Source of the DNA: Streptococcus parasuis
GTDB taxonomy: Bacteria; Bacillota; Bacilli; Lactobacillales; Streptococcaceae
DNA length: 64,000 bases
Assembly (NCBI RefSeq): GCF_021654455.1
Contig: NZ_AP024276.1
Span: 186,001-250,000 of the forward strand
Reading direction: 5' to 3'
The position numbers were made by a program, and so were the translations under genes. Within the stretch, counting starts at the first letter, position 1, and each line of letters starts with the position of its first letter. Shown here piece by piece: positions 1-64,000 of this stretch. Under the pieces are notes generated by a model, which was not told where the DNA came from, did no database searches, and was given only the letters and a program-made list of their open reading frames with translations.

Positions 1-1
1 T

Positions 2-214
2 ATGAAAAAGGTAAATGACGAGTTTGAGCCTTTGGTCGTGGTTAATAAAAATCCAGAAGAAGATATTGTTGTACTCTCAAAGAGCGAGTGGGATAGTTTA
101 CAAGAAACCCTCGCTGTTGCTCGGAACACTTATCTGTCTCAAAAAGTTTTGCGTGGTATGGCTCAAGTCAAAGCAGGGCAAACCCAAGAACGCCATCTGA
201 TAGAGGCAGACTAG
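2..214 (+). CDS. yefM: YefM-type antitoxin (5' end cut by window)
   Basis: Antitoxin of a type II toxin-antitoxin pair; family members bind and neutralise YoeB and repress their own promoter. Visible are 70 residues including VVNKNPEEDIVVLSKSEWDS, the hallmark of Phd/YefM proteins. Family members are about 85 residues and begin upstream of the first visible Met, so roughly 15 N-terminal residues lie before the window. The stop codon is one base before the start of the toxin gene, which is the usual coupled arrangement. The visible part looks intact. Confidence 0.85.
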   Translation: MKKVNDEFEPLVVVNKNPEEDIVVLSKSEWDSLQETLAVARNTYLSQKVLRGMAQVKAGQTQERHLIEAD

Positions 215-215
215 C

Positions 216-473
216 ATGGGAATCCATTTTACAGAGGATGCTTGGGAAGACTATCTCTACTGGCAGGGTCAGGATAAGAAAACACTGAAGAGAATCAATA
301 AGATTATCAAGGATATGCAGCGACATCCTTTTGAAGGCATTGCCAAACCAGAACCTTTGAAGTATGACTATCAAGGTGCCTGGTCAAGAAAGATTGATGC
401 GGAAAATCGGTTGATTTATATGGTGGAGGCCGACCAGTTGTATATCTTGTCGCTAAAGGACCATTATGGGTGA
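216..473 (+). CDS. yoeB: YoeB family mRNA interferase toxin
   Basis: Ribosome-dependent mRNA endonuclease that cleaves translated mRNA when its antitoxin is degraded. The protein is 85 residues, the normal YoeB length. It shows the RelE-superfamily core (WEDYLYWQGQDKKTLKRIN), a SRKIDAENRLIY strand, and the C-terminal His-Tyr pair (KDHYG) used in catalysis. It starts one base after the yefM stop codon, so the two are translationally coupled. No truncation or missing catalytic residue is visible, so the pair is probably functional. Confidence 0.92.
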   Translation: MGIHFTEDAWEDYLYWQGQDKKTLKRINKIIKDMQRHPFEGIAKPEPLKYDYQGAWSRKIDAENRLIYMVEADQLYILSLKDHYG

Positions 474-587
474 GAGTAGAAGAAACTGAGATAAAAGATG
501 CAGATAATCAAACTGACTAAAATTGATTTTGTTGCCTCGCTGTCTATCTGAAGCTTGCCTAGAAATAAAAAACAAGAAAGAACACAC

Positions 588-1463
588 ATGAGAATCGCAG
601 ACAAAAACGTTACTCGTGCCGTCCTTGAACGCCACGGGTTTACCTTTAAGAAATCCTTCGGTCAGAACTTTTTGACCGATACCAATATTTTACAGAAGAT
701 TGTGGACACGGCAGAGATTGACCGAAATGTCAATGTCATCGAGATTGGTCCTGGAATCGGGGCCTTGACCGAGTTTTTGGCGGAAAATGCCGCCGAGGTC
801 ATGGCCTTTGAGATTGATGACCGCCTGATTCCAATTTTGGCGGACACCTTGGGTCGCTTTGACAATGTGACTGTGGTCAACCAAGACATCTTGAAGAGCG
901 ACCTACAGACCCAGATTCAGAATTTCAAAAATCCTGACCTACCTATCAAGGTCGTGGCCAACCTGCCTTACTACATCACCACACCCATCCTCATGCACCT
1001 GATTGAGAGCAAGATTCCCTTCAGCGAGTTCGTGGTTATGATGCAGCGAGAGGTGGCCGACCGCATTTCTGCCGAGCCAAACACCAAGGCCTACGGTAGC
1101 CTGTCCATTGCGGTCCAGTACTACATGACTGCCAAGGTGGCCTTCATCGTGCCTCGGACCGTCTTTGTGCCCGCACCAAACGTGGACTCCGCCATTCTCA
1201 AAATGGTCTGCCGTGACCAACCCCTGGTGAGCGTCAAGGATGAAGAATTCTTCTTCCGGGTGTCCAAGGCCAGCTTTGTGCACCGCCGCAAGACCCTGTG
1301 GAACAACCTGACCAACCATTTCGGCAAGTCCGAAGAGGTCAAGGACAAGCTGACGCAGGCACTTGGCATGGCAGAGCTAGAAGCCAGTGTCCGTGGAGAA
1401 GCACTTTCTATGGCTGACTTCGCGCGTTTGTCTGATAGCCTCCAGGAAGTTGGCTTATCATGA
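588..1463 (+). CDS. rsmA: 16S rRNA adenine(1518/1519) dimethyltransferase RsmA (KsgA)
   Basis: Dimethylates two adjacent adenines in the 3' hairpin of 16S rRNA late in 30S assembly, using S-adenosylmethionine. The 291-residue protein has the SAM-binding motif [13 protein letters not shown] near residues 50-60 and the catalytic [10 protein letters not shown] motif near residue 125. The C-terminal helical domain carries the conserved [13 protein letters not shown] chose the ATG at 588 ([17 protein letters not shown]) over an in-frame TTG at 555, because homologues begin with this type of N terminus and 555 has no better ribosome site. In related genomes the gene often precedes rsgA; here about 12 kb of accessory DNA separates them. 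Confidence 0.96.
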
Positions 1464-1696
1464 TACTAGCGCAGGCAGTTAATCAATTAGCCCAGTTTTG
1501 TGGATTGAGATAACTGTCCTCCTTGATAATGCAAGCTCTCCAAGCCGAGCAAGGACTAGAACAAGTAAATGTTCTAGCCTTTTTTGGTGGTTCCATTCTA
1601 GCTGGTGGTGAACAACTGGCAGAAGCTATTCGAAACACGCTCGCCAAGACCTACATCATCGTAGGTGGAGCAGGTCATGTTTTTGATCTTCATTGA
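1460..1696 (+). pseudogene. remnant of a YdcF-like (DUF218) protein
   Basis: A decayed gene directly after rsmA. An ATG at 1460 gives 17 codons ([17 protein letters not shown]) and then a stop. A second in-frame piece from ATG 1529 to the TGA at 1694 reads VLAFFGGSILAGGEQLAEAI and YIIVGGAGH, which look like the first part of the DUF218/YdcF fold (a conserved G-G-S-I and V-G-G-x-G-H core). The rest of the domain is missing. The family is poorly characterised (envelope or DNA-binding roles proposed). I infer a truncated, non-functional relic. Confidence 0.6.
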
Positions 1697-1816
1697 ATAA
1701 TAGAGCAAAAATAAAAAGCTCGTCAATAGCAAATATCCGTTGGTATCCTTTGAGATGTAAAGTTTCAAGGAAAAGATATACGAAATGTGCTTTGATTGAG
1801 CTTTTAAAATAATGAT

Positions 1817-2362
1817 TTATAGACTATCTAAAATTTGTTGGGTAGATAAAATAGTGGCAAATTCTTCGTTCAGACTAGCCAAAGTCGAGTCTTGAATTTC
1901 TTGGGCACTAAATATTCTACCTTTATGGTCATGTAGTGGGAATGATGCAGTAGCGTCTTCCGCTAATGTGACTGAAAAACCTAAATTTGTTGCCATACGG
2001 GTGGTGGTGGATACACAATGAGGGGTTGTCAAACCGGCAATAATTAAACGACTGACACTTTGTTCTCTGAGAATTGCTTCTAAACTTGTTCCGATAAAAG
2101 CACTGTTAACGGTCTTGGTGATGACTAATTCATCTTCCAAGGGTTTCACTATATCAATAGCAGAGAACCCGTTTGATTTAAAATAGAAACGAGAATCTGG
2201 ATGCTGGCTCCAATGATGGATATGAAAAATAGGTAGTTGGTTTTGTCTAAAATGTTTTAGCAACTTAGCTGCCTGGACTTCGGCCTGATCATTACTAGAA
2301 GAGCCCCAAGACCCATCTCGAAATGTTTGTTGAAAGTCAATTAGTACTAATGCCGTTTTCAT
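1817..2362 (-). CDS. isochorismatase family cysteine hydrolase
   Basis: Cytoplasmic alpha/beta hydrolase of the isochorismatase/nicotinamidase superfamily, 181 residues. The N terminus MKTALVLIDFQQTF supplies the catalytic Asp, VITKTVNSAF probably the Lys, and GLTTPHCVSTTTRMATNLGF the nucleophilic Cys and its loop. I set the start at ATG 2362, preceded by TAGGAGTTAAA; a longer frame reaching 2401 has no comparable site and adds a non-homologous leader. The substrate cannot be read from sequence: nicotinamide, isochorismate and other amides are all possible. It is transcribed towards rsmA, alone, with intergenic DNA on both sides. Confidence 0.88.
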   Translation of the reverse strand: MKTALVLIDFQQTFRDGSWGSSSNDQAEVQAAKLLKHFRQNQLPIFHIHHWSQHPDSRFYFKSNGFSAIDIVKPLEDELVITKTVNSAFIGTSLEAILREQSVSRLIIAGLTTPHCVSTTTRMATNLGFSVTLAEDATASFPLHDHKGRIFSAQEIQDSTLASLNEEFATILSTQQILDSL

Positions 2363-2401
2363 TTTAACTCCTAAAAAAATAAATTTATGGTATTCTAACA
2401 C

Positions 2402-2954
2402 AGATAAAAGTTGTAGTAAAGTAATATGGTTGTGCTGGCTCGCTTTTCATACTTCGCGCTCACATAATGAAATTGAATTCGTTTACTTGGTTGATTGGGG
2501 TGGAACTTCTGTGTTATTCATTGACTGACTCACGAAAGCTTGTTATACTAAAGGGAACTGAGGCTGGGCAATATTGTTCCAGCCTTATCCTTTGAGGTAG
2601 GGTGCTCGATACTCGTTTAAACTCAATGAAAAATAAAAATAGCTTAGTTCCAAAGGTTTGATTTACCTTTGAAGGTTGGAAATAAATCGATTTGTGTTTG
2701 TGTCTCCAAGCCGAAGGTAGAACTTTATTTCGTTCTTAACTCAAGTTTATTGGTCAAAAACCTCCATTGAATCTGTTATTCATTAAGTCTCTGGACAAGG
2801 CATATTTTTGATTTTCGGAGAATGATAGATATTATTTTGGTGTTCCGTTAGTATGATTCTTGTTTAGAGATAGCACTCACAACTGTATAAGTAGATAAAT
2901 TTGAATATAGGTAACAAAATAGAAGAAAATTTTTCTTCAGATGAAGGTATAAAT
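2402..2954. other. intergenic region with a hairpin and a BOX-like end
   Basis: About 550 bases without a convincing gene. It holds an imperfect hairpin (AGGCTGG at 2561-2567 pairing with CCAGCCT at 2579-2585) and, near 2621-2640, ACTCAATGAAAAATAAAAAT, which resembles the end of the streptococcal BOX-like repeats found at 7.2 and 59 kb. Three-frame reading on both strands gives only short interrupted peptides. Confidence 0.5.
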
Positions 2955-4718
2955 ATGTTTAAAAAGTTACAAAAAAAACATCCCCACCTTGTGGCAATTA
3001 GCCTATTTGTGGGCTTTTCTATTTTATTATTAGTTCCACATTTAGTGACTAAGGGGATGGTAACAGGAGCAGATTTGATTTTCCATTACAATCATTTTTA
3101 TGATGGAGCAATGCAACTGAAGGAGGGAAACTTCTCTTATATTATCAGTTTGTATGGCTATCAACAGTCTGGTCGAATTGTTAATGCTCTCTATGGCCCG
3201 TATTTTGCATACTTGCAAAGCGTCTTGGTATTGTTGAGTGGTACTTGGTACCGCTATCAGATTGTTTCTAATTTATTTTTGGGAACACTGAGCGCAACTT
3301 CTTTATATGTTCTCTTCCGCGAGGTTAAGGTCAAGTACTCACTCTCTCTTTTACTATCAATGTTTTTCGTGACAACTTATTCTATTCAATATTGGTGGGT
3401 ATCCCAAGGTTTCACTAGCTGGGGAGTGGCACTGTTTCCGCTTTGTCTTATTCCAGCAGTGCGTTTCTTGCAAACTAAGAAAGTTCCTATTTTCCTTATG
3501 GCAGGAGCAGTAGGATTGATGTTGCAGGTTCACATGTTGTCAACGTTATTCTTAGTTATTGCTTATGGAATCATCTTTCTTTTTGGTTGGTTAAAATCAG
3601 AACAAAAGTTTAAGATTGTTGGAGATGTTGCCAAATCAATACTTGTTTTCCTACTGCTAACAATGAATATTTGGTTACCACTCATTAATATTGAGGTGAC
3701 AAATACTTTGATACCCCCATTTGTGAATAAGAAGTTTGTATTATCAACAGTCACTCACCTCAAAATCCGATTCTTGTACTATCCGTATTCCTTGCCACTC
3801 TACTTTGGACTTTTTCTTTTCTTTTTGGTAAAAAATTGGAAAAAGCATTCTCGGGTTCTTGTAGGATTATCTATAACCTATACGATATATCTAATTTTAT
3901 CAACTAATCTATTTCCTTGGCAATTAGTAGCAGGGAAGGGAATTGCCATTATTGAGCTGATTCAATTTCCTTCTCGATTTTTCCTTTATGCTAATGTCTT
4001 TTTACTAGTTGTCGTTGGATTGCAAATAACACGCCTATCCGAGAAGTGGCAAAAAGTTTTTTCTAAGATAGTTTTAATGTCTCTTTTTATCGGAGTTGGG
4101 TTTATATGGTATCAAAATGGTAAAGACATCCAAGAGGACTACTATAGTGATACCTTTATGCAACACCGGATCTATACTTCCCTTTATGGTTCGGCTGATG
4201 AATTGCGTGATTCTCTCCATTCATCAGACTTGAGTGAATTTATTTATCTTGCTCAGAAATCAACTCCAGACTACTTACCAAATTTAGAAGAAAAATCCGG
4301 ACCTGCAACAAATGAAGAGACACGTAAGGCCTATCATGCTTACCATGACCAGATTATTCTTCCAAATAATAATTTTGAAAAGCAGGTTAAAGGGAATCAG
4401 TTAGTGATTACATGGACAGCAAAAGAAGCAGAAGAAACGGCGGTTCCGATTATTGTTTATCAAGATAGCCAGCTGGTCCTAAACCATCAAGTGTTAAATA
4501 GAGAAGATATGAAACTTTCCACTATCGGTGTTCCAACAGTCACAAGCCAAAAAGGGCAGAATACCCTTGTTTTGTCCTATAAGCAACAATGGTGGTTGTT
4601 ACCGGTGATTGCGATTAGCTTGATGGGGTGGGGATTATGGCTTTGTTATTATATGGCTTTCTATCGCAAATCAAAACTTTTAAAATTGAGAATATACAAT
4701 GAAACAAATCAATCCTAA
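2955..4718 (+). CDS. large polytopic membrane protein, function unknown
   Basis: I do not recognise a specific family with certainty. The 587-residue protein has a positively charged N terminus (MFKKLQKKHPH) followed by about ten hydrophobic segments, an extracytoplasmic loop containing GADLIFHYNHFYDGAMQLKEG just after the first one, a large hydrophilic domain near residues 395-545, and a final membrane segment with a basic tail. This plan resembles GT-C/YfhO-like membrane glycosyltransferases; the Asp in GADLIFHYN would fit the acidic residue such enzymes carry in the first loop, but that is inference. ATG 2955 has GAAGG upstream and is preferred to TTG 2901. It overlaps the downstream LTA-synthase-like gene by 20 bases, so the two were probably co-expressed in envelope biogenesis. 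Confidence 0.7.
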   Translation: MFKKLQKKHPHLVAISLFVGFSILLLVPHLVTKGMVTGADLIFHYNHFYDGAMQLKEGNFSYIISLYGYQQSGRIVNALYGPYFAYLQSVLVLLSGTWYRYQIVSNLFLGTLSATSLYVLFREVKVKYSLSLLLSMFFVTTYSIQYWWVSQGFTSWGVALFPLCLIPAVRFLQTKKVPIFLMAGAVGLMLQVHMLSTLFLVIAYGIIFLFGWLKSEQKFKIVGDVAKSILVFLLLTMNIWLPLINIEVTNTLIPPFVNKKFVLSTVTHLKIRFLYYPYSLPLYFGLFLFFLVKNWKKHSRVLVGLSITYTIYLILSTNLFPWQLVAGKGIAIIELIQFPSRFFLYANVFLLVVVGLQITRLSEKWQKVFSKIVLMSLFIGVGFIWYQNGKDIQEDYYSDTFMQHRIYTSLYGSADELRDSLHSSDLSEFIYLAQKSTPDYLPNLEEKSGPATNEETRKAYHAYHDQIILPNNNFEKQVKGNQLVITWTAKEAEETAVPIIVYQDSQLVLNHQVLNREDMKLSTIGVPTVTSQKGQNTLVLSYKQQWWLLPVIAISLMGWGLWLCYYMAFYRKSKLLKLRIYNETNQS

Positions 4719-7144
4719 AGTAAGTAAGCAATTTGTCCTTGTCATGGTGATGACTGTGATTCTAGCAATGGGGCGTGCTCTGCTACTGAGTGGTATGGCT
4801 TATCCAATATGGTTTATTCCTTTATCGATAATAGCCTATCTCATCTTTACTTTTTATATTTTGGTCTTATTAGAAAAATATGAAGAGTTTATCAGAACTA
4901 AAACGTTTGCAAAATATGTTGGTTATTTTCTAGGCTTTCTCTACCTTGTTACGTTAGTCTATCGGCTCAATGCTAAGAAGTTTCAACCCTGGAATATTTT
5001 TCGGAACAATCTTTTTCAAATTGAGCTGCTTTTGATGCTGGCATTACCAATTATTTTGGCTCTTTTCTTACATAAGAATAGAGTGGTTCGTGAAAGGCTT
5101 CGTTCTTGGTCGACAAAGCATTTGGTACCCGATGTTTATTTATTATTAACGACTTTGTTCTCACTTAGTCCATTAGCAATTTCATATTGGAAAGATAGCC
5201 ATTATGAGAGTTTAATTGAAAATGGTTCTTATACGGAATTTTTCAGCCAGACTCCCATTTTTGCGACCATACATTTTGTGGCAATGTATTGGTTTCTACG
5301 CTATCTTTACAAATGTTTTAATGAGTTTAAAGCAAATCGGACCAATGTGCACAGTATGCTTTTCATTAGTTTAGCCTTGGCAACCATTTCGCATATTGGT
5401 TATCAAGCATCTATGGCAGGCGGCACAGGTTCTTATTTTACTAGGCACCTTTTCCCAGGGGCGATTGTTTTTCAAATTGCGTGTCTCTTTTTCTTAAATG
5501 TGATAATCAGTTTGGTCATCAATCGACAAATTTTATCAGTTGCATTAATCGCCTGTTTGAATGTAACTTTGATAACAGCTAATTTTCTTAAGTTCCGTTA
5601 TCGTTCAGAGCCATTGACTCCAAATGATTTCAAGTGGATTGGGAACATTGGGATGATTTTTAGTTTTATTAGCGTGAGAGTGGTACTCGTTACGCTTCTA
5701 TTCTTGGTTATTCTGATTTTTATTTATCGCCGTTTTCGTACTCGTTATTTTTTAGGGGCAATTGTTCAATCCTTTTGGAAGCGACTCGTCGGAATTTCTG
5801 TCATTGTCTCTTTGATTGTTGGAATGGGATGGGCGATTCGTAATGAGAAAGATCACAAGATTGTTGGTTGGATTCCAATTCTTTCTCAGGTTAACAATTG
5901 GCGGAATGTTGACTGGAAAGGCTATGCTTTTGTGGCACGTTACCGTACAATTATCCTTTCTCTGGTTACAACAGCTTAGCAAGACAAGTATGGAGGAACC
6001 TCAAGATTACGCCGAGAAAACAATGAAGGCCATAGTTAAAAAATATACAGAGTTAGCTGAGGAGATTAATGTAGAACGGGCAGGTCAGCTAACAGATCAA
6101 ACGGTTATTTATCTATTGAGTGAAAGTTTTGCGGATCCTCGTCGTGTTCCGGGAGTGACGATCAGTCAAAATGTAATACCTAATATTGAATACATTATGA
6201 GTCAAACAACAAGTGGTTTGATGAAGAGCGATCATTATGGTGGTGGGATGGCTAATATTGAATTCCAAGTATACAGTGGCTTGCCTTTCTACAATTACAA
6301 TTCCTCTATTTCATCGGTCTATTTGGATGTAGCACCGAATATGAAGAAATTTCCAAGTATCAGTGACTTATATGATGAAAGTAATCGGGTCGCTATTCAT
6401 CCATACTACGATACCAGTTACAACCGTAATACTATTTATAAACAGTTGGGGATTGATCGGTTCTATACCTTGAATAGTTCACAGTATCCGATAACTGTAG
6501 CGGATACAGATTACCAAGGGAATTTTGTTAGTGATCGAAAGACTTATGATTTGATATTGGATCAGGTTCGTTCTACTGACAATAAATTTGTGTCAGCCAT
6601 TACCATGCAGAACCATGTGCAGTGGAATTCTTCAGAGCCTGCTACAATTACAGCAACTGGTCAAGGTTTTACGGCTGAGGAGAATGAAAACCTAAATAGC
6701 TATGTTCGTCTCTTATCCTTTACGGATCAGGCAACAAGGGATTTTCTAGACCAGCTTAAGACCTTGGATAAGAAAGTGACAGTTGTTTTTTACGGTGACC
6801 ACCTACCAGGTTTGTATCCAGAGTCCGCTTTCGTGACGGACCCAAGCGCGCAGTACAAGACAGATTATTTCGTGTGGAGTAATTTTGAAACAGAAGACTA
6901 CCATTATGATTTGGTCAATTCTAGCGATATGAATGCTCTTATGCTGGAGACGACCAATAACAAGGTCAGTCCTTACTATGCTCTCTTGACGGAAGTGCTC
7001 CACAAGGATCGAGTGGGTCAGGCAGAACGCGACGCAACAGTTGCAGAAGTGCTCAAACTGGTCCAATATGACCTATCTACAGGAAAAGGCTACCTTTTGA
7101 AATACAAAGACTTTTTCAAAGTAGCGACTGAAACGACAGAATAA
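4699..7144 (+). pseudogene. LTA synthase-like phosphoglycerol transferase, frameshifted
   Basis: The intact gene would encode about 815 residues: an N-terminal membrane region and an extracellular sulfatase/alkaline-phosphatase-fold domain of the LtaS/MdoB family, which transfers phosphoglycerol to envelope polymers. The 5' part (4699-5979) ends prematurely at YRTIILSLVTTA. The rest continues in the next frame (LSFLWLQQLSKTSMEEPQ) to 7144, so one base appears gained between about 5945 and 5970. The catalytic domain keeps LLSESFADPRRVPGV and FYGDHLPGLYP. At the nucleophile position, where relatives have GGGTAN, this sequence has GGGMAN (about 6240-6260), so the catalytic Thr looks lost as well. 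Both lesions point to a dead gene, unless the frameshift is a sequencing error. Confidence 0.75.
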
Positions 7145-7151
7145 AAATAGG

Positions 7152-7193
7152 ACCAAGTCAGATAGCTGTCAAATAGTTGGCTTGGTTTTCTTT
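7152..7193 (+). terminator. terminator after the LTA-synthase-like gene
   Basis: ACCAAGTCA at 7152-7160 pairs with TGGCTTGGT at 7178-7186 (one G-U pair) and is followed by TTTCTTT. It lies eight bases after the stop codon. Confidence 0.65.
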
Positions 7194-7243
7194 ATGTGAA
7201 AAAGGACACAAACATGGCGAGTTGTGGTATAATAACGGTGTTT

Positions 7244-7451
7244 ATACTCTTCAAAAATCAAAATTATCCGTTGTCAAGAGTCTTGATGAATGAAAAACTT
7301 CAGTGGAGCTTTTCAGCCTGTTACCTTAAAATAAGAAAGTAACAGTGTTCTATCGTCGGCTTGAAGACGCAAACATTGTTTTCTGTATTTTCCACCTTCA
7401 ACTATCTTCCAGATAGTTGAAGGTGGTCTACTTTTGATTTTCGTTGAGTAT
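7244..7451. repeat. BOX-like streptococcal intergenic repeat
   Basis: A 208-bp element with inverted ends: ATACTCTTCAAAAATCAAAA on the left, and CTTTTGATTTTCGTTGAGTAT on the right, which as its complement reads ATACTCAACGAAAATC. These ends match the general form of pneumococcal BOX elements (boxA start and boxC end). Inside is a perfect 16-bp hairpin (7392-7407 with 7411-7426, CCACCTTCAACTATCT arm). Its right end is only two bases beyond the stop codon of the pheromone gene on the minus strand, so it may serve as that gene's transcript end. Related pieces lie near 2.6, 36.3, 59 and 61.7 kb. Confidence 0.65.
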
Positions 7452-7453
7452 TA

Positions 7454-7549
7454 TTATTTTATAACAATGATTGGTGGAATGTCTTTTAGGATACTAATAA
7501 GTAAAATTAAAACGATAGTGATGTTTGCAATTAGATAATTTTGTTTCAT
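7454..7549 (-). CDS. shp: SHP-type short hydrophobic pheromone precursor
   Basis: A 31-codon gene too short for ordinary ORF calling. It has the architecture of SHP quorum-sensing precursors: a polar N terminus (MKQNYLIANI), a strongly hydrophobic middle (VLILLISIL), then an acidic residue followed by hydrophobic residues at the C terminus (DIPPIIVIK), which would be the mature pheromone. It is divergent from the adjacent rgg gene, the standard shp-rgg arrangement. A GGGGA ribosome site lies seven bases before the ATG. Known SHPs are exported by PptAB, cleaved, re-imported by the Ami/Opp permease and bound by Rgg. TATAAGGGA lies exactly 88 nt upstream of the ATG, as it does for the precursor-peptide gene. 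The identification rests on form and position; the exact processed peptide is inferred. Confidence 0.78.
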   Translation of the reverse strand: MKQNYLIANITIVLILLISILKDIPPIIVIK

Positions 7550-7628
7550 TGATATTCCCCATTGTTGAATATAGATAATATTTATTTTAAAATCATGATA
7601 ACATCTATTAAGTTATGCTTTAAACAAA

Positions 7629-7637
7629 TCCCTTATA
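7629..7637 (-). promoter_or_regulatory. candidate Rgg/SHP box upstream of shp
   Basis: On the minus strand this reads TATAAGGGA. Its first base is 88 nt before the first base of the shp start codon. An identical 9-mer sits 88 nt before the precursor-peptide ATG at 8617. It lies 20 bases upstream of the rgg start, so occupancy could also affect rgg. Binding by Rgg is inference. Confidence 0.5.
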
Positions 7638-7656
7638 TATAAAAGGAGGTCTGGGT

Positions 7657-8520
7657 ATGAGTTGTTTTGGGAAAACGTTGAAATTTATCAGAGAGGGAAA
7701 GGGGAAGAGTCTGGCGGAGGTCGCCAAGGGACATATTTCTACTTCTCAACTTTCTCGGTTTGAAAATGGGGAATCCGACATTACTGTTAGTAAATTATTT
7801 GGTGTACTGGCGGAAATGAATGTGGATGTAGACGAGTTCGTGTACGCCAGTCAGGATTTCAAAAAAGATGAACTGACTAGACTTTTGGAACAAATCAAAG
7901 AATCGCTATATATTGGAAAAGTAGCGAAATTAAAACAACTGTTGTCAGAACAAATGAGAAAATCTCAGGGGGGAGAACGGGAGGAGTTTCATCGGTTGAA
8001 TGCTATTTTAATCGCTTATAAACTGAGAAACTTAGATAAGACAGTAGTTGTTTCGAAAGAAGATACAGCCTTTTTAACGGATTACTTATTTCGAGTTGAG
8101 AATTGGAGCTACTATGAAATCTTACTATTTGCGAATACGATTGACAAATTGGGTCATCAAACAATGATGCTTTTTTGTAGAGAGTTAATCCATCGTACAC
8201 AGTTTTACCGTGAAATGAAACAACATCGATTGGTAGTTTCTCAAGTTCTCCTTAGTGCTTATCTAGTCAGCGTTCAAACTAAGGAACTTGTCGACGCAAT
8301 CTTTCTCGAAAAGACTATCGAAGGTTTGCTTTTCGACGAGACAGAAATTTTTGAACGCATTTTGTTTAAATTTGGTAAGGCTTTTTATGATTATCAAAAT
8401 ACCGGAACCTCTAATGCTATTTTGGATATGAGAAAGTGTATTGGACTTTTACGAGCGGTTGATAGCCAGAATATAGCAGATTGGTATGAAAGTATATTGG
8501 AAAAGATACTTATTGAGTAG
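7657..8520 (+). CDS. rgg: Rgg family transcriptional regulator
   Basis: A 287-residue regulator with an N-terminal XRE-type helix-turn-helix (residues about 5-60, SLAEVAKGHISTSQLSRFENGESDI) and a long alpha-helical C-terminal domain of the Rgg/TPR type that binds short hydrophobic peptides. Length and layout are normal for streptococcal Rgg. It has a strong ribosome site (AAAAGGAGGT) before ATG 7657. It is divergent from the shp gene and immediately precedes the RiPP precursor, so it most likely is the peptide-controlled activator (or repressor) of both. No C-terminal truncation is visible. Confidence 0.93.
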   Translation: MSCFGKTLKFIREGKGKSLAEVAKGHISTSQLSRFENGESDITVSKLFGVLAEMNVDVDEFVYASQDFKKDELTRLLEQIKESLYIGKVAKLKQLLSEQMRKSQGGEREEFHRLNAILIAYKLRNLDKTVVVSKEDTAFLTDYLFRVENWSYYEILLFANTIDKLGHQTMMLFCRELIHRTQFYREMKQHRLVVSQVLLSAYLVSVQTKELVDAIFLEKTIEGLLFDETEIFERILFKFGKAFYDYQNTGTSNAILDMRKCIGLLRAVDSQNIADWYESILEKILIE

Positions 8521-8528
8521 TGGTTGCG

Positions 8529-8564
8529 TATAAGGGACATATTTTGTTGTCCTATATTTATAAT
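8529..8564 (+). promoter_or_regulatory. promoter/operator region of the RiPP precursor gene
   Basis: TATAAGGGA (8529-8537) starts 88 nt before the ATG, the same distance as in front of shp. It overlaps the imperfect palindrome GGACATATTTTGTTGTCC (8535-8552; arms GGACA and TGTCC). A TATAAT -10 hexamer follows at 8559-8564, with no good -35, as expected for an activated promoter. The palindrome could instead be a weak rgg terminator. Confidence 0.5.
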
Positions 8565-8616
8565 TTATTATTAATAATGCGTAAATTTATTTATTGGACA
8601 AGAAAAGGAGAAGAAT

Positions 8617-8730
8617 ATGTCTGTAATTGAATTTAAAAAGTTGTCTTCAAAATTATTAAAAGTAAGTAAAATTGAAACCCTCAGTGGATGTGGAACAAAA
8701 AGAACACAGCAAACAAAAGGATGGTATTAA
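8617..8730 (+). CDS. tqqA: RiPP precursor peptide, TQQ-type (RaS-RiPP)
   Basis: A 37-residue peptide. The leader is MSVIEFKKLSSKLLKVSKIE, then TLSG, and the likely core is CGTKRTQQTKGWY. AAAAGGAG lies seven bases before the ATG. It sits between rgg and a radical SAM/SPASM gene, the layout of Rgg-controlled streptococcal RaS-RiPP clusters. The TQQ motif matches the subfamily that, as I recall, is named TQQ and in which the enzyme forms an ether link between a Thr side-chain oxygen and the alpha carbon of Gln. Whether the single Cys or the terminal Trp-Tyr is modified cannot be told. The gene is too short for ordinary ORF calling. Identification of the subfamily is from the motif only. Confidence 0.8.
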   Translation: MSVIEFKKLSSKLLKVSKIETLSGCGTKRTQQTKGWY

Positions 8731-8888
8731 TTTTTGGTTTTTCGATTGGTAAAATTAGTCTAGTTGACAGAGATTTTTTATATTATTATCGCTACAAGTT
8801 TCGTTGATTAAACTTATTGTATTTTAAAAACATAATAGTGTATTGATTCCATTAAATAAATTTACGTATTTTTAAGGAGAATATGATA

Positions 8889-10130
8889 ATGAAATTTATG
8901 CTAAATTGTGATTACTACTACCATTATTTTGGTGAAGATTTGATGGTTATAGGAAAATACGGTCAATACTTATTAAATGAATATCAAGCGTTAGTTTTAA
9001 AACAGATAAACGAAACGGGTAGTGTAGAAAGTTTGATAGGTTACTTCTCTGATATAGCGGGGGAATGTGAAACAAAAATAAAAAAGCTATTATTGGATAC
9101 ATTAAAATTATTCTTGGAGAAAGAGTTTATTGTTAAAGGAGTTTCTGCTTATCCGAAGCATATTTATGGTGAAGTTGGGAAATTTTACCCTAGGAAAATA
9201 GTTATAGAATTAACGAATAAATGTCATTTACAGTGTATACACTGTTTTAAGGAAGCTGGACCAATTAACAGGAATTTTTTGAAATATGAAGAGCTAATAA
9301 ATTTTTTAGATAGGGTAAAAGGAAAGGTTTATGAAATACAGTTAACGGGTGGGGAGCCGATGGCACATCCTCATTTTAAAGAGATTTCAAAATATGTTAC
9401 GGAAAACTTTCAAGAAGTAACAATGACAACCACTGGTCATTTAATTAATTCCAAAAGTATAATTTATTTGAAGGGAATGAGCTACATTCAAATTTCTTTA
9501 TATCATCATAATCCGATTCTAAACGACCAAATTACCAATGGAAAGGATACATTAAATAAAACGATTAGAGGAATAAGATTTCTAAACAATGAGAATTTAG
9601 ACTATTCAGTGACCAATATTGTCCGAAACAGTCTTATAGATGAATTTGATAATTTTATAGAATTTTTAATGCTAAACCAAGTAAAAGCGGTGAGATTTGG
9701 GCTATTTAGTCATTTGGGTAGAGGTAAGTTAGTCGGATCAGATTGGTTTTTAAGTCCCGCTAAAGTAGAAGAATTTTATGAGATGCTTATAGAAAAAAGT
9801 AGAGAGTATAGGAGCAGAATTAATATACATACATGGGAAGAAGATAATTGCTTTAACTATTTTGAAGACATTGTAGATGGTACAATGCGTTGCGGAGCAG
9901 GTGTTATTGAATGGACAATCAATGAGAGTGGCCATATTAAGCCGTGTACATTCTTTCCGGATGGTGAGTTTTCTTCTTACTCTCTTCAAAATTTTGAAGA
10001 ATATTCAATGCAAAATCACGAACAGAATATTGTAAAGAAAATAAATGATTGGGAAGGTTTGCTCCAGACGGTTGGGTTGTCAACTAGAAATATTTGCGAA
10101 GAAATCTATAAAATGGTGGAAAAGAAATGA
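8889..10130 (+). CDS. tqqB: radical SAM/SPASM peptide-modifying enzyme (TqqB-like)
   Basis: A 413-residue enzyme expected to cross-link the adjacent precursor peptide. The radical SAM cluster motif is CHLQCIHC (CX3CX2C) near residue 112, followed by the LTGGEP SAM-binding segment. The C-terminal part has further cysteines (MRCGAGVIEW, IKPCTFFP, NICEEIY), as in SPASM/Twitch domains holding auxiliary Fe-S clusters. The first about 90 residues resemble a RiPP-recognition (PqqD-like) domain. AAGGAG at 8874-8879 is nine bases before ATG 8889 but only three before ATG 8883, so I prefer 8889. Codon use is more AT-rich than in neighbouring housekeeping genes, consistent with transfer. The stop overlaps the next start (ATGA). 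Confidence 0.88.
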   Translation: MKFMLNCDYYYHYFGEDLMVIGKYGQYLLNEYQALVLKQINETGSVESLIGYFSDIAGECETKIKKLLLDTLKLFLEKEFIVKGVSAYPKHIYGEVGKFYPRKIVIELTNKCHLQCIHCFKEAGPINRNFLKYEELINFLDRVKGKVYEIQLTGGEPMAHPHFKEISKYVTENFQEVTMTTTGHLINSKSIIYLKGMSYIQISLYHHNPILNDQITNGKDTLNKTIRGIRFLNNENLDYSVTNIVRNSLIDEFDNFIEFLMLNQVKAVRFGLFSHLGRGKLVGSDWFLSPAKVEEFYEMLIEKSREYRSRINIHTWEEDNCFNYFEDIVDGTMRCGAGVIEWTINESGHIKPCTFFPDGEFSSYSLQNFEEYSMQNHEQNIVKKINDWEGLLQTVGLSTRNICEEIYKMVEKK

Positions 10131-11704
10131 AAAAGAGGAATTTTTGGCTAACCTTATCTTGTATTTTTACAGTAGCCCTGCTCAATGTTGGCTTTCTGTA
10201 CCAATATCGCTATATTATTGATGCTATTGCGGCTGGAGATAGACAGGCCTTTGTGTCTTATTTTGTGCTGATGGGGCTAACTGTCCTTGTCATGCTGGTC
10301 TTTGAATACATTCGTCAGATTGCCAATGTCAGCTATCTCAATCAAGTAGGTTTCCAATTGCAGGCGACCTTTATTGGGAAAATTTTTGATTTGCCTTTTA
10401 GAGAGTTCGTTGAGCAGGGGGCAGGGGCCTATATTTCTCAGCTCAATAATGATTTGGAGACGGTGAAAGAAGATTATTACGACGCCTTTTTTACGATTTT
10501 TCAAGGTGCTTGTACCTTTGGCATTGCCAGTTTGGCCCTTCTTAGCTTGGATGGTCTGACCGCTATTTTCTTAATTTTGATTTCATTCTTGCCAGTTGTG
10601 ATTCCCTATTTGTTTAAAAAGCGGAGAAGGCTCAATCAGGAGGCGATTTCGGACAGTCAGCAGGTCTATAATACAAGGGTTTCAGATGTCTTTCTAGGTT
10701 ATTTGCAAGTGAAAAATAGCCGCCAAAGACAGCAGGTTTTAGATGAGCTGAATGATCGCTATCAAGCAGTCAATGACAAGGTTGATCAGGCCAATCGAAC
10801 GACAGTAACCATGCGGCTCTTAGTCGGTTTCGTCTTTTATCTGACCACTCTTTCGATTATCTTTATCGGTGGTTTTCAAGTCTTTTCTGGCGCCTTGACC
10901 ATCGGTGGCTTGACAGCTATTCTGACCATTTCAGAGCAGTTGGTGGATCCCATTAATAGCATTGCGGCAGCCTTTTTGGACAGGCATGCCGTTAAGGAAT
11001 TGAAGCAAGAGTTTGAGCTATCTACTTTGGGGCAAGAAACGAAGGGACAGGAACTAGCTTCAGCTTTCCAGAGCATGCAACTGGTCAAGGCTAGTTATGC
11101 CATCGGTGAGAAGCAGGTCTTTGAAGACCTGACAGTAGCGTTTGAACGTGGCAAGAAGTATTTAATTCTTGGGGAAAGTGGTTCTGGCAAATCTTCCTTG
11201 GCTCTTATTTTGACCAAGAATAGCCAACTGCAAGCAGGGGATATTTACTTTGATAAAACCTCTCTTTCAGACTTATCCTACCAAGCCATTCAAGACAAGA
11301 TTGCTTATCTGCCACAAGAGGGATCCCTTTTCCATGATACGGTTCTTTACAACTTGACCATGGGACGGGAGGTTTCAGAAGATAGGATGATGTCCCTCAT
11401 TAAAACCATGAACCTTGACAGTCGTTTTCCAAGTTATGCTTCTTTGAGCGAGGAAATCAGTGATAATAGCGGACTGTCTGGCGGACAAAAGCAACGCCTG
11501 CTCTTGATTCGTGCCTTGCTGCAAGATAAGGACATCTTGTTGCTGGATGAAAGTCTGTCTGCCTTGGATCAGGAAACCTATACAGTAATTGAAGCCTACC
11601 TTACCTCACTAGCAGATAAGACGCTCATTCATATTTCCCACCGTGTGTCCGATGAGGTCCTTTCTCGTTATGATGAGGTGGTACGGATTGGGGAGAGCAA
11701 TTAA
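10127..11704 (+). CDS. ABC exporter, fused membrane and ATPase domains
   Basis: A 525-residue half-transporter, probably exporting the modified peptide. The N-terminal half has six membrane segments. The ATPase half shows Walker A GESGSGKSS, Q-loop YLPQEGSLF, signature LSGGQKQR, Walker B ILLLDESLSALD (Ser in place of the usual Pro after the catalytic Glu) and H-loop HISHR. There is no C39 peptidase domain, so leader cleavage must be done by another protein. It overlaps the radical SAM gene by four bases, indicating translational coupling. It probably pairs with the next ABC protein as a heterodimer. Confidence 0.88.
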   Translation: MKKRNFWLTLSCIFTVALLNVGFLYQYRYIIDAIAAGDRQAFVSYFVLMGLTVLVMLVFEYIRQIANVSYLNQVGFQLQATFIGKIFDLPFREFVEQGAGAYISQLNNDLETVKEDYYDAFFTIFQGACTFGIASLALLSLDGLTAIFLILISFLPVVIPYLFKKRRRLNQEAISDSQQVYNTRVSDVFLGYLQVKNSRQRQQVLDELNDRYQAVNDKVDQANRTTVTMRLLVGFVFYLTTLSIIFIGGFQVFSGALTIGGLTAILTISEQLVDPINSIAAAFLDRHAVKELKQEFELSTLGQETKGQELASAFQSMQLVKASYAIGEKQVFEDLTVAFERGKKYLILGESGSGKSSLALILTKNSQLQAGDIYFDKTSLSDLSYQAIQDKIAYLPQEGSLFHDTVLYNLTMGREVSEDRMMSLIKTMNLDSRFPSYASLSEEISDNSGLSGGQKQRLLLIRALLQDKDILLLDESLSALDQETYTVIEAYLTSLADKTLIHISHRVSDEVLSRYDEVVRIGESN

Positions 11705-11737
11705 TTTTTGTCAGATTGTTCCTATCTAGGAGGAGTT

Positions 11738-13329
11738 ATGAAAAAATTGTCTATCAATTGCGATTTGTTATTGCCATTCAGTTGGTTTTCCATATCTTAT
11801 ATAGTTTGACAAATGTCGTTTTGCCGGAGTTAAATAAGTATCTTTTTGACCATATTTTTCAGATGGGCTGGATAGGACTTGTCTGGCTCTTGTTGGCCTA
11901 CGCTTTGACCATCATTGCCAATTCAGTTTTTCAGTACATTTCCCAGGTTTATGAGTGGAAGGTGTCTCAGGGCTTCTATGTCACGGCTAAAAAAGGTCTG
12001 GCAAACAGCTTGTTATCACAGCCTTTATCCAAATTTTCAGAGAAGAATGTTTCTGCCTATCTGTCCATTTTTGACAATGATTTGGAAACCATTGAGGAGA
12101 GTTATCTGAGTCCTCTCATGGACATTATCCGCTCTAGTTCGAGCATGATTATCTATGCATTTTCTCTCTTTCTCTTTGTTCATCCGCTGGTTGCGGTTGG
12201 GATTATTCTGTTGTCTGCCTTGGCGGTCTTCATTCCCAAGTGGATTTCTGGCCCCCTTTCTCAGCGGCAGCGGGCATTTTTACAGAGTTTGGAAAGTTAT
12301 TTTCAGGTGGTGACTGACCTCTTTTCTGCCAAGAATCGTGTCAATACCGAAACTTTCGGCTCCATCAGCCGTGTCCACCATCGGTCAGTAGAAGAAAGTG
12401 AGCAGGCTCGTTTTCACTTTGGGCAATTCAAAACCCTGGCCAATGTTGTCAATGGATTTTCCATGTTTTTGGTGCAATTAACGGCTTTTGGCTTGGTCGG
12501 CTACCTCTTGCTACAAAAAGAGGTGACCATCGGTGCAGCCATTGCGACCTTTAGCTATGTTGAAAATTTCATCTATCCTATGAAATACATCCTCTTGGAT
12601 GTCAATTATATCCATTCGACCAAGGAAACAGTTGCCAACTTAGAAGGTTATCTTGCTGGTCAGGTCTTGTCTGAGCAAGTGCCAAGCTATCCCAATGTGA
12701 CAGCCTTAGAAGTCAGGGATGTGGCCTATCATGTGGGAGAATTAGCGGTCGCAGATTTTTCCTATCGGTTTGACAAGGGGAAAAAGTATGCCATCATTGG
12801 TCCGTCAGCCAGCGGAAAATCCACTTTTCTACGAGTGTTGGCAGGAGAACTAGCTCTGGACAAGGGAAGTGTTTCCTATTTGGAACATGATGTTTTGCAT
12901 GAAATGGAAGCAGCTACTGCCTTCTATCTCAGCCAGTTTGAGCATCTTTATCATACTGATTTTGAAAGCAATGTGTCTGTCTTTGGAACCTATGATAAGG
13001 GAAGAGATGCCATGCTTGGCTTGTTAAGGAGCTTGCCAACGAGTTTACAGGACACTTTGATGACCACAAGCGATCCTAGTCAGTTGAGTGGTGGCGAGAA
13101 AAACATCCTGTGTCTGCTCCGTGCCCTGATGAGTGGTAAGGATGTCTTGCTCTTGGATGAACCGACCGCTCATTTAGACCCTGCCCTGACCAAACAGGTT
13201 TTGACCAACCTCTTGCAGTTGGAGGACAAACTTATCATTACTATCTTGCACCAATCAGACCCAGCTATCCTAGACTTGTTTGATGTGGTTTTGGAAATGC
13301 GTGATGGGAAATTGAGTGAAAAGATATAA
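11738..13329 (+). CDS. second ABC exporter subunit, frameshift at start codon
   Basis: About 530 residues with six membrane segments and an ATPase domain: Walker A GPSASGKST, signature LSGGEKN, Walker B VLLLDEPTAHLD, H-loop LHQS. The best start is ATG 11738 after AGGAGG (11728-11733), but ATG then A6 then TTGTCT leads out of frame and stops after 23 codons. One more A, or a -1 slip on the two Lys codons, would give MKKIVYQLRF and join the long frame. Without that, initiation must use TTG 11716, which lies before the ribosome site and has a poor one of its own, or a rare codon downstream. The gene may be off, slippage-dependent, or affected by a homopolymer sequencing error. The downstream reading frame is intact. 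Confidence 0.75.
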
Positions 13330-13335
13330 AAATGA

Positions 13336-13362
13336 CCCCAAGTCAATAATTCTGACTTGGGG
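13336..13362. terminator. bidirectional terminator, ABC exporter / tRNA-Leu
   Basis: CCCCAAGTCA (13336-13345) pairs perfectly with TGACTTGGGG (13353-13362). On the minus strand it is followed by a T-run, so it can end the tRNA-Leu transcript; on the plus strand it follows the exporter gene. Confidence 0.75.
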
Positions 13363-13379
13363 TTATCCTTTATAAATAA

Positions 13380-13461
13380 TGCGGAGGAAGGGATTTGAAC
13401 CCTCACACCCGATGGGCACATGCGCCTGAAGCATGCGTGTCTGCCGTTCCACCACCTCCGC
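13380..13461 (-). tRNA. tRNA-Leu (anticodon CAG)
   Basis: On the minus strand the gene begins GCGGAGGTGGTGGAACGGC and closes with CCTCCGC pairing the acceptor stem. It has a long variable arm typical of class II tRNA. The anticodon stem-loop is CATGC-TTCAGGC-GCATG, giving anticodon CAG (Leu, codon CTG). The T-arm GGGTTCAAATCCC is canonical, the discriminator is A, and CCA is not encoded. Confidence 0.95.
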
Positions 13462-13585
13462 TTGCTTTTTATTATACTATTTTTCAATTGAAATAACTAG
13501 AGTAAAATGTAAAATCGAAACCGCTTGCGGTTTTTTCTTAGGAAATTTGGTATAATAGGAACAAGTACATACAAAGGAGTCTTCA

Positions 13586-14461
13586 TTGCAAGGAAGAATT
13601 ATCAAGGCCTTGGCTGGTTTTTACTATGTCGAGGCAGATGGACAGATTTATCAAACCAGAGCCAGAGGAAATTTTCGTAAGAAAGGCCAAACGCCCTATG
13701 TGGGTGATTTTGTGGATTTTTCTGCGGAGGAAAACTCAGAAGGCTATATTTTAAAAATCCATGAGAGGAAAAATAGTCTAGTTCGACCTCCTATCGTCAA
13801 TATCGATCAGGCGGTAGTTATCATGTCGGCCAAGGAGCCTGATTTTAATGCTAATTTACTTGATCGTTTCCTAGTACTTTTAGAACAAAAGGATATGGAT
13901 CCCATTATCTATATCTCTAAGATGGACTTGGTAGAAGATCGGACGGAAATTGATGCCTTCAAGGCTATCTATGAGAAAATTGGCTATCCTTTTGTCTATA
14001 GTTTGGAGGAATTGACGCCATTATTGCAGGATAAGGTGACGGTCTTTATGGGGCAGACAGGGGTTGGCAAATCGACTCTTCTCAATCGCATTGCACCAGA
14101 ATTAGCCTTGGAAACAGGGGCGATTTCAGATAGTCTGGGGCGTGGTCGCCATACCACTCGTGCGGTCAGTTTCTACAATGTCTTCGGTGGGAAAATTGCG
14201 GATACGCCAGGTTTCTCATCTCTAGACTATGAAGTCAAGGAGGCTGAGGCACTGACAGATTGTTTCCCAGAGATTGCGGAAGCCAGCCAGAACTGCAAAT
14301 TTAGGACCTGTACCCACACCCATGAGCCGGATTGTGCAGTCAAAGAAGCTGTTGCCAGCTCTGCCATTTCCCAAAGTCGCTTTGACAATTATCTCCAATT
14401 CCTCAGCGAAATCCAAAATCAGCGTGAAACCTATGCCAAGGTAAGTAAGAAATTCAAATAG
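13586..14461 (+). CDS. rsgA: ribosome small subunit-dependent GTPase RsgA
   Basis: Circularly permuted GTPase that assists late 30S maturation. The 291-residue protein has an N-terminal OB-fold, G4 YISKMD, G1 [12 protein letters not shown] (after G4, showing the permutation), G3 [10 protein letters not shown], and a C-terminal zinc site [14 protein letters not shown]. The start is TTG 13586, six bases after AAAGGAG; no upstream ATG exists in frame. A TATAAT -10 lies near 13551. It heads a tight operon with rpe, thiN, rmuC, yhaM and a phosphotransferase. Confidence 0.96.
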
Positions 14462-14475
14462 AAAGTTGGTTCTGT

Positions 14476-15135
14476 ATGTCACATTATAAGATCGCACCGT
14501 CTATTTTGGCGGCAGATTATGCAAATTTTGAAAAAGAGCTCAAGCGTCTAGAAAAGACAGGTGTGGAGTATGTGCACATTGATGTCATGGACGGTCATTT
14601 TGTGCCAAATATTAGCTTTGGGGCGGATGTGGTTGCGGCTATGCGTCCTCATAGCAAGCTGGTTTTTGATTGTCATCTCATGGTGTCCAATCCTGAAAAT
14701 CATATTGAGACCTTTGCACGTGCGGGTGCAGATATTTTAACCATTCATGCAGAAGCAACGGTTCACCTGCATGGAACCCTGCAAAAAATTCGTGCTGCTG
14801 GTATGAAGGTGGGCGTGGTCATCAATCCAGGCACACCTCTTGTGACCATTGAGCCTGTGCTCAACTTGGTGGATCAGGTGCTCCTCATGACGGTTAACCC
14901 AGGTTTTGGTGGTCAGGCCTACATTCCAGAAGTGGCTGAGAAGATTGAGGCCTTGGTCAAACTCCGTGAAGCCAAAGGCTTGAACTTTGACATCGAAGTG
15001 GACGGTGGGATTGACGATAAGACCATTCATTCAGCCAAAAATGCGGGTGCCAATGTCTTTGTGGCAGGTTCCTACCTTTTCAAAGGCGATTTGGATGCCA
15101 ACGTTGCTAAATTGAAAGCAGCCCTCCATGATTAA
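14476..15135 (+). CDS. rpe: ribulose-phosphate 3-epimerase
   Basis: Interconverts ribulose 5-phosphate and xylulose 5-phosphate in the pentose phosphate pathway. It is a 219-residue TIM barrel with SILAADYANFEKEL, the metal and catalytic motif HIDVMDGHFVPNISFG, FDCHLMV, MTVNPGFGGQ, and VDGGI near the phosphate site. The length is standard. It lies 14 bases after rsgA and overlaps thiN by eight bases. Confidence 0.97.
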   Translation: MSHYKIAPSILAADYANFEKELKRLEKTGVEYVHIDVMDGHFVPNISFGADVVAAMRPHSKLVFDCHLMVSNPENHIETFARAGADILTIHAEATVHLHGTLQKIRAAGMKVGVVINPGTPLVTIEPVLNLVDQVLLMTVNPGFGGQAYIPEVAEKIEALVKLREAKGLNFDIEVDGGIDDKTIHSAKNAGANVFVAGSYLFKGDLDANVAKLKAALHD

Positions 15136-15760
15136 GATTGCCTTAATAGCAGGTGGTTCATTTGACTGCCTTCCTGAGCCTGCAGACCTCTATGTAGGGG
15201 TAGATGCAGGCTCACTTCGTCTATTGGAACATTCCCTACCTCTTGACTGGGCTATCGGTGATTTTGACTCGGTGACACCTGAAGAATTAGGGCGGATAAA
15301 GGATCTAGCAGAGCGGTTCCTACAAGCACCTGCTGAAAAAGATGACACAGACTTAGAGTTAGCGTTAAAGGAAGTGTTCAAAGTTTATCCGCAGGCCCAG
15401 GTTCACATATATGGTGCTTTGGGTGGACGCATGGATCATATGATGGCTAATCTCTTTCTAGCTGCAGAGCCTGACTTGGCCCCCTACATGGAGCAAATTG
15501 AATTGGTGGACAGTCAGAACATTGTTCGTTTTCGACCTGCAGGACGTCATGTCATTCAACCTATTCAAGGAATGACCTATATTTCCTTTATGCCAGAAGA
15601 TGGCAGCCGCTTGACCATTCGTCATGCCAAGTACCCGTTGGATGCCAGTAATTATTTTTTCAAAAAATGCTATTCCTCTAACGAATTTATAGATAGAGAC
15701 ATAGACATTCAACTGGATAAGGGCTACGTGGTCCTTATCTACAGTAAGGATAAGAATTAG
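15128..15760 (+). CDS. thiN: thiamine diphosphokinase
   Basis: Transfers pyrophosphate from ATP to thiamine to make thiamine diphosphate, the cofactor of transketolase and pyruvate dehydrogenase. The 210-residue protein shows the family motifs IGDFDSVTPEE, EKDDTDLELAL and YGALGGRMDHMMANL. The gene starts inside the last codons of rpe (ATGATTAA overlap), and rmuC follows directly, so it is translationally coupled on both sides. Confidence 0.94.
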   Translation: MIKIALIAGGSFDCLPEPADLYVGVDAGSLRLLEHSLPLDWAIGDFDSVTPEELGRIKDLAERFLQAPAEKDDTDLELALKEVFKVYPQAQVHIYGALGGRMDHMMANLFLAAEPDLAPYMEQIELVDSQNIVRFRPAGRHVIQPIQGMTYISFMPEDGSRLTIRHAKYPLDASNYFFKKCYSSNEFIDRDIDIQLDKGYVVLIYSKDKN

Positions 15761-16999
15761 ATGGATATTGTATTACTTATTTTGCTGATACTGGTCTTGC
15801 TCGCCTTGGTTTTTCTTTATGGAAAATGGCAGAGCTTGGCCCTGCTTTTGCAAGATCAGGCAGAAGACACAGCAGACAACTTGTCTGATCAGCTCAGCTA
15901 TCAACTTGAAAATGCAACCCTCAAACAGCAACAGGCCATTCATCAGGAAGTGGAAAGACTCCGCACGGAGCTTTACCAACAGCTAACCGACATCCGTCAT
16001 GAGCTGAATAAGAGCCACTTGGAAACGCGAGATGCCACCGACCGCCGTTTGCAGGCCATTCAGGAGTCCAATGAAAAACGCCTGGAAGAAATGCGGCAGA
16101 CAGTTGAGGAAAAGCTGGAGAAAACCCTGCAAACCCGCCTACAAGCCTCCTTTGAAACGGTGTCCAAGCAATTGGAATCGGTCAATCGTGGTCTGGGAGA
16201 AATGCAGACGGTGGCGCGTGATGTGGGTAGTCTTAACAAGGTACTGTCTGGGACCAAAACCCGTGGCATCATGGGTGAATTGCAGCTGGGACAGATTATC
16301 GAGGATATTTTGACACCTAGCCAATATGAGCGAGAGTTTGCCACGGTTTCAGGCTCTAGTGAGCGCGTGGAGTATGCGGTCAAGCTACCAGGACGGACTG
16401 AAGGCGATTATATCTACTTGCCAATCGATTCCAAGTTTCCGCTGGCGGATTACTACCGCTTGGAAGATGCTTATGAAAGTGGGGACAAGGACCAGATTGA
16501 CCTTCATCGGAAAAATCTCTTGGCTGCTATTAAACGTTTTGCCAAGGACATTCAGAGCAAGTACCTCAATCCGCCTGAAACCACCAACTTTGGCGTGTTG
16601 TTCTTGCCAACCGAAGGGCTTTATTCAGAGGTGGTCCGCAATCCGATTTTCTTTGACGACCTTCGCCGTCAGGAAAATATCGTGGTAGCAGGACCGACCA
16701 CCCTTTCTGCCCTGCTCAATTCTCTCTCTGTCGGCTTTAAAACCCTCAACATTCAACGGTCGGCCGATGATATTTCCAAGGTCTTGGGCAATGTCAAGCT
16801 GGAATTTGGCAAGTTTTCTGACCTCTTGGTCAAGGCCCAAAAGCAACTCAATCAGGCCAGCAGCAATATTGACAAACTCCTAACGACTCGCACCAACGCT
16901 ATCGAGCGTAGTCTTCGAGCCATCGACCTATACGAAGATGACCAAACTAAGGGACTGCTTGGCTTGTCCCCATTAGATGAGGAAGATAATGAAAATTAA
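15761..16999 (+). CDS. rmuC: DNA recombination protein RmuC
   Basis: A 412-residue protein of the RmuC family, which limits DNA inversions and has a restriction-nuclease-like core. The N terminus is one membrane helix (IVLLILLILVLLALVFLYGKW), then a coiled coil of about 110 residues rich in Glu, Gln and Arg. The conserved RmuC domain follows (RGIMGELQLGQIIEDIL, DSKFPLADYYRL, VVAGPTTLSALLNSL). It starts immediately after the thiN stop and overlaps yhaM. Confidence 0.95.
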   Translation: MDIVLLILLILVLLALVFLYGKWQSLALLLQDQAEDTADNLSDQLSYQLENATLKQQQAIHQEVERLRTELYQQLTDIRHELNKSHLETRDATDRRLQAIQESNEKRLEEMRQTVEEKLEKTLQTRLQASFETVSKQLESVNRGLGEMQTVARDVGSLNKVLSGTKTRGIMGELQLGQIIEDILTPSQYEREFATVSGSSERVEYAVKLPGRTEGDYIYLPIDSKFPLADYYRLEDAYESGDKDQIDLHRKNLLAAIKRFAKDIQSKYLNPPETTNFGVLFLPTEGLYSEVVRNPIFFDDLRRQENIVVAGPTTLSALLNSLSVGFKTLNIQRSADDISKVLGNVKLEFGKFSDLLVKAQKQLNQASSNIDKLLTTRTNAIERSLRAIDLYEDDQTKGLLGLSPLDEEDNEN

Positions 17000-17930
17000 C
17001 CAAATGAAAAAAGATGAATTCTTCGAAGGATTCTATTTGATCAAAGCAGCAGAAGTCCGTCAAACACGGGCTGGCAAAGACTACCTAGCTCTGACCTTCC
17101 AGGATGATACTGGTGAGATTGAAGGCAAGGTTTGGGACGCCCAACCAGGGAAAATCAAGGATTTTACTGCTGGAACTGTAGTTCATATGCAGGGACGCCG
17201 TGAAGTCTACAATAATTCACCCCAAGTCAATCAGTTGGTTCTCCGTTTACCAAAAGCTGGCGAACCAAACGACCCTGCTGAGTTCAAGGAAAAGCCACCT
17301 GTGGATGTCAAGGACACCAAGGACTACCTAAATCAGATGATTTTCCGCATCGAAAATGCCACTTGGCAGCGGATTGTCCGTGCTCTTTACAGTAAATATG
17401 AAAAGGAATTTTATTCCTATCCAGCAGCCAAGACCAATCACCATGCCTTTTATTCAGGCTTGTCCTTCCATACCGCGACCATGGTCCGCTTGGCAGATAA
17501 AATTGGTGATATTTATCCTCAGCTCAATAAGAGCCTGCTCTTTGCAGGAATCATGCTTCATGACCTAGCCAAGGTGATTGAACTGACAGGTCCTGATAAC
17601 ACAGGCTACACTGTCCGTGGAAATTTGATTGGGCACATTTCCTTGATTGATGAAGAGATTACCAAGGTTTTGGTGGAATTGGGCATTGATGACAGTCTGG
17701 AGGAAGTGACTGTTCTGCGCCACGTTATCCTCAGCCACCACGGCCTCTTGGAGTATGGTAGCCCAGTCCGTCCGCAGATTATGGAGGCGGAAATCCTCCA
17801 CATGATTGACAACATCGATGCGGAAATGATGATGATGCTATCGGCCTTGGACAAGGTCGGTCCAGGCGAGATGACCAACCGCATCTTTGCCATGGACAAC
17901 CGCGCCTTCTATAAGCCCAATATCGACTAG
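16989..17930 (+). CDS. yhaM: 3'-5' exoribonuclease YhaM (Cbf1)
   Basis: Trims RNA 3' ends in the cytoplasm. The 313-residue protein has an N-terminal OB-fold (AGKDYLALTFQDDTGEIEGKVW) and a C-terminal HD domain whose metal ligands appear as SFHTATM, MLHDLAK and SHHG. I chose ATG 16989 (MKINQMKKDEFFEG) after GAGGAAG rather than the in-frame ATG four codons upstream. It overlaps the end of rmuC by 11 bases, and its TAG stop supplies the G of the next gene's GTG start. Confidence 0.94.
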   Translation: MKINQMKKDEFFEGFYLIKAAEVRQTRAGKDYLALTFQDDTGEIEGKVWDAQPGKIKDFTAGTVVHMQGRREVYNNSPQVNQLVLRLPKAGEPNDPAEFKEKPPVDVKDTKDYLNQMIFRIENATWQRIVRALYSKYEKEFYSYPAAKTNHHAFYSGLSFHTATMVRLADKIGDIYPQLNKSLLFAGIMLHDLAKVIELTGPDNTGYTVRGNLIGHISLIDEEITKVLVELGIDDSLEEVTVLRHVILSHHGLLEYGSPVRPQIMEAEILHMIDNIDAEMMMMLSALDKVGPGEMTNRIFAMDNRAFYKPNID

Positions 17931-18796
17931 TGGTAGTTAAGATTTTATCTCGACAGCCCCTCACCAAAGGCTGGTCCACGGACCAAAAGTACAAGGTCCA
18001 GCTAGAAGATGGCCGCTTTGGTCTGTTGAGAATAGCAGAGCGGCCAGCCTATGAGGCTAAGCGATTAGAGTTTCAGTTAGTTGAAAACCTGTTTGGTTTA
18101 AGTTTGCCTGTGGCAGAGCCGCTAAGATTTTGGGCGGATGATTTGTCAGTCTACACCCTTTATGAATGGGTGGAAGGACAGGATATGAATGAAGTGGCTT
18201 CCGATTTGCCTGATTCTGTCTTGTATGAATTGGGCTGTCAGGCTGGAAAGTTTTTACGCGCCCTGCATGGTCTGCCTATTGATCAAAGTCTGCGCGACTG
18301 GAACAGTTTTTATCAGGCAAAGATTGACAGTAAATTAGCTGCCTACCAAGCAGCTAGTCATTCCTATCCAAATGGTCAAGCCATGATAAACTTTGTCCAG
18401 GCCAATCGTCACTTGCTTGAAGGGAGGCCGATTGCCTACCATCATGGAGATTTTCATACAGGGAATTTTCTACTGGGAAGAGATGGAAAACTAAAAATCT
18501 TAGACTTTGATCGCTACGATATAGGAGACCCCTGGGAAGAATTTAATCGATTGATTTTCACGGTAGATTTGTCTCCAGCCTTTGCACGTGGTCAGGTGGA
18601 TGCCTATTTTGATGGCGCTATTCCAGAGGAATTTTGGAGACTCACTGCTCTTTATGTCACAGTAAATAGTCTAGGAGCTCTTTCTTGGGCAGAACAAGTA
18701 GATCCCGAACAAATTCCCTTGATGCAGTCACAAGCTGAGAGAATAGTTGGTTGGTATGAACACTATAGGCTTTATTCCCCCTCATGGTATCGGTAG
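17930..18796 (+). CDS. aminoglycoside phosphotransferase-fold kinase
   Basis: A 288-residue small-molecule kinase of the APH/choline-kinase superfamily. The catalytic loop is AYHHGDFHTGNFLL (H-G-D and the downstream Asn) near residue 165, followed by LKILDFDRYDIGDPWEEFNR with the metal-binding Asp. The substrate is unknown; chromosomal relatives in streptococci phosphorylate sugars, choline or amino sugars and are not resistance genes. The GTG start overlaps the yhaM stop (TAGTG), so it ends the rsgA operon. An IS30 element begins just beyond its stop. Confidence 0.85.
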   Translation: MVVKILSRQPLTKGWSTDQKYKVQLEDGRFGLLRIAERPAYEAKRLEFQLVENLFGLSLPVAEPLRFWADDLSVYTLYEWVEGQDMNEVASDLPDSVLYELGCQAGKFLRALHGLPIDQSLRDWNSFYQAKIDSKLAAYQAASHSYPNGQAMINFVQANRHLLEGRPIAYHHGDFHTGNFLLGRDGKLKILDFDRYDIGDPWEEFNRLIFTVDLSPAFARGQVDAYFDGAIPEEFWRLTALYVTVNSLGALSWAEQVDPEQIPLMQSQAERIVGWYEHYRLYSPSWYR

Positions 18797-18806
18797 TATT
18801 TCTATA

Positions 18807-19861
18807 AAATCCCAAATTTCAAGTTGAAATTAGCCACTCATAAGAAATTCACTCGGCGACTTGTAGTCCAAGCATTTTTTAGGGTAATTGTTAATCCAAT
18901 TTTCGATAAAAGCGACTTCTTTCGGGGTCGTTTTCTTGGTTCCTTTTGGTAACCATCTCCGAATCAATCGATTGTGATTTTCATTCGTTCCCCTCTCCCA
19001 TGAAGAGTAGGGATGCGCATAGTAGATATGTTCCTCAGGAAACACTTCAGCCAGACGACTAAATTCTGTACCATTATCTGCAGTTATAGACAGGATACGA
19101 TGTTCCCTCAAGATTCCCTCCAGTGCCCGATTGACTGATTCAGTGGTTTTGTTAGGTATCAAACGGATGATTTGGTGTCTACTCCGACGGTCGGTTAAGA
19201 CTAAAAGGCAATGATTTTTCACTCTGGTTAGTAGAACTGTATCAATTTCATAATGACCGTTTTCCAAGCGAAGATTAATAACGTCAGGACGTTCTTCGAT
19301 AGATTTGCCTGCTGGTTTAAAGTTAGGACTAGCTTGCTTCTTGACACTTTTCCCTTTTCTAGGGTAAAGCATATCTGCTTTCGTCAATCCTAAATGGCCA
19401 TTATGAAACCAATAGTAAATGGTTGAAATAGCCACTTTTATTTTCTTCTTCTTAACCATCATTTCAGGAGAAAATTTTTGCTTAGTATAGTGTAAAATTT
19501 TCTCTTTCATTTCTTTCGTTAGGATTATCTTTTTTACCGAACGTTTTCGATTCGTTTGGTAAACAGTCTGTGCGTACTCGGCTGAATAGACCATTTTATA
19601 TACCCCTTTTCGCACTTGTTGTAAGGTTGTACCCCGATTGATCTCGTTATTGATGGTCTGAGGAGCCTTTCCAAGTAAGTCGGCAATTTCACGATTAGAC
19701 TTTCCCTCAATCTTCCACTTTTCAATTAGGCGACGGTTATCAATTGTCAAATGTTTTCCTTTTAGTGTATAATATTTTTGCATCTCTGTGCCTCTTTCTT
19801 GTGTTTGTGGTGAACTACAAGTATAGCACAGAGGTGTTTTCTTATACCTTAAAATGGATTT
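18807..19861 (-). mobile_element. IS30 family insertion sequence
   Basis: The element carries one transposase gene on the minus strand. The ends are not sharp: AAATCCCAAATTTCAAG at 18807 and, on the other strand, AAATCCATTTTAAGG ending at 19861 are the best inverted pair and are imperfect. No clear target duplication was found. It lies 42 bp from an IS1182 element, in the gap between the rsgA operon and purR. Confidence 0.65.
18830..19783 (-). CDS. IS30 family transposase
   Basis: A 317-residue DDE transposase. The N-terminal HTH reads LTIDNRRLIEKWKIEGKSNR and then IADLLGKAPQTINNEINRGT. The catalytic core shows YEIDTVLL (first Asp), SITADNGTEF (second Asp) and YYAHPYSSWERGTNENHNRLIR (Glu), the IS30 signature. 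I chose ATG 19783 (MQKYYTLKGKHL) after AGAGG; a longer frame to 19915 enters non-coding sequence. All catalytic residues are present and the frame is intact, so it may be active. Confidence 0.93.
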   Translation of the reverse strand: MQKYYTLKGKHLTIDNRRLIEKWKIEGKSNREIADLLGKAPQTINNEINRGTTLQQVRKGVYKMVYSAEYAQTVYQTNRKRSVKKIILTKEMKEKILHYTKQKFSPEMMVKKKKIKVAISTIYYWFHNGHLGLTKADMLYPRKGKSVKKQASPNFKPAGKSIEERPDVINLRLENGHYEIDTVLLTRVKNHCLLVLTDRRSRHQIIRLIPNKTTESVNRALEGILREHRILSITADNGTEFSRLAEVFPEEHIYYAHPYSSWERGTNENHNRLIRRWLPKGTKKTTPKEVAFIENWINNYPKKCLDYKSPSEFLMSG

Positions 19862-19903
19862 CCTTTGACAACAGGAACCCTTGAACCTGTTTTGGTAGCT
19901 AAA

Positions 19904-21697
19904 GAGGCTGGGCAAAAACTAGCTTCTCACAATAAAAAAACGAGCAATTCCAATTAGGAGTTGCTCGTTTTCCATTTCATGCTTTATAATTATAATAACC
20001 ACAAAACAACTAGAAAGGCATGAAAATGTATAAACAGTATAACACAAATCAGCTTAGTTTGGAATTAAATATTGCTTGGGACTTACCTGCAACGCATGAG
20101 GCTCGTCTGATTAGTCAGTTTGTGGATACTATTCCTCAATCCATTCTATTGGAAGAAACTTCCCATACTGGTCGTCCAGCCTTTCATCCAGCTATGTTGC
20201 TTAAAATGACACTGTTCGCCTATGCTCGTCAGGTATTCTCTGGTCGGAAAATCGTTCAAATGAATGAAGAAGTTATTCCTATGAAATGGCTGAGTCAGGA
20301 TACCTATGTCTGTTATCGGACCATAAATAGCTTTCGGGCTAGCACACACGCCAATCAGCTCATCAAAACTGCCTTCATCTACTTCACCCTCCTCCTCAGA
20401 GAGAATGGATTGATTGAAGATGAGGCTCTCTTCATTGACGGGACTAAGGTAGAAGCTGATGCCAACAAGTATTCTTTCACGTGGAAAAAGGCCGTTGAAC
20501 GCTATGAAGATGCCTTGAATGGAAACATTTCTGCCCTTTATGACAAACTAGTTCAAGAAGGGGTGAATACTGCCTTGTCCAAGGAAGAATGCCTCACTAG
20601 CGAGGGGCTCAAACAACTCCTACAAGAAACCGAACAAGTATTGGACGAGGTGGAAGAAGCTATCTCACAAGAGCCTAAAGTCATCAAAGGTGGCTCTGCC
20701 AACAAACAGAAACGAAGAAGAATTAAAAAACTAAAGAGAAAGTTGAAAGAGGATTTTCTTGTTCGGAAACAGAAGTACGAACGAGATAAGCAGATTCTAC
20801 AAGAGCGAAATTCCTATTCTAAAACGGATCACGATGCAACATTCATGCGAATGAAAGAAGATCATATGAAGAACGGTCAGCTCAAACCAGGCTACAACCT
20901 ACAACTTGGCACAAACAGCCAGTTTGCCTTAGCTTACGGATTGTATCCGAATCCAACTGACACTCGTACACTCAAGCCTTTTCTTCAATCCATCCAAACC
21001 TTAGAACTCTTTCAACACATTGTCGCGGATGCAGGTTATGGTAGTGAAGAAAATTATAGCTTTATCGTTGATGACCTGGAGAAAACACCTCTGATTCCTT
21101 ACGGAACTTATCAGAAAGAGCAGAAGAAAAGCTATAAGAAGAGTGATGCCAATCCTGAAAACTGGACCTATCTAGAAGATTCTGATCAGTGGATAAAGCC
21201 AGATGGGGTTGTGTATTCATTCAAGAATTATTCACGAAGAACGGATAAGTATGGATTTGAGAGAGATATTAAGATTTACGAAGCTGATCCAGTACAAGCT
21301 AGTGAGGAATTAGACCAATTAGCACGGACGGAAAAAGGAAATCTCAAACAAATTCAGTATAATCCTACGTGGAACTATTTCAAGAACTTAGTCAAAGATG
21401 AATTGACAAGTAAAGTGGGAACCCGCATTTATGCCAAACGCAAGGTGGATGTCGAACCTGTATTTGGTAGGATGAAGGGTGTTTTTGGCGTGCGCAGAGT
21501 TCATGTCAGAGGACAAAAAGTGGTTGAAACAGAGATAGGATTTCTCCTAATGAGCATGAATCTAACGAAATTGGCTAAGAAAATAGTCCAAGATAATAGA
21601 GATAAAAGAAAAACACAGACAGTTCGGCTGAATTTCATCAAAATCAGCTTGAATCTATCTGTGTTTTTTATTTACTGGCTAGTTTTTGCCCAGCCTC
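19904..21697 (+). mobile_element. IS1182 family insertion sequence (complete)
   Basis: A 1,794-bp element bounded by 20-bp perfect inverted repeats: GAGGCTGGGCAAAAACTAGC at 19904-19923 and its complement at 21678-21697. A hairpin with CGAGCAA arms follows the left end (19942-19971). No convincing target duplication is seen. A decayed 3' copy lies at 28085-28241. Confidence 0.85.
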
Positions 21698-21705
21698 CAA
21701 CTTAG
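20026..21705 (+). CDS. IS1182 family transposase
   Basis: A 559-residue transposase: N-terminal domain MYKQYNTNQLSLELN, a region with EDEALFIDGTKVEADANKYSF (first catalytic Asp), a basic coiled-coil stretch (KRRRIKKLKRKLKE), HIVADAGYGSEENY (second Asp), and RKVDVEPVFGRMKGVFGVRR (Glu). ATG 20026 has AAAGG seven bases upstream and is preferred to ATG 20020. The reading frame runs through the right inverted repeat and stops eight bases outside the element, so the last residues depend on the insertion site. Confidence 0.92.
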   Translation: MYKQYNTNQLSLELNIAWDLPATHEARLISQFVDTIPQSILLEETSHTGRPAFHPAMLLKMTLFAYARQVFSGRKIVQMNEEVIPMKWLSQDTYVCYRTINSFRASTHANQLIKTAFIYFTLLLRENGLIEDEALFIDGTKVEADANKYSFTWKKAVERYEDALNGNISALYDKLVQEGVNTALSKEECLTSEGLKQLLQETEQVLDEVEEAISQEPKVIKGGSANKQKRRRIKKLKRKLKEDFLVRKQKYERDKQILQERNSYSKTDHDATFMRMKEDHMKNGQLKPGYNLQLGTNSQFALAYGLYPNPTDTRTLKPFLQSIQTLELFQHIVADAGYGSEENYSFIVDDLEKTPLIPYGTYQKEQKKSYKKSDANPENWTYLEDSDQWIKPDGVVYSFKNYSRRTDKYGFERDIKIYEADPVQASEELDQLARTEKGNLKQIQYNPTWNYFKNLVKDELTSKVGTRIYAKRKVDVEPVFGRMKGVFGVRRVHVRGQKVVETEIGFLLMSMNLTKLAKKIVQDNRDKRKTQTVRLNFIKISLNLSVFFIYWLVFAQPPT

Positions 21706-21915
21706 CCTAACAGCTTCAAGCCTGTTATCAAATGAAATCAATCGCTAAATCATATATAGTAAAGCAGCTGAATTTGATTAAGGTAAAGTGGCTAACTTCA
21801 TTATAGAACTTTCAATTTCTATAAAATGCGAAAAAAGACGGACTTTTTATATAAAAAGTTCGCTTTTTGTTGTTTTTGTGATATAATAGAAAAAATAAAT
21901 TTAGAGGATGATTAT
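21698..21915 (+). promoter_or_regulatory. purR upstream region
   Basis: About 200 bases between the IS and purR. It contains a stable A/T hairpin (ACTTTTTATATAAAAAGT at 21842-21859), AAAGTTCGCTTTT (21856-21868), whose complement AAAAGCGAACTTT is one mismatch from the lactococcal PurBox AWWWCCGAACWWT, and a TATAAT -10 near 21882. This suggests autoregulation of purR, which is inferred only. Confidence 0.4.
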
Positions 21916-22728
21916 ATGAAGTTAAGAAGAAGCGAACGGATGGTAGTGATTTCCAATTATCTCATCAACCACCCTTATGAATTGACAAGTTTGAATACCT
22001 TTGCTGAAAAGTATGAATCAGCTAAATCTTCCATTTCCGAAGATATTGCCATCATTAAAAAGGCTTTTGAAGAAAGCTCCATTGGGAAAATTGAAACCAT
22101 CACGGGTGCTAGCGGAGGTGTTGTTTTCACACCGTCCATCTCAAAAGAAGAGTCATTGCAAATCGCAGAGACACTGCGCAGTCAGATGGCTGAAAGTAGT
22201 CGTATCTTACCTGGCGGTTATATTTATTCCTCAGACCTCTTATCAACACCTCACATCCTAAAAAATGTAGGTCGCATTATTGCTAATGCATTTAAAGATG
22301 AAAAAATCGATGCTGTCATGACAGTTGCAACAAAAGGTGTTCCATTAGCGAATGCGGTTGCCAATGTTCTTAATGTACCATTTGTCATCGTTCGCCGTGA
22401 TTTGAAAATTACTGAAGGGTCAACTGTTTCTGTCAATTATGTGTCAGGATCTAGCGACCGTATCGAAAAGATGTTCCTGTCTAAACGTAGTTTGAAGGCT
22501 GGAAGTCGTGTCCTAATCGTCGATGACTTCTTGAAAAATGGTGGAACTATCAATGGTATGATTAGCCTCTTGTCTGAGTTTGACTCGACCTTGGTAGGTG
22601 TGGCTGTCTTTGCGGAAAACCAAAAAGGGGACCGCAGCGTAGCGAATTACAAATCCCTGCTGGCTGTGACGGATATCAATGTCAAGGAAAACCGCGTTGA
22701 CGTCGAATTGGGGAATATTTTTGAATAA
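21916..22728 (+). CDS. purR: purine operon regulator PurR
   Basis: Regulator of purine synthesis genes; in Gram-positive bacteria it senses PRPP. The 270-residue protein has an N-terminal winged helix (MKLRRSERMVVISNYLINHP) and a C-terminal phosphoribosyltransferase fold with the PRPP loop VLIVDDFLKNGGTINGM. I chose ATG 21916, eight bases after AGAGG; the longer frame from 21826 enters the hairpin and promoter. PurBox-like motifs are visible upstream of purA and, weakly, of purR itself. Confidence 0.95.
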   Translation: MKLRRSERMVVISNYLINHPYELTSLNTFAEKYESAKSSISEDIAIIKKAFEESSIGKIETITGASGGVVFTPSISKEESLQIAETLRSQMAESSRILPGGYIYSSDLLSTPHILKNVGRIIANAFKDEKIDAVMTVATKGVPLANAVANVLNVPFVIVRRDLKITEGSTVSVNYVSGSSDRIEKMFLSKRSLKAGSRVLIVDDFLKNGGTINGMISLLSEFDSTLVGVAVFAENQKGDRSVANYKSLLAVTDINVKENRVDVELGNIFE

Positions 22729-22737
22729 CATACATGC

Positions 22738-22766
22738 AAAAAAGAGCTGGTTTTCAGCTCTTTTTT
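22738..22766. terminator. bidirectional terminator purR / rluD-like
   Basis: AAAAAAGAGCTG (22738-22749) and CAGCTCTTTTTT (22755-22766) form a perfect 12-bp stem with T-runs on both strands. The last codons of the convergent pseudouridine synthase lie inside it. Confidence 0.9.
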
Positions 22767-23620
22767 ACTATTCTCTCAAAACTCTCCGACCGTGCTTCCA
22801 CGCTGATTTTTTCCAGAGTTAGCGGATGCGTTAAGCTGAGTTTTTGGGCGTGGAGCATGAGGCGGTGGGCAGCTACATAACTATAAAGTGGGTCGCCAAT
22901 CAGAGCATGACCGTGGTGGGCTAGATGAACCCGAATCTGGTGGGTCCGACCTGTCTGGAGGCGACAGGCGACCAAACTATTTTTGCCAATGGTCTTCAAG
23001 AGGTGGACTTGAGTGAAGGCTGCTTGTCCTTTTTGGTTGTCAACGACTCTCTTTCTGCGATCGTGGCGGTCCCGTCCAATCTTATCGGTAATGGTCCAGT
23101 CGGTCTTTTTTAACTGTCCTTGGCAGAGGGCTAGGTAGTCACGGTAGATGACCTTGTCTTCCAAAAGCCGATTGAGAATGGGAAGGATAAAGGGATTTTT
23201 GGCGAAGAGAATGGCTCCGCTGGTTTCCATATCGAGTCTGTGGACCACATAGCAGGTCTGTCCAACATAGGCAGATACATGGTTGAGCAGGGCAATCTCT
23301 GTCGGCTCGTTACCGTGGGTCTTCATATCTTCAGGCTTGTTGACAATTATCATATGTTCATCCTGATAAAGTTCTTCCACCATGTCCGCCTGTCCCAGAG
23401 GAATACTTTTTTCAGGATAGTCTTCTTGGTCAAAAGTCAATTCTAGCAAATCACCTGCTGCTATGGTGCTCTGCCAGTTTATCAACTCACCGTTGACACG
23501 GACGTGTTTCTTGGTGCGAAGGAAATGGCGGATTTTTCTAGGAATAAGAAAATAATCTTCCAAGACTTCCTTAACAGTGAGTTGTGGAAAGGCTTGGGGA
23601 ATGCGAATGTCAATTTTCAT
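22754..23620 (-). CDS. RluA/RluD family pseudouridine synthase
   Basis: Isomerises uridine to pseudouridine in rRNA or tRNA. The 288-residue protein has an N-terminal S4-like RNA-binding region (IPRKIRHFLRTKKHVRVNGE), the catalytic motif VHRLDMETSGAILFAK with the essential Asp, and RTHQIRVHLAHHGHALIGDPLY near the C terminus. The exact target site cannot be assigned. The start is ATG 23620, one base after the stop of the ferredoxin reductase gene; a longer frame overlaps that gene. The two are co-transcribed. Confidence 0.92.
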   Translation of the reverse strand: MKIDIRIPQAFPQLTVKEVLEDYFLIPRKIRHFLRTKKHVRVNGELINWQSTIAAGDLLELTFDQEDYPEKSIPLGQADMVEELYQDEHMIIVNKPEDMKTHGNEPTEIALLNHVSAYVGQTCYVVHRLDMETSGAILFAKNPFILPILNRLLEDKVIYRDYLALCQGQLKKTDWTITDKIGRDRHDRRKRVVDNQKGQAAFTQVHLLKTIGKNSLVACRLQTGRTHQIRVHLAHHGHALIGDPLYSYVAAHRLMLHAQKLSLTHPLTLEKISVEARSESFERIVKKS

Positions 23621-23621
23621 C

Positions 23622-24590
23622 TTACAGACTGGTTGAGTGCTTAGGTTGCACTTTTTCATTTGGATTGAGGTAGTTCATGGCATTGTTGACGGCGGTTGGG
23701 GCTTCGCCAAGACCAGTCGCAATCAGGTCAACCTTGCCCTCGTAGAAGCAACAGTCACCGATGGCATAAATACCTGGAACAGAAGTTTCTTGCTTGCTAT
23801 TGACAACGATGCGGTGACGATTGAGCTCCAAGCCCCATTCTTTTAGCGTTCCAACGGATGATTTAAAACCGTAGTTGACAAAGAGGTGATCGAAAGGCAG
23901 GGTGAGCTTGTCCTCGCTCTTAACCTTGTCGAAATGAATGGCAGAAGCTCTGCCGTTTTCCCCAGAAAGTCCTTTAGGGACAAAAGGTGTATGGATGGTG
24001 ACGCTGGACTGCTTGAGTTCCTCTACGCTGTGCTCAAGGGCGCGGAAGTTGTCGCGACGGTGGACAATATGAGTAGTTTTAGCGATTTTCTCAAAAGCTA
24101 ATGACCAATCAACCGCGGAGTCTCCTCCACCTAAGATGACAACATCTTTGTCAGCATATTGTTGGATATTGGATACATGATAGTGAACGTTTTCAAAGCT
24201 GTCTGCTCCCTCAATTTCCAGTGGACGAGGCTTGAAGGCCCCACCTCCCATGGCGATAAGGAGAGTTTTTGTCTGGTGGATGCCTTTGGTGGTTGTCAGG
24301 GTAATAACTTCTCCTGGTTCAATGGCGGTCAGAGTTTCATTGAGGCAAATGGTTGTTTCAAAAGTTGAGAGTTGGGCAAGGAGATTATCGGTTAATTCTT
24401 GTCCTGTTAAGCTAGGGAAGGCTGGAATATCCAAAATTGTTTTTTCTGGATAGAGAATTGCCGGCTGCCCCCCAAGCTGTGGTAAGGAGTCAATGATTTT
24501 GACTTTAGCTTGGCGGAGATGGGCATAGAAGGCGGCAAATAGACCAACTGGTCCGCCACCAATAATGGTAATATCATATACTTGTGTCAT
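23622..24590 (-). CDS. ferredoxin--NADP reductase (thioredoxin reductase-like)
   Basis: FAD- and NADPH-dependent reductase of the type found in Firmicutes as YumC. The 322-residue protein has an N-terminal FAD motif DITIIGGGPVGLFAAFYA, the NADPH motif VVILGGGDSAVDWSLAF, and IYAIGDCCFYEGKVDLIATG near the FAD site. The CxxC redox pair of true thioredoxin reductases is absent, which supports the ferredoxin/flavodoxin reductase call. It is the first gene of a two-gene operon with the pseudouridine synthase. Confidence 0.92.
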   Translation of the reverse strand: MTQVYDITIIGGGPVGLFAAFYAHLRQAKVKIIDSLPQLGGQPAILYPEKTILDIPAFPSLTGQELTDNLLAQLSTFETTICLNETLTAIEPGEVITLTTTKGIHQTKTLLIAMGGGAFKPRPLEIEGADSFENVHYHVSNIQQYADKDVVILGGGDSAVDWSLAFEKIAKTTHIVHRRDNFRALEHSVEELKQSSVTIHTPFVPKGLSGENGRASAIHFDKVKSEDKLTLPFDHLFVNYGFKSSVGTLKEWGLELNRHRIVVNSKQETSVPGIYAIGDCCFYEGKVDLIATGLGEAPTAVNNAMNYLNPNEKVQPKHSTSL

Positions 24591-24745
24591 TGGAAATCCT
24601 TTTCTGATTCAGAATCTCCCTATTTTATCATATTTTGCCAAAAATTTCCGCTGTTCGGCTGTGACAGGTTTGCAGTAGTGTTTTTCTCAGCTAGCTGAAA
24701 GAAAATATTGTATAATGGTACAAAATCACTAGAAAGAGGTGTTCT

Positions 24746-26944
24746 ATGGACGATTTGCAACATCAGCCGATTGAAGTTCCAGATGATTTTCAATCTGACA
24801 ATGATGACAGACCTAGCCGTAGTCGCAGGGGAAATCGTGGTCATTCAGACAAACCAAAGAAAAAGTCTCGCATTCCAGAGCCAGTTCGTAAATTTTGGCG
24901 GCGCTATCAACTGACAAAAATAGTTTTGATCTTGATAGGCGTAATGGTTCTTACGGTAGGTGGTTACCTATTCTTTCTTGCAAAGACTGCGAATGTTGGG
25001 GATTTGCAGGAAGCATTAAAGGCTACAACGATTATTTATGATAAGGATGGTGCTGAGGCAGGGACCTTATCTGGTCAAAAAGGGACTTATGTAGAATTAG
25101 ATGCTATTTCTGATAATCTTGAGAATGCGGTGATTGCTACAGAAGACAGGAGTTTTTATAAAAACTCAGGGATAAACTATCAACGAACCATCTTAGCTGT
25201 TTTGACCTTGGGGCGTTCAGGTGGTGGTTCAACGATTACCCAGCAGTTAGCTAAAAATGCATTTTTGACACAAGAGCAGACCATTAGTCGAAAAGCTAGA
25301 GAGTTCTTCCTAGCCCTTGAAATCAATAAAAAATACAGTAAGCAAGAAATACTTACAATGTATCTCAACAATGCCTATTTTGGTAATGGGGTTTGGGGAG
25401 TTGAAGATGCTAGTCAAAAATATTTTGGTATTTCTGCAAGTGATTTGACGATTGAACAATCAGCTGTTTTAGCAGGGATGCTTAAGGGTCCAGAAATTTA
25501 TAATCCCTATTATTCCTTAGAAAATGCAATCAATCGCCGAGATACAGTCTTGCAAAATATGGTCAATGCTGGCTATATTGATCAGGCAACTGCCGATGCA
25601 GGTTTTCAAGTCGATTTAGCGAGCCAGTTAGCAGATACCTATACGGGTAAGCAAGATAACTATTCTTATCCATCTTACTTTGATGCGGTTATTGCTGAAG
25701 CGATTGATCGCTATGGCCTTAAAGAATCAGATATCATTAATAACGGCTATCGAATATATACCGAAATGGACCAAAATTCTCAAGCGAGTATGCAGGTTAT
25801 CTTCAATGATGAAACTATGTTTCCGACTTCAAGCTATGATGGAACCTCGGCTCAAGCTGCTAGTGTAGCTTTGGATCCTACAACTGGCGGTGTTCGAGCC
25901 TTGGTTGGGCGCGTGAATAGTTCGGAAGATGCTGTGTTTCGAACATTCAACTTTGCGACTCAAGCTAAGCGTAGTCCCGGTTCAACTATTAAGCCCCTTG
26001 TTGCCTATGCGCCAGCAGTAGCAGCGGGTTGGGCTATTGATACACCATTGGATAACCATACGGAAACCTATGGGGATTATACCTTACACAACTATGACTA
26101 TTCAACTTCGGATACCATTCCAATGTACCAAGCTTTAGCTCTATCTTACAATCTACCAGTTGCATATATTGTAAATACCTTAGGGATTGACAAAGCTTTT
26201 GAATTTGGTCAAAAGTTTGGTCTTGATATGGAAAGTGTTGAAAAGGTACTTGGTGCGTCAATCGGATCAGGGGTGGAAACGAACCCCTTGCAAATGGCTC
26301 AGGCCTATAGTGCTTTTGCAAATGATGGTGTAATGAAGGATGCTCATCTAATTACACGTATTGAAACAGCAAGTGGAAAGGTATTGGCTCAGCATCGCGA
26401 GACAAGTACAAAAGTAATTGACCGCTCGGTTGCAGATAAAATGACTTCTATGATGCTTGGGACCTATACGAATGGTACAGGTGTATCTGCAGATGCGACG
26501 AATTACTATCTTGCAGGAAAAACGGGAACAACCGAAACAAGTTTTGATGTAAATCTTGTTAATGACCAGTGGTATATTGCTTATACACCTGATTTGGTTA
26601 TCAGTCAGTGGGTTGGTTTTGAACAGACGGATGAGAATCACTACATTGATAGCAGTAGCTACTGGATGGCTCCAACAGTCTTCCGTACAATAGCTGATGC
26701 GATTTTGCCAAATACAGCAGGGACTGCCTTCGATGTGGAGAATGCCTATGTTCAAAATGGTATTGTAGCGATTCAAGAAGAGGATACAAGTGCTTCAGAT
26801 TCGGTCGTTACCTCTGATCAAGTGCAAGATATTACTACTCAAGCACAGGATTTGATTGAAAAGACAAAACAACAAATCCTAGATGCCAATATTCCAGAAC
26901 GGGCGAAAACGTTATGGGATACGGTAAGAAGTTGGTTTGAGTAG
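24746..26944 (+). CDS. pbp2A: class A penicillin-binding protein 2A
   Basis: Bifunctional peptidoglycan synthase. The 732-residue protein has a cytoplasmic basic N terminus, one membrane anchor near residue 60 (IVLILIGVMVLTVGGYLFFL), a GT51 glycosyltransferase domain (ATEDRSFYKNSGINY, GGSTITQQLAKN) and a transpeptidase domain with the three expected motifs: KRSPGSTIKPL (SxxK), ALSYNLPV (SxN) and AGKTGTTETS (KTG). The ribosome site AAAGAGG precedes ATG 24746. It is followed by rpmG and secE, the usual streptococcal order. Confidence 0.95.
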   Translation: MDDLQHQPIEVPDDFQSDNDDRPSRSRRGNRGHSDKPKKKSRIPEPVRKFWRRYQLTKIVLILIGVMVLTVGGYLFFLAKTANVGDLQEALKATTIIYDKDGAEAGTLSGQKGTYVELDAISDNLENAVIATEDRSFYKNSGINYQRTILAVLTLGRSGGGSTITQQLAKNAFLTQEQTISRKAREFFLALEINKKYSKQEILTMYLNNAYFGNGVWGVEDASQKYFGISASDLTIEQSAVLAGMLKGPEIYNPYYSLENAINRRDTVLQNMVNAGYIDQATADAGFQVDLASQLADTYTGKQDNYSYPSYFDAVIAEAIDRYGLKESDIINNGYRIYTEMDQNSQASMQVIFNDETMFPTSSYDGTSAQAASVALDPTTGGVRALVGRVNSSEDAVFRTFNFATQAKRSPGSTIKPLVAYAPAVAAGWAIDTPLDNHTETYGDYTLHNYDYSTSDTIPMYQALALSYNLPVAYIVNTLGIDKAFEFGQKFGLDMESVEKVLGASIGSGVETNPLQMAQAYSAFANDGVMKDAHLITRIETASGKVLAQHRETSTKVIDRSVADKMTSMMLGTYTNGTGVSADATNYYLAGKTGTTETSFDVNLVNDQWYIAYTPDLVISQWVGFEQTDENHYIDSSSYWMAPTVFRTIADAILPNTAGTAFDVENAYVQNGIVAIQEEDTSASDSVVTSDQVQDITTQAQDLIEKTKQQILDANIPERAKTLWDTVRSWFE

Positions 26945-26993
26945 TTGTCAAACTGAATAAAACATGTTAGAATAGTAAAGATGGAGGGCTATG

Positions 26994-27146
26994 ATGGCAC
27001 TAAAAAAAGCAAGTTTAGCCTGTACAGTTTGTGGCTCTCGAAATTATTCGATAAACCTTTCGAGCAATCCCAAACCAACACGGTTAGAAGTAAATAAATT
27101 TTGTAAACATTGTGGTCAGTACACTGTTCACAAGGAAACCCGATAG
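26994..27146 (+). CDS. rpmG: 50S ribosomal protein L33
   Basis: A 50-residue ribosomal protein beginning [20 protein letters not shown] and ending [15 protein letters not shown]. Two CxxC pairs are present, so this is the zinc-binding (C+) form. GGAGG lies upstream; an extra ATG at 26991 is in frame and could add one Met. It sits 49 bases after pbp2A and nine before secE. It falls below ordinary ORF length cut-offs. Confidence 0.95.
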
Positions 27147-27155
27147 GAGTTGCAT

Positions 27156-27332
27156 ATGAAATTCGTTTCAGATATTTTTAGCATTTTAAAAGAGACTGCT
27201 TGGCCTACTGGAAAACAAAGCTGGAAAGACTTTGCTTCGGTAATTCAGTATTCCGCATTCTTTGTTGCTCTCATTTACCTATTTGACCTTATTTTGTCAA
27301 AAGGAATTATGAGTTTAATTAATCTTTTCTAG
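27156..27332 (+). CDS. secE: preprotein translocase subunit SecE
   Basis: A 58-residue single-span protein that clamps SecY in the general secretion channel. It has a short amphipathic N terminus (MKFVSDIFSILKETAWPTGK, with the conserved WP) and a C-terminal membrane helix (YSAFFVALIYLFDLILSKGI). AGGAG lies six bases before ATG 27156. The order rpmG-secE-nusG is conserved in Firmicutes. Confidence 0.95.
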   Translation: MKFVSDIFSILKETAWPTGKQSWKDFASVIQYSAFFVALIYLFDLILSKGIMSLINLF

Positions 27333-27339
27333 AAAATGC

Positions 27340-27400
27340 TTGCCATATTCAAAATGGAAGTGATATAATAGAGAAAAGCGAAAGCCTTCGGGCTTTTTTT
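27340..27400 (+). promoter_or_regulatory. nusG promoter followed by a terminator hairpin
   Basis: TTGCCA (27340-27345), an 18-bp spacer, and an extended -10 TGATATAAT (27361-27369) form a good promoter. A few bases after the predicted start, AAAGCC-TTCG-GGCTTT (27381-27396) plus a T7 run form an intrinsic terminator. It may simply end the secE transcript, or attenuate the nusG message. Confidence 0.55.
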
Positions 27401-27485
27401 AGCGTCTTCAAATGACATACCGTAGTTTTTGAATGAATCTTTCATTGAAGAATACGAGGCACAGGTTCCAGAGAAAGGAAAGATA

Positions 27486-28025
27486 ATGTACGATAGTTTT
27501 GATAAAGGCTGGTTTGTTTTACAAACTTATTCTGGTTATGAAAATAAAGTAAAAGAAAACTTACTTCAACGTGCGCATACTTATAATATGCTGGAGAATA
27601 TTCTTCGTGTAGAAATTCCGACTCAAACAGTACAAGTTGAGAAAAATGGCGAAGTTAAGGAAGTGGAAGAAAATCGCTTCCCGGGCTATGTATTGGTTGA
27701 AATGGTCATGACTGATGAGGCCTGGTTTGTGGTGCGTAATACTCCAAACGTTACTGGTTTCGTGGGCTCGCACGGGAACCGTTCAAAACCAACACCACTT
27801 TTGGAAGAAGAAATCCGTCAAATCTTGGTATCAATGGGTCAAACTGTACAAGAATTTGATATTGATGTGAAAGTTGGTGATACTGTTCGCATTATTGACG
27901 GAGCCTTCACAGACTATACAGGAAAAATCACAGAAATTGATAACAATAAGGTCAAAATGGTTATCTCTATGTTTGGTAATGATACCATTGCCGAAGTTAA
28001 CTTGAGCCAGATTGCTGAGTTGTAA
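27486..28025 (+). CDS. nusG: transcription termination/antitermination protein NusG
   Basis: Binds RNA polymerase and modulates pausing and termination. The 179-residue protein has an NGN domain (KGWFVLQTYSGYENKVKENL, FPGYVLVEMVM, VRNTPNVTGFVG) and a C-terminal KOW domain (VGDTVRIIDGAFTDYTGKI). I chose ATG 27486 after AAAGGAAAG; a longer frame from TTG 27429 adds a non-homologous leader. A hairpin with T-run follows the stop. Confidence 0.96.
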   Translation: MYDSFDKGWFVLQTYSGYENKVKENLLQRAHTYNMLENILRVEIPTQTVQVEKNGEVKEVEENRFPGYVLVEMVMTDEAWFVVRNTPNVTGFVGSHGNRSKPTPLLEEEIRQILVSMGQTVQEFDIDVKVGDTVRIIDGAFTDYTGKITEIDNNKVKMVISMFGNDTIAEVNLSQIAEL

Positions 28026-28041
28026 GAAAAGAAATATTAAG

Positions 28042-28065
28042 GGGCGAGAAATCGCTCTTTTTTTG
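28042..28065 (+). terminator. nusG terminator
   Basis: GGCGA-GAAA-TCGCT followed by C and seven T, 17 bases after the stop codon. Confidence 0.75.
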
Positions 28066-28084
28066 TATCACATTTTTGATTAAT

Positions 28085-28241
28085 AGGATTGCTCCTAATG
28101 AGCATGAATCTAAGGAAATTGGCTAAGAAATTAGTCCAAAATAAAAGAGATAAAAAAACACAGAAAGTTCGGCTGGATTTCATCATACTCAGCTTGAATC
28201 TATCTGTGTTTTTTATTCACTGGCTAGTTTTGCCCAGTCTC
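28085..28241 (+). mobile_element. 3' relic of an IS1182 element
   Basis: A 157-bp stretch that closely matches the last part of the complete IS1182 copy (21.54-21.70 kb). Its translation has LLMSMNLRKLAKKLVQ and VFFIHWLVLP where the full copy has LLMSMNLTKLAKKIVQ and VFFIYWLVF. It ends in a degraded inverted repeat (GCTAGTTTTGCCCAGTCTC). The rest of the element is missing. Confidence 0.88.
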
Positions 28242-28259
28242 TTTCTTTTGTGATGGAAT

Positions 28260-28451
28260 TTATTTTTTCAAACTTTCATAGTATGCAGTTATCTTTATCA
28301 CTTTATCAAAAGACATGCCACCAATATCAGTCCGACATTTGACATAGTTTGCCAGGGTCTGCTCTGATATACCCGTGGCTTGTGCAATTTGATAGCGTGA
28401 ATGCGTCTGGAAGAAGTTCATCATTTCTTCCTTTGATAATACTTGGATCAT
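28260..28451 (-). CDS. small helix-turn-helix protein
   Basis: A 63-residue protein with a single predicted DNA-binding fold: SRYQIAQATGISEQTLANYV looks like an HTH, and the C-terminal half (MSFDKVIKITAYYESLKK) would complete a XRE/Cro-like domain. The start has AAGGAG six bases upstream. It is the last gene of a three-gene minus-strand set whose first two small genes are broken (28461-28721). The set resembles cargo of a small mobile element; I do not recognise the exact family. The adjacent IS relic supports decay of this spot. Confidence 0.65.
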   Translation of the reverse strand: MIQVLSKEEMMNFFQTHSRYQIAQATGISEQTLANYVKCRTDIGGMSFDKVIKITAYYESLKK

Positions 28452-28460
28452 AGATACTCC

Positions 28461-28580
28461 TTATCCGAAAACCAACCAGAGTATCAATGCAATGAACAAT
28501 GACTATAATAGGAAGGCTTTCCAGTCAAAACCGTGTTTATTTACTTTGTATTTTACTTTCATAGCATTTTTTGATAACAT
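28461..28580 (-). pseudogene. small membrane peptide gene with internal stop
   Basis: Frame from ATG 28580: MLSKNAMKVKYKVNKHGFDW and KAFLL, then a TAG at 28503-28505, then SLFIALILWLVFG and the final TAA. Reading through, this would be a 39-residue peptide with a basic N terminus and one C-terminal membrane helix, the TAG probably replacing a Trp codon (TGG). It lies nine bases upstream of the HTH gene. Unrecognised family. Confidence 0.45.
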
Positions 28581-28611
28581 TTAAGTACACTCCCGAGGGG
28601 GTGGATAGTGA

Positions 28612-28721
28612 TTATTCACTATCCAATTCGATGTGCCACTCAATGGTTAGGATGATAAGGTTTAGTTTGACGGCCAGCTTATTAGCTCTAATCTTGAATG
28701 GCTTTTTAAGTACTTAAACAT
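28612..28721 (-). pseudogene. small ORF with single-base frameshift
   Basis: ATG 28721 follows the very strong site GGAAGGAG. The frame starts MFKYLK and then breaks at an A5 run; adding one A restores a 36-residue peptide ending with NLIILTIEWHIELDSE. The total of 110 bases is exactly one short of 37 codons. It is the first gene of the minus-strand trio ending in the HTH protein. Function unknown. Confidence 0.45.
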
Positions 28722-28910
28722 TTATTACTCCTTCCTGTTAGTTTCCTTGCCTAAGGTAACCTCCCCTTACCTTATGTATCTATTACACTATTATTTATAA
28801 TAGTAATCAAGTGTTTTACAAACTTTTTTAAAATTTGTTTAAAAAGTTCTTGTCCAAAGTTTGTCCCGAAACTTTTTCTGTTTTAACTGAATTTAACCAA
28901 ATGAAAAGTC
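28722..28910. other. intergenic spacer upstream of the mini-operon
   Basis: An AT-rich spacer between the small minus-strand trio and the tRNA-Cys terminator. It presumably holds the trio's promoter (TTATTATAAA-type sequences near 28785-28800). No gene is seen. Confidence 0.35.
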
Positions 28911-28936
28911 AAAAAAGCCCGAAAATTCGGGCTTTT
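28911..28936 (-). terminator. terminator of tRNA-Cys
   Basis: AAAGCCCGAA-AA-TTCGGGCTTT with a T6 run on the minus strand, downstream of the tRNA. Confidence 0.85.
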
Positions 28937-28970
28937 AACTTGTAGTAATTTGGATAAATCCCTAAAATAA

Positions 28971-29041
28971 AGGCGGTAGACGGATTTGAACCGACGATCA
29001 AGCTTTTGCAGAGCCGTGCCTTACCACTTGGCTATACCGCC
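28971..29041 (-). tRNA. tRNA-Cys (anticodon GCA)
   Basis: On the minus strand GGCGGTATAGCCAAGTGG begins the gene. The anticodon loop CTCTGCAAAAG gives GCA, the T-arm is GGTTCGAATCC, and the acceptor stem closes with ACCGCC. The discriminator is U, as required for Cys. CCA is not encoded. Confidence 0.96.
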
Positions 29042-29099
29042 ATAACAGAAACTATTTTACCGAAAAAAATGCCATACGTCAAGTGGAAATTCCTTGTCA

Positions 29100-29239
29100 A
29101 AAGTGAAAAAATTTGGTATGATAATAGAGTTGCTGTAGCAACAAATACTCATCTCGAACCAATTGTGACCCTGTTGCCGTAAGGTTGGGCTGCAAGTCGA
29201 AGTTTGGGAGAGGAGAAAAAACAAAAAGGAGAAATACTC
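29100..29239 (+). promoter_or_regulatory. rpsB promoter and leader
   Basis: A -10-like TATGATAATA near 29117 is followed by a structured leader: GTTGCTGTAGCAAC (29131-29144) is a short hairpin, and GACCCTGTTGCCGTAAGGTTGGG can fold behind it. Ribosomal protein S2 leaders are autoregulated in several bacteria. I cannot assign a known motif. Confidence 0.35.
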
Positions 29240-30016
29240 ATGGCAGTAATTTCAATGAAACAACTTCTTGAGGCTGGTGTACACTTCGGTCACCAAACTC
29301 GTCGCTGGAATCCTAAGATGGCTAAGTACATCTTCACAGAACGTAACGGTATCCACGTTATCGACTTGCAACAAACTGTAAAATTGGCTGACCAAGCATA
29401 CGACTTCATTCGTGATGCTGCAGCAAACGACGCAGTTATCTTGTTCGTAGGTACTAAAAAACAAGCTGCTGAAGCTGTTAAAGACGAAGCTATTCGCGCT
29501 GGTCAATACTACATCAACCACCGTTGGTTGGGTGGAACTCTTACAAACTGGGGTACAATCCAAAAACGTATCGCTCGTTTGAAAGAAATCAACCGCATGG
29601 AAGAAGATGGAACTTTCGAAGTGCTTCCTAAGAAAGAAGTAGCATTGTTGAACAAACAACGTGCACGTCTTGAAAAATTCTTGGGCGGTATCGCTGACAT
29701 GCCACGCATTCCAGACGTAATGTTCGTTGTTGACCCACATAAAGAGCAAATCGCAGTTAAAGAAGCTAAGAAATTGGGTATCCCAGTTGTAGCGATGGTT
29801 GACACAAACACAGATCCAGATGATATTGATGTTATCATCCCAGCTAACGATGACGCTATCCGGGCTGTTAAATTGATTACAGCTAAAATGGCTGACGCTA
29901 TCATCGAAGGTAACCAAGGTGAAGACAGCGTAGCAGCAGTTGAAGCTGAATTGGCAGCTGAGCCAGCATCTACAGAATCAATCGAAGAATTGGTTGAAGT
30001 TGTAGAAGGAAAATAA
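29240..30016 (+). CDS. rpsB: 30S ribosomal protein S2
   Basis: A 258-residue small-subunit protein starting [20 protein letters not shown], with [16 protein letters not shown] and [20 protein letters not shown], all family hallmarks. AAAAGGAG precedes ATG 29240; a longer in-frame start at 29204 lies in the leader. Codon use is strongly biased as in highly expressed genes. It is followed by tsf, the universal order. Confidence 0.98.
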
Positions 30017-30114
30017 GTAACGAAGGCGTTAAGAAAAGCATTAGATTTATCTAAATTTTAGCTTTTTAGTCCGAGTACACTCTACATCATTTATCAAACA
30101 CAAAAACAATCCTA

Positions 30115-30148
30115 GAGGGGCAGGGCTGAGCCCGCTCCTCTATTTTAT
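30115..30148 (+). terminator. attenuator-like hairpin between rpsB and tsf
   Basis: GAGGGGC-AGGGCTGAGCCC-GCTCCTC is a strong GC-rich hairpin followed by TATTTTAT, 24 bases before tsf. It may lower tsf expression relative to rpsB. Confidence 0.5.
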
Positions 30149-30171
30149 AAATACAAACAAGGAGAATAGAC

Positions 30172-31212
30172 ATGGCAGAAATTACAGCAGCTCTCGTTAA
30201 GGAATTGCGTGAAAAATCAGGTGCTGGCGTTATGGACGCTAAAAAAGCATTGGTTGAAACTGAAGGTGATATCGAAAAAGCGATTGAATTACTTCGCGAA
30301 AAAGGTATGGCTAAGGCGGCTAAGAAAGCTGACCGTGTAGCAGCTGAAGGTTTGACAGGTGTTTACGTTGACGGTAACGTTGCAGCAGTTGTTGAAGTGA
30401 ATGCTGAAACTGACTTTGTTGCGAAAAACGCTCAATTCGTTGAATTGGTAAACACTACTGCTAAAGTAATTGCAGAAGGTAAACCAGCTGACAACGAAGC
30501 AGCTCTTAAATTGACTATGCCTTCAGGTGAAACCCTTGAAGAAGCATACGTAAATGCAACTGCAACAATCGGTGAGAAAATCTCATTCCGTCGCTTTGCT
30601 TTGGTTGAAAAAACAGATGCTCAAGCATTTGGTGCATACCAACACAATGGCGGCCGTATCGGTGTTATCTCAGTTGTTGATGGTGGTGACGAAACTCTTG
30701 CAAAACAAATCTCAATGCACATCGCTGCGATGAAACCAACTGTTCTTTCTTACACTGAATTGGATGAGCAATTCGTTAAAGATGAGTTGGCACAAATCAA
30801 CCACAAAATCGAACAAGACAACGAAAGCCGTGCAATGGTTGACAAACCAGCATTGCCATTGTTGAAATACGGTTCAAAAGCTCAATTGACTGACGAAGTG
30901 ATTGCAGCAGCTGAAGAAGCTATCAAGGCTGAATTGGCAGCAGAAGGCAAACCAGAAAAAATCTGGGACAAAATCATCCCAGGTAAAATGGATCGCTTCA
31001 TGCTTGACAACACTCAAGTTGACCAAGCTTACACACTTCTTGCTCAAGTTTACATCATGGACGACAGCAAAACAGTTGAAGCTTACTTGAACTCAGTGAA
31101 CGCTTCAGTTGTAGAATTCGCTCGTTTCGAAGTGGGTGAAGGTATCGAGAAAGCTTCAAACGACTTTGAAGCAGAAGTTGCAGCTACTATGGCAGCAGCA
31201 CTTGGTAAATAA
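30172..31212 (+). CDS. tsf: translation elongation factor Ts
   Basis: Nucleotide exchange factor for EF-Tu. The 346-residue protein starts [27 protein letters not shown], with the conserved [10 protein letters not shown] and [11 protein letters not shown]. It has the longer internal insert typical of streptococci. AAGGAG precedes ATG 30172. Codon use is biased as in rpsB. Confidence 0.98.
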
Positions 31213-31223
31213 TCATATATAGA

Positions 31224-31250
31224 AGAACTTCCGAAAGGGGGTTCTTTTTT
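31224..31250 (+). terminator. tsf terminator
   Basis: AGAACTTCC-GAAA-GGGGGTTCT with a T-run, 11 bases after the tsf stop. Confidence 0.8.
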
Positions 31251-31331
31251 AAAATCGGTCTTAGGGCTGATGAATGAACAGGTTGAATGAGCTATACTAA
31301 TATCAATCCTAAATATTTTTCATATCTCCTT

Positions 31332-31366
31332 AAAAAGCACCGGCTAGATGGCAGGTGCTTTTTTTA
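31332..31366. terminator. terminator of the thioredoxin-like gene
   Basis: AAAAAGCACC pairs with GGTGCTTTTT around a 12-base loop; T-runs exist on both strands. It lies four bases beyond the minus-strand stop codon. Confidence 0.7.
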
Positions 31367-31370
31367 GGTA

Positions 31371-31709
31371 TTATTCCTCAATAAATGCCGCAATCTCTTC
31401 TTCGGTCATGCTGGAGTCGCAGCGGACTTGGACCCCGCTTGCTTTTGCGACAAGAAGACCTGGGACAGTTGGCACATGGTAGTGGTCGCGTAAGGCTTGA
31501 AGTTCAGGGCTATTTTGGCTAGAATCAATAAAATGTACTGTTGCTTGTTTATCCTGAGCTACCTTGTGTAGTTTTGGCGCGAACCGATTGCAGTATGGGC
31601 AGGTTGCGCGTCCGATAAAGAGGATGCCTCCCTCTTTTGCTGAAAGCAAAGTTTGGGCCTGCTCCACGTCAATTGTAATAAAATCTTGAATATATGTTTT
31701 GAAATCCAT
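31371..31709 (-). CDS. thioredoxin-like protein with CPYC motif
   Basis: A 112-residue cytoplasmic protein with a thioredoxin fold: ILFIGRATCPYCNRFAPKLH carries the redox pair CPYC, and VPTVPGLLV contains the cis-Pro loop. The CPYC motif is glutaredoxin-like, but the overall form matches the streptococcal thioredoxin/bacteriocin-transport accessory group. No signal peptide is seen. It stands alone between tsf and ctsR on the opposite strand. The physiological partner is unknown. Confidence 0.85.
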   Translation of the reverse strand: MDFKTYIQDFITIDVEQAQTLLSAKEGGILFIGRATCPYCNRFAPKLHKVAQDKQATVHFIDSSQNSPELQALRDHYHVPTVPGLLVAKASGVQVRCDSSMTEEEIAAFIEE

Positions 31710-31814
31710 TATTTACTCCTTTTTCTTCCTATTATAAAGAATTTTAGGATTGATTTCAAAAATCTACTACGGTCGACTCTGTTGCTTTTACTTTAAAAAA
31801 ATCTATTTTTACGG

Positions 31815-31837
31815 TATAATGGTCAAAGAATGTCAAA
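31815..31837 (+). promoter_or_regulatory. CtsR operator overlapping the ctsR-clpC promoter
   Basis: A TATAAT -10 (31815-31820) is followed at once by GGTCAAAGAATGTCAAA (31821-31837), a near-perfect match to the CtsR heptad repeat RGTCAAANANRGTCAAA. It lies 16 bases before the ctsR ATG, so it would autorepress the operon. Confidence 0.9.
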
Positions 31838-31852
31838 GAAAGAGGCGATACT

Positions 31853-32311
31853 ATGGCGATGAAAAATACATCGGATTATATCGAGGAACATATCAAGGCC
31901 ATTCTAGATCAAGTCAGTGTTGCTGAATTGCGTCGGAGTGAATTAGCCAGTCAATTTGAAGTGGTTCCGAGTCAGATTAACTATGTCATCAAAACACGAT
32001 TTACTGCAAGCCGTGGCTACATTGTAGAAAGTAAGCGTGGCGGAGGAGGGTATATTCGTATTGGTCGGATTACCTTCTCGGACAAACATGAATTGGTACA
32101 TGATCTAATAAAAAATATGGGTGAGCAATTATCAACAACAGTATTTGCTGATATATTACAATTGTTGTTTGATGAAGGCTTGATGACAGAACGCGAAGGA
32201 AATTTGTTTTTAGCAACGGGTTCCGACGATGTCTTGGGGAAAGATGCGGATAAAATTCGAGCGCGAATGATGCTGCAACTACTCCGTCGTTTAGATAGGA
32301 AAGAGGATTAA
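31853..32311 (+). CDS. ctsR: heat-shock repressor CtsR
   Basis: Represses class III heat-shock (clp) genes by binding tandem heptad operators; heat inactivates it. The 152-residue protein has an N-terminal winged helix with the conserved RSELASQFEVVPSQINYVI and the glycine-rich wing ESKRGGGGYIRI. GAGG precedes ATG 31853. A matching operator sits in its own promoter. Only five bases separate it from clpC. No mcsA or mcsB is present, as in other streptococci. Confidence 0.96.
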   Translation: MAMKNTSDYIEEHIKAILDQVSVAELRRSELASQFEVVPSQINYVIKTRFTASRGYIVESKRGGGGYIRIGRITFSDKHELVHDLIKNMGEQLSTTVFADILQLLFDEGLMTEREGNLFLATGSDDVLGKDADKIRARMMLQLLRRLDRKED

Positions 32312-32316
32312 TTTTC

Positions 32317-34770
32317 ATGAAAATTTCAACAGGCTTACAACGGGTTTTTGAAGATGCTCAGTTGATTGCCCAACGGTATGCATGCGATCATTTAGAAACG
32401 TGGCATATTTTGCTAGCATTTGTCATCAATCACGATACGGTAGCTGGTGCTGTTTTGGCAGAATACCCAATGAGTATTTCAGATTTCGAACATGCTACTT
32501 TTGTTGTTACAGAAAAAGTATACCGTGAAGAATTGGATAAATTTAATATTCTACCCTCCTCAAAGAGATTAGACGATACAGCTCAGTTCGCTAGAAAGAT
32601 TGCAGAAGTCGTTAAGGCAAAAGAATTAGGAAGCGAGCATTTGTTTCAGGCAATGCTGTTAGACAAACGTTCGACCGCAAGTCAAATTCTAGATAAAGTA
32701 GGTTTTCATTTTGAAGAGATAGAAGATGAATTCCGTTTTGTTGATTTGCGTAAAAACTTAGAGTATCGTGCAGGATTCACCAAAGAAGATTTGAAAGCTA
32801 TCCGTAGCGTGATGAAAGGTGGAAAGGCTAAAACAGCAAGTGTAGGTCAAATGATGGGCATGCCACCAACTGCTCAAAGTGGTGGATTGGAGGATTATAC
32901 ACGAGATCTGACAGCCTTAGCCCGCGAGGGGAAAATTGAACCTGTTATTGGTCGCGATGCTGAAATTTCACGGATGATTCAAATTCTATCACGTAAAACG
33001 AAGAACAACCCAGTTCTAGTTGGTGATGCTGGTGTCGGAAAAACTGCGCTTGCTTTGGGTCTTGCTCAACGTGTTGCTGCAGGTGATGTCCCTGTCGGCT
33101 TGGCTAAGATGCGGGTTTTGGAACTTGACTTGATGAACGTTATTGCAGGAACTCGTTTCCGTGGTGACTTTGAAGAGCGGATGAATAATATCATCAATGA
33201 TATTGAAGAAGATGGTCAGGTTATCCTCTTTATTGATGAATTGCATACTATTATGGGGTCGGGTTCGGGAATTGATTCAACCTTAGATGCTGCCAATATT
33301 CTCAAACCGGCCTTGGCTCGAGGGACCCTACGCACTGTTGGTGCAACGACACAGGATGAATACCAAAAGCATATTGAAAAAGATGCTGCCCTGGTCCGTC
33401 GTTTTGCCAAAGTGACTATTGAAGAGCCGACAGTTGAGGACAGTATAGCCATTTTGACAGGGCTTAAAGGAACTTTTGAAAAATACCATAGGGTCCGTAT
33501 TGGAGATGCGACTGTTGAGACAGCTGTGACCTACGCTAAGCGGTATTTGACCAGTAAAAACCTGCCAGATTCTGCCATTGATTTGCTGGATGAAGCCAGT
33601 GCAACGGTACAAAATCGAGTGAAAGGGCAGGCTGAGGAAACAGGACTGACGAGTATTGACAAGGCCTTGATGGATAAAAAATATAAGACTGTCAGCAAGC
33701 TTTTGATTAAAACGAAAGAAGATGCTGAGGCTAGTCAAAACTATGACCTTGAAGTAACAGAAGAAGATGTTTTAGAAACACTTAGCCGCTTGTCAGGTAT
33801 CCCAGTAGCCAAGCTTAGCCAATCAGATACTAAGAAGTATCTGAATCTGGAAGTAGAATTGCACAAGCGTGTGATTGGGCAGGAAGAAGCTATTTCTGCA
33901 GTTAGCAGAGCTATTCGCCGTAATCAGTCAGGGATTCGTACAGGTCGCAGACCGATTGGTTCCTTTATGTTCTTGGGACCAACTGGTGTCGGTAAGACAG
34001 AGCTTGCTAAAGCCTTGGCAGAGGTTCTCTTTGATGATGAATCTGCTCTTATCCGTTTTGATATGTCTGAGTATATGGAGAAATTTGCGGCCAGCCGTCT
34101 CAATGGAGCGCCTCCAGGCTACGTGGGCTATGAAGAAGGTGGCGAATTGACGGAGAAAGTTCGTAACAAACCTTATTCTGTTCTTCTTTTTGATGAGGTT
34201 GAAAAGGCTCATCCAGATATTTTCAATGTTCTCTTGCAGGTCTTGGATGATGGTGTTTTGACAGACAGTAAGGGACGTAAGGTTGATTTCTCAAATACTA
34301 TTATTATCATGACGTCAAACCTTGGAGCAACAGCCCTTCGTGATGATAAGACAGTTGGTTTTGGTGCCCTTGATTTATCTAAGGACCACAAGGAAGTGGA
34401 GAAACGCATTTTTGAGGAATTGAAAAAAGCCTATCGTCCAGAATTTATCAACCGTATTGACGAGAAAGTTGTCTTCCATAGCTTGACGGAAACTCATATG
34501 CAGGATGTTGTCAAGGTCATGATTAAACCTTTGTTGGCTGTAACAGCTGAGAAAGGAATTAACCTTAAACTGCAACCGTCAGCCCTTAAGTTATTGGCTA
34601 AACAAGGTTACGACCCAGAAATGGGGGCTCGTCCTCTTCGTAGACTCTTACAAACCAAATTGGAAGATCCGTTGGCAGAAATGTTGCTCCGTGGTGACCT
34701 GACTACTGGTTCGACCTTGAAGGTTGGGGTCAAGGGCGAAGAGCTCAAGTTTGATGTGGTAAAGGGTTAA
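32317..34770 (+). CDS. clpC: ATP-dependent Clp protease ATP-binding subunit ClpC
   Basis: AAA+ unfoldase that feeds substrates to ClpP. The 817-residue protein has an N-terminal Clp repeat domain, D1 with Walker A GDAGVGKTAL and Walker B ILFIDELHT, a middle domain near residues 415-480, and D2 with GPTGVGKTEL and VLLFDEVEKAH. The C-terminal D2 small domain carries GYDPEMGARPLRR. It is co-transcribed with ctsR and under CtsR control. The frame is intact. Confidence 0.96.
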   Translation: MKISTGLQRVFEDAQLIAQRYACDHLETWHILLAFVINHDTVAGAVLAEYPMSISDFEHATFVVTEKVYREELDKFNILPSSKRLDDTAQFARKIAEVVKAKELGSEHLFQAMLLDKRSTASQILDKVGFHFEEIEDEFRFVDLRKNLEYRAGFTKEDLKAIRSVMKGGKAKTASVGQMMGMPPTAQSGGLEDYTRDLTALAREGKIEPVIGRDAEISRMIQILSRKTKNNPVLVGDAGVGKTALALGLAQRVAAGDVPVGLAKMRVLELDLMNVIAGTRFRGDFEERMNNIINDIEEDGQVILFIDELHTIMGSGSGIDSTLDAANILKPALARGTLRTVGATTQDEYQKHIEKDAALVRRFAKVTIEEPTVEDSIAILTGLKGTFEKYHRVRIGDATVETAVTYAKRYLTSKNLPDSAIDLLDEASATVQNRVKGQAEETGLTSIDKALMDKKYKTVSKLLIKTKEDAEASQNYDLEVTEEDVLETLSRLSGIPVAKLSQSDTKKYLNLEVELHKRVIGQEEAISAVSRAIRRNQSGIRTGRRPIGSFMFLGPTGVGKTELAKALAEVLFDDESALIRFDMSEYMEKFAASRLNGAPPGYVGYEEGGELTEKVRNKPYSVLLFDEVEKAHPDIFNVLLQVLDDGVLTDSKGRKVDFSNTIIIMTSNLGATALRDDKTVGFGALDLSKDHKEVEKRIFEELKKAYRPEFINRIDEKVVFHSLTETHMQDVVKVMIKPLLAVTAEKGINLKLQPSALKLLAKQGYDPEMGARPLRRLLQTKLEDPLAEMLLRGDLTTGSTLKVGVKGEELKFDVVKG

Positions 34771-34844
34771 GGAGCGCCTCTTGTTACTAGACTTTCCAGA
34801 TGCAGAATTGTTCTTCCGTTTTGAAAAGAGTATGAATTAGTTGG

Positions 34845-34870
34845 AGAGGTGAGCTTGCTCGCCTCTTTAA
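34845..34870 (+). terminator. clpC terminator
   Basis: AGAGGTGAGC (34845-34854) pairs with GCTCGCCTCT (34857-34866), one G-U pair, followed by TTT. Confidence 0.65.
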
Positions 34871-34888
34871 CGATTAGAAAGGAAATCG

Positions 34889-35167
34889 ATGATTCAAACC
34901 ATAACTGTTGTTTTTGGGACCTTTGCTCCCATGCACAAGGGATATTTGGCTAGAACGTTTGCTTGGTATGTTGGGCTGGTCTGAATATCGTTCTATGTGT
35001 CTGAGGAAGAATACGCTCAGGAACTGCAAAATCGAGGCTATCAAGCTCATTTTAGTCCTAGAAAATTTGGTATTTCAGCAACTTTCATTCGCGAGAATCC
35101 TGAGAAGTATCGAGACTATATTGCCCCTGCCTTTGTTGACTTTTTTGAAGATAGGGAAGATATGTAA
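34889..35167 (+). pseudogene. decayed NadR-like nicotinamide-nucleotide adenylyltransferase
   Basis: ATG 34889 opens with IQTITVVFGTFAPMHKG, the nucleotidyltransferase start (a G-x-F-x-P-x-H motif), but the frame breaks within about 30 codons. After a frame change it reads SEEYAQELQNRGYQAHFSPR and then KFGISATFIRENPEKYRDYI APAFVDFFE, typical of the end of the NadR adenylyltransferase domain. The middle of that domain and the whole kinase domain are missing. An intact gene would feed NAD salvage from nicotinamide riboside. I judge it a deletion relic. Confidence 0.6.
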
Positions 35168-35176
35168 TCAGTATGG

Positions 35177-35223
35177 AAAAATGCATAAAATCGGGGTATA
35201 ACCCTGGTTTTATGCGTTTTTTT
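35177..35223 (+). terminator. terminator hairpin, left copy of a pair
   Basis: AAAAATGCATAAAATC and GGTTTTATGCGTTTTT form a long stem followed by T. A near-identical hairpin lies at 36194-36239. The pair brackets the small cassette between them. Confidence 0.75.
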
Positions 35224-35342
35224 ATATCCAAGAACTTTTAAAAGTCTTACCATCATTAACGAAAGTTCGGAAAAAACGTTAACATTCCAATAAATATTTG
35301 ATTTTTTTGTTACTATATACTAATAAAAAGGAGGTGGTTCTT

Positions 35343-35672
35343 ATGAAAAAGAATCTTTTGAAAAAACGATCGTTTGTTTTATTAACTTGCTTATAGTGTT
35401 GATGACAGTTGTTCCACCAGAGGTGCCTGTTCAAGTTGCTAGTCGAATCGAAACACCTGTTGAAACAAAATCGAAGCATTTTTCGAATTTAGCTGGAGGT
35501 AGAGAATGATCCGATAATACCCTTTTCTGGTTATTCAAATAGATGCGGAACAGTGGCATCTGGTAGATCTGGTACATATTTCGGACCAAAAGGAACTTAC
35601 TGGAAACTATTTAATCGAAAAAGTCAACGAATAGGTACATATGACAAGTATGGGAATTACCTACGTCCATAG
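35343..35672 (+). pseudogene. secreted small-peptide gene with two compensating frameshifts
   Basis: A very strong AAGGAGG site precedes ATG 35343. The frame opens MKKNLLKK, then an A6 run shifts it. One base back it reads TIVCFINLLIVLMTVVPPEV, a signal-peptide-like segment, then SRIETPVETKSKHFSNLAGG. A second shift near 35490-35505 restores the first frame, giving ENDPIIPFSGYSNRCGTVAS, GTYFGPKGTYWKLFNRKSQR and a C terminus GTYDKYGNYLRP. The C-terminal part looks like a small secreted effector or toxin tip, but I do not recognise the family. The shifts may be real decay or sequencing errors at homopolymers. Two small ORFs follow and may encode partners. Confidence 0.5.
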
Positions 35673-35691
35673 TAAATAAACTAGGAGAAAT

Positions 35692-35925
35692 ATGCAAATT
35701 ATTCAATTAAATAATTTTGAAATTAGGATTTCAGAAAGATTACACTCTATTTATGATGGCAAAGATGAGATATTAGTTATCTTTCCAGACCATACCACAA
35801 TCTGCGGTCGGGTTAAAATTTCTCAAGCAGGCAGACTATTGATAGATACATTTTGGGGTGTGGAATTTGAAATCTCAGGTAACGTAGTAACAATCTATTA
35901 TACGGATGAGGAGGAATCGGAATGA
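35692..35925 (+). CDS. small hypothetical protein, cassette ORF 1
   Basis: A 77-residue acidic, cytoplasmic protein (MQIIQLNNFEIRISERLHSI) with alternating polar and hydrophobic residues suggesting a small beta-sheet fold. TAGGAGAA lies upstream. It starts 19 bases after the secreted-peptide frame and overlaps the next ORF by four bases (ATGA), so the three form an operon. It has weak resemblance to the next ORF (both end in a beta-strand with IYYT/IYIHY after an EF/FE motif), suggesting an old duplication. A role as an immunity or partner protein is speculation based on position. Confidence 0.55.
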   Translation: MQIIQLNNFEIRISERLHSIYDGKDEILVIFPDHTTICGRVKISQAGRLLIDTFWGVEFEISGNVVTIYYTDEEESE

Positions 35926-36164
35926 AACAGTATATATTTAGAAAATATGCTATCCATGTTCATCCAAGTCTAAATGTTTTCATTGGAAATGATGAAACAG
36001 AAATGGTTTTCTATAGCAAAGAACCTGATTTCACACTTTTTGCCTTGTTAAGATGGTTACCAGATAAAAATTCTATTCGTATTATCAACCGTTGGAAATT
36101 AACCTTTGAATACGACGGTAACAATAATATCTACATTCATTATGATCCCGACTATCGTTACTAA
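35922..36164 (+). CDS. small hypothetical protein, cassette ORF 2
   Basis: An 80-residue cytoplasmic protein (MKQYIFRKYAIHVHPSLNVF ending YIHYDPDYRY), translationally coupled to the previous ORF (ATGA overlap). It is predicted mostly beta-strand, with no signal peptide and no membrane segment. It is the last gene before a terminator hairpin at 36194. The family is unknown; its size and position beside a secreted-peptide gene would fit an immunity protein, which is inference only. Confidence 0.55.
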   Translation: MKQYIFRKYAIHVHPSLNVFIGNDETEMVFYSKEPDFTLFALLRWLPDKNSIRIINRWKLTFEYDGNNNIYIHYDPDYRY

Positions 36165-36193
36165 ACATAAGAGTTGAGGTTCTAATCACTAAG

Positions 36194-36239
36194 AAAAAAC
36201 GCATAAAATCAGGTTACAACCTTGGTTTTATGCGTTTTT
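36194..36239 (+). terminator. terminator hairpin, right copy of a pair
   Basis: AAAAAACGCATAAAATC and GGTTTTATGCGTTTTT form the stem; loop region AGGTTACAACCTT. It matches the hairpin at 35177-35223 almost base for base and closes the small cassette. Confidence 0.8.
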
Positions 36240-36275
36240 GTATCGGCTTAATGTTAGTGAATGCCACTCTATTCA

Positions 36276-36291
36276 GATTTTCATTGAGTAT
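36276..36291. repeat. BOX-like repeat end
   Basis: GATTTTCATTGAGTAT, the same terminal sequence as in the element at 7244-7451, isolated here and touching the dusB stop codon. Confidence 0.5.
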
Positions 36292-37295
36292 TACTTAGTG
36301 ATCCGTTCTTGATAGGCTTCTCTAGCTTGGTCAAAGAGTTCTTGGACCTGCTCGATAGTCTCTGCTCGGGCAACGGCGCCACGGATCTTGGCAGCACCTG
36401 CTGAACCACGGAGGTAGTGTGGGGCAAGACCACGGAATTCTCGAACGGCAATGGATTCGCCTTTGAGATTAGTCAATCGGGTCAGGTGGTCGAAGGCGAT
36501 ATTGAGTTTGTCATCGAAGGAGAGGTCGGGCAGGACTTCTCCAGTTTCAAGATAGTGGTTGATTTGGTTGAAGATGTAAGGATTTCCCATAGCGGTCCGT
36601 CCGACCATGACGGCATCGGCACCAACTTCCTCGATACGTTGACGAGCATCTTCGACAGTGCGAATGTCGCCGTTTGCGATGAAAGGAATCTTGGTCAGGC
36701 TGCCAGCCACCTTGGTCAAGGTTTCTAGGTCAACGGTTCCTGTGTACATCTGCTCGCGGGTCCGTCCGTGCATGGCCAGGGCAGACACACCGGCACTTTC
36801 TGCGGCCAGGGCATTTTCGACCGCTAGGTCGGTATTGTTCCAACCCGTCCGCATTTTAACAGTCAAGGGAATATCGAGGACTGAGGTCACTTCCTTGATG
36901 ATATGGTAAATCTTGTCGGGGTCCTTGAGCCACTTGGCACCAGCTTCGTTTTTAACGACCTTGTTGACAGGGCAGCCCATGTTAATATCTACGATATTAG
37001 CCTTGGTGTTGGTTTGGATGAAGTCGGCAGCCCGTTTCAGTCCTTCGGCATCGCCACCAAAGAGCTGGATAGACATAGGGTATTCGTTGTCGTCAATATG
37101 GAGCATATGGAGGGTCTTCTCGTTGTTGTAGAGAAGGCCTTTTTCAGAGATCATTTCCATAACGACCAGACCTGCGCCCATTTCCTTGGCAATGGTGCGG
37201 AAGGCCGAGTTGGTCACGCCAGCCATAGGAGCTAGCACGCAGCGATTGGGGATTTCCACATCACCAATCATAAAAGGGGTGTTGAGATTAGCCAT
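36291..37295 (-). CDS. dusB: tRNA-dihydrouridine synthase
   Basis: FMN-dependent reductase that converts uridine to dihydrouridine in tRNA D-loops. It is a 334-residue TIM barrel with [28 protein letters not shown] containing the catalytic Cys, [20 protein letters not shown] and [16 protein letters not shown] for FMN binding. I chose ATG 37295 ([16 protein letters not shown]) after GGAGG; the longer frame runs into hslO. It overlaps the hslO stop by eight bases, so the two are coupled. Confidence 0.95.
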
Positions 37296-38154
37296 TGATG
37301 AGTTCCTCCAAATCGTTTTCGTCAAAGTGGTAATGGGTCTGGCAGAATTGACAGGTGATGTCCACGCCCTTGTCTTCTTCTTTCATCTCTTGCAGGTCCG
37401 TTTTTGGCAGGCTGGCTAGAGCATCGAGGAAGCGGTCTTTAGAGCAGTCGCAGACAAAGCCGATTTCCTCTTCTGACAGTCGTTTGAAGTCGTCGTCGCC
37501 ATAAATGGCGGATAGCAGAGCTTCTATATGGTTTTCAGAAGCCAGCAAGCTCGAAATGGTAGGCATTTCTTGGATTCGTTTCTCGAAACGGGCAATTTCA
37601 GCCTCGGTCGCACCCGGAAGTACTTGTAGCAAGAATCCGCCAGCCACCTTGACCTTGTCTTCCTCGTCCAACAAGACGTTTAGTCCCACCGCAGAAGGCG
37701 TCTGCTGGCTATCTGTTAGGAAGTAGGCAAAGTCTTCACCGATTTCACCAGAGATTAAGGGAGTCATGGAGTTGTAAGGATGACCTGTTCCGTAGTCTGT
37801 GATGACTAAGAATTGACCGTTCCCCACAAGAGGTCCAACGATGACTTCACCAGTCGCTGTCCGTTTGTAATCCAAGTCCGGATTTTGAATGTAGCCCTTG
37901 ACCTGACCTTTGGTATTGGCAACGGAGATAATGGCACCAACGGCACCAACGGCCAAGATTTTCAGGGTGATTTTTGTATCGCCTTTTTCATTGGCAGCCA
38001 AAATTTGATTGGCAATGAGAGTGCGACCCAGAGCAACGGTGGACGACGCCATAGTATCGTGTTTTTTTTGAGCCGTTTTTACGGTTTCTGTGCTATCTAG
38101 CACAAAGGCACGGAAATGCCCGCTATTTGATAGTGTTTTAATAATTTTATCCAT
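37288..38154 (-). CDS. hslO: redox-regulated chaperone Hsp33
   Basis: Holdase chaperone activated by oxidation. The 288-residue protein has the Hsp33 core ([31 protein letters not shown]) and a C-terminal zinc switch of four cysteines (VCDCSKDRF and [10 protein letters not shown]). The full length is normal. It is the first gene of an operon with dusB. Confidence 0.95.
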
Positions 38155-38227
38155 AACTTTAATTATAGCACAAGTAAAGAAAATGCGGAAAGGAGACGAC
38201 CATAAGAAAAAACTGACCGTGTCAGCC

Positions 38228-39732
38228 CAATGTCATTAAGTTAAGCATTTAAGCAGCTAAAGAAACTATTCCCGTCTGAGCAGTTGATGACAAGACGGGA
38301 ATAGTTTTTGTATTTAGGGCGCACAAAAAGGAAGGTTTTTAACCCTATTTTTCAACTATTATGTTACTCTATAAGTGAAGCTTACGGGAGCCTGGCTTTT
38401 TATCTTTCTTTGGAAGGTTCGATTGGGTCGAATAATGGATAAATGCTTAGCAATGTAGGTTTCTAATTGGAAGGAAGTAAGTTCTTCTCTAAGAAATTTT
38501 CGACAGGCATAAACAGAGTCTGAAAAACAAATTTTATAAGTCTGTTTTAACTTTGATGTTTTAATGGTAACGTGTGAGGTTAGCCATTTACAAACATTAA
38601 AATTGATAAAGCGAGCGTAGATTTCTTGGAGAATTCCTTCCTTCTTTTTCGCATGAAAATGAGTCAACCCAATACTGTATTTTAGGTCACGAAAACTGGT
38701 ATCTATGCCCCATCTGTAGGCATAGAGATTTTTTAATTTTTCTGGTGAATAATCCGTATTTGTCACCAAAGTTTCAAAGAAACCTGGCTTGATTTCGAGG
38801 CGCACCATCCGAAAATGAAGGTCATAAAAACTGATTGGATCACTTTTTCGACTAGAGTTTGGTAAAAAGTCAAAGGAAGCATTATGAGGTAAAAAATGAT
38901 ACTGATTAGGGAAGTCTCGATACAGTTCTTTCATGTCATTGGTTTGTTTGCGACAGATGTTTAGGTCAAATGCCTCATCAAAACAAGGAGTATCAGGGAG
39001 ACGAAAACTCTTTTTCATCGAATTATTTCCCTCGCGAATACGAATAATATACGACCAATTTTTCTCCTGGCAATGCGCCATGACATCGTAGGATTCATAC
39101 CCCCTATCCATTATCACCAGAGCTTGTTCAAAAGGGACAACTCTCCATCATGTCGATGAAAGCCGCACGCTCATCAACCTCCCGATTATCCTGAATTCGT
39201 AGGTCATGATAAATCTCTTGTTCAAGATTGTAGAGAGCATTGATATGAATGAGATTGTAAGGAGTGTGGTGTGGTCCAGTTTGGAACGAGGTTGTTTTAT
39301 CAGAACGATTTCTTGGTAGAACCACATCACTACCATCAACAGCTAGGATAGGGAGATCTTTAGAAGTTGGAATTTTAGAAGTAATATTGGCAAACAGGGT
39401 TTTAAAAGCTTGATGTTTGATCCGATATCGTCGTTGGACAAAGGCAGATTGAGTGACTGGCAAATCTAAATCAAGTAGCTCTTTGGCTAAGGCATTACCA
39501 CCCATGGTCAGTATAGCTTGAATCATGGTTTTCATCGTTAGCTGACTTTTCCGACTAAAATCTTTTTCAGGATGAAGTACAAACTGGTCGGCAGAGGAAA
39601 CGATGTCATTGATACTTTCAAATAAATGAGATTTAATCTGGTCTAGCATGATTTTTCCCCTTTTATTTTTAGTGTAACATAAAAAACTAACCTACCACAA
39701 AATGTGATAGATTAGTTAACTTAATGACATTG
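38228..39732 (-). mobile_element. IS4-type insertion sequence with 10-bp target duplication
   Basis: A 1,505-bp element with inverted repeats CAATGTCATTAAGTTAA (38228-38244) and its complement (39716-39732). It is flanked by a perfect direct repeat CGTGTCAGCC (38218-38227 and 39733-39742), the size of duplication typical of IS4. Without the insert the flanks join to AAAACTGACC GTGTCAGCCAGTTTT, a hairpin with T-run, so it landed in a terminator between hslO and gshAB. Confidence 0.88.
38359..39649 (-). pseudogene. IS4 family transposase, frameshifted
   Basis: The two parts are 39649-39128 (173 codons, ending FIDMMESCPF then stop) and 39117-38359 (starting after EQAL with VIMDRGYESYDV). An extra T in a T4 run near 39130 separates them; removing it restores CPFEQALVIMDRGYE. 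Catalytic features are ILAVDGSDVVLP (first Asp) and IMDRGYESYD (second Asp). The YREK box reads YRWGIDTSFRDLK, with Asp where the family has the catalytic Glu. So the transposase is frameshifted and has a changed active-site residue, and is probably inactive. Family placement is from these motifs. Confidence 0.85.
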
Positions 39733-39865
39733 CGTGTCAGCCAGTTTTTATTTAATGCATTAGAAAGAAAGTAAACTATGTAACTTTTAATTTCGTGGGA
39801 ATTGAGAGAAAAGTTCCTCTGGATTCATTTACTCATTAAGGCTTTTGACAATGGAGCATTCAGTA

Positions 39866-42097
39866 TTAAATTTCCGCAAACAGTTTCCGTAGAACTTTCG
39901 GTGTGATACTTTGTCCTGGTCCTGCAAAGGTATAGGTGTGCAGGTACATAGCTGGGTTAAAGTTGAGTTCGATACAAGTGCAGTTCGGTTTTTCTTTGCT
40001 GGTTGCCTGATGTATATCTGGGATAATCAAATCTACACCGCAAGCCCAGGCCCCCATTGCGCGTGCCATGTCGGCAGCTAATTGCTTGTAAGATTCACCC
40101 ATCTGGTCAGTCATATCGATAGAGTCACCACCCGTTGAGATATTAGAATTACCGCGTAGAAAGGCTTGAATGCCCTCGGGAAGTACTGTATCTGGAGTAT
40201 AGCCCTGCTGTTCTAACATAAGTAGTTCAATTTCACCGAGATTGATGATTTCAAGTGGTGAACGATGGTCACGTCCTCTCAGAGGGTCTTGATTTTTTTG
40301 AGCGACCAATTCTCGGATAGTTGAATGCCCATCACCTACGACATTAGCTGCGACACGGAGCAGAACAGCCTCACATTTTCCATCTAGTATGAAGAAGCGG
40401 TATTCGGTACCGGCTATGAACTCTTCTACCAACACATGACTATCTTCTGAAAAGGCGATGTCTAAGGCTTTTTCATAATCTACAAGACTAGCAGGTTCTT
40501 GGAAGATTGATATTCCTAAGCCAAAGTTGGTGGATTTAGGCTTGACGACAATGGCAGAGCTGGAAATTTGTCCATAATAGCGCAGGGCATCTGTTTTATT
40601 TGCAAATTCTGCTCCCGCAGGAACTGGGAAACCAGCCTCTGCTAAAATTTTCTTAGTGACAACCTTGTTGGCCATGGCAAGGGGAACCACGTAGTTGTCC
40701 TTGGATGTCATATTGCCATTTTTGATGTATTCAATATGGTCATCATGCCAAAGTTTGAGAAATTGGTCTTCTTCATCCAAAATCTCCACATTCAAGCCCA
40801 TCTGGATAGCATCGAAGAGAATCATCTGAGTAGAGAGTTCCATATTTTCATAGCCTTTAAGGGCGTAAGGGGCTGTCCAAGCATAATCATGAAAGGCTTG
40901 TCCTTGCTGCTGACCAAAGTGCTCCAGAGATCCATCTTCAACCTGCTCTGCTATTTTTCCAGAAAGGGTCAGTCTTGGGTCTTGAAGAGCTGCCTCCACA
41001 TGTGCAATGAGCTGGCTATAGTAGTCATCCAGTCCAAAGTGTGCGACGATGGTTTTCATGGTAGTCAAGATTGGTGTGGGATCAGCATCGCTAGGTAGAG
41101 GTGTATGGGGGTGGCTTAGGGCGATGAGGTTGTTCAGTCTATCTGCTTTTGTTAAAGCATTGTCTACGTCAGCTAGTTGGTCCAGCCAAAGGAGGGCTAA
41201 GAGAAAGAGATGAACGGTGTCGAGGGTTTCTTGACTAATAGCAAGTGGGTCATAGGGGTTAAGGTCGAAGGTACGGAATTCCAGATAAGAAATCCCCTTG
41301 CTGAGATAGTCGCGACTCGTTTTTGCCCCACGTAGTCGAACAGAGGAATAAAATTCTTTTTCGGCGGATAGTTGACCAGACTGGACAGCTTGTTCGATGT
41401 CAGCCACGTATTGTTCGAGAGAAGAGAAAGAAATATGAACGTCTTCGGCATTAACATAGCCATGTTTGGAGTTGCGAATGGAACGAACGCAACCGACTTC
41501 CTCGGATAAAAATCCTTTTTCGGCTAAACTACTTGCTCCATATAAGTAAGTTAAGAGCCAGCGATAGTTGAGGAAGTTTTGTGCCAACTTGAGGTAGAGG
41601 GTATTTTTGAATGCGACAAAATCTGTTTCCTCGCTTAATTCAAAAAGTTGTTGGGTTAAGTCTTTCCCTAATTCAAAATTGTAATGAATGCCTGACATAG
41701 ACTGGAGGAGCTTACCATACCGTTCTCCTAAGCCGACGCGATACTGGTATTCGTAGTCACTTTCTAGTTGAGCAATTTGGATGTCGTCCTCTGAAATGAC
41801 AGGTGGCATGGATAAGGGCCAAAGGTATTCGCTCTTATCCATTGATCGCATCGCTACGTCTGTAATCGCACCAAGGAATCGTCTCGCTTCCTTAGTGGAA
41901 TGAGCAATGGGGGTAATCAATTCAATTTGTGGCTCACTATAGTCAGTTTGAATATACGGATGAAAGCTACGTGAACCTAATTTTTCTGGGTGAGGTGTTT
42001 GAGCAACTTTGTGGTTTGCATTGATGCGTAAGGATTCTCGTTCAATACCGAAGGTGGCCTGAAGAATAGGGCTATTTGGAGATAATTTCTGTAACAT
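39866..42097 (-). CDS. gshAB: bifunctional glutathione synthetase GshAB (GshF)
   Basis: Makes glutathione in two ATP-dependent steps in one protein. The 743-residue chain has an N-terminal glutamate-cysteine ligase domain (FGIERESLRI near residue 18, LSMPP near 100, FRTFDLNPYDP near 270) and a C-terminal ATP-grasp domain (VVKPKSTNFGLGISIF, VLVEEFIAGTEYRFFILDG, CIELNFNPAMYLHTYTF). Length and domain order are those of the streptococcal fusion enzyme. It is transcribed alone and supports oxidative stress defence. Confidence 0.96.
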   Translation of the reverse strand: MLQKLSPNSPILQATFGIERESLRINANHKVAQTPHPEKLGSRSFHPYIQTDYSEPQIELITPIAHSTKEARRFLGAITDVAMRSMDKSEYLWPLSMPPVISEDDIQIAQLESDYEYQYRVGLGERYGKLLQSMSGIHYNFELGKDLTQQLFELSEETDFVAFKNTLYLKLAQNFLNYRWLLTYLYGASSLAEKGFLSEEVGCVRSIRNSKHGYVNAEDVHISFSSLEQYVADIEQAVQSGQLSAEKEFYSSVRLRGAKTSRDYLSKGISYLEFRTFDLNPYDPLAISQETLDTVHLFLLALLWLDQLADVDNALTKADRLNNLIALSHPHTPLPSDADPTPILTTMKTIVAHFGLDDYYSQLIAHVEAALQDPRLTLSGKIAEQVEDGSLEHFGQQQGQAFHDYAWTAPYALKGYENMELSTQMILFDAIQMGLNVEILDEEDQFLKLWHDDHIEYIKNGNMTSKDNYVVPLAMANKVVTKKILAEAGFPVPAGAEFANKTDALRYYGQISSSAIVVKPKSTNFGLGISIFQEPASLVDYEKALDIAFSEDSHVLVEEFIAGTEYRFFILDGKCEAVLLRVAANVVGDGHSTIRELVAQKNQDPLRGRDHRSPLEIINLGEIELLMLEQQGYTPDTVLPEGIQAFLRGNSNISTGGDSIDMTDQMGESYKQLAADMARAMGAWACGVDLIIPDIHQATSKEKPNCTCIELNFNPAMYLHTYTFAGPGQSITPKVLRKLFAEI

Positions 42098-43754
<1,657 letters not shown>

Positions 43755-43761
43755 TGTATGA

Positions 43762-43788
43762 AGACTGAACGAATGTTCGGTCTTTTTT
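43762..43788 (+). terminator. purA terminator
   Basis: AGACTGAAC-GAAT-GTTCGGTCT (one G-U pair) followed by T5. Confidence 0.8.
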
Positions 43789-43863
43789 GGCCAAGTCTAA
43801 TTTTGCTTTCTTGTTTAGAATTTGGTATAATCAAGCTTATCAAACAAAAAATGAGGTAAACAA

Positions 43864-44187
43864 ATGGAAGGTTTATTTTTGCCACTTGTCATGGTTGCCA
43901 TGATTGGCTTTATGTTTTATTCGCAACGTAAACAACAAAAACAACGCCAAGAAGCATTGAACCAAATCAAAAAAGGTGATGAAATTGTGACAATTGGTGG
44001 TTTATATGGTATTGTCGACGAAATCGATGATAAAAAGGTTGTTCTTGATATCGATGGTATCTATTTAACATTTGAGCGTGGTGCGATTCGTAATCGTGTC
44101 GCTAGTTCTAACACATCAACTGCTGTAGTTGAAGAAGTTGCAGTTGAAACGAAAGAAGCAACCCCAGAATCTGCTATTGAAGAATAA
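43864..44187 (+). CDS. yajC: preprotein translocase subunit YajC
   Basis: A 107-residue membrane protein of the SecDF-YajC group. It has one N-terminal membrane helix (LFLPLVMVAMIGFMFYSQRK), the conserved QRQEALNQIKKGDEIVTIGGLYG region, and an acidic tail. Some streptococci lack SecDF, and its role there is unclear. A hairpin terminator follows at 44192. Confidence 0.93.
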   Translation: MEGLFLPLVMVAMIGFMFYSQRKQQKQRQEALNQIKKGDEIVTIGGLYGIVDEIDDKKVVLDIDGIYLTFERGAIRNRVASSNTSTAVVEEVAVETKEATPESAIEE

Positions 44188-44191
44188 GGAT

Positions 44192-44224
44192 GAGAAACCG
44201 AGGGAAACCTTGGTTTTCTCTTGT
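44192..44224 (+). terminator. yajC terminator
   Basis: GAGAAACCGAGG pairs imperfectly with CCTTGGTTTTCTC, followed by TTGTTTT. Confidence 0.65.
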
Positions 44225-44300
44225 TTTAGACTTGCCTGATTTTTGCTATCCTAGCAAAAAATATGGTATAATGAAACGATTATAAATGAAGGAAAATAGC

Positions 44301-45056
44301 ATGTTTACGTTTAAGTTTAAAAAGAAAGAAAGCATTGAGACGGCAATAGAAGTTCCAAAGCATATTGCGGTCATTATGGATGGTAATGGTCGTTGGGCGA
44401 AAAAGCGGATGCAACCCCGTATTATGGGGCACAAAGCAGGTATGGATGCCCTACAAAAAGTTACTAAGACTGCTTCTGACTTGGGTGTTCGAGTATTGAC
44501 AGTGTATGCATTTTCTACAGAAAACTGGTCTAGACCAGAAAAGGAAGTAAAGTTTATAATGAACCTTCCTGTGGAATTTTATGATAAGTATGTACCTGAA
44601 CTCCATGCCAATAATGTCAAAATTCAGATGATTGGTGACCATTCCAAACTACCTCAAGCCACCCTTAATGCTCTCTATAAGGCTGAGCAAAAAACGAAGA
44701 ATAATACAGGACTAATTCTCAACTTCGCTTTGAACTACGGTGGTCGTGATGAAGTGACTCGAGCAGTTAAGGCCATAGCGCAAGATGTCTTGGATGCCAA
44801 GTTTAATCCTGGAGATATTGACGAGAAATTAATTGCGGACTACCTCTATACAGGGACCTTATCACCAACGCTACGCGATCCCGATCTAGTTATCCGTACA
44901 AGTGGCGAACTCCGTCTCAGCAATTTTCTGCCTTGGCAATCAGCATATAGTGAGTTGTATTTTACAGACGTTGCTTGGCCTGATTTTGATGGAGATGCCC
45001 TTAAATTAGCAATTAAAGAGTATAACCGACGTCATAGACGATTTGGTGGTGTATAA
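44301..45056 (+). CDS. uppS: isoprenyl transferase (undecaprenyl diphosphate synthase)
   Basis: Makes the C55 lipid carrier for cell wall synthesis from isopentenyl and farnesyl diphosphates. The 251-residue protein has AVIMDGNGRWAKKRMQPRIM near the N terminus (catalytic Asp), TVYAFSTENWSRP, FALNYGGRDEV and DLVIRTSGELRLSNFLPWQ. ATG 44301 has AAGGA eight bases upstream; ATG 44286 is in frame but lacks a good site. It heads the uppS-cdsA-rseP envelope operon. Confidence 0.96.
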   Translation: MFTFKFKKKESIETAIEVPKHIAVIMDGNGRWAKKRMQPRIMGHKAGMDALQKVTKTASDLGVRVLTVYAFSTENWSRPEKEVKFIMNLPVEFYDKYVPELHANNVKIQMIGDHSKLPQATLNALYKAEQKTKNNTGLILNFALNYGGRDEVTRAVKAIAQDVLDAKFNPGDIDEKLIADYLYTGTLSPTLRDPDLVIRTSGELRLSNFLPWQSAYSELYFTDVAWPDFDGDALKLAIKEYNRRHRRFGGV

Positions 45057-45065
45057 GGAGAAGTT

Positions 45066-45872
45066 ATGACAAATGATTTACAGAAACGAGTGATATTTGG
45101 TGCAATTGCTTTAGCTATTTTCACTCCCTTCTTGCTAGCTGGAGGCATGGCCTTTCAATTTTTTGTCGGTTTATTAGCAATGATTGCGACAGCTGAGCTG
45201 ATTAAGATGCATCGTCTAGCACCGAATTCAATTGAAGGTGTTTTAGCCATGTTGGCAAGTCTAGTATTGACGCTTCCGTTACAGAATTATCTAACATTCT
45301 TGCCGACAGATGGGAACTATACAGCATATGCGATTGTAGTCTTCCTTCTTCTTGGGGCTACAGTTTTCAATATTGGACGATACAATTATTCAGACGTAGT
45401 CTTTCCAATTGCATCAAGTTTCTATGTAGGAATTGGTTTCCATAGCTTGGTATTGGCTCGAATGGATGGTCTAGATAAGGTCTTTTTTGCTCTCTGTTTG
45501 GTTTGGGCTACGGATATAGGCGCTTACATGATTGGACGCCAGTTTGGACGCAGAAAACTATTACCAAAGGTTTCACCGAATAAAACAGTTGAAGGCTTTG
45601 TAGGTGGTATTCTTTCTGCGGTGGTAGTTGCTATCATTTTCTTGATTATCGATAAGTCTTTGTTGGCTGGTTATTCCATCGGCATGATGTTGTTGCTAGT
45701 TGTGATTTTCTCGATATTCTCACAATTTGGAGATTTAGTTGAAAGTGCTATTAAACGCCATTTTGGTGTAAAGGATTCTGGAAAAATTATTCCAGGACAT
45801 GGTGGTATATTGGATCGCTTTGATGGTATGATTTTTGTCTTTCCGATTATGCACTTCTTTGGCCTATTTTAA
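45066..45872 (+). CDS. cdsA: phosphatidate cytidylyltransferase
   Basis: Activates phosphatidic acid with CTP to CDP-diacylglycerol for phospholipid synthesis. The 268-residue protein has about eight membrane segments and the C-terminal signature GDLVESAIKRHFGVKDSGKI followed by IPGHGGILDRFDG. AAGGAG precedes the start; it is nine bases after uppS and nine before rseP. Confidence 0.96.
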   Translation: MTNDLQKRVIFGAIALAIFTPFLLAGGMAFQFFVGLLAMIATAELIKMHRLAPNSIEGVLAMLASLVLTLPLQNYLTFLPTDGNYTAYAIVVFLLLGATVFNIGRYNYSDVVFPIASSFYVGIGFHSLVLARMDGLDKVFFALCLVWATDIGAYMIGRQFGRRKLLPKVSPNKTVEGFVGGILSAVVVAIIFLIIDKSLLAGYSIGMMLLLVVIFSIFSQFGDLVESAIKRHFGVKDSGKIIPGHGGILDRFDGMIFVFPIMHFFGLF

Positions 45873-45881
45873 GGAGGTCCT

Positions 45882-47141
45882 ATGAAGGGAATTTTAGCAT
45901 TTATTTTTATTTTTGGTGTCATTGTAGTTGTCCATGAATTTGGTCACTTCTACTTTGCTAAGAAAGCGGGAATCCTTGTAAGGGAATTTGCGATTGGTAT
46001 GGGGCCAAAGATTTTCGCTCATACAGGTAAGGATGGGACGCTTTACACGATTCGTATTCTTCCACTTGGTGGTTATGTTCGAATGGCCGGTTGGGGCGAG
46101 GATAAGACAGAGATTAAGACAGGGACTCCTGCTAGCCTCAGCTTGAATGAAACTGGTGTTGTGACGCGGATAAATTTATCTGGAAAACAGCTAGATAACC
46201 TTAGCTTACCGATGAATGTGACTAGTTTTGATTTCGAAGAAAAATTAGAAATCACAGGCTTGGTCTTGGAAGAAAGCAAGACTTATAAAGTTGATCACGA
46301 TGCAACGATTGTCGAGGAAGATGGCACTGAAGTTCGAATTGCTCCGCTGGATGTTCAATACCAAAATGCGACAGTCTGGGGGCGCTTGATCACCAACTTT
46401 GCTGGGCCGATGAATAACTTCATTTTGGGCATCTTAGTTTTTATTCTTTTGATGTTTATGCAAGGTGGGGTCGCCGATTCGTCAAGTAATGCAGTTAGTA
46501 TTACTGATGGTGGTGCCTTACAAGCAGCTGGACTTGTGACTGGTGATAAAATTTTATCTGTCAATGGTGATGCAACAGACAGCTACACAGAAGTCGCGAC
46601 GATCATTAGCAGGGCGGCGGCAGATGCAACAACTGCTCCAAGCTTTGATTTGGTTGTGGAACATGATGGAGCAACCAAAAATGTGACCGTTACTGCGGAG
46701 AAAGTGGATGGAACCTATCGAATTGGGATTTCACCAATCTTGAAGACGGGATTCGTTGATAAAATAGTCGGTGGTTTCCAAGAAGCAGGTGCGACGGCAC
46801 TCTTGATTGTAACAGCTTTGAAAAATCTAATTGCAAACTTTGATGTGAAACAATTGGGTGGTCCTGTAGCCATCTATAAAGTTAGTGCCCAAGCTGCTGA
46901 ATTTGGTTTGGCATCTGTATTGGGGCTAATGGCCATGCTTTCCATTAACCTTGGAATATTTAATTTGATTCCAATTCCAGCCTTAGATGGTGGTAAAATT
47001 GTGATGAACATTCTGGAAGCAATACGCAGAAAACCATTAAAGCCAGAAACAGAATCTTATATTACCCTAGCGGGTGTGGCCGTAATGGTAGTTCTTATGA
47101 TAGTAGTCACATGGAATGACATTATACGTGTTTTCTTCTAG
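45882..47141 (+). CDS. rseP: site-2 membrane metalloprotease RseP (Eep)
   Basis: Intramembrane zinc protease. The 419-residue protein has [13 protein letters not shown] (catalytic HExxH) in the first helix, a central PDZ domain near residues 195-265 ([20 protein letters not shown]), and the second metal motif [13 protein letters not shown] near the C terminus. In streptococci and enterococci its homologue Eep processes short pheromone precursors, including SHPs, so it is a plausible processing enzyme for the SHP encoded at 7.5 kb (inference). A strong AAGGAGG site is present. Confidence 0.95.
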
Positions 47142-47159
47142 ACTAATTGAAATTTATAT

Positions 47160-47320
47160 AAGGAATTGAATGCGTGCTAAACGCAGGATGTTCTGAAAAC
47201 TACGAAAAAGAAAGGAACAGAGAGTTTCAGATTTGAACTCGAGCGTCAGCGAGGATTTTGAAAAAATAATTCTTTGTCTTCCAATCAAGTAACTACGAAA
47301 GGAATTGAATGCGTGCTAAA
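47160..47320 (+). repeat. 22-bp direct repeat pair
   Basis: Two identical 22-bp copies, at 47160-47181 and 47299-47320, share the core GGAATTGAATGCGTGC. Each holds a ribosome-site-like AAGGA and an ATG. They lie in the 275-bp spacer between rseP and proS. Confidence 0.7.
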
Positions 47321-47413
47321 AACTTTACGAAAAAGATAAACCTGCCTTGTGCCAAAGGCACTGCGTTAGGTTTCCTATTTTCGTTTCGTTTTCTTAACGC
47401 ACTTATATCTTAA
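47309..47413 (+). CDS. possible leader ORF before proS
   Basis: Candidate 34-codon ORF starting at the ATG in the second direct repeat (MRAKNFTKKINLPCAKGTAL start), preceded by AAAGGAA. It ends three bases before the proS start, overlapping a strong hairpin (AAACCT...GTGCC-AAA-GGCAC...AGGTTT, 47339-47373). It could be a translated leader, or chance: the hairpin would constrain the sequence anyway. No homologue is known to me. Confidence 0.25.
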   Translation: MRAKNFTKKINLPCAKGTALGFLFSFRFLNALIS

Positions 47414-49279
<1,866 letters not shown>

Positions 49280-49284
49280 CAGAA

Positions 49285-49314
49285 AAAGACTTGGTTGATG
49301 ATAGCCAAGTCTTT
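49285..49314. terminator. proS terminator hairpin
   Basis: AAAGACTTGG (49285-49294) and CCAAGTCTTT (49305-49314) form a perfect stem. Confidence 0.8.
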
Positions 49315-49323
49315 GTTGATAAA

Positions 49324-49358
49324 ATAGGCTTGGTTCTAATCACCCAAGCCTATTTTTT
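49324..49358. terminator. glpF terminator
   Basis: ATAGGCTTGG (49324-49333) and CCAAGCCTAT (49344-49353) followed by T6; T-runs or A-runs on both sides allow use in both directions. Confidence 0.8.
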
Positions 49359-50067
49359 ATAACATATTTAGTAGGAGGTTATAGAGGATAGCTCCTGCGA
49401 CTCCTCCAAGAATTGGGCCAGCAACTGGGATCCAGCTATAAGACCAGTCAGAATCTCCCTTGTTAGGAATTGGAAGGATAGCGTGCATGATACGAGGACC
49501 TAAGTCACGAGCTGGATTGACTGCGTAGCCTGTCGTTGATCCTAGTGAGAAGCCGATTGCAAATACGATAAGTCCCACGATGATTGGGCCGAGGCCAGCG
49601 CTGACATTGTTAGGTCCAATTGCAAGGATTCCTATGACTAAGACAGCTGTACCAAGAGCCTCGCCGAGCAAGTTTGAAGCAGTGTGACGAAGAGCTGGTC
49701 CAGTAGAGAAGGTAGCAAGGATTGTTCCGCTATCTTTTGTTTCCTGCCAATGTGGGTAGAAATGGAGATAGAGGACTATGGATGCCAACATTGCTCCTGC
49801 AAATTGAGCGAGTAGGAAGCCTGGGACTTCAGCCCAAGGTAGGGAGCCGATAGATGCCATTGCGATAGTGACAGCTGGATTCAGGTGGGCAGGTCCAAAA
49901 ACTCCTGATACGTAGGCAGCGATTGTTACGGCGATGCCCCATCCTAGTACGATGGTCAGCCAGCCGCTATTTTCAGCCTTAGTTTTTGAGAGGATGCAGG
50001 ATGCAACCACACCATTTCCAAGTAATACTAGTATGAAAGTTCCAAGTAATTCTCCAATCAGATTCAT
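49357..50067 (-). CDS. glpF: glycerol/dihydroxyacetone facilitator (MIP family)
   Basis: Aquaglyceroporin of 236 residues with six membrane segments and the two NPA boxes, AHLNPAVTIAM and YAVNPARDLGPR, the second with the Asp typical of glycerol channels. It is the last gene of the dha operon, nine bases after dhaM, so it probably admits dihydroxyacetone or glycerol for DhaKLM. Confidence 0.92.
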   Translation of the reverse strand: MNLIGELLGTFILVLLGNGVVASCILSKTKAENSGWLTIVLGWGIAVTIAAYVSGVFGPAHLNPAVTIAMASIGSLPWAEVPGFLLAQFAGAMLASIVLYLHFYPHWQETKDSGTILATFSTGPALRHTASNLLGEALGTAVLVIGILAIGPNNVSAGLGPIIVGLIVFAIGFSLGSTTGYAVNPARDLGPRIMHAILPIPNKGDSDWSYSWIPVAGPILGGVAGAILYNLLLNML

Positions 50068-50076
50068 ATTGACCTC

Positions 50077-50451
50077 CTATTTATTGATTGTCAGTTCTTT
50101 TAATTGTTCAAGAATAGTCTCCAAGTCAGCTCCAGCCTGTAAGAGAGCTGCGGCAGTATAGCAACCTTCGACGACTGGTACGGTTTGAATAAGAATTTGT
50201 TTGTCTGTAAAATCGGCAGCAAGTTCCATGTTCATTCGGGCGCTACCTAAGTCGAAAAAGGCAAGGAGGGTATCAGCAGAGTTTGCCTCAATTCGCTCTT
50301 GTACGATTTCAAAGCTGGTACCGATGCTACCATCTTCTAGTCCGCCACTATAGGTGATGGGAATATCTTTTGCGACTTCAGATACGAGGTCAATGATTCC
50401 TTGTGCCAAATTTTTTGAATGGGATACGAGTAAGATACCAACCTTTGTCAT
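50077..50451 (-). CDS. dhaM: PTS-dependent dihydroxyacetone kinase, phosphotransferase subunit DhaM
   Basis: Receives phosphate from HPr and passes it to DhaL-ADP. The 124-residue protein contains only the EIIA-mannose-like domain, with the active His in ILLVSHSKNLAQG (residue 11) and FFDLGSARMNMEL. This matches the short form of Firmicutes. It overlaps dhaL by four bases. Confidence 0.94.
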   Translation of the reverse strand: MTKVGILLVSHSKNLAQGIIDLVSEVAKDIPITYSGGLEDGSIGTSFEIVQERIEANSADTLLAFFDLGSARMNMELAADFTDKQILIQTVPVVEGCYTAAALLQAGADLETILEQLKELTINK

Positions 50452-51023
50452 AGTCCCACCTCCAACATGGCTTCAAAGAGAAGTCCAGATGAGAAAGAAC
50501 CTGGATCAATGTGTCCAATAGACCTTTCCCCAACATAGGACGCACGGCCCTTGGTTGCAGTAATATCCTTTGTCCCTTGAACGGCTTTATGGATAATTTC
50601 CGTTGTCAGCTGGCTTTCTCTTAGGGCAGCAATGACGGGAATCCAAACGTCTACCATGGTTTTCTCGCCCAATTCAGCCTTGCCGCGTTTTTGGATCATC
50701 TCCAAACCTGCTTGAAGTGTGTCTGCCAAATCAGCGCCTGCTTGACTGGCTTTAGTAATACCCATAAAGGCAGAGCCGTAGAGAGGACCAGAGGCACCGC
50801 CAACCTTGCTGAGAAGTTGCATGGCAACCACTTTAAAGACTTGGCCGGCAGTCTCATAGTCTTTTTCAGATAGCTCCTGCATGACCGCAACCATTCCTCG
50901 CGCCATGTTGCCCCCGTGATCTCCATCTCCGATTGGAGAATCTAGCTCACTCAAATAATCTTTGTTTTCTTGAATTTTCTTGTTGAATGTCTCCATCCAG
51001 AGCAATGCTTGTTTTGCATCCAT
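50448..51023 (-). CDS. dhaL: dihydroxyacetone kinase, ADP-binding subunit DhaL
   Basis: Carries tightly bound ADP that is phosphorylated by DhaM and then phosphorylates dihydroxyacetone held by DhaK. The 191-residue all-helical protein has the nucleotide/Mg motif LDSPIGDGDHGGNMARGM with the chelating Asp residues and KVGGASGPLYGSAFM. It is placed between dhaK and dhaM. Confidence 0.95.
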   Translation of the reverse strand: MDAKQALLWMETFNKKIQENKDYLSELDSPIGDGDHGGNMARGMVAVMQELSEKDYETAGQVFKVVAMQLLSKVGGASGPLYGSAFMGITKASQAGADLADTLQAGLEMIQKRGKAELGEKTMVDVWIPVIAALRESQLTTEIIHKAVQGTKDITATKGRASYVGERSIGHIDPGSFSSGLLFEAMLEVGL

Positions 51024-51033
51024 AGTCTTTCTC

Positions 51034-52023
51034 CTACCAAGCTACCACTTCAACAGGGGCCTGCAAAGCGTCAATCCAGCTTGGGTCTTCTAGTTTGATT
51101 AAGGTCAATGAGAGTCCAGCCATATCAATCGATGTCATGTAGTTACCGATTTTCTTGTAGTCAACGACCACGCCTTTTTTAGCCAGCAATTGAGCAACGT
51201 TGTTGGCAAAGACATATTGTTCCATCAGAGGGGTTGCGCCAAGACCGTTAATCAAGATACCGTAATGTTCACCTTCTTGGATGCCAAAGCCTTCAGCCAA
51301 TTTGTCAACTAATTCTTCTGCCAATTTTGCAGATGGTTGGAGTTTTTCTTTCTTATAGCCAGGTTCGCCATGGATACCGACACCGTATTCAAATTCATCC
51401 TCTTCAAGGACGAAGCCTGGTTTGCCCACTTCTGGTACCGTAGCACCTGATAGGGCTAAGCCGATAGTCTTGATTTGTGGGACGAGACGGTCAGCCAGTT
51501 CCTTAATCTCAGCTAGAGATTTGCCTGTTTCTGCAGCGTGACCGAGAATCTTGTGGACAAGGATGGTACCTGCTACACCACGACGTCCTTGGGTGTAGAG
51601 GCTGTTTTCCACAGCGATGTCATCGTCCACAACGACACTGTCCACTTCAATGCCCTCCATTTCCGCCAATTCTTGCGCCATCTCAAAGTTCATGATGTCG
51701 CCAGAGTAGTTTTTGATGACCATAAAGACGCCAGCTCCCTCGTCAGCAGCCTTGATGGCTTCCAAGATTTGGTCTGGGGTTGGTGAGGTAAATACTGCGC
51801 CACATACAGCAGCGGCCAACATGCCCTTGCCAACAAAGCCTGCATGAGAAGGTTCGTGACCAGAGCCACCTCCTGAGATGATGCCGACTTTACCAGTTTT
51901 TTCAGCCTTGCGGATAATCACATCAAATCCATCGATACGATCGACAAGATCTTGGTGCATAAAGACAAGTCCTTTTAGCATTTCATCAACGACATGTTCA
52001 GGTTGATTGATAATTTTTTTCAT
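51034..52023 (-). CDS. dhaK: dihydroxyacetone kinase, substrate-binding subunit DhaK
   Basis: Binds dihydroxyacetone covalently as a hemiaminal through an active-site His. The 329-residue protein has GIISGGGSGHEPSHAGFVGKGM near residue 50 (given here as the GGGSGHEP core) and VGIHGEPGYKK with the active His. It is the first gene of dhaK-dhaL-dhaM-glpF, transcribed divergently from dhaS, with a palindromic operator between them. Confidence 0.95.
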   Translation of the reverse strand: MKKIINQPEHVVDEMLKGLVFMHQDLVDRIDGFDVIIRKAEKTGKVGIISGGGSGHEPSHAGFVGKGMLAAAVCGAVFTSPTPDQILEAIKAADEGAGVFMVIKNYSGDIMNFEMAQELAEMEGIEVDSVVVDDDIAVENSLYTQGRRGVAGTILVHKILGHAAETGKSLAEIKELADRLVPQIKTIGLALSGATVPEVGKPGFVLEEDEFEYGVGIHGEPGYKKEKLQPSAKLAEELVDKLAEGFGIQEGEHYGILINGLGATPLMEQYVFANNVAQLLAKKGVVVDYKKIGNYMTSIDMAGLSLTLIKLEDPSWIDALQAPVEVVAW

Positions 52024-52082
52024 GAGAAAACTCCTTTGTTTTTGTTTACGCTTTCATTGTACTTTGTCCTAACGAATAATGG

Positions 52083-52110
52083 AAGGGACAGATAATCCAA
52101 AATGTCCCTT
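52083..52110. promoter_or_regulatory. candidate DhaS operator
   Basis: A palindrome in the dhaK-dhaS intergenic region: AAGGGACA (52083-52090) and TGTCCCTT (52103-52110). Its core GGACAGAT-N6-AAATGTCC has the same layout as the lactococcal DhaS site, which I recall as GGACACAT-N6-ATTTGTCC. Confidence 0.75.
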
Positions 52111-52168
52111 TTATTTCAAAGAAACGCATGATAGGGTATAATAAAGAGGAAGTGAAAGGAAGTGACAT

Positions 52169-52714
52169 ATGCCAACCTCGTTGATTACAAAGAAAAGGAT
52201 TGCAAAGGCTTTCAAAAAACAGCTATCTCAAAAATCCTTTGATAAAATCTCAGTTGTCGACATCATGCAAGAAGCAGGGATTCGTCGTCAAACCTTTTAC
52301 AACCATTTTTTAGATAAGTATGAGTTGTTAGACTGGATATTTGAGACAGAATTGCAGGAGCAGGTTACAGATAATCTGACCTATATCAGTGGGTTAAAGC
52401 TATTAGAAGAATTATTGTATTATATCGAGAGCAATCAAATCTTTTATCGTCAGCTTTTTGAAATTAAAGGACAAAATGATTTTGTTAGTTATCTGGAAGG
52501 CTACTTTATGGTTTTGATGGAGAAAATTATCAACGAGTACCAGCGACAGGAGGGAAAGATGATTTCCCAACAAGATAAGCATTTTTTGATTCTCTATCAC
52601 TCGAATGCTTGGATAGGTCTGATAAAGGAGGGACTGATTCAGTCCCCTTGTCAAATTCATAGTTATTGGAAGCAAATGGTAACTCTTGTGCGGGAGTCAT
52701 TTTCAATTTTGTAG
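52169..52714 (+). CDS. dhaS: TetR-like activator of dha genes DhaS
   Basis: A 181-residue TetR-fold regulator with an N-terminal HTH (KISVVDIMQEAGIRRQTFYN HF, core IRRQTFYNHF). In Lactococcus, DhaS binds a palindrome upstream of the dha genes and activates them in complex with DhaQ carrying dihydroxyacetone. Here it is adjacent to dhaQ and divergent from dhaK. Ten bases separate its stop from the dhaQ start. Confidence 0.92.
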   Translation: MPTSLITKKRIAKAFKKQLSQKSFDKISVVDIMQEAGIRRQTFYNHFLDKYELLDWIFETELQEQVTDNLTYISGLKLLEELLYYIESNQIFYRQLFEIKGQNDFVSYLEGYFMVLMEKIINEYQRQEGKMISQQDKHFLILYHSNAWIGLIKEGLIQSPCQIHSYWKQMVTLVRESFSIL

Positions 52715-52724
52715 GAGTGAATGT

Positions 52725-53714
52725 ATGGTATTTATTAGGAATAGACAAACAACGATTATTGAAGAATATATGGATGGTTTTTGTCGGACGAACGTAGAAG
52801 TGAAAAAAGTTAGTGGTTTTCCAATTGTGCTTCAGAAAATGCAGGATGGTCAATCGGTCCCGATTATTTCTGGCGGTGGTTCTGGTCATGAACCAGCCCA
52901 TGTTGGCTTCGTCGGTAAAGGAATGCTGACTGCAGCAGTATATGGAGAAATATTTATGCCCCCAACCACTGAAGAAGTCTTGGCAGCCATTCGTGCAGTA
53001 GATAAGGGCAAGGGAGTTTTTCTGATTGTGAAAAACTTTGAGGCGGATCTTCTTTCTTTTGGGAAAGCTATTGAAATGGCTCGACAAGAAGGGATAGCGG
53101 TAAAGTATATTGTATCCCACGATGATATTTCTGTTGACACGAAAAACAACTTCCGTATGCGACATAGGGGGCTAGCTGGGACAATTCTATTGCATAAAAT
53201 TCTAGGGGCAGCAGCTCTTTCTGGGTATGATTTGAATGCATTGGAACAATTGGGGTTGTCCATAGCAACAGAAATTGCAACCATCGGTTTTGCGACCAAG
53301 TCGACCTATTTGCCCAATGCCGCCCTGCCTTTGTTTGATTTGGAAGAGGGACAAATATCTTTCGGCATCGGTATCCATGGAGAAGAGGGCTATCGGACGG
53401 TTGCATTTGAATCTTCTGAGCAACTAGCGAATGAAATTGTCAATAAATTAAAATTAAAATTCCGTTGGAAGGAGGGCGAGGAGTATATTCTTTTGGTCAA
53501 TAATCTTGGTTCTATGTCGGAGATTGAGCAAGGAATCTTTTTGAATGACATTTGCCAATTTTTAGAATTAGAAGGTCTAAGAATTTCATTTATTAAAACT
53601 GGGAAATTTATGACAAGTCTTGATATGGGAGGAATTTCAGTCACTCTGTGTCGTGTCAAAGACCAAAAGTGGTTGGATTTCTTACAGGCTCCTACAACTG
53701 CCTTGGCTTGGTAG
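52725..53714 (+). CDS. dhaQ: DhaK paralogue and co-activator DhaQ
   Basis: A 329-residue DhaK-like protein (GGGSGHEPAHVGFVGKGM core, FGIGIHGEEGYRT with the Dha-binding His). In Lactococcus such a protein acts with DhaS as the dihydroxyacetone sensor rather than as a kinase subunit. No second dhaL is nearby, which supports the regulatory role. I chose ATG 52725, seven bases after AGGAG; an upstream in-frame start overlaps dhaS. Confidence 0.9.
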   Translation: MVFIRNRQTTIIEEYMDGFCRTNVEVKKVSGFPIVLQKMQDGQSVPIISGGGSGHEPAHVGFVGKGMLTAAVYGEIFMPPTTEEVLAAIRAVDKGKGVFLIVKNFEADLLSFGKAIEMARQEGIAVKYIVSHDDISVDTKNNFRMRHRGLAGTILLHKILGAAALSGYDLNALEQLGLSIATEIATIGFATKSTYLPNAALPLFDLEEGQISFGIGIHGEEGYRTVAFESSEQLANEIVNKLKLKFRWKEGEEYILLVNNLGSMSEIEQGIFLNDICQFLELEGLRISFIKTGKFMTSLDMGGISVTLCRVKDQKWLDFLQAPTTALAW

Positions 53715-53736
53715 ATTTTCATTTCATTGAACCGTT

Positions 53737-53766
53737 CCTCTTAGGGTATGATCTAAGAGGTTTTTC
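53737..53766 (+). terminator. dhaQ terminator
   Basis: CCTCTTAG (53737-53744) pairs with CTAAGAGG (53753-53760), followed by T5. Confidence 0.8.
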
Positions 53767-53835
53767 TTTCTTAGTCCAAGAAAAATTCCTCCATTTGTGG
53801 TAAAATGATTCTAACTAATTACAAAGGAAATGGTC

Positions 53836-56800
53836 ATGTCAGATAAATTTCAGCTTTTGCTTCAACAAATCGGGATGCCTCTTGATGCACGACAATCAGG
53901 GGCTTTTTCGACTGCAAAGATTGAGAAAGTGGTCTTGCACAAGGTCAGTAAATTATGGGAGTTTACCTTCCGTTTTGAAAATCCCCTACCACTTTTAGAT
54001 TATCAACTCTTTAAGGCTCATTTGAAAACAGAGTTTGAAAAACTAGGAAACAAGATTCAATTTTCTTTGGTAACAGATGCGGACCGTTTTGAGGCGGGTT
54101 TGGTGGAAGCCTATTATCCAGAAGCTTTTATGGAAGATTTGTGCCAGAGTGCTGGGTTCAGGGCACTGTTTCAGCCACTTGCTGTGACTTATCGAGACGG
54201 GGTTCTGTGGATAAAAGGACCAGAAACGATTGATACAGCTCATTTTCGCAAGAATCATTTGCCGAATTTAGTTGAACAATACAAGCGATTTGGTTTTGGG
54301 AATCTAATTGTAGATATTGAAGTCTGCCAAGAAATGACGCAACAACAGGCAGAGGTTTTCCATGCAAAAAATGAAGAAATTTACCAGCAGGCAAATGAGG
54401 AAAATTTAGCGGCCCTGGAACAACTATCTCAAATGGCTCCACCACCAGAGGCAGCTCAGCCATTTGTCCCAGAATATAAGAAAAACCGTCCTGCTAAGGT
54501 CAATATTGAGAAAGCGGATATTACTCCGATGATTGAGGTGGACAGTGAAGAAAATCGTATTGTCTTTGAAGGGTTGGTTTTTGATGTTGAGCAGAAAACC
54601 ACGAAGACGGGACGAGTCATTATCAATTTCAAGATGACCGACTATACATCTTCTTTTACCATGCAGAAATGGGCTAAAAATGAAGAAGAGGCTCAAAAAT
54701 TTGATATGGTAAAAAAAGGTAACTGGTTAAGGGTTCGTGGAAATGTGGAGACCAATAATTTCACGCGTGATTTAACCATGAATGTACAGGAAGTTCAAGA
54801 GGTCAAAAAAGAAATTCGTAAGGATCTGATGCCTGACGATGAGAAACGTATTGAATTTCACGCCCATACCAATATGTCAACGATGGATGCCCTGCCAGCA
54901 GTTGAGGATTTAATCGCGCGTGCAGCAGCGTGGGGTCATAAGGCTGTGGCGATTACGGATCACGGCAACGTTCAATCTTTCCCACATGGTTATCATGCTG
55001 CGCGAAAAGCCGGAATTAAAGCTCTCTTTGGAATGGAAGCTAATATCGTTGAGGATTCTGTTCCGATTGCCTACAATGTAGCAGATGTGGTGCTATCAGA
55101 TGCTACTTATGTGGTTTTTGACGTGGAAACAACAGGCCTATCTGCAGTCAATAATTCCCTGATTCAGATTGCGGCTTCTAAAATGCATAAAGGAAATATC
55201 GTTGCTGAATTTGATGAATTTATCGATCCAGGTCATCCGCTGAGTCAGTTTACGACTGAGTTGACAGGGATTACGGATGAACATGTGAGAGGCTCAAAAC
55301 CACTTGAGCAAGTCTTACGTGAGTTTCAAGACTTCTGTCAGGGTTCGATTTTGGTTGCGCATAATGCTACTTTTGACGTCGGTTTTATGGATGTCAACTA
55401 CGAGCGGGCTGGTCTTCCAACGATTAGTCAACCTGTGATTGATACCTTGGAGTTTGCTCGAAATCTATATCCAGATTATAAGCGACATGGTCTGGGGCCG
55501 TTGACAAAGCGATTTGGGGTTGCCTTAGAACATCACCATATGGCGAACTACGATGCGGAGGCGACGGGGCGCTTGCTCTTCATCTTCTTAAAAGATGCCT
55601 TTGAAAAACATCAAATAGCGAATCTTAACCAACTCAATACCGAACTAATTGTAGAAGATTCTTATAAGAAGGCTCGTGTCAAACACGCCACTTTATATGT
55701 CACCAATCAAGTTGGTTTAAAAAACATCTTCAAGCTCGTATCTCTGTCAAATACTAAATATTTTGAAGGTGTTCCTCGCATACCAAGAACGGTTCTGGAT
55801 GCCCATCGCGAAGGACTAATACTAGGGACAGCTTGTCAAGAAGGTGAAGTTTTTGATGAGCTTCTGTCCAAGGGAATGGATGATGCGGTAAAAAAGGCTA
55901 CCTACTATGATTTTATCGAAGTTATGCCTCCAGCTCTGTATGCACCAATGATTGCCAAGGAACAGTTTAAGAATATTGCAGAGATTGAGGAAACTATCAA
56001 GCAGTTAATTGAGGTAGGGCGTAGGGCAGGACTGCCAGTTTTGGCGACTGGGAATGTTCACTATATAGATCCCGAGGAAGAAATCTATCGGGAAATTATT
56101 GTACGGGCTCTAGGGCAAGGTGCGCCGATTAACTGGACTATTGGAAATGGGGAAAATGCCCAACCAGCTCCACTGCCTAAGGCTCACTTTAGAACGACCA
56201 GCGAGATGTTGGACGAGTTTGCTTTCTTGGGAGAAAGTTTAGCTCGTGAGATTGTCATTACAAATCCTAATGCGATGCTGAATCGGTTTGAAGATGTAGA
56301 AGTCGTGAAGACGGATCTGTATACTCCTTATATTGAAAAGGCAGAGGAAACAGTCGCTGAATTAACCTATCAAAAAGCCTTTGAGATTTATGGTAATCCT
56401 TTGCCAGATATTATTGACTTGCGGATAGAAAAAGAGCTGTCTTCTATTCTTGGTAATGGGTTTGCAGTGATTTACCTGGCATCGCAGATGTTGGTACAAC
56501 GATCGAATGAACGGGGCTACTTAGTTGGTTCTCGGGGATCGGTTGGTTCTAGTTTCGTAGCAACCATGATTGGGATTACAGAAGTAAATCCAATGCCTCC
56601 TCACTACGTCTGTCCAAATTGCCAGCACAGTGAATTTATTACAGATGGTTCCTACGGTTCAGGCTTTGATTTACCAGATAAGGTATGTATCAATTGTGGA
56701 ACCAAGTATAAAAAAGATGGCCAGGATATTCCTTTCGAAACCTTCCTAGGTTTTGATGGAGATAAGGTTCCCGATATTGACTTGAACTTTTCTGGAGATG

Positions 56801-58227
56801 ATCAACCATCTGCTCACTTAGATGTGCGTAAGATTTTTGGTGAGGAATATGCCTTCCGTGCGGGAACAGTTGGTACAGTAGCTGCTAAGACGGCCTATGG
56901 TTTTGTACGTGGGTATGAACGTGATTATGGAAAATTCTACCGGGATGTGGAAGTGGAGCGTTTAGCAGCAGGAGCAGCTGGTGTGAAACGAACAACGGGT
57001 CAGCACCCGGGGGGGATTGTTGTTATTCCTAATTATATGGATGTTTATGACTTTACCCCAGTACAATACCCGGCTGATGATATTACCGCAAGTTGGCAAA
57101 CTACTCACTTTAACTTCCATGATATTGACGAAAACGTTCTTAAGCTCGATGTTCTCGGACACGATGATCCGACGATGATTCGGAAGTTGCAGGACTTGTC
57201 AGGCATTGATCCACAGACGATTCCCGCAGATGATAAAGGAGTCATGGCTCTTTTCTCAGGAACAGAAATTTTAGGTGTTACCCCTGAACAGATTGGGACA
57301 CCGACTGGTATGTTAGGAATTCCGGAATTTGGGACTAACTTTGTTCGAGGGATGGTTGAAGAAACCCACCCAACAACTTTTTCGGAATTACTTCAGTTAT
57401 CTGGTCTATCACATGGTACAGATGTGTGGTTGGGCAATGCGCAAGACTTAATCAAATCCGGGATTGCTGACCTATCTACGGTTATCGGTTGTCGGGATGA
57501 CATTATGGTGTACCTCATGCATGCTGGTTTGCCACCGAAAATGGCCTTTAACATCATGGAACGGGTACGGAAAGGGATGTGGCTCAAGATTTCAGAGGAA
57601 GAGCGAAATGGCTACATCCAAGCCATGAAGGACAACAAGGTACCTGATTGGTACATTGAATCATGTGGTAAAATCAAGTACATGTTCCCCAAAGCCCACG
57701 CGGCTGCCTATGTTATGATGGCCTTGCGGGTTGCCTACTTCAAGGTTCATTATCCAATCTACTATTACTGTGCCTATTTCTCTATCCGGGCCAAGGCCTT
57801 TGATTTGGCGACCATGTCAGGTGGATTGGATAAAGTCAAGTCCAAGATGGAAGAGATTGCCCTCAAAAAGAAGAACAACGAAGCTTCAAACGTTGAACAG
57901 GATCTTTATACCACGCTTGAATTGGTCAATGAAATGCTGGAACGTGGTTTCAAGTTTGGTAAATTAGATTTATACAAATCTCATGCTACAGAGTTCTTGA
58001 TTGAGGGGGATACCCTTATCCCTCCATTTATTGCCATGGATGGTCTGGGTGAAAACGTTGCTAAGCAGGTCGTTGCAGCACGTGCTGAAGGAGAATTTCT
58101 CTCCAAGACTGAACTCCGAAAACGCGGAGGATTGTCAGGTACGCTTGTTGAAAAAATGGATGAAATGGGAATCCTGGGTAAAATGCCAGAGGATAACCAG
58201 TTGAGTTTATTTGATGATTTGTTTTAA
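53836..58227 (+). CDS. polC: DNA polymerase III alpha subunit PolC
   Basis: The replicative polymerase of low-GC Gram-positives. The 1,463-residue protein has an N-terminal domain, an OB-fold near residues 230-325, a PHP domain ([15 protein letters not shown]), an inserted 3'-5' exonuclease ([33 protein letters not shown]), then the polymerase core with a zinc site ([10 protein letters not shown] and [10 protein letters not shown]) and the catalytic [15 protein letters not shown] 53836 follows AAAGGA at suitable spacing; ATG 53830 overlaps the site. Confidence 0.97.
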
Positions 58228-58236
58228 TAAGGAAGG

Positions 58237-58275
58237 TCACTGTTTCTCGTTATTTTGAGAGACAGTGATTTTTTA
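58237..58275 (+). terminator. polC terminator
   Basis: TCACTGTTTCTC pairs with GAGAGACAGTGA, one mismatch, followed by T6. Confidence 0.85.
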
Positions 58276-58344
58276 CAAAAAAAGAATTCAAAACCCTTGA
58301 TTATTTTTTTGAATAGGTTTATAATCTCTACATAGTGATAAAAA

Positions 58345-58358
58345 TTACTAGATAGTAA
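58345..58358. promoter_or_regulatory. palindrome upstream of the nitroreductase gene
   Basis: TTACTA-GA-TAGTAA is a perfect palindrome 21 bases before the start codon. A related half (CTACATAGTG) lies just upstream at 58329-58338. It is a likely operator for a MarR/HxlR-type redox regulator, which is inference. Confidence 0.45.
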
Positions 58359-58379
58359 TAAACAGAAAAGAGGAATTCA

Positions 58380-58982
58380 ATGTCAAATTTTGCAAAACTT
58401 CAAGAAACTCGTCGTACTATTTATGCACTCGGTAAAGAATTGCCAGTATCAAATGAAGAAGTAGTAGCTCTCGTTGAGAAAGCTATGAAGGAATCACCAT
58501 CAGCTTTCAACTCACAATCAAGTCGTGCAGTAGTACTTTTTGGTGCTGAATCAGAAGCTTTCTGGAACGAAATTGCCTACATCGAATTGGAAAAAGTAAC
58601 GCCAGCAGAAGCGTTTGAAGGCACTAAAGGTCGTTTGGCTAGCTTTGCTGCAGGTGCAGGTACGATCTTGTTCTTCGAAGACCAAGACGTAGTTAAAGGC
58701 TTGCAAGAAAGCTTCCCACTCTATGCAGAAAACTTCCCAATCTGGTCTGAACAAGCTCATGGTATCAACTTGTACGCAGTTTGGTTGGCATTTGCTGAGA
58801 AAAATATCGGTATGAACGTGCAACACTACAACCCATTGGTAGATGCACAAGTTGCTGAAAAATACGGTATCCCAGCTAACTGGAAACTTCGTGCACAAGC
58901 TCCATTCGGTAGCATCGCAGCTCCAGCAGGGGAAAAAGATTACATGGCGGATGGGGACCGTGTAAAGGTTTTTGGTAACTAA
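58380..58982 (+). CDS. nitroreductase family protein
   Basis: A 200-residue FMN-dependent oxidoreductase. SPSAFNSQSSRAVVLFG near residue 40 fits the FMN-binding N-terminal motif of the fatty-acid-repression/HBN1-like nitroreductases, and GMNVQHYNPLVD and AQAPFGSIAAP match the C-terminal part. It probably reduces quinones or nitro compounds; the physiological substrate is unknown. Codon use is strongly biased, suggesting high expression. It is monocistronic. Confidence 0.88.
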   Translation: MSNFAKLQETRRTIYALGKELPVSNEEVVALVEKAMKESPSAFNSQSSRAVVLFGAESEAFWNEIAYIELEKVTPAEAFEGTKGRLASFAAGAGTILFFEDQDVVKGLQESFPLYAENFPIWSEQAHGINLYAVWLAFAEKNIGMNVQHYNPLVDAQVAEKYGIPANWKLRAQAPFGSIAAPAGEKDYMADGDRVKVFGN

Positions 58983-59626
58983 TAAAGTTTACAGTTTGCT
59001 TTATTACGTCGTTAACTCGCCTTGCCTAACTCCAGTTATGTCTGCGGCTCGTTGCCTAGTACTAAATGCAAACTGAAAACTTTACCCTGCGATGGGATCA
59101 GACGTTGTTGACTTGATGTGATGAACTTAAGTTCGATCTACATCTGCGTCGCCTAGTCTGACTTCAATTTTCATTGAGTATACATACTTATAGTTTGCTT
59201 TATTACGTCGGCAGATGGGGAAACTTCGTTTCCTTATTTCCAACTTCAAACGATCCACTGGATTGTTTGAACTCGCTTTGGCGTACTTTACGAGTGTTAC
59301 TTACTATCGTAAGTAAGATTTCCAACCTTCAACAGTCACTACCCTGACTGTTGAAGTAGCCTGCAGCTGTTGACACAAACTCTGTTCGTTTTATCTCCCA
59401 CCTCTAACTATCTCCCAGATAGTTAGAGCTAGTACTAAAAGCAAAATGAAAACTTTATTCTGCGAAAATTGGAAATATCCCTTGTCAGCTTGCCTAGTTG
59501 AGTGTAAAGCTTCAGTGAATATGACACAACCTTCCCACTAACTTCCTGTTTTGCAGGAAGTTTTTTTATCTGCCCTTTACCAAAATATGATACAATAATC
59601 TAGTATAATAACCTAAGGAGATGAAC
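58983..59626. repeat. BOX-like repeat cluster between nitroreductase and pepS genes
   Basis: About 640 bases without a gene. It contains two copies of a module starting GTTTGCTTTATTACGTCG (58994 and 59199), one module end TTTTCATTGAGTAT (59168-59181), and two perfect 12-bp hairpins (CTTCAACAGTCA at 59327-59338 with 59345-59356; CTCTAACTATCT at 59404-59415 with 59419-59430). A terminator-like hairpin (AACTTCCTG-TTTTG-CAGGAAGTT, 59540-59562, then T6) comes just before the pepS promoter (TATAAT-like at 59604-59609). Confidence 0.65.
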
Positions 59627-60868
59627 ATGGTATTACCTAATTTTAAAGAAAATCTTGCGAAATACGCGAAACTTTTGGTATCAACTGGTATCAATGTCCA
59701 ACCAGGTCATACAGTCCAATTGACAATTGCTGTTGATCAGGCTGAGTTAGCCCGTTTGATCGTTAAAGAAGCTTATGCACTCGGTGCAGCAGAAGTCTTA
59801 GTGAACTGGTCAGATGATGTCATTGCTCGCGAACGTTTGGTCAATGTAGATGTAGAACGCTTGGAACAAGTTCACCCACAACGTGTTACTGAAATGAATT
59901 ATTTATTAGAGCACAAATCTAGTCGTTTGGTTGTCTTGTCTGATGATCCTGGTGCATACGATGGTGTTGACCCTGAGAAATTGTCTCGCAGTGCACGCGC
60001 AATCAGCCAAGCATTGAACCCAATGCGTCAAGCCACTCAAGCTAACAAAATCAGCTGGACACTTGGTGCAGCATCTGGTTTGGAATGGGCCAAAAAAGTG
60101 TTCCCGAATGCAACGTCTGACGAAGAAGCAGTAGATCTACTTTGGGACCAAATTTTCAAGACTTGCCGTATCTACGAAGAAGATCCAATCAAAGCCTGGG
60201 AAGAGCATGAAGCACGCTTGGTAGCAAAAGCTAAGGTTCTTAATGACGAGCAATTTGTCAAATTGCACTACACAGCACCAGGAACCGATCTCGTTCTCGG
60301 TATGCCGAAAAACCACTTATGGGAAGCGGCTGGTTCGATCAATGCCCAAGGTGAGAAGTTTATTGCCAACATGCCAACAGAAGAGGTCTTTACAGCACCT
60401 GACTATCGTGTGGCCGATGGTTATGTAACTTCTACAAAACCGCTTAGCTATAACGGCAATATTATCGAAGGTATCAAAGTAACCTTTAAAGATGGTGAGA
60501 TTGTAGATGTGACTGCTGAAAAAGGCGATGAAGTCATGAAGAAACTGGTCTTTGACAATGCTGGTGCACGCGGTCTGGGTGAAGTTGCCCTTGTTCCAGA
60601 CAAGAGCCCAATCTCTCAATCAGGTGTAACTTTCTTCAATACTCTCTTTGATGAAAATGCTTCAAACCACTTGGCAATCGGGCAAGCCTATGCTTTCTCA
60701 ATTGAAGGTGGTACAGAAATGAGCCAAGAAGAGTTGAAAGAAGCAGGTCTCAACCGTTCTGATGTCCACGTTGACTTCATGATTGGTTCAAACAAAATGA
60801 ACATTGATGGCATTCGTGAAGATGGAACTCGCGTCCCTATCTTCCGCGACGGTGAGTGGGCTATCTAA
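59627..60868 (+). CDS. pepS: M29 family aminopeptidase PepS
   Basis: Metal-dependent aminopeptidase of the M29 family, cutting N-terminal residues from peptides in the cytoplasm. The 413-residue protein has LVSTGINVQPGHTVQLTI near the N terminus, LVLGMPKNHLWEAAGSIN, NMPTEEVFTAPDY with a metal-binding Glu, and the C-terminal HLAIGQAYAFSIEGG and VHVDFMIGSNKMNIDGI. ATG 59627 has AAGGAG six bases upstream; ATG 59621 touches it. The length is normal. Confidence 0.94.
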   Translation: MVLPNFKENLAKYAKLLVSTGINVQPGHTVQLTIAVDQAELARLIVKEAYALGAAEVLVNWSDDVIARERLVNVDVERLEQVHPQRVTEMNYLLEHKSSRLVVLSDDPGAYDGVDPEKLSRSARAISQALNPMRQATQANKISWTLGAASGLEWAKKVFPNATSDEEAVDLLWDQIFKTCRIYEEDPIKAWEEHEARLVAKAKVLNDEQFVKLHYTAPGTDLVLGMPKNHLWEAAGSINAQGEKFIANMPTEEVFTAPDYRVADGYVTSTKPLSYNGNIIEGIKVTFKDGEIVDVTAEKGDEVMKKLVFDNAGARGLGEVALVPDKSPISQSGVTFFNTLFDENASNHLAIGQAYAFSIEGGTEMSQEELKEAGLNRSDVHVDFMIGSNKMNIDGIREDGTRVPIFRDGEWAI

Positions 60869-60878
60869 TAGTCATCTT

Positions 60879-60905
60879 ATAAGACTGGGCAACCAGTCTT
60901 ATTTT
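60879..60905. terminator. pepS terminator
   Basis: ATAAGACTGG-GCAA-CCAGTCTTAT, perfect 10-bp stem followed by TTT. Confidence 0.85.
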
Positions 60906-60927
60906 GTAAATATTGGAGGAAAATAAG

Positions 60928-61161
60928 ATGTTAACAAGTATTATCGCAGGTGCCATAATTGGTATGATTGCAGGAGCACTTACTTCGTCAGACGATCGTC
61001 GTGGTTGTCTGGGAAATATTATCCTTGGGCTTGCTGGTTCGTGGATTGGGCAGTTGCTCTTTGGTGATTGGGGGCCACAATTTGCTGGCATGGCCCTGGT
61101 ACCGTCAGTCTTTGGAGCAGTATTGTTGGTGGCCATTTTTTCAAGTTCAAGACGGAGTTAA
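60928..61161 (+). CDS. GlsB/YeaQ/YmgE family membrane protein
   Basis: A 77-residue protein with three hydrophobic segments and glycine-rich turns (IIAGAIIGMIAGALTS, IILGLAGSWIGQLLFG, FGAVLLVAIF), typical of the transglycosylase-associated/GlsB stress protein family. Its function is unclear; relatives are induced by stress. ATG 60928 follows GGAGG; the in-frame TTG at 60913 is upstream of that site. Confidence 0.88.
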   Translation: MLTSIIAGAIIGMIAGALTSSDDRRGCLGNIILGLAGSWIGQLLFGDWGPQFAGMALVPSVFGAVLLVAIFSSSRRS

Positions 61162-61166
61162 TAAAT

Positions 61167-61202
61167 ATAGCCGAGCTTTGAAAAAGAGCTTGGCTTTATT
61201 TA
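61167..61202. terminator. terminator after the GlsB-like gene
   Basis: AGCCGAGCTTT pairs imperfectly with AAGAGCTTGGCT, followed by TTATTTATT. Confidence 0.7.
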
Positions 61203-61306
61203 TTATGTGAATTTGCATGAATTGCCGTATTGTTCGGATTTTTCAGAAAATTTCCATTTTTCTATTGACAAGTGAAAAAAAGTAAGGTATTATTGTAAAC
61301 AACCAA

Positions 61307-61465
61307 GAACCTGTATTCACAAGTGAAGTGCTTGTATATAAGAGATAGTTTTTCGCTAATCAAGGCAGTTTTTTGAGGGAATACTGACGTATTTTGAAAA
61401 AAACTAACGATGAGTAGCTGAAATACTAGCCTTAGATGGAAGTGCTGAACTGTGAATACAGGTTC
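61307..61465. repeat. element with 15-bp perfect inverted ends in the leu leader region
   Basis: GAACCTGTATTCACA (61307-61321) and TGTGAATACAGGTTC (61451-61465) are perfect inverted repeats 129 bases apart. Inside lies a nested inverted pair (AGTTTTTT and AAAAAAACT, near 61367 and 61398). It could be a MITE-like insertion or a long-range RNA structure of the leu leader. Confidence 0.55.
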
Positions 61466-61490
61466 CAGAACACTGAAAGGACAAAGTCAA

Positions 61491-61541
61491 ATGAAACCAG
61501 TCACTACAAACTTTACTTTGTTGTTGCGACGGTTGGGCTAG
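61491..61541 (+). CDS. leu operon leader peptide
   Basis: A 16-codon ORF, MKPVTTNFTLLLRRLG, with three consecutive Leu codons and a fourth near the end, all TTG. AAAGGA lies about nine bases upstream. It is followed by alternative hairpins and an intrinsic terminator (61594-61632), the classic arrangement for leucine-dependent attenuation upstream of leuA. The Leu run and position are seen directly; the regulation is inferred. Confidence 0.65.
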   Translation: MKPVTTNFTLLLRRLG

Positions 61542-61593
61542 TGCACTAGGTAGCATTAGTCCTGTTTGGCTTACCAAGCGGGCGCTGTTGACA

Positions 61594-61632
61594 ACATCTC
61601 GCAGGTAGTAGTCCTCGAGGTGTTTTCTTTTT
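61594..61632 (+). terminator. attenuator terminator of the leu operon
   Basis: ACATCTCG (61594-61601) pairs with CGAGGTGT (61616-61623, one G-U pair), followed by TTTCTTTTT. It lies 52 bases after the leader peptide stop. The loop (GTAGTAGTCC) is similar to GTAGCATTAGTCC just after the leader peptide, allowing alternative folds. Confidence 0.6.
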
Positions 61633-61653
61633 ACCACAGTCCATTCCCTTTTC

Positions 61654-61738
61654 TTTTATTACTGCGTTAACTCGCTTTGCCGTACTGTAGTACTGTCTTC
61701 AGCTCGTTGCCTTGTACTAAAAGTAAGTTGAATGGACT
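61654..61738. repeat. BOX-like repeat module upstream of leuA
   Basis: CTTTTATTACTGCGTTAACT followed by GCTCGTTGCC and TACTAAAAGTAAGTTGAA matches the module found at 58994-59078 in the pepS spacer. It lies between the attenuator and leuA, within the presumed leu transcript. Confidence 0.55.
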
Positions 61739-61818
61739 GTCAAGAACTTTAGACTAATGAATTAGCTACCGAGTTATTTTATATTTTTAAGTTGAAGGTT
61801 GTTTAGAAAGGTATTCTT

Positions 61819-63381
61819 ATGCGTGTGATTGAATTTTTAGATACGACTTTACGGGATGGTGAACAGACGCCTGGTGTGAATTTTTCTATCAAGGAAAAAG
61901 TGACCATTGCCAAGCAGTTGGAGAAATGGGGGATCTCTGCCATTGAAGCGGGTTTTCCAGCGGCCAGTCCTGATTCTTTTGAAGCGGTTCGTCAGATTGC
62001 AGCGGCTATGACCAAGACGGCTGTGACAGGTTTGGCTCGGTCAGTCAAGTCAGACATTGATGCTTGTTATGAGGCTCTGAAAGATGCCAAGTATCCGCAG
62101 ATTCATGTTTTCATTGCGACCAGTCCCATTCACCGTAAATATAAACTTCAAAAGACCAAAGAAGAAATTTTGTCGCAAATTACTGAACATGTCAGCTATG
62201 CCCGTGAGCGTTTTGAGGTGGTGGAGTTCTCGCCAGAGGATGCAACGCGGACAGAGTTGGATTATTTGCTAGAAGTAGTGCAGACAGCGGTAGATGCTGG
62301 TGCGACCTACATCAACATTCCAGATACAGTCGGCTTTACGACACCTCAGCACTACGGAGAAATTTTCCGTTACTTGACAACAAACGTCAAATCGGACCGT
62401 GAGATTATTTTCAGTCCCCATTGCCATAATGACCTAGGTATGGCTGTTGCCAATACCCTTTCAGCTATTAAAAACGGTGCCGGTCGTGTCGAGGGAACTA
62501 TCAACGGTATTGGTGAGCGGGCAGGAAATGCGGCCCTTGAAGAAGTAGCTGTTGCCCTTGAAATTCGGAAAGATTTCTATGATGTGACCAGTCCAATTGT
62601 CCTAAAGGAAACGCTCAATACTTCGGAATTAGTCTCTCGCTTTTCAGGGATTGCCATTCCACGCAATAAGGCGGTGGTCGGTGGCAATGCCTTCTCTCAC
62701 GAGTCAGGTATTCACCAAGATGGTGTCTTGAAAAATCCATTGACTTATGAAATCATTACACCTGAGTTGGTAGGGGTCAAGAAAAATTCTCTGCCACTGG
62801 GTAAACTATCTGGTCGCCATGCCTTTGTGGAAAAGCTGAAAGAATTAGACTTGTATTTTGAAGAGAGTGACGTTGCTGGTCTCTTTGCTCGCTTTAAAAA
62901 TCTGGCGGACAAGAAAGAAAAAATCACGGACGCAGATATTCGTGCTTTGGTAGCTGGGACAGAAATCAGCAATCGTGATGGTTTCCAATTTAAAGATTTG
63001 CGTTTGGATAGTCAGTCTGACGGAAGCATTCAGGCTCAAGTTACCTTTATCAATCAAGATGAGGAAGAAGTGGTTGTTGTTGAGTCAGGCAAGGGTTCGG
63101 TTGAGGCTGTCTTTAATGCCATTGACCAATTCTTCCAGCAGGAAATCAGCTTAGAACGCTATCATATTGACGCTATTACCGATGGAATTGATGCCCAAGC
63201 GCGTGTGCTTGTCGCCGTAGAAAACAAGGCAACAGAAACCGTCTTTAACGCCTCTGGTATTGACTTTGACGTATTGAAGGCTTCTGCAATTGCCTATATT
63301 CATGCCAATGTCATGGTACAGAAAGAAAATAGCGGACAGATTGATAAGAAACTATCTGAGAAAGAGTTGCCAACTAGCTAG
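61819..63381 (+). CDS. leuA: 2-isopropylmalate synthase
   Basis: First committed enzyme of leucine synthesis: condenses acetyl-CoA with 2-ketoisovalerate. The 520-residue protein has [19 protein letters not shown] (metal-binding Asp), [17 protein letters not shown] (HxH metal ligands), [18 protein letters not shown], and a C-terminal LeuA allosteric domain (about residues 385-510), so it should be feedback-inhibited by leucine. AGAAAGG precedes ATG 61819. It is followed by leuB after eight bases. Confidence 0.96.
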
Positions 63382-63389
63382 GAGGAAAT

Positions 63390-64000
63390 ATGACGAAAAA
63401 AATTGTAGCCTTGGCTGGTGATGGAATCGGTCCTGAAATCATGGAGGCTGGCCTAGCAGTCCTCGAGGCTGTTGCTGGGCAAGTAGGATTTGATTATGAG
63501 ATTGAGGAGAGAGCTTTTGGTGGCGCTGGGATTGATGCGGCTGGCCATCCTCTACCAGATGCTACCTTACAAGCCTGCCGTCAGGCGGATGCGATTTTGT
63601 TAGCAGCTATCGGTAGCCCTCAATATGATGATGCAGCTGTTCGACCAGAACAAGGCTTGCTTCAACTTCGGAAGGAATTGGGTCTCTTTGCCAATATCCG
63701 TCCGGTCAAAATTTTTGATAGCCTGAAAGACTGTTCTCCTCTGAAAGCCGACCGGCTGGACGGTGTGGATTTGGTCATGGTACGAGAGTTGACAGGTGGG
63801 ATTTATTTTGGAGAGCATATTCTGGAGACAGACCAAGCCAGCGATAGCAATACCTATCAGGCAGAAGAGATTGAGCGGGTTGTCCGCTCTGCCTTTGACC
63901 TAGCCCGAAAAAGACGGAAAAAAGTCACCAGCATTGATAAGCAAAATGTACTGGCGACGTCAAAATTGTGGCGGAAGGTAGCGGATGAGGTGGCTAAGGA
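63390..64000 (+). CDS. leuB: 3-isopropylmalate dehydrogenase (3' end beyond window)
   Basis: NAD-dependent oxidative decarboxylase, third step of leucine synthesis. The first 203 residues are visible and uninterrupted: MTKKIVALAGDGIGPEIMEAG, the substrate and cofactor region LLAAIGSPQYDD, LRKELGLFANIRPVK with the substrate-binding Arg, VMVRELTGGIYFGE, and VTSIDKQNVLATSKLW with the catalytic Lys. AGGAGG lies three bases after the leuA stop. leuC and leuD would be expected next. Confidence 0.95.
   Translation, partial: MTKKIVALAGDGIGPEIMEAGLAVLEAVAGQVGFDYEIEERAFGGAGIDAAGHPLPDATLQACRQADAILLAAIGSPQYDDAAVRPEQGLLQLRKELGLFANIRPVKIFDSLKDCSPLKADRLDGVDLVMVRELTGGIYFGEHILETDQASDSNTYQAEEIERVVRSAFDLARKRRKKVTSIDKQNVLATSKLWRKVADEVAK

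What the first reader, a model, noticed from the sequence alone, without database searches (positions are those of the whole stretch)
7454..13329. Complete pheromone-controlled RaS-RiPP locus (TQQ-like)
Seen: shp-like gene, rgg, 37-codon precursor with TKRTQQTKGWY, radical SAM/SPASM enzyme with CX3CX2C and extra cysteines, and two ABC exporters, in one block more AT-rich than its neighbours. Known: Rgg-regulated streptococcal RaS-RiPP clusters exist, and a TQQ subfamily forming a Thr-Gln ether has been described. Inference: this is a member, with an additional Cys and a C-terminal Trp-Tyr in the core whose fate is open.
Basis: partly seen in the sequence, partly recalled or inferred. Interest (0 to 1): 0.85.

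Follow-up and report, generated by a model that had tools for sequence, protein, structure and literature searches.

The report
Threoglucin (TQQ peptide) gene cluster
This is the known Streptococcus suis gene cluster for threoglucin, a small cross-linked growth-slowing peptide switched on by a pheromone; the new part is that most related genomes examined have deleted the peptide-making genes but kept the export pump, which suggests that the pump may also protect its owner.

Summary
The precursor scores 88.8 bits against NCBIfam NF050041.1 "TQQ cross-linked RaS-RiPP peptide" (cut-off 50). Threoglucins of S. suis are published (review PMC13361665, passages), so the system is already known.

Corrections: only shp-rgg-tqqA-tqqB is AT-rich (GC 0.317; exporters 0.435). 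The second exporter is probably a resident neighbour of rsgA. The core Cys is conserved in the other precursors found, not additional.

The unexpected part is comparative. Of 15 S. suis-complex genomes with this site, 2 hold tqqA-tqqB; 6 lack them but keep rgg; 7 lack rgg too. In all 13 losers the last 10-13 codons of tqqB remain in frame directly before the first exporter, so these are deletions. That exporter is intact in 14 of 15 and evolves under constraint (mean dN/dS 0.12-0.14 in non-producers). Another species lost tqqB separately and kept its exporter; S. sciuri lost both. Best reading: the known threoglucin locus, whose exporter probably also gives immunity (untested).

The parts
7225..7233 (+). 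extended -10 element TGGTATAAT; in relatives that lost genes the same motif lies 56-72 nt before the first retained gene
   Evidence: motif match only, 6 such matches on the + strand of the whole window
7454..7549 (-). shp: 31-aa pheromone precursor candidate
   Evidence: ORF; identical in G246 and G253
7657..8520 (+). rgg: pheromone receptor and transcription activator
   Evidence: PF21259, TIGR01716; at least 84% identical in 8 of 284 Streptococcus genomes including the window
8617..8730 (+). tqqA: threoglucin precursor, core region SGCGTKRTQQTKGWY
   Evidence: NF050041.1, 88.8 bits; 100% identical in G246
8883..10130 (+). tqqB: radical SAM maturase, ether-forming by family
   Evidence: PF04055; model pLDDT 83.1, best fold matches SkfB and SuiB
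10127..11704 (+). abc1: ABC exporter that follows tqqB (start codon overlaps the tqqB stop); candidate immunity pump
   Evidence: PF00664, PF00005; 17 of 284 genomes; also next to tqqB or tqqA in G009, G084 and G389
11716..13329 (+). abc2: second ABC exporter ORF, probably a resident of the rsgA neighbourhood; start region out of frame here

Best explanation
This is the threoglucin (TQQ, rotapeptide) locus of the Streptococcus suis complex. Inferred working, after the published TQQ and Rgg/SHP systems: the SHP peptide is exported, trimmed and re-imported and activates Rgg; Rgg turns on shp and the tqqA-tqqB-abc1 operon; [quoted passage not shown] a protease encoded elsewhere removes the leader; abc1 exports the product. 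Shown here: gene content, family membership of the precursor, fold of the enzyme, synteny, and the repeated deletion of tqqB with abc1 kept. Not shown: the chemistry, pheromone response, transport and any immunity. That abc1 is also an immunity pump is my added inference, scored apart in the section on the most novel reading.
For: Precursor passes the curated TQQ model and is identical to the copy in G246. tqqA-like, tqqB and abc1 homologues are adjacent at other sites: G009 (59% TqqB, 54% abc1) and the Atopobacter genome G389 (42% and 42%). Fold of the TqqB model: SkfB TM 0.69, SuiB 0.55-0.59. Divergent shp/rgg with a 107-bp shared intergenic region, the layout the review gives for Group I/II systems. 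The tqqB stop overlaps the abc1 start, so co-translation is plausible.
Against: No chemistry or expression was tested. Pfam and NCBIfam have no TqqB-specific model that fired: the best NCBIfam hits for the enzyme are other maturases far below their cut-offs. A shared Rgg box between the shp and tqqA promoters was not significant (48 of 300 shuffles as good). The primary threoglucin papers could not be read.
Confidence: 0.88

Rival explanations
1. The retained exporters carry another substrate (another peptide, a lipid or a drug) and were never specific to threoglucin; tqqA-tqqB came and went upstream of a generally useful transporter pair.
For: The exporters have the base composition of the genome, unlike tqqB; abc2 stands without tqq genes by rsgA in G009; both exporters are kept in 10 non-producers with abc2 intact in 9 of the 13 plus constraint on both.
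Against: abc1 homologues of 42-55% identity lie directly behind tqqB or tqqA in three other genomes (G009, G084, G389), and the remnant of tqqB still abuts abc1 in the 13 non-producers. In G009 tqqB is also more AT-rich than its exporter (0.305 against 0.387), so composition does not prove separate origin.
Confidence: 0.3
2. The exporters are simply decaying slowly after recent deletions and have no present function in non-producers.
For: dN/dS of the exporters in non-producers (0.11-0.14) is above that of rsgA (0.05); abc1 is in pieces in G251 and abc2 is broken or absent in 3 of 13 non-producers; in S. sciuri (G196) both tqqB and the exporter have decayed. Part of the measured divergence may predate the deletions.
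Against: abc1 is an intact ORF in 12 of 13 non-producers despite mean pairwise dS of 0.16-0.24; a TGnTATAAT element lies shortly upstream of the first retained gene in 12 of 13.
Confidence: 0.25
3. It is some other radical SAM peptide system that only resembles TQQ.
For: The enzyme's best NCBIfam hits are mycofactocin and other maturases (below cut-off), and the nearest solved structure is a sactipeptide maturase, SkfB.
Against: The precursor passes the curated TQQ model, and SGCGT(K/R)RT(Q/H)QTK is conserved in G009, G084 and G196.
Confidence: 0.03

Closest known systems
Threoglucin / rotapeptide (TQQ) cluster of Streptococcus suis (Clark et al. 2019; Covington and Seyedsayamdost; seen only as described and cited in PMC13361665, not held)
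   Same: Species complex, TQQ precursor family, radical SAM maturase, Rgg/SHP control, C-terminal Tyr
   Different: Nothing tested here distinguishes it; the published precursor letters could not be compared because the papers are not held
   Same: 37-aa ORF with NCGTKRT, then a TqqB-like gene (42%), then an abc1-like gene (42%)
   Different: TKN in place of TQQ; no match to rgg or shp at E 0.001 in the 15-kb stretch
SkfB (sactipeptide maturase, PDB 6efn) and SuiB (streptide maturase of S. suis, PDB 5v1q)
   Same: Overall fold (TM 0.69 and 0.55-0.59); CX3CX2C
   Different: 15-19% identity; other cross-links

Membership tests
TQQ RaS-RiPP (threoglucin/rotapeptide) | Precursor of the TQQ family | tested here: met
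   NF050041.1 88.8 bits, cut-off 50
TQQ RaS-RiPP (threoglucin/rotapeptide) | Radical SAM maturase next to the precursor | tested here: met
   PF04055 59.9 bits, cut-off 29.5; CX3CX2C
TQQ RaS-RiPP (threoglucin/rotapeptide) | Thr-O to Gln-C-alpha ether | not testable with these tools
   Needs mass spectrometry and NMR; bond known from the review passages only
Rgg/SHP-controlled RaS-RiPP | shp divergent from rgg with a shared intergenic region, upstream of the RiPP genes | tested here: met
   7454-7549 minus, 7657-8520 plus; layout as in the review
Rgg/SHP-controlled RaS-RiPP | Rgg operator shared by the shp and tqqA promoters | tested here: inconclusive
   Best shared 16-mer 13 of 16; 48 of 300 shuffles as good
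SPASM-domain radical SAM enzymes | Full seven-cysteine SPASM motif (definition recalled) | tested here: not met
   Only C337, C355 and C405 are conserved behind the core; no Pfam SPASM hit. Twitch-like single auxiliary cluster inferred
TQQ transport genes | Both exporters travel with tqqB | tested here: not met
   abc1 does; abc2 is absent from the tqqB-bearing G246 and stands apart from tqq in G009

The most novel reading that the evidence does not exclude
Most genomes of the S. suis complex that hold this site are former threoglucin producers: they deleted the precursor and maturase but keep the exporter as an immunity pump. Some also keep the pheromone receptor (one, G253, the pheromone as well), so that they could sense producers; in others the pump now follows an upstream extended -10 promoter. 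The first exporter would then be the immunity factor of this RaS-RiPP.
Probability: 0.4. Interest if true: 0.55.

Novelty: already known. Interest (0 to 1): 0.38.

Why it matters
The cluster itself is a published kind. The useful addition is a natural experiment: at least three separate deletions (one junction shared by six genomes, one by seven, one in G084) remove tqqB and leave the exporter. That points to a testable immunity gene for a narrow-spectrum, growth-arresting peptide and suggests populations made of producers, silent responders and immune non-producers.

Tried and rejected
Genome-collection scan with TqqB: 23 stretches matched a pattern, none encodes a relative; the one further scan, with abc1, gave nine Streptococcus contigs and four unrelated ones. 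Precursor hit in G074 (20.9 bits, below cut-off): rejected as chance, lying in another gene (gene name pepT recalled). Shared shp/tqqA promoter box: no better than shuffles. That the exporter-only loci are the ancestral empty site: rejected, because the sequence before abc1 there still reads as the TqqB C-terminus in frame. That both exporters belong to the TQQ unit: not supported. Six distant TqqB-profile hits in other genera (E 1e-47 to 1e-51) were not followed up.

Names: nine G handles were matched to named contigs by equal contig length; G196 as S. sciuri and G389 as Atopobacter sp. AH10 in the same way. That G246 (1,980,887 bases) is S. suis S735 is recalled, not tested.

Rows dropped before counts: G251 abc1 (partial); G251 and G259 abc2 (stop inside); G246 and G254 have no abc2; G262 and G251 rsgA and G256 rpe (cut by the end of the fetched stretch). 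In one search I hid rows below 45% identity, below 70% and below 60%. P0009 (S. sciuri, truncated) was left out of alignment A1: 9 of the 10 proteins were used with the window's. Pairs behind the dN/dS means are not independent.

Full report
What is there. Reading the window gives shp (minus, 7454-7549), rgg (7657-8520), a 37-codon precursor (8617-8730), a radical SAM gene (8883-10130) whose stop overlaps the start of the first ABC exporter, abc1 (10127-11704), and a second exporter ORF, abc2 (11716-13329), followed by a tRNA-Leu (13380-13461, minus) and rsgA (13586-14461; name from sequence, recalled). The window lies in a 2,197,342-base genome. The precursor passes NCBIfam NF050041.1 "TQQ cross-linked RaS-RiPP peptide" (88.8 bits, cut-off 50). 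rgg has the Rgg C-terminal domain and tqqB the radical SAM domain.

Composition. Only shp to tqqB (7454-10126) is AT-rich: GC 0.317 against 0.435 for the exporters and 0.441 for rsgA. In G009 tqqB is likewise more AT-rich than its exporter (0.305 against 0.387), so composition alone does not show separate origins.

What the family says. The published TQQ product is threoglucin of S. suis. I saw passages of the review PMC13361665; three papers I asked for, among them the TqqB and threoglucin papers, are not held. [quoted passage not shown] suis at 500 nM and do not appear to affect other streptococci, and that four variants have a hydroxylated C-terminal Tyr. A second review (PMC10221674, two passages) reports a bacteriostatic effect detected only for S. 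suis. The window's precursor ends in Trp-Tyr. Precursors of G009, G084 and G196 share SGCGT(K/R)RT(Q/H)QTK but end differently, so the Cys is conserved and the C-terminus varies. In G389 a 37-aa ORF with NCGTKRTKNTK precedes a TqqB-like and an abc1-like gene; that it is a precursor is inference.

The enzyme. The window's TqqB and nine relatives share CX3CX2C; of three auxiliary cysteines C337 is in 10 of 10 and C355 and C405 in 9 of 10 (the tenth is truncated). The predicted structure (mean pLDDT 83.1; residues 277-281 and 320-339 below 50) best matches SkfB (TM 0.69) and S. suis SuiB (0.55-0.59). Its first 86 residues are predicted as four strands, three helices and a strand, which suggests a RiPP recognition element; I did not test this separately.

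Distribution. TqqB matched 4 of 284 Streptococcus genomes at E 1e-20 or better, one of them (G196) with stops inside. The precursor family matched 6 of 284, 5 of them over cut-off; I judge the sixth chance. abc1 matched 17 of 284 at E 1e-120 or better, and I fetched all 17 loci. Two (G009, G084) are at other sites with 54-55% identity; the other 15, including the window, lie between the same lipoteichoic-acid-synthase-like gene (here called ltaS; label recalled) and rsgA.

Three states of one site. State A, shp-rgg-tqqA-tqqB-abc1: window and G246, 2 of 15. State B, rgg and abc1 without tqqA or tqqB: G253, G255, G262, G251 (abc1 in pieces), G256 and G254, 6 of 15; shp is kept only in G253. State C, abc1 and abc2 without rgg: G050, G064, G250, G057, G259 (abc2 with a stop), G260 and G243, 7 of 15. 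Nine of these genomes match named contigs by length, eight recorded as S. suis and one as a Streptococcus MAG. None of the 13 shows tqqA or tqqB elsewhere at the thresholds.

The scar. The window's TqqB ends NICEEIYKMVEKK* across the abc1 start. Directly before abc1, in the same frame, the six state B loci read NVC(L/S)E(I/F)Y and on to the stop, and the seven state C loci read (C/Y)(L/E)EIY and on to the stop, except G259 with AIY: 13 of 13. Identity over the last 33 nt is 23-31 of 33. Over the first 28 nt of the 42-nt tail, chosen to leave out most of the ribosome-binding site, the 13 loci score 18-22; of 395,714 positions in the same loci 36 reach 18 or more, these 13 included, and none but these reach 20. 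The state C loci, at 18-19 in six of seven, are the weaker case on this measure alone. Other TqqBs end in a similar way. So the losers descend from tqqB-bearing loci. The B loci share one junction and the C loci another, hence at least two deletions, though junctions may also have spread by recombination. G084 shows a third: tqqA intact, then a tail reading GLSTKNICEEIDKVVGVQDEK*, then an intact exporter. Against the pattern, in G196 (S. sciuri) tqqB and the exporter have both decayed while the tqqA ORF is left.

Why keep the exporter? abc1 is intact in 14 of 15. abc2 is an open frame with its start in 10 of 15: absent in G246 and G254, broken in G251 and G259, start out of frame in the window. 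rgg is in 8 of 15 and tqqAB in 2 of 15. Mean dN/dS (Nei-Gojobori): abc1 0.139 in B (5 genomes, 10 pairs) and 0.122 in C (7 genomes, 21 pairs); abc2 0.118 (4 genomes) and 0.114 (6 genomes); rgg in B 0.177 (6 genomes); rsgA 0.050 and 0.054. So there is constraint, weaker than in the neighbouring core genes, and some of it may predate the deletions. A TGnTATAAT element lies 56-57 nt before rgg in 5 of 6 B loci and 71-72 nt before abc1 in 7 of 7 C loci; in the window it lies at 7225, beyond shp. I read this as retention of a useful pump, most simply immunity to threoglucin. That is inference; another substrate or a lag in decay remains possible.

Movement of the block. Between the window and G246, dS is 0 in tqqA, 0.036 in tqqB, 0.150 in rgg, 0.130 in abc1, 0.284 in rsgA, 0.299 in rpe and 1.07 in ltaS. 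In 150-nt windows, identity from 7440 to 10139 is 96.7-100% except within rgg (7740-8114, 74-96%), and in abc1 91-99%. States A, B and C are interleaved in the trees of abc1, abc2, ltaS and rsgA. So the shp-tqqB block has probably been exchanged recently by recombination.

abc2. In G009 abc2 (64%) stands by rsgA on another contig than tqqA-tqqB-abc1, so it is probably a resident of the rsgA neighbourhood. G283 has rgg (56%) and abc2 (69%) around a decayed stretch that resembles a PqqD-type domain (label recalled).

Verdict. The finding is real and rightly named but already known. What I add is the retention of the exporter after repeated loss of the maturase. I saw no mention of it in the listings of eight paper searches or in the passages read; that library lacks the primary papers, so this is no proof that it is unpublished.

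Noticed in passing
window 7244-7451: MITE-like element with 23-nt imperfect terminal inverted repeats and an internal 16-bp terminator-like hairpin. In G246 and G254, which lack abc2, a similar terminus directly follows the abc1 stop.
   Followed up: partly
window 4699-7144: The lipoteichoic-acid-synthase-like gene reads as two overlapping ORFs in different frames here, while G246 has one ORF of 814 aa. It is also very divergent from the other 14 genomes (dS 0.84 or more).
   Followed up: no
window 7740-8114: A stretch within rgg is only 74-96% identical to G246 although both sides are about 97-99% identical: a recombination mosaic inside the pheromone receptor gene.
   Followed up: no
L100 6055-9406 (G389): TQQ-like three-gene set outside Streptococcus with TKN in place of TQQ in the candidate precursor.
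   Followed up: partly
L059 about 5073-8067 (G283): rgg (56%) and abc2 (69%) at the rsgA site flank a decayed stretch resembling a PqqD-type domain (label recalled), perhaps another lost RiPP system.
   Followed up: no
   Followed up: partly
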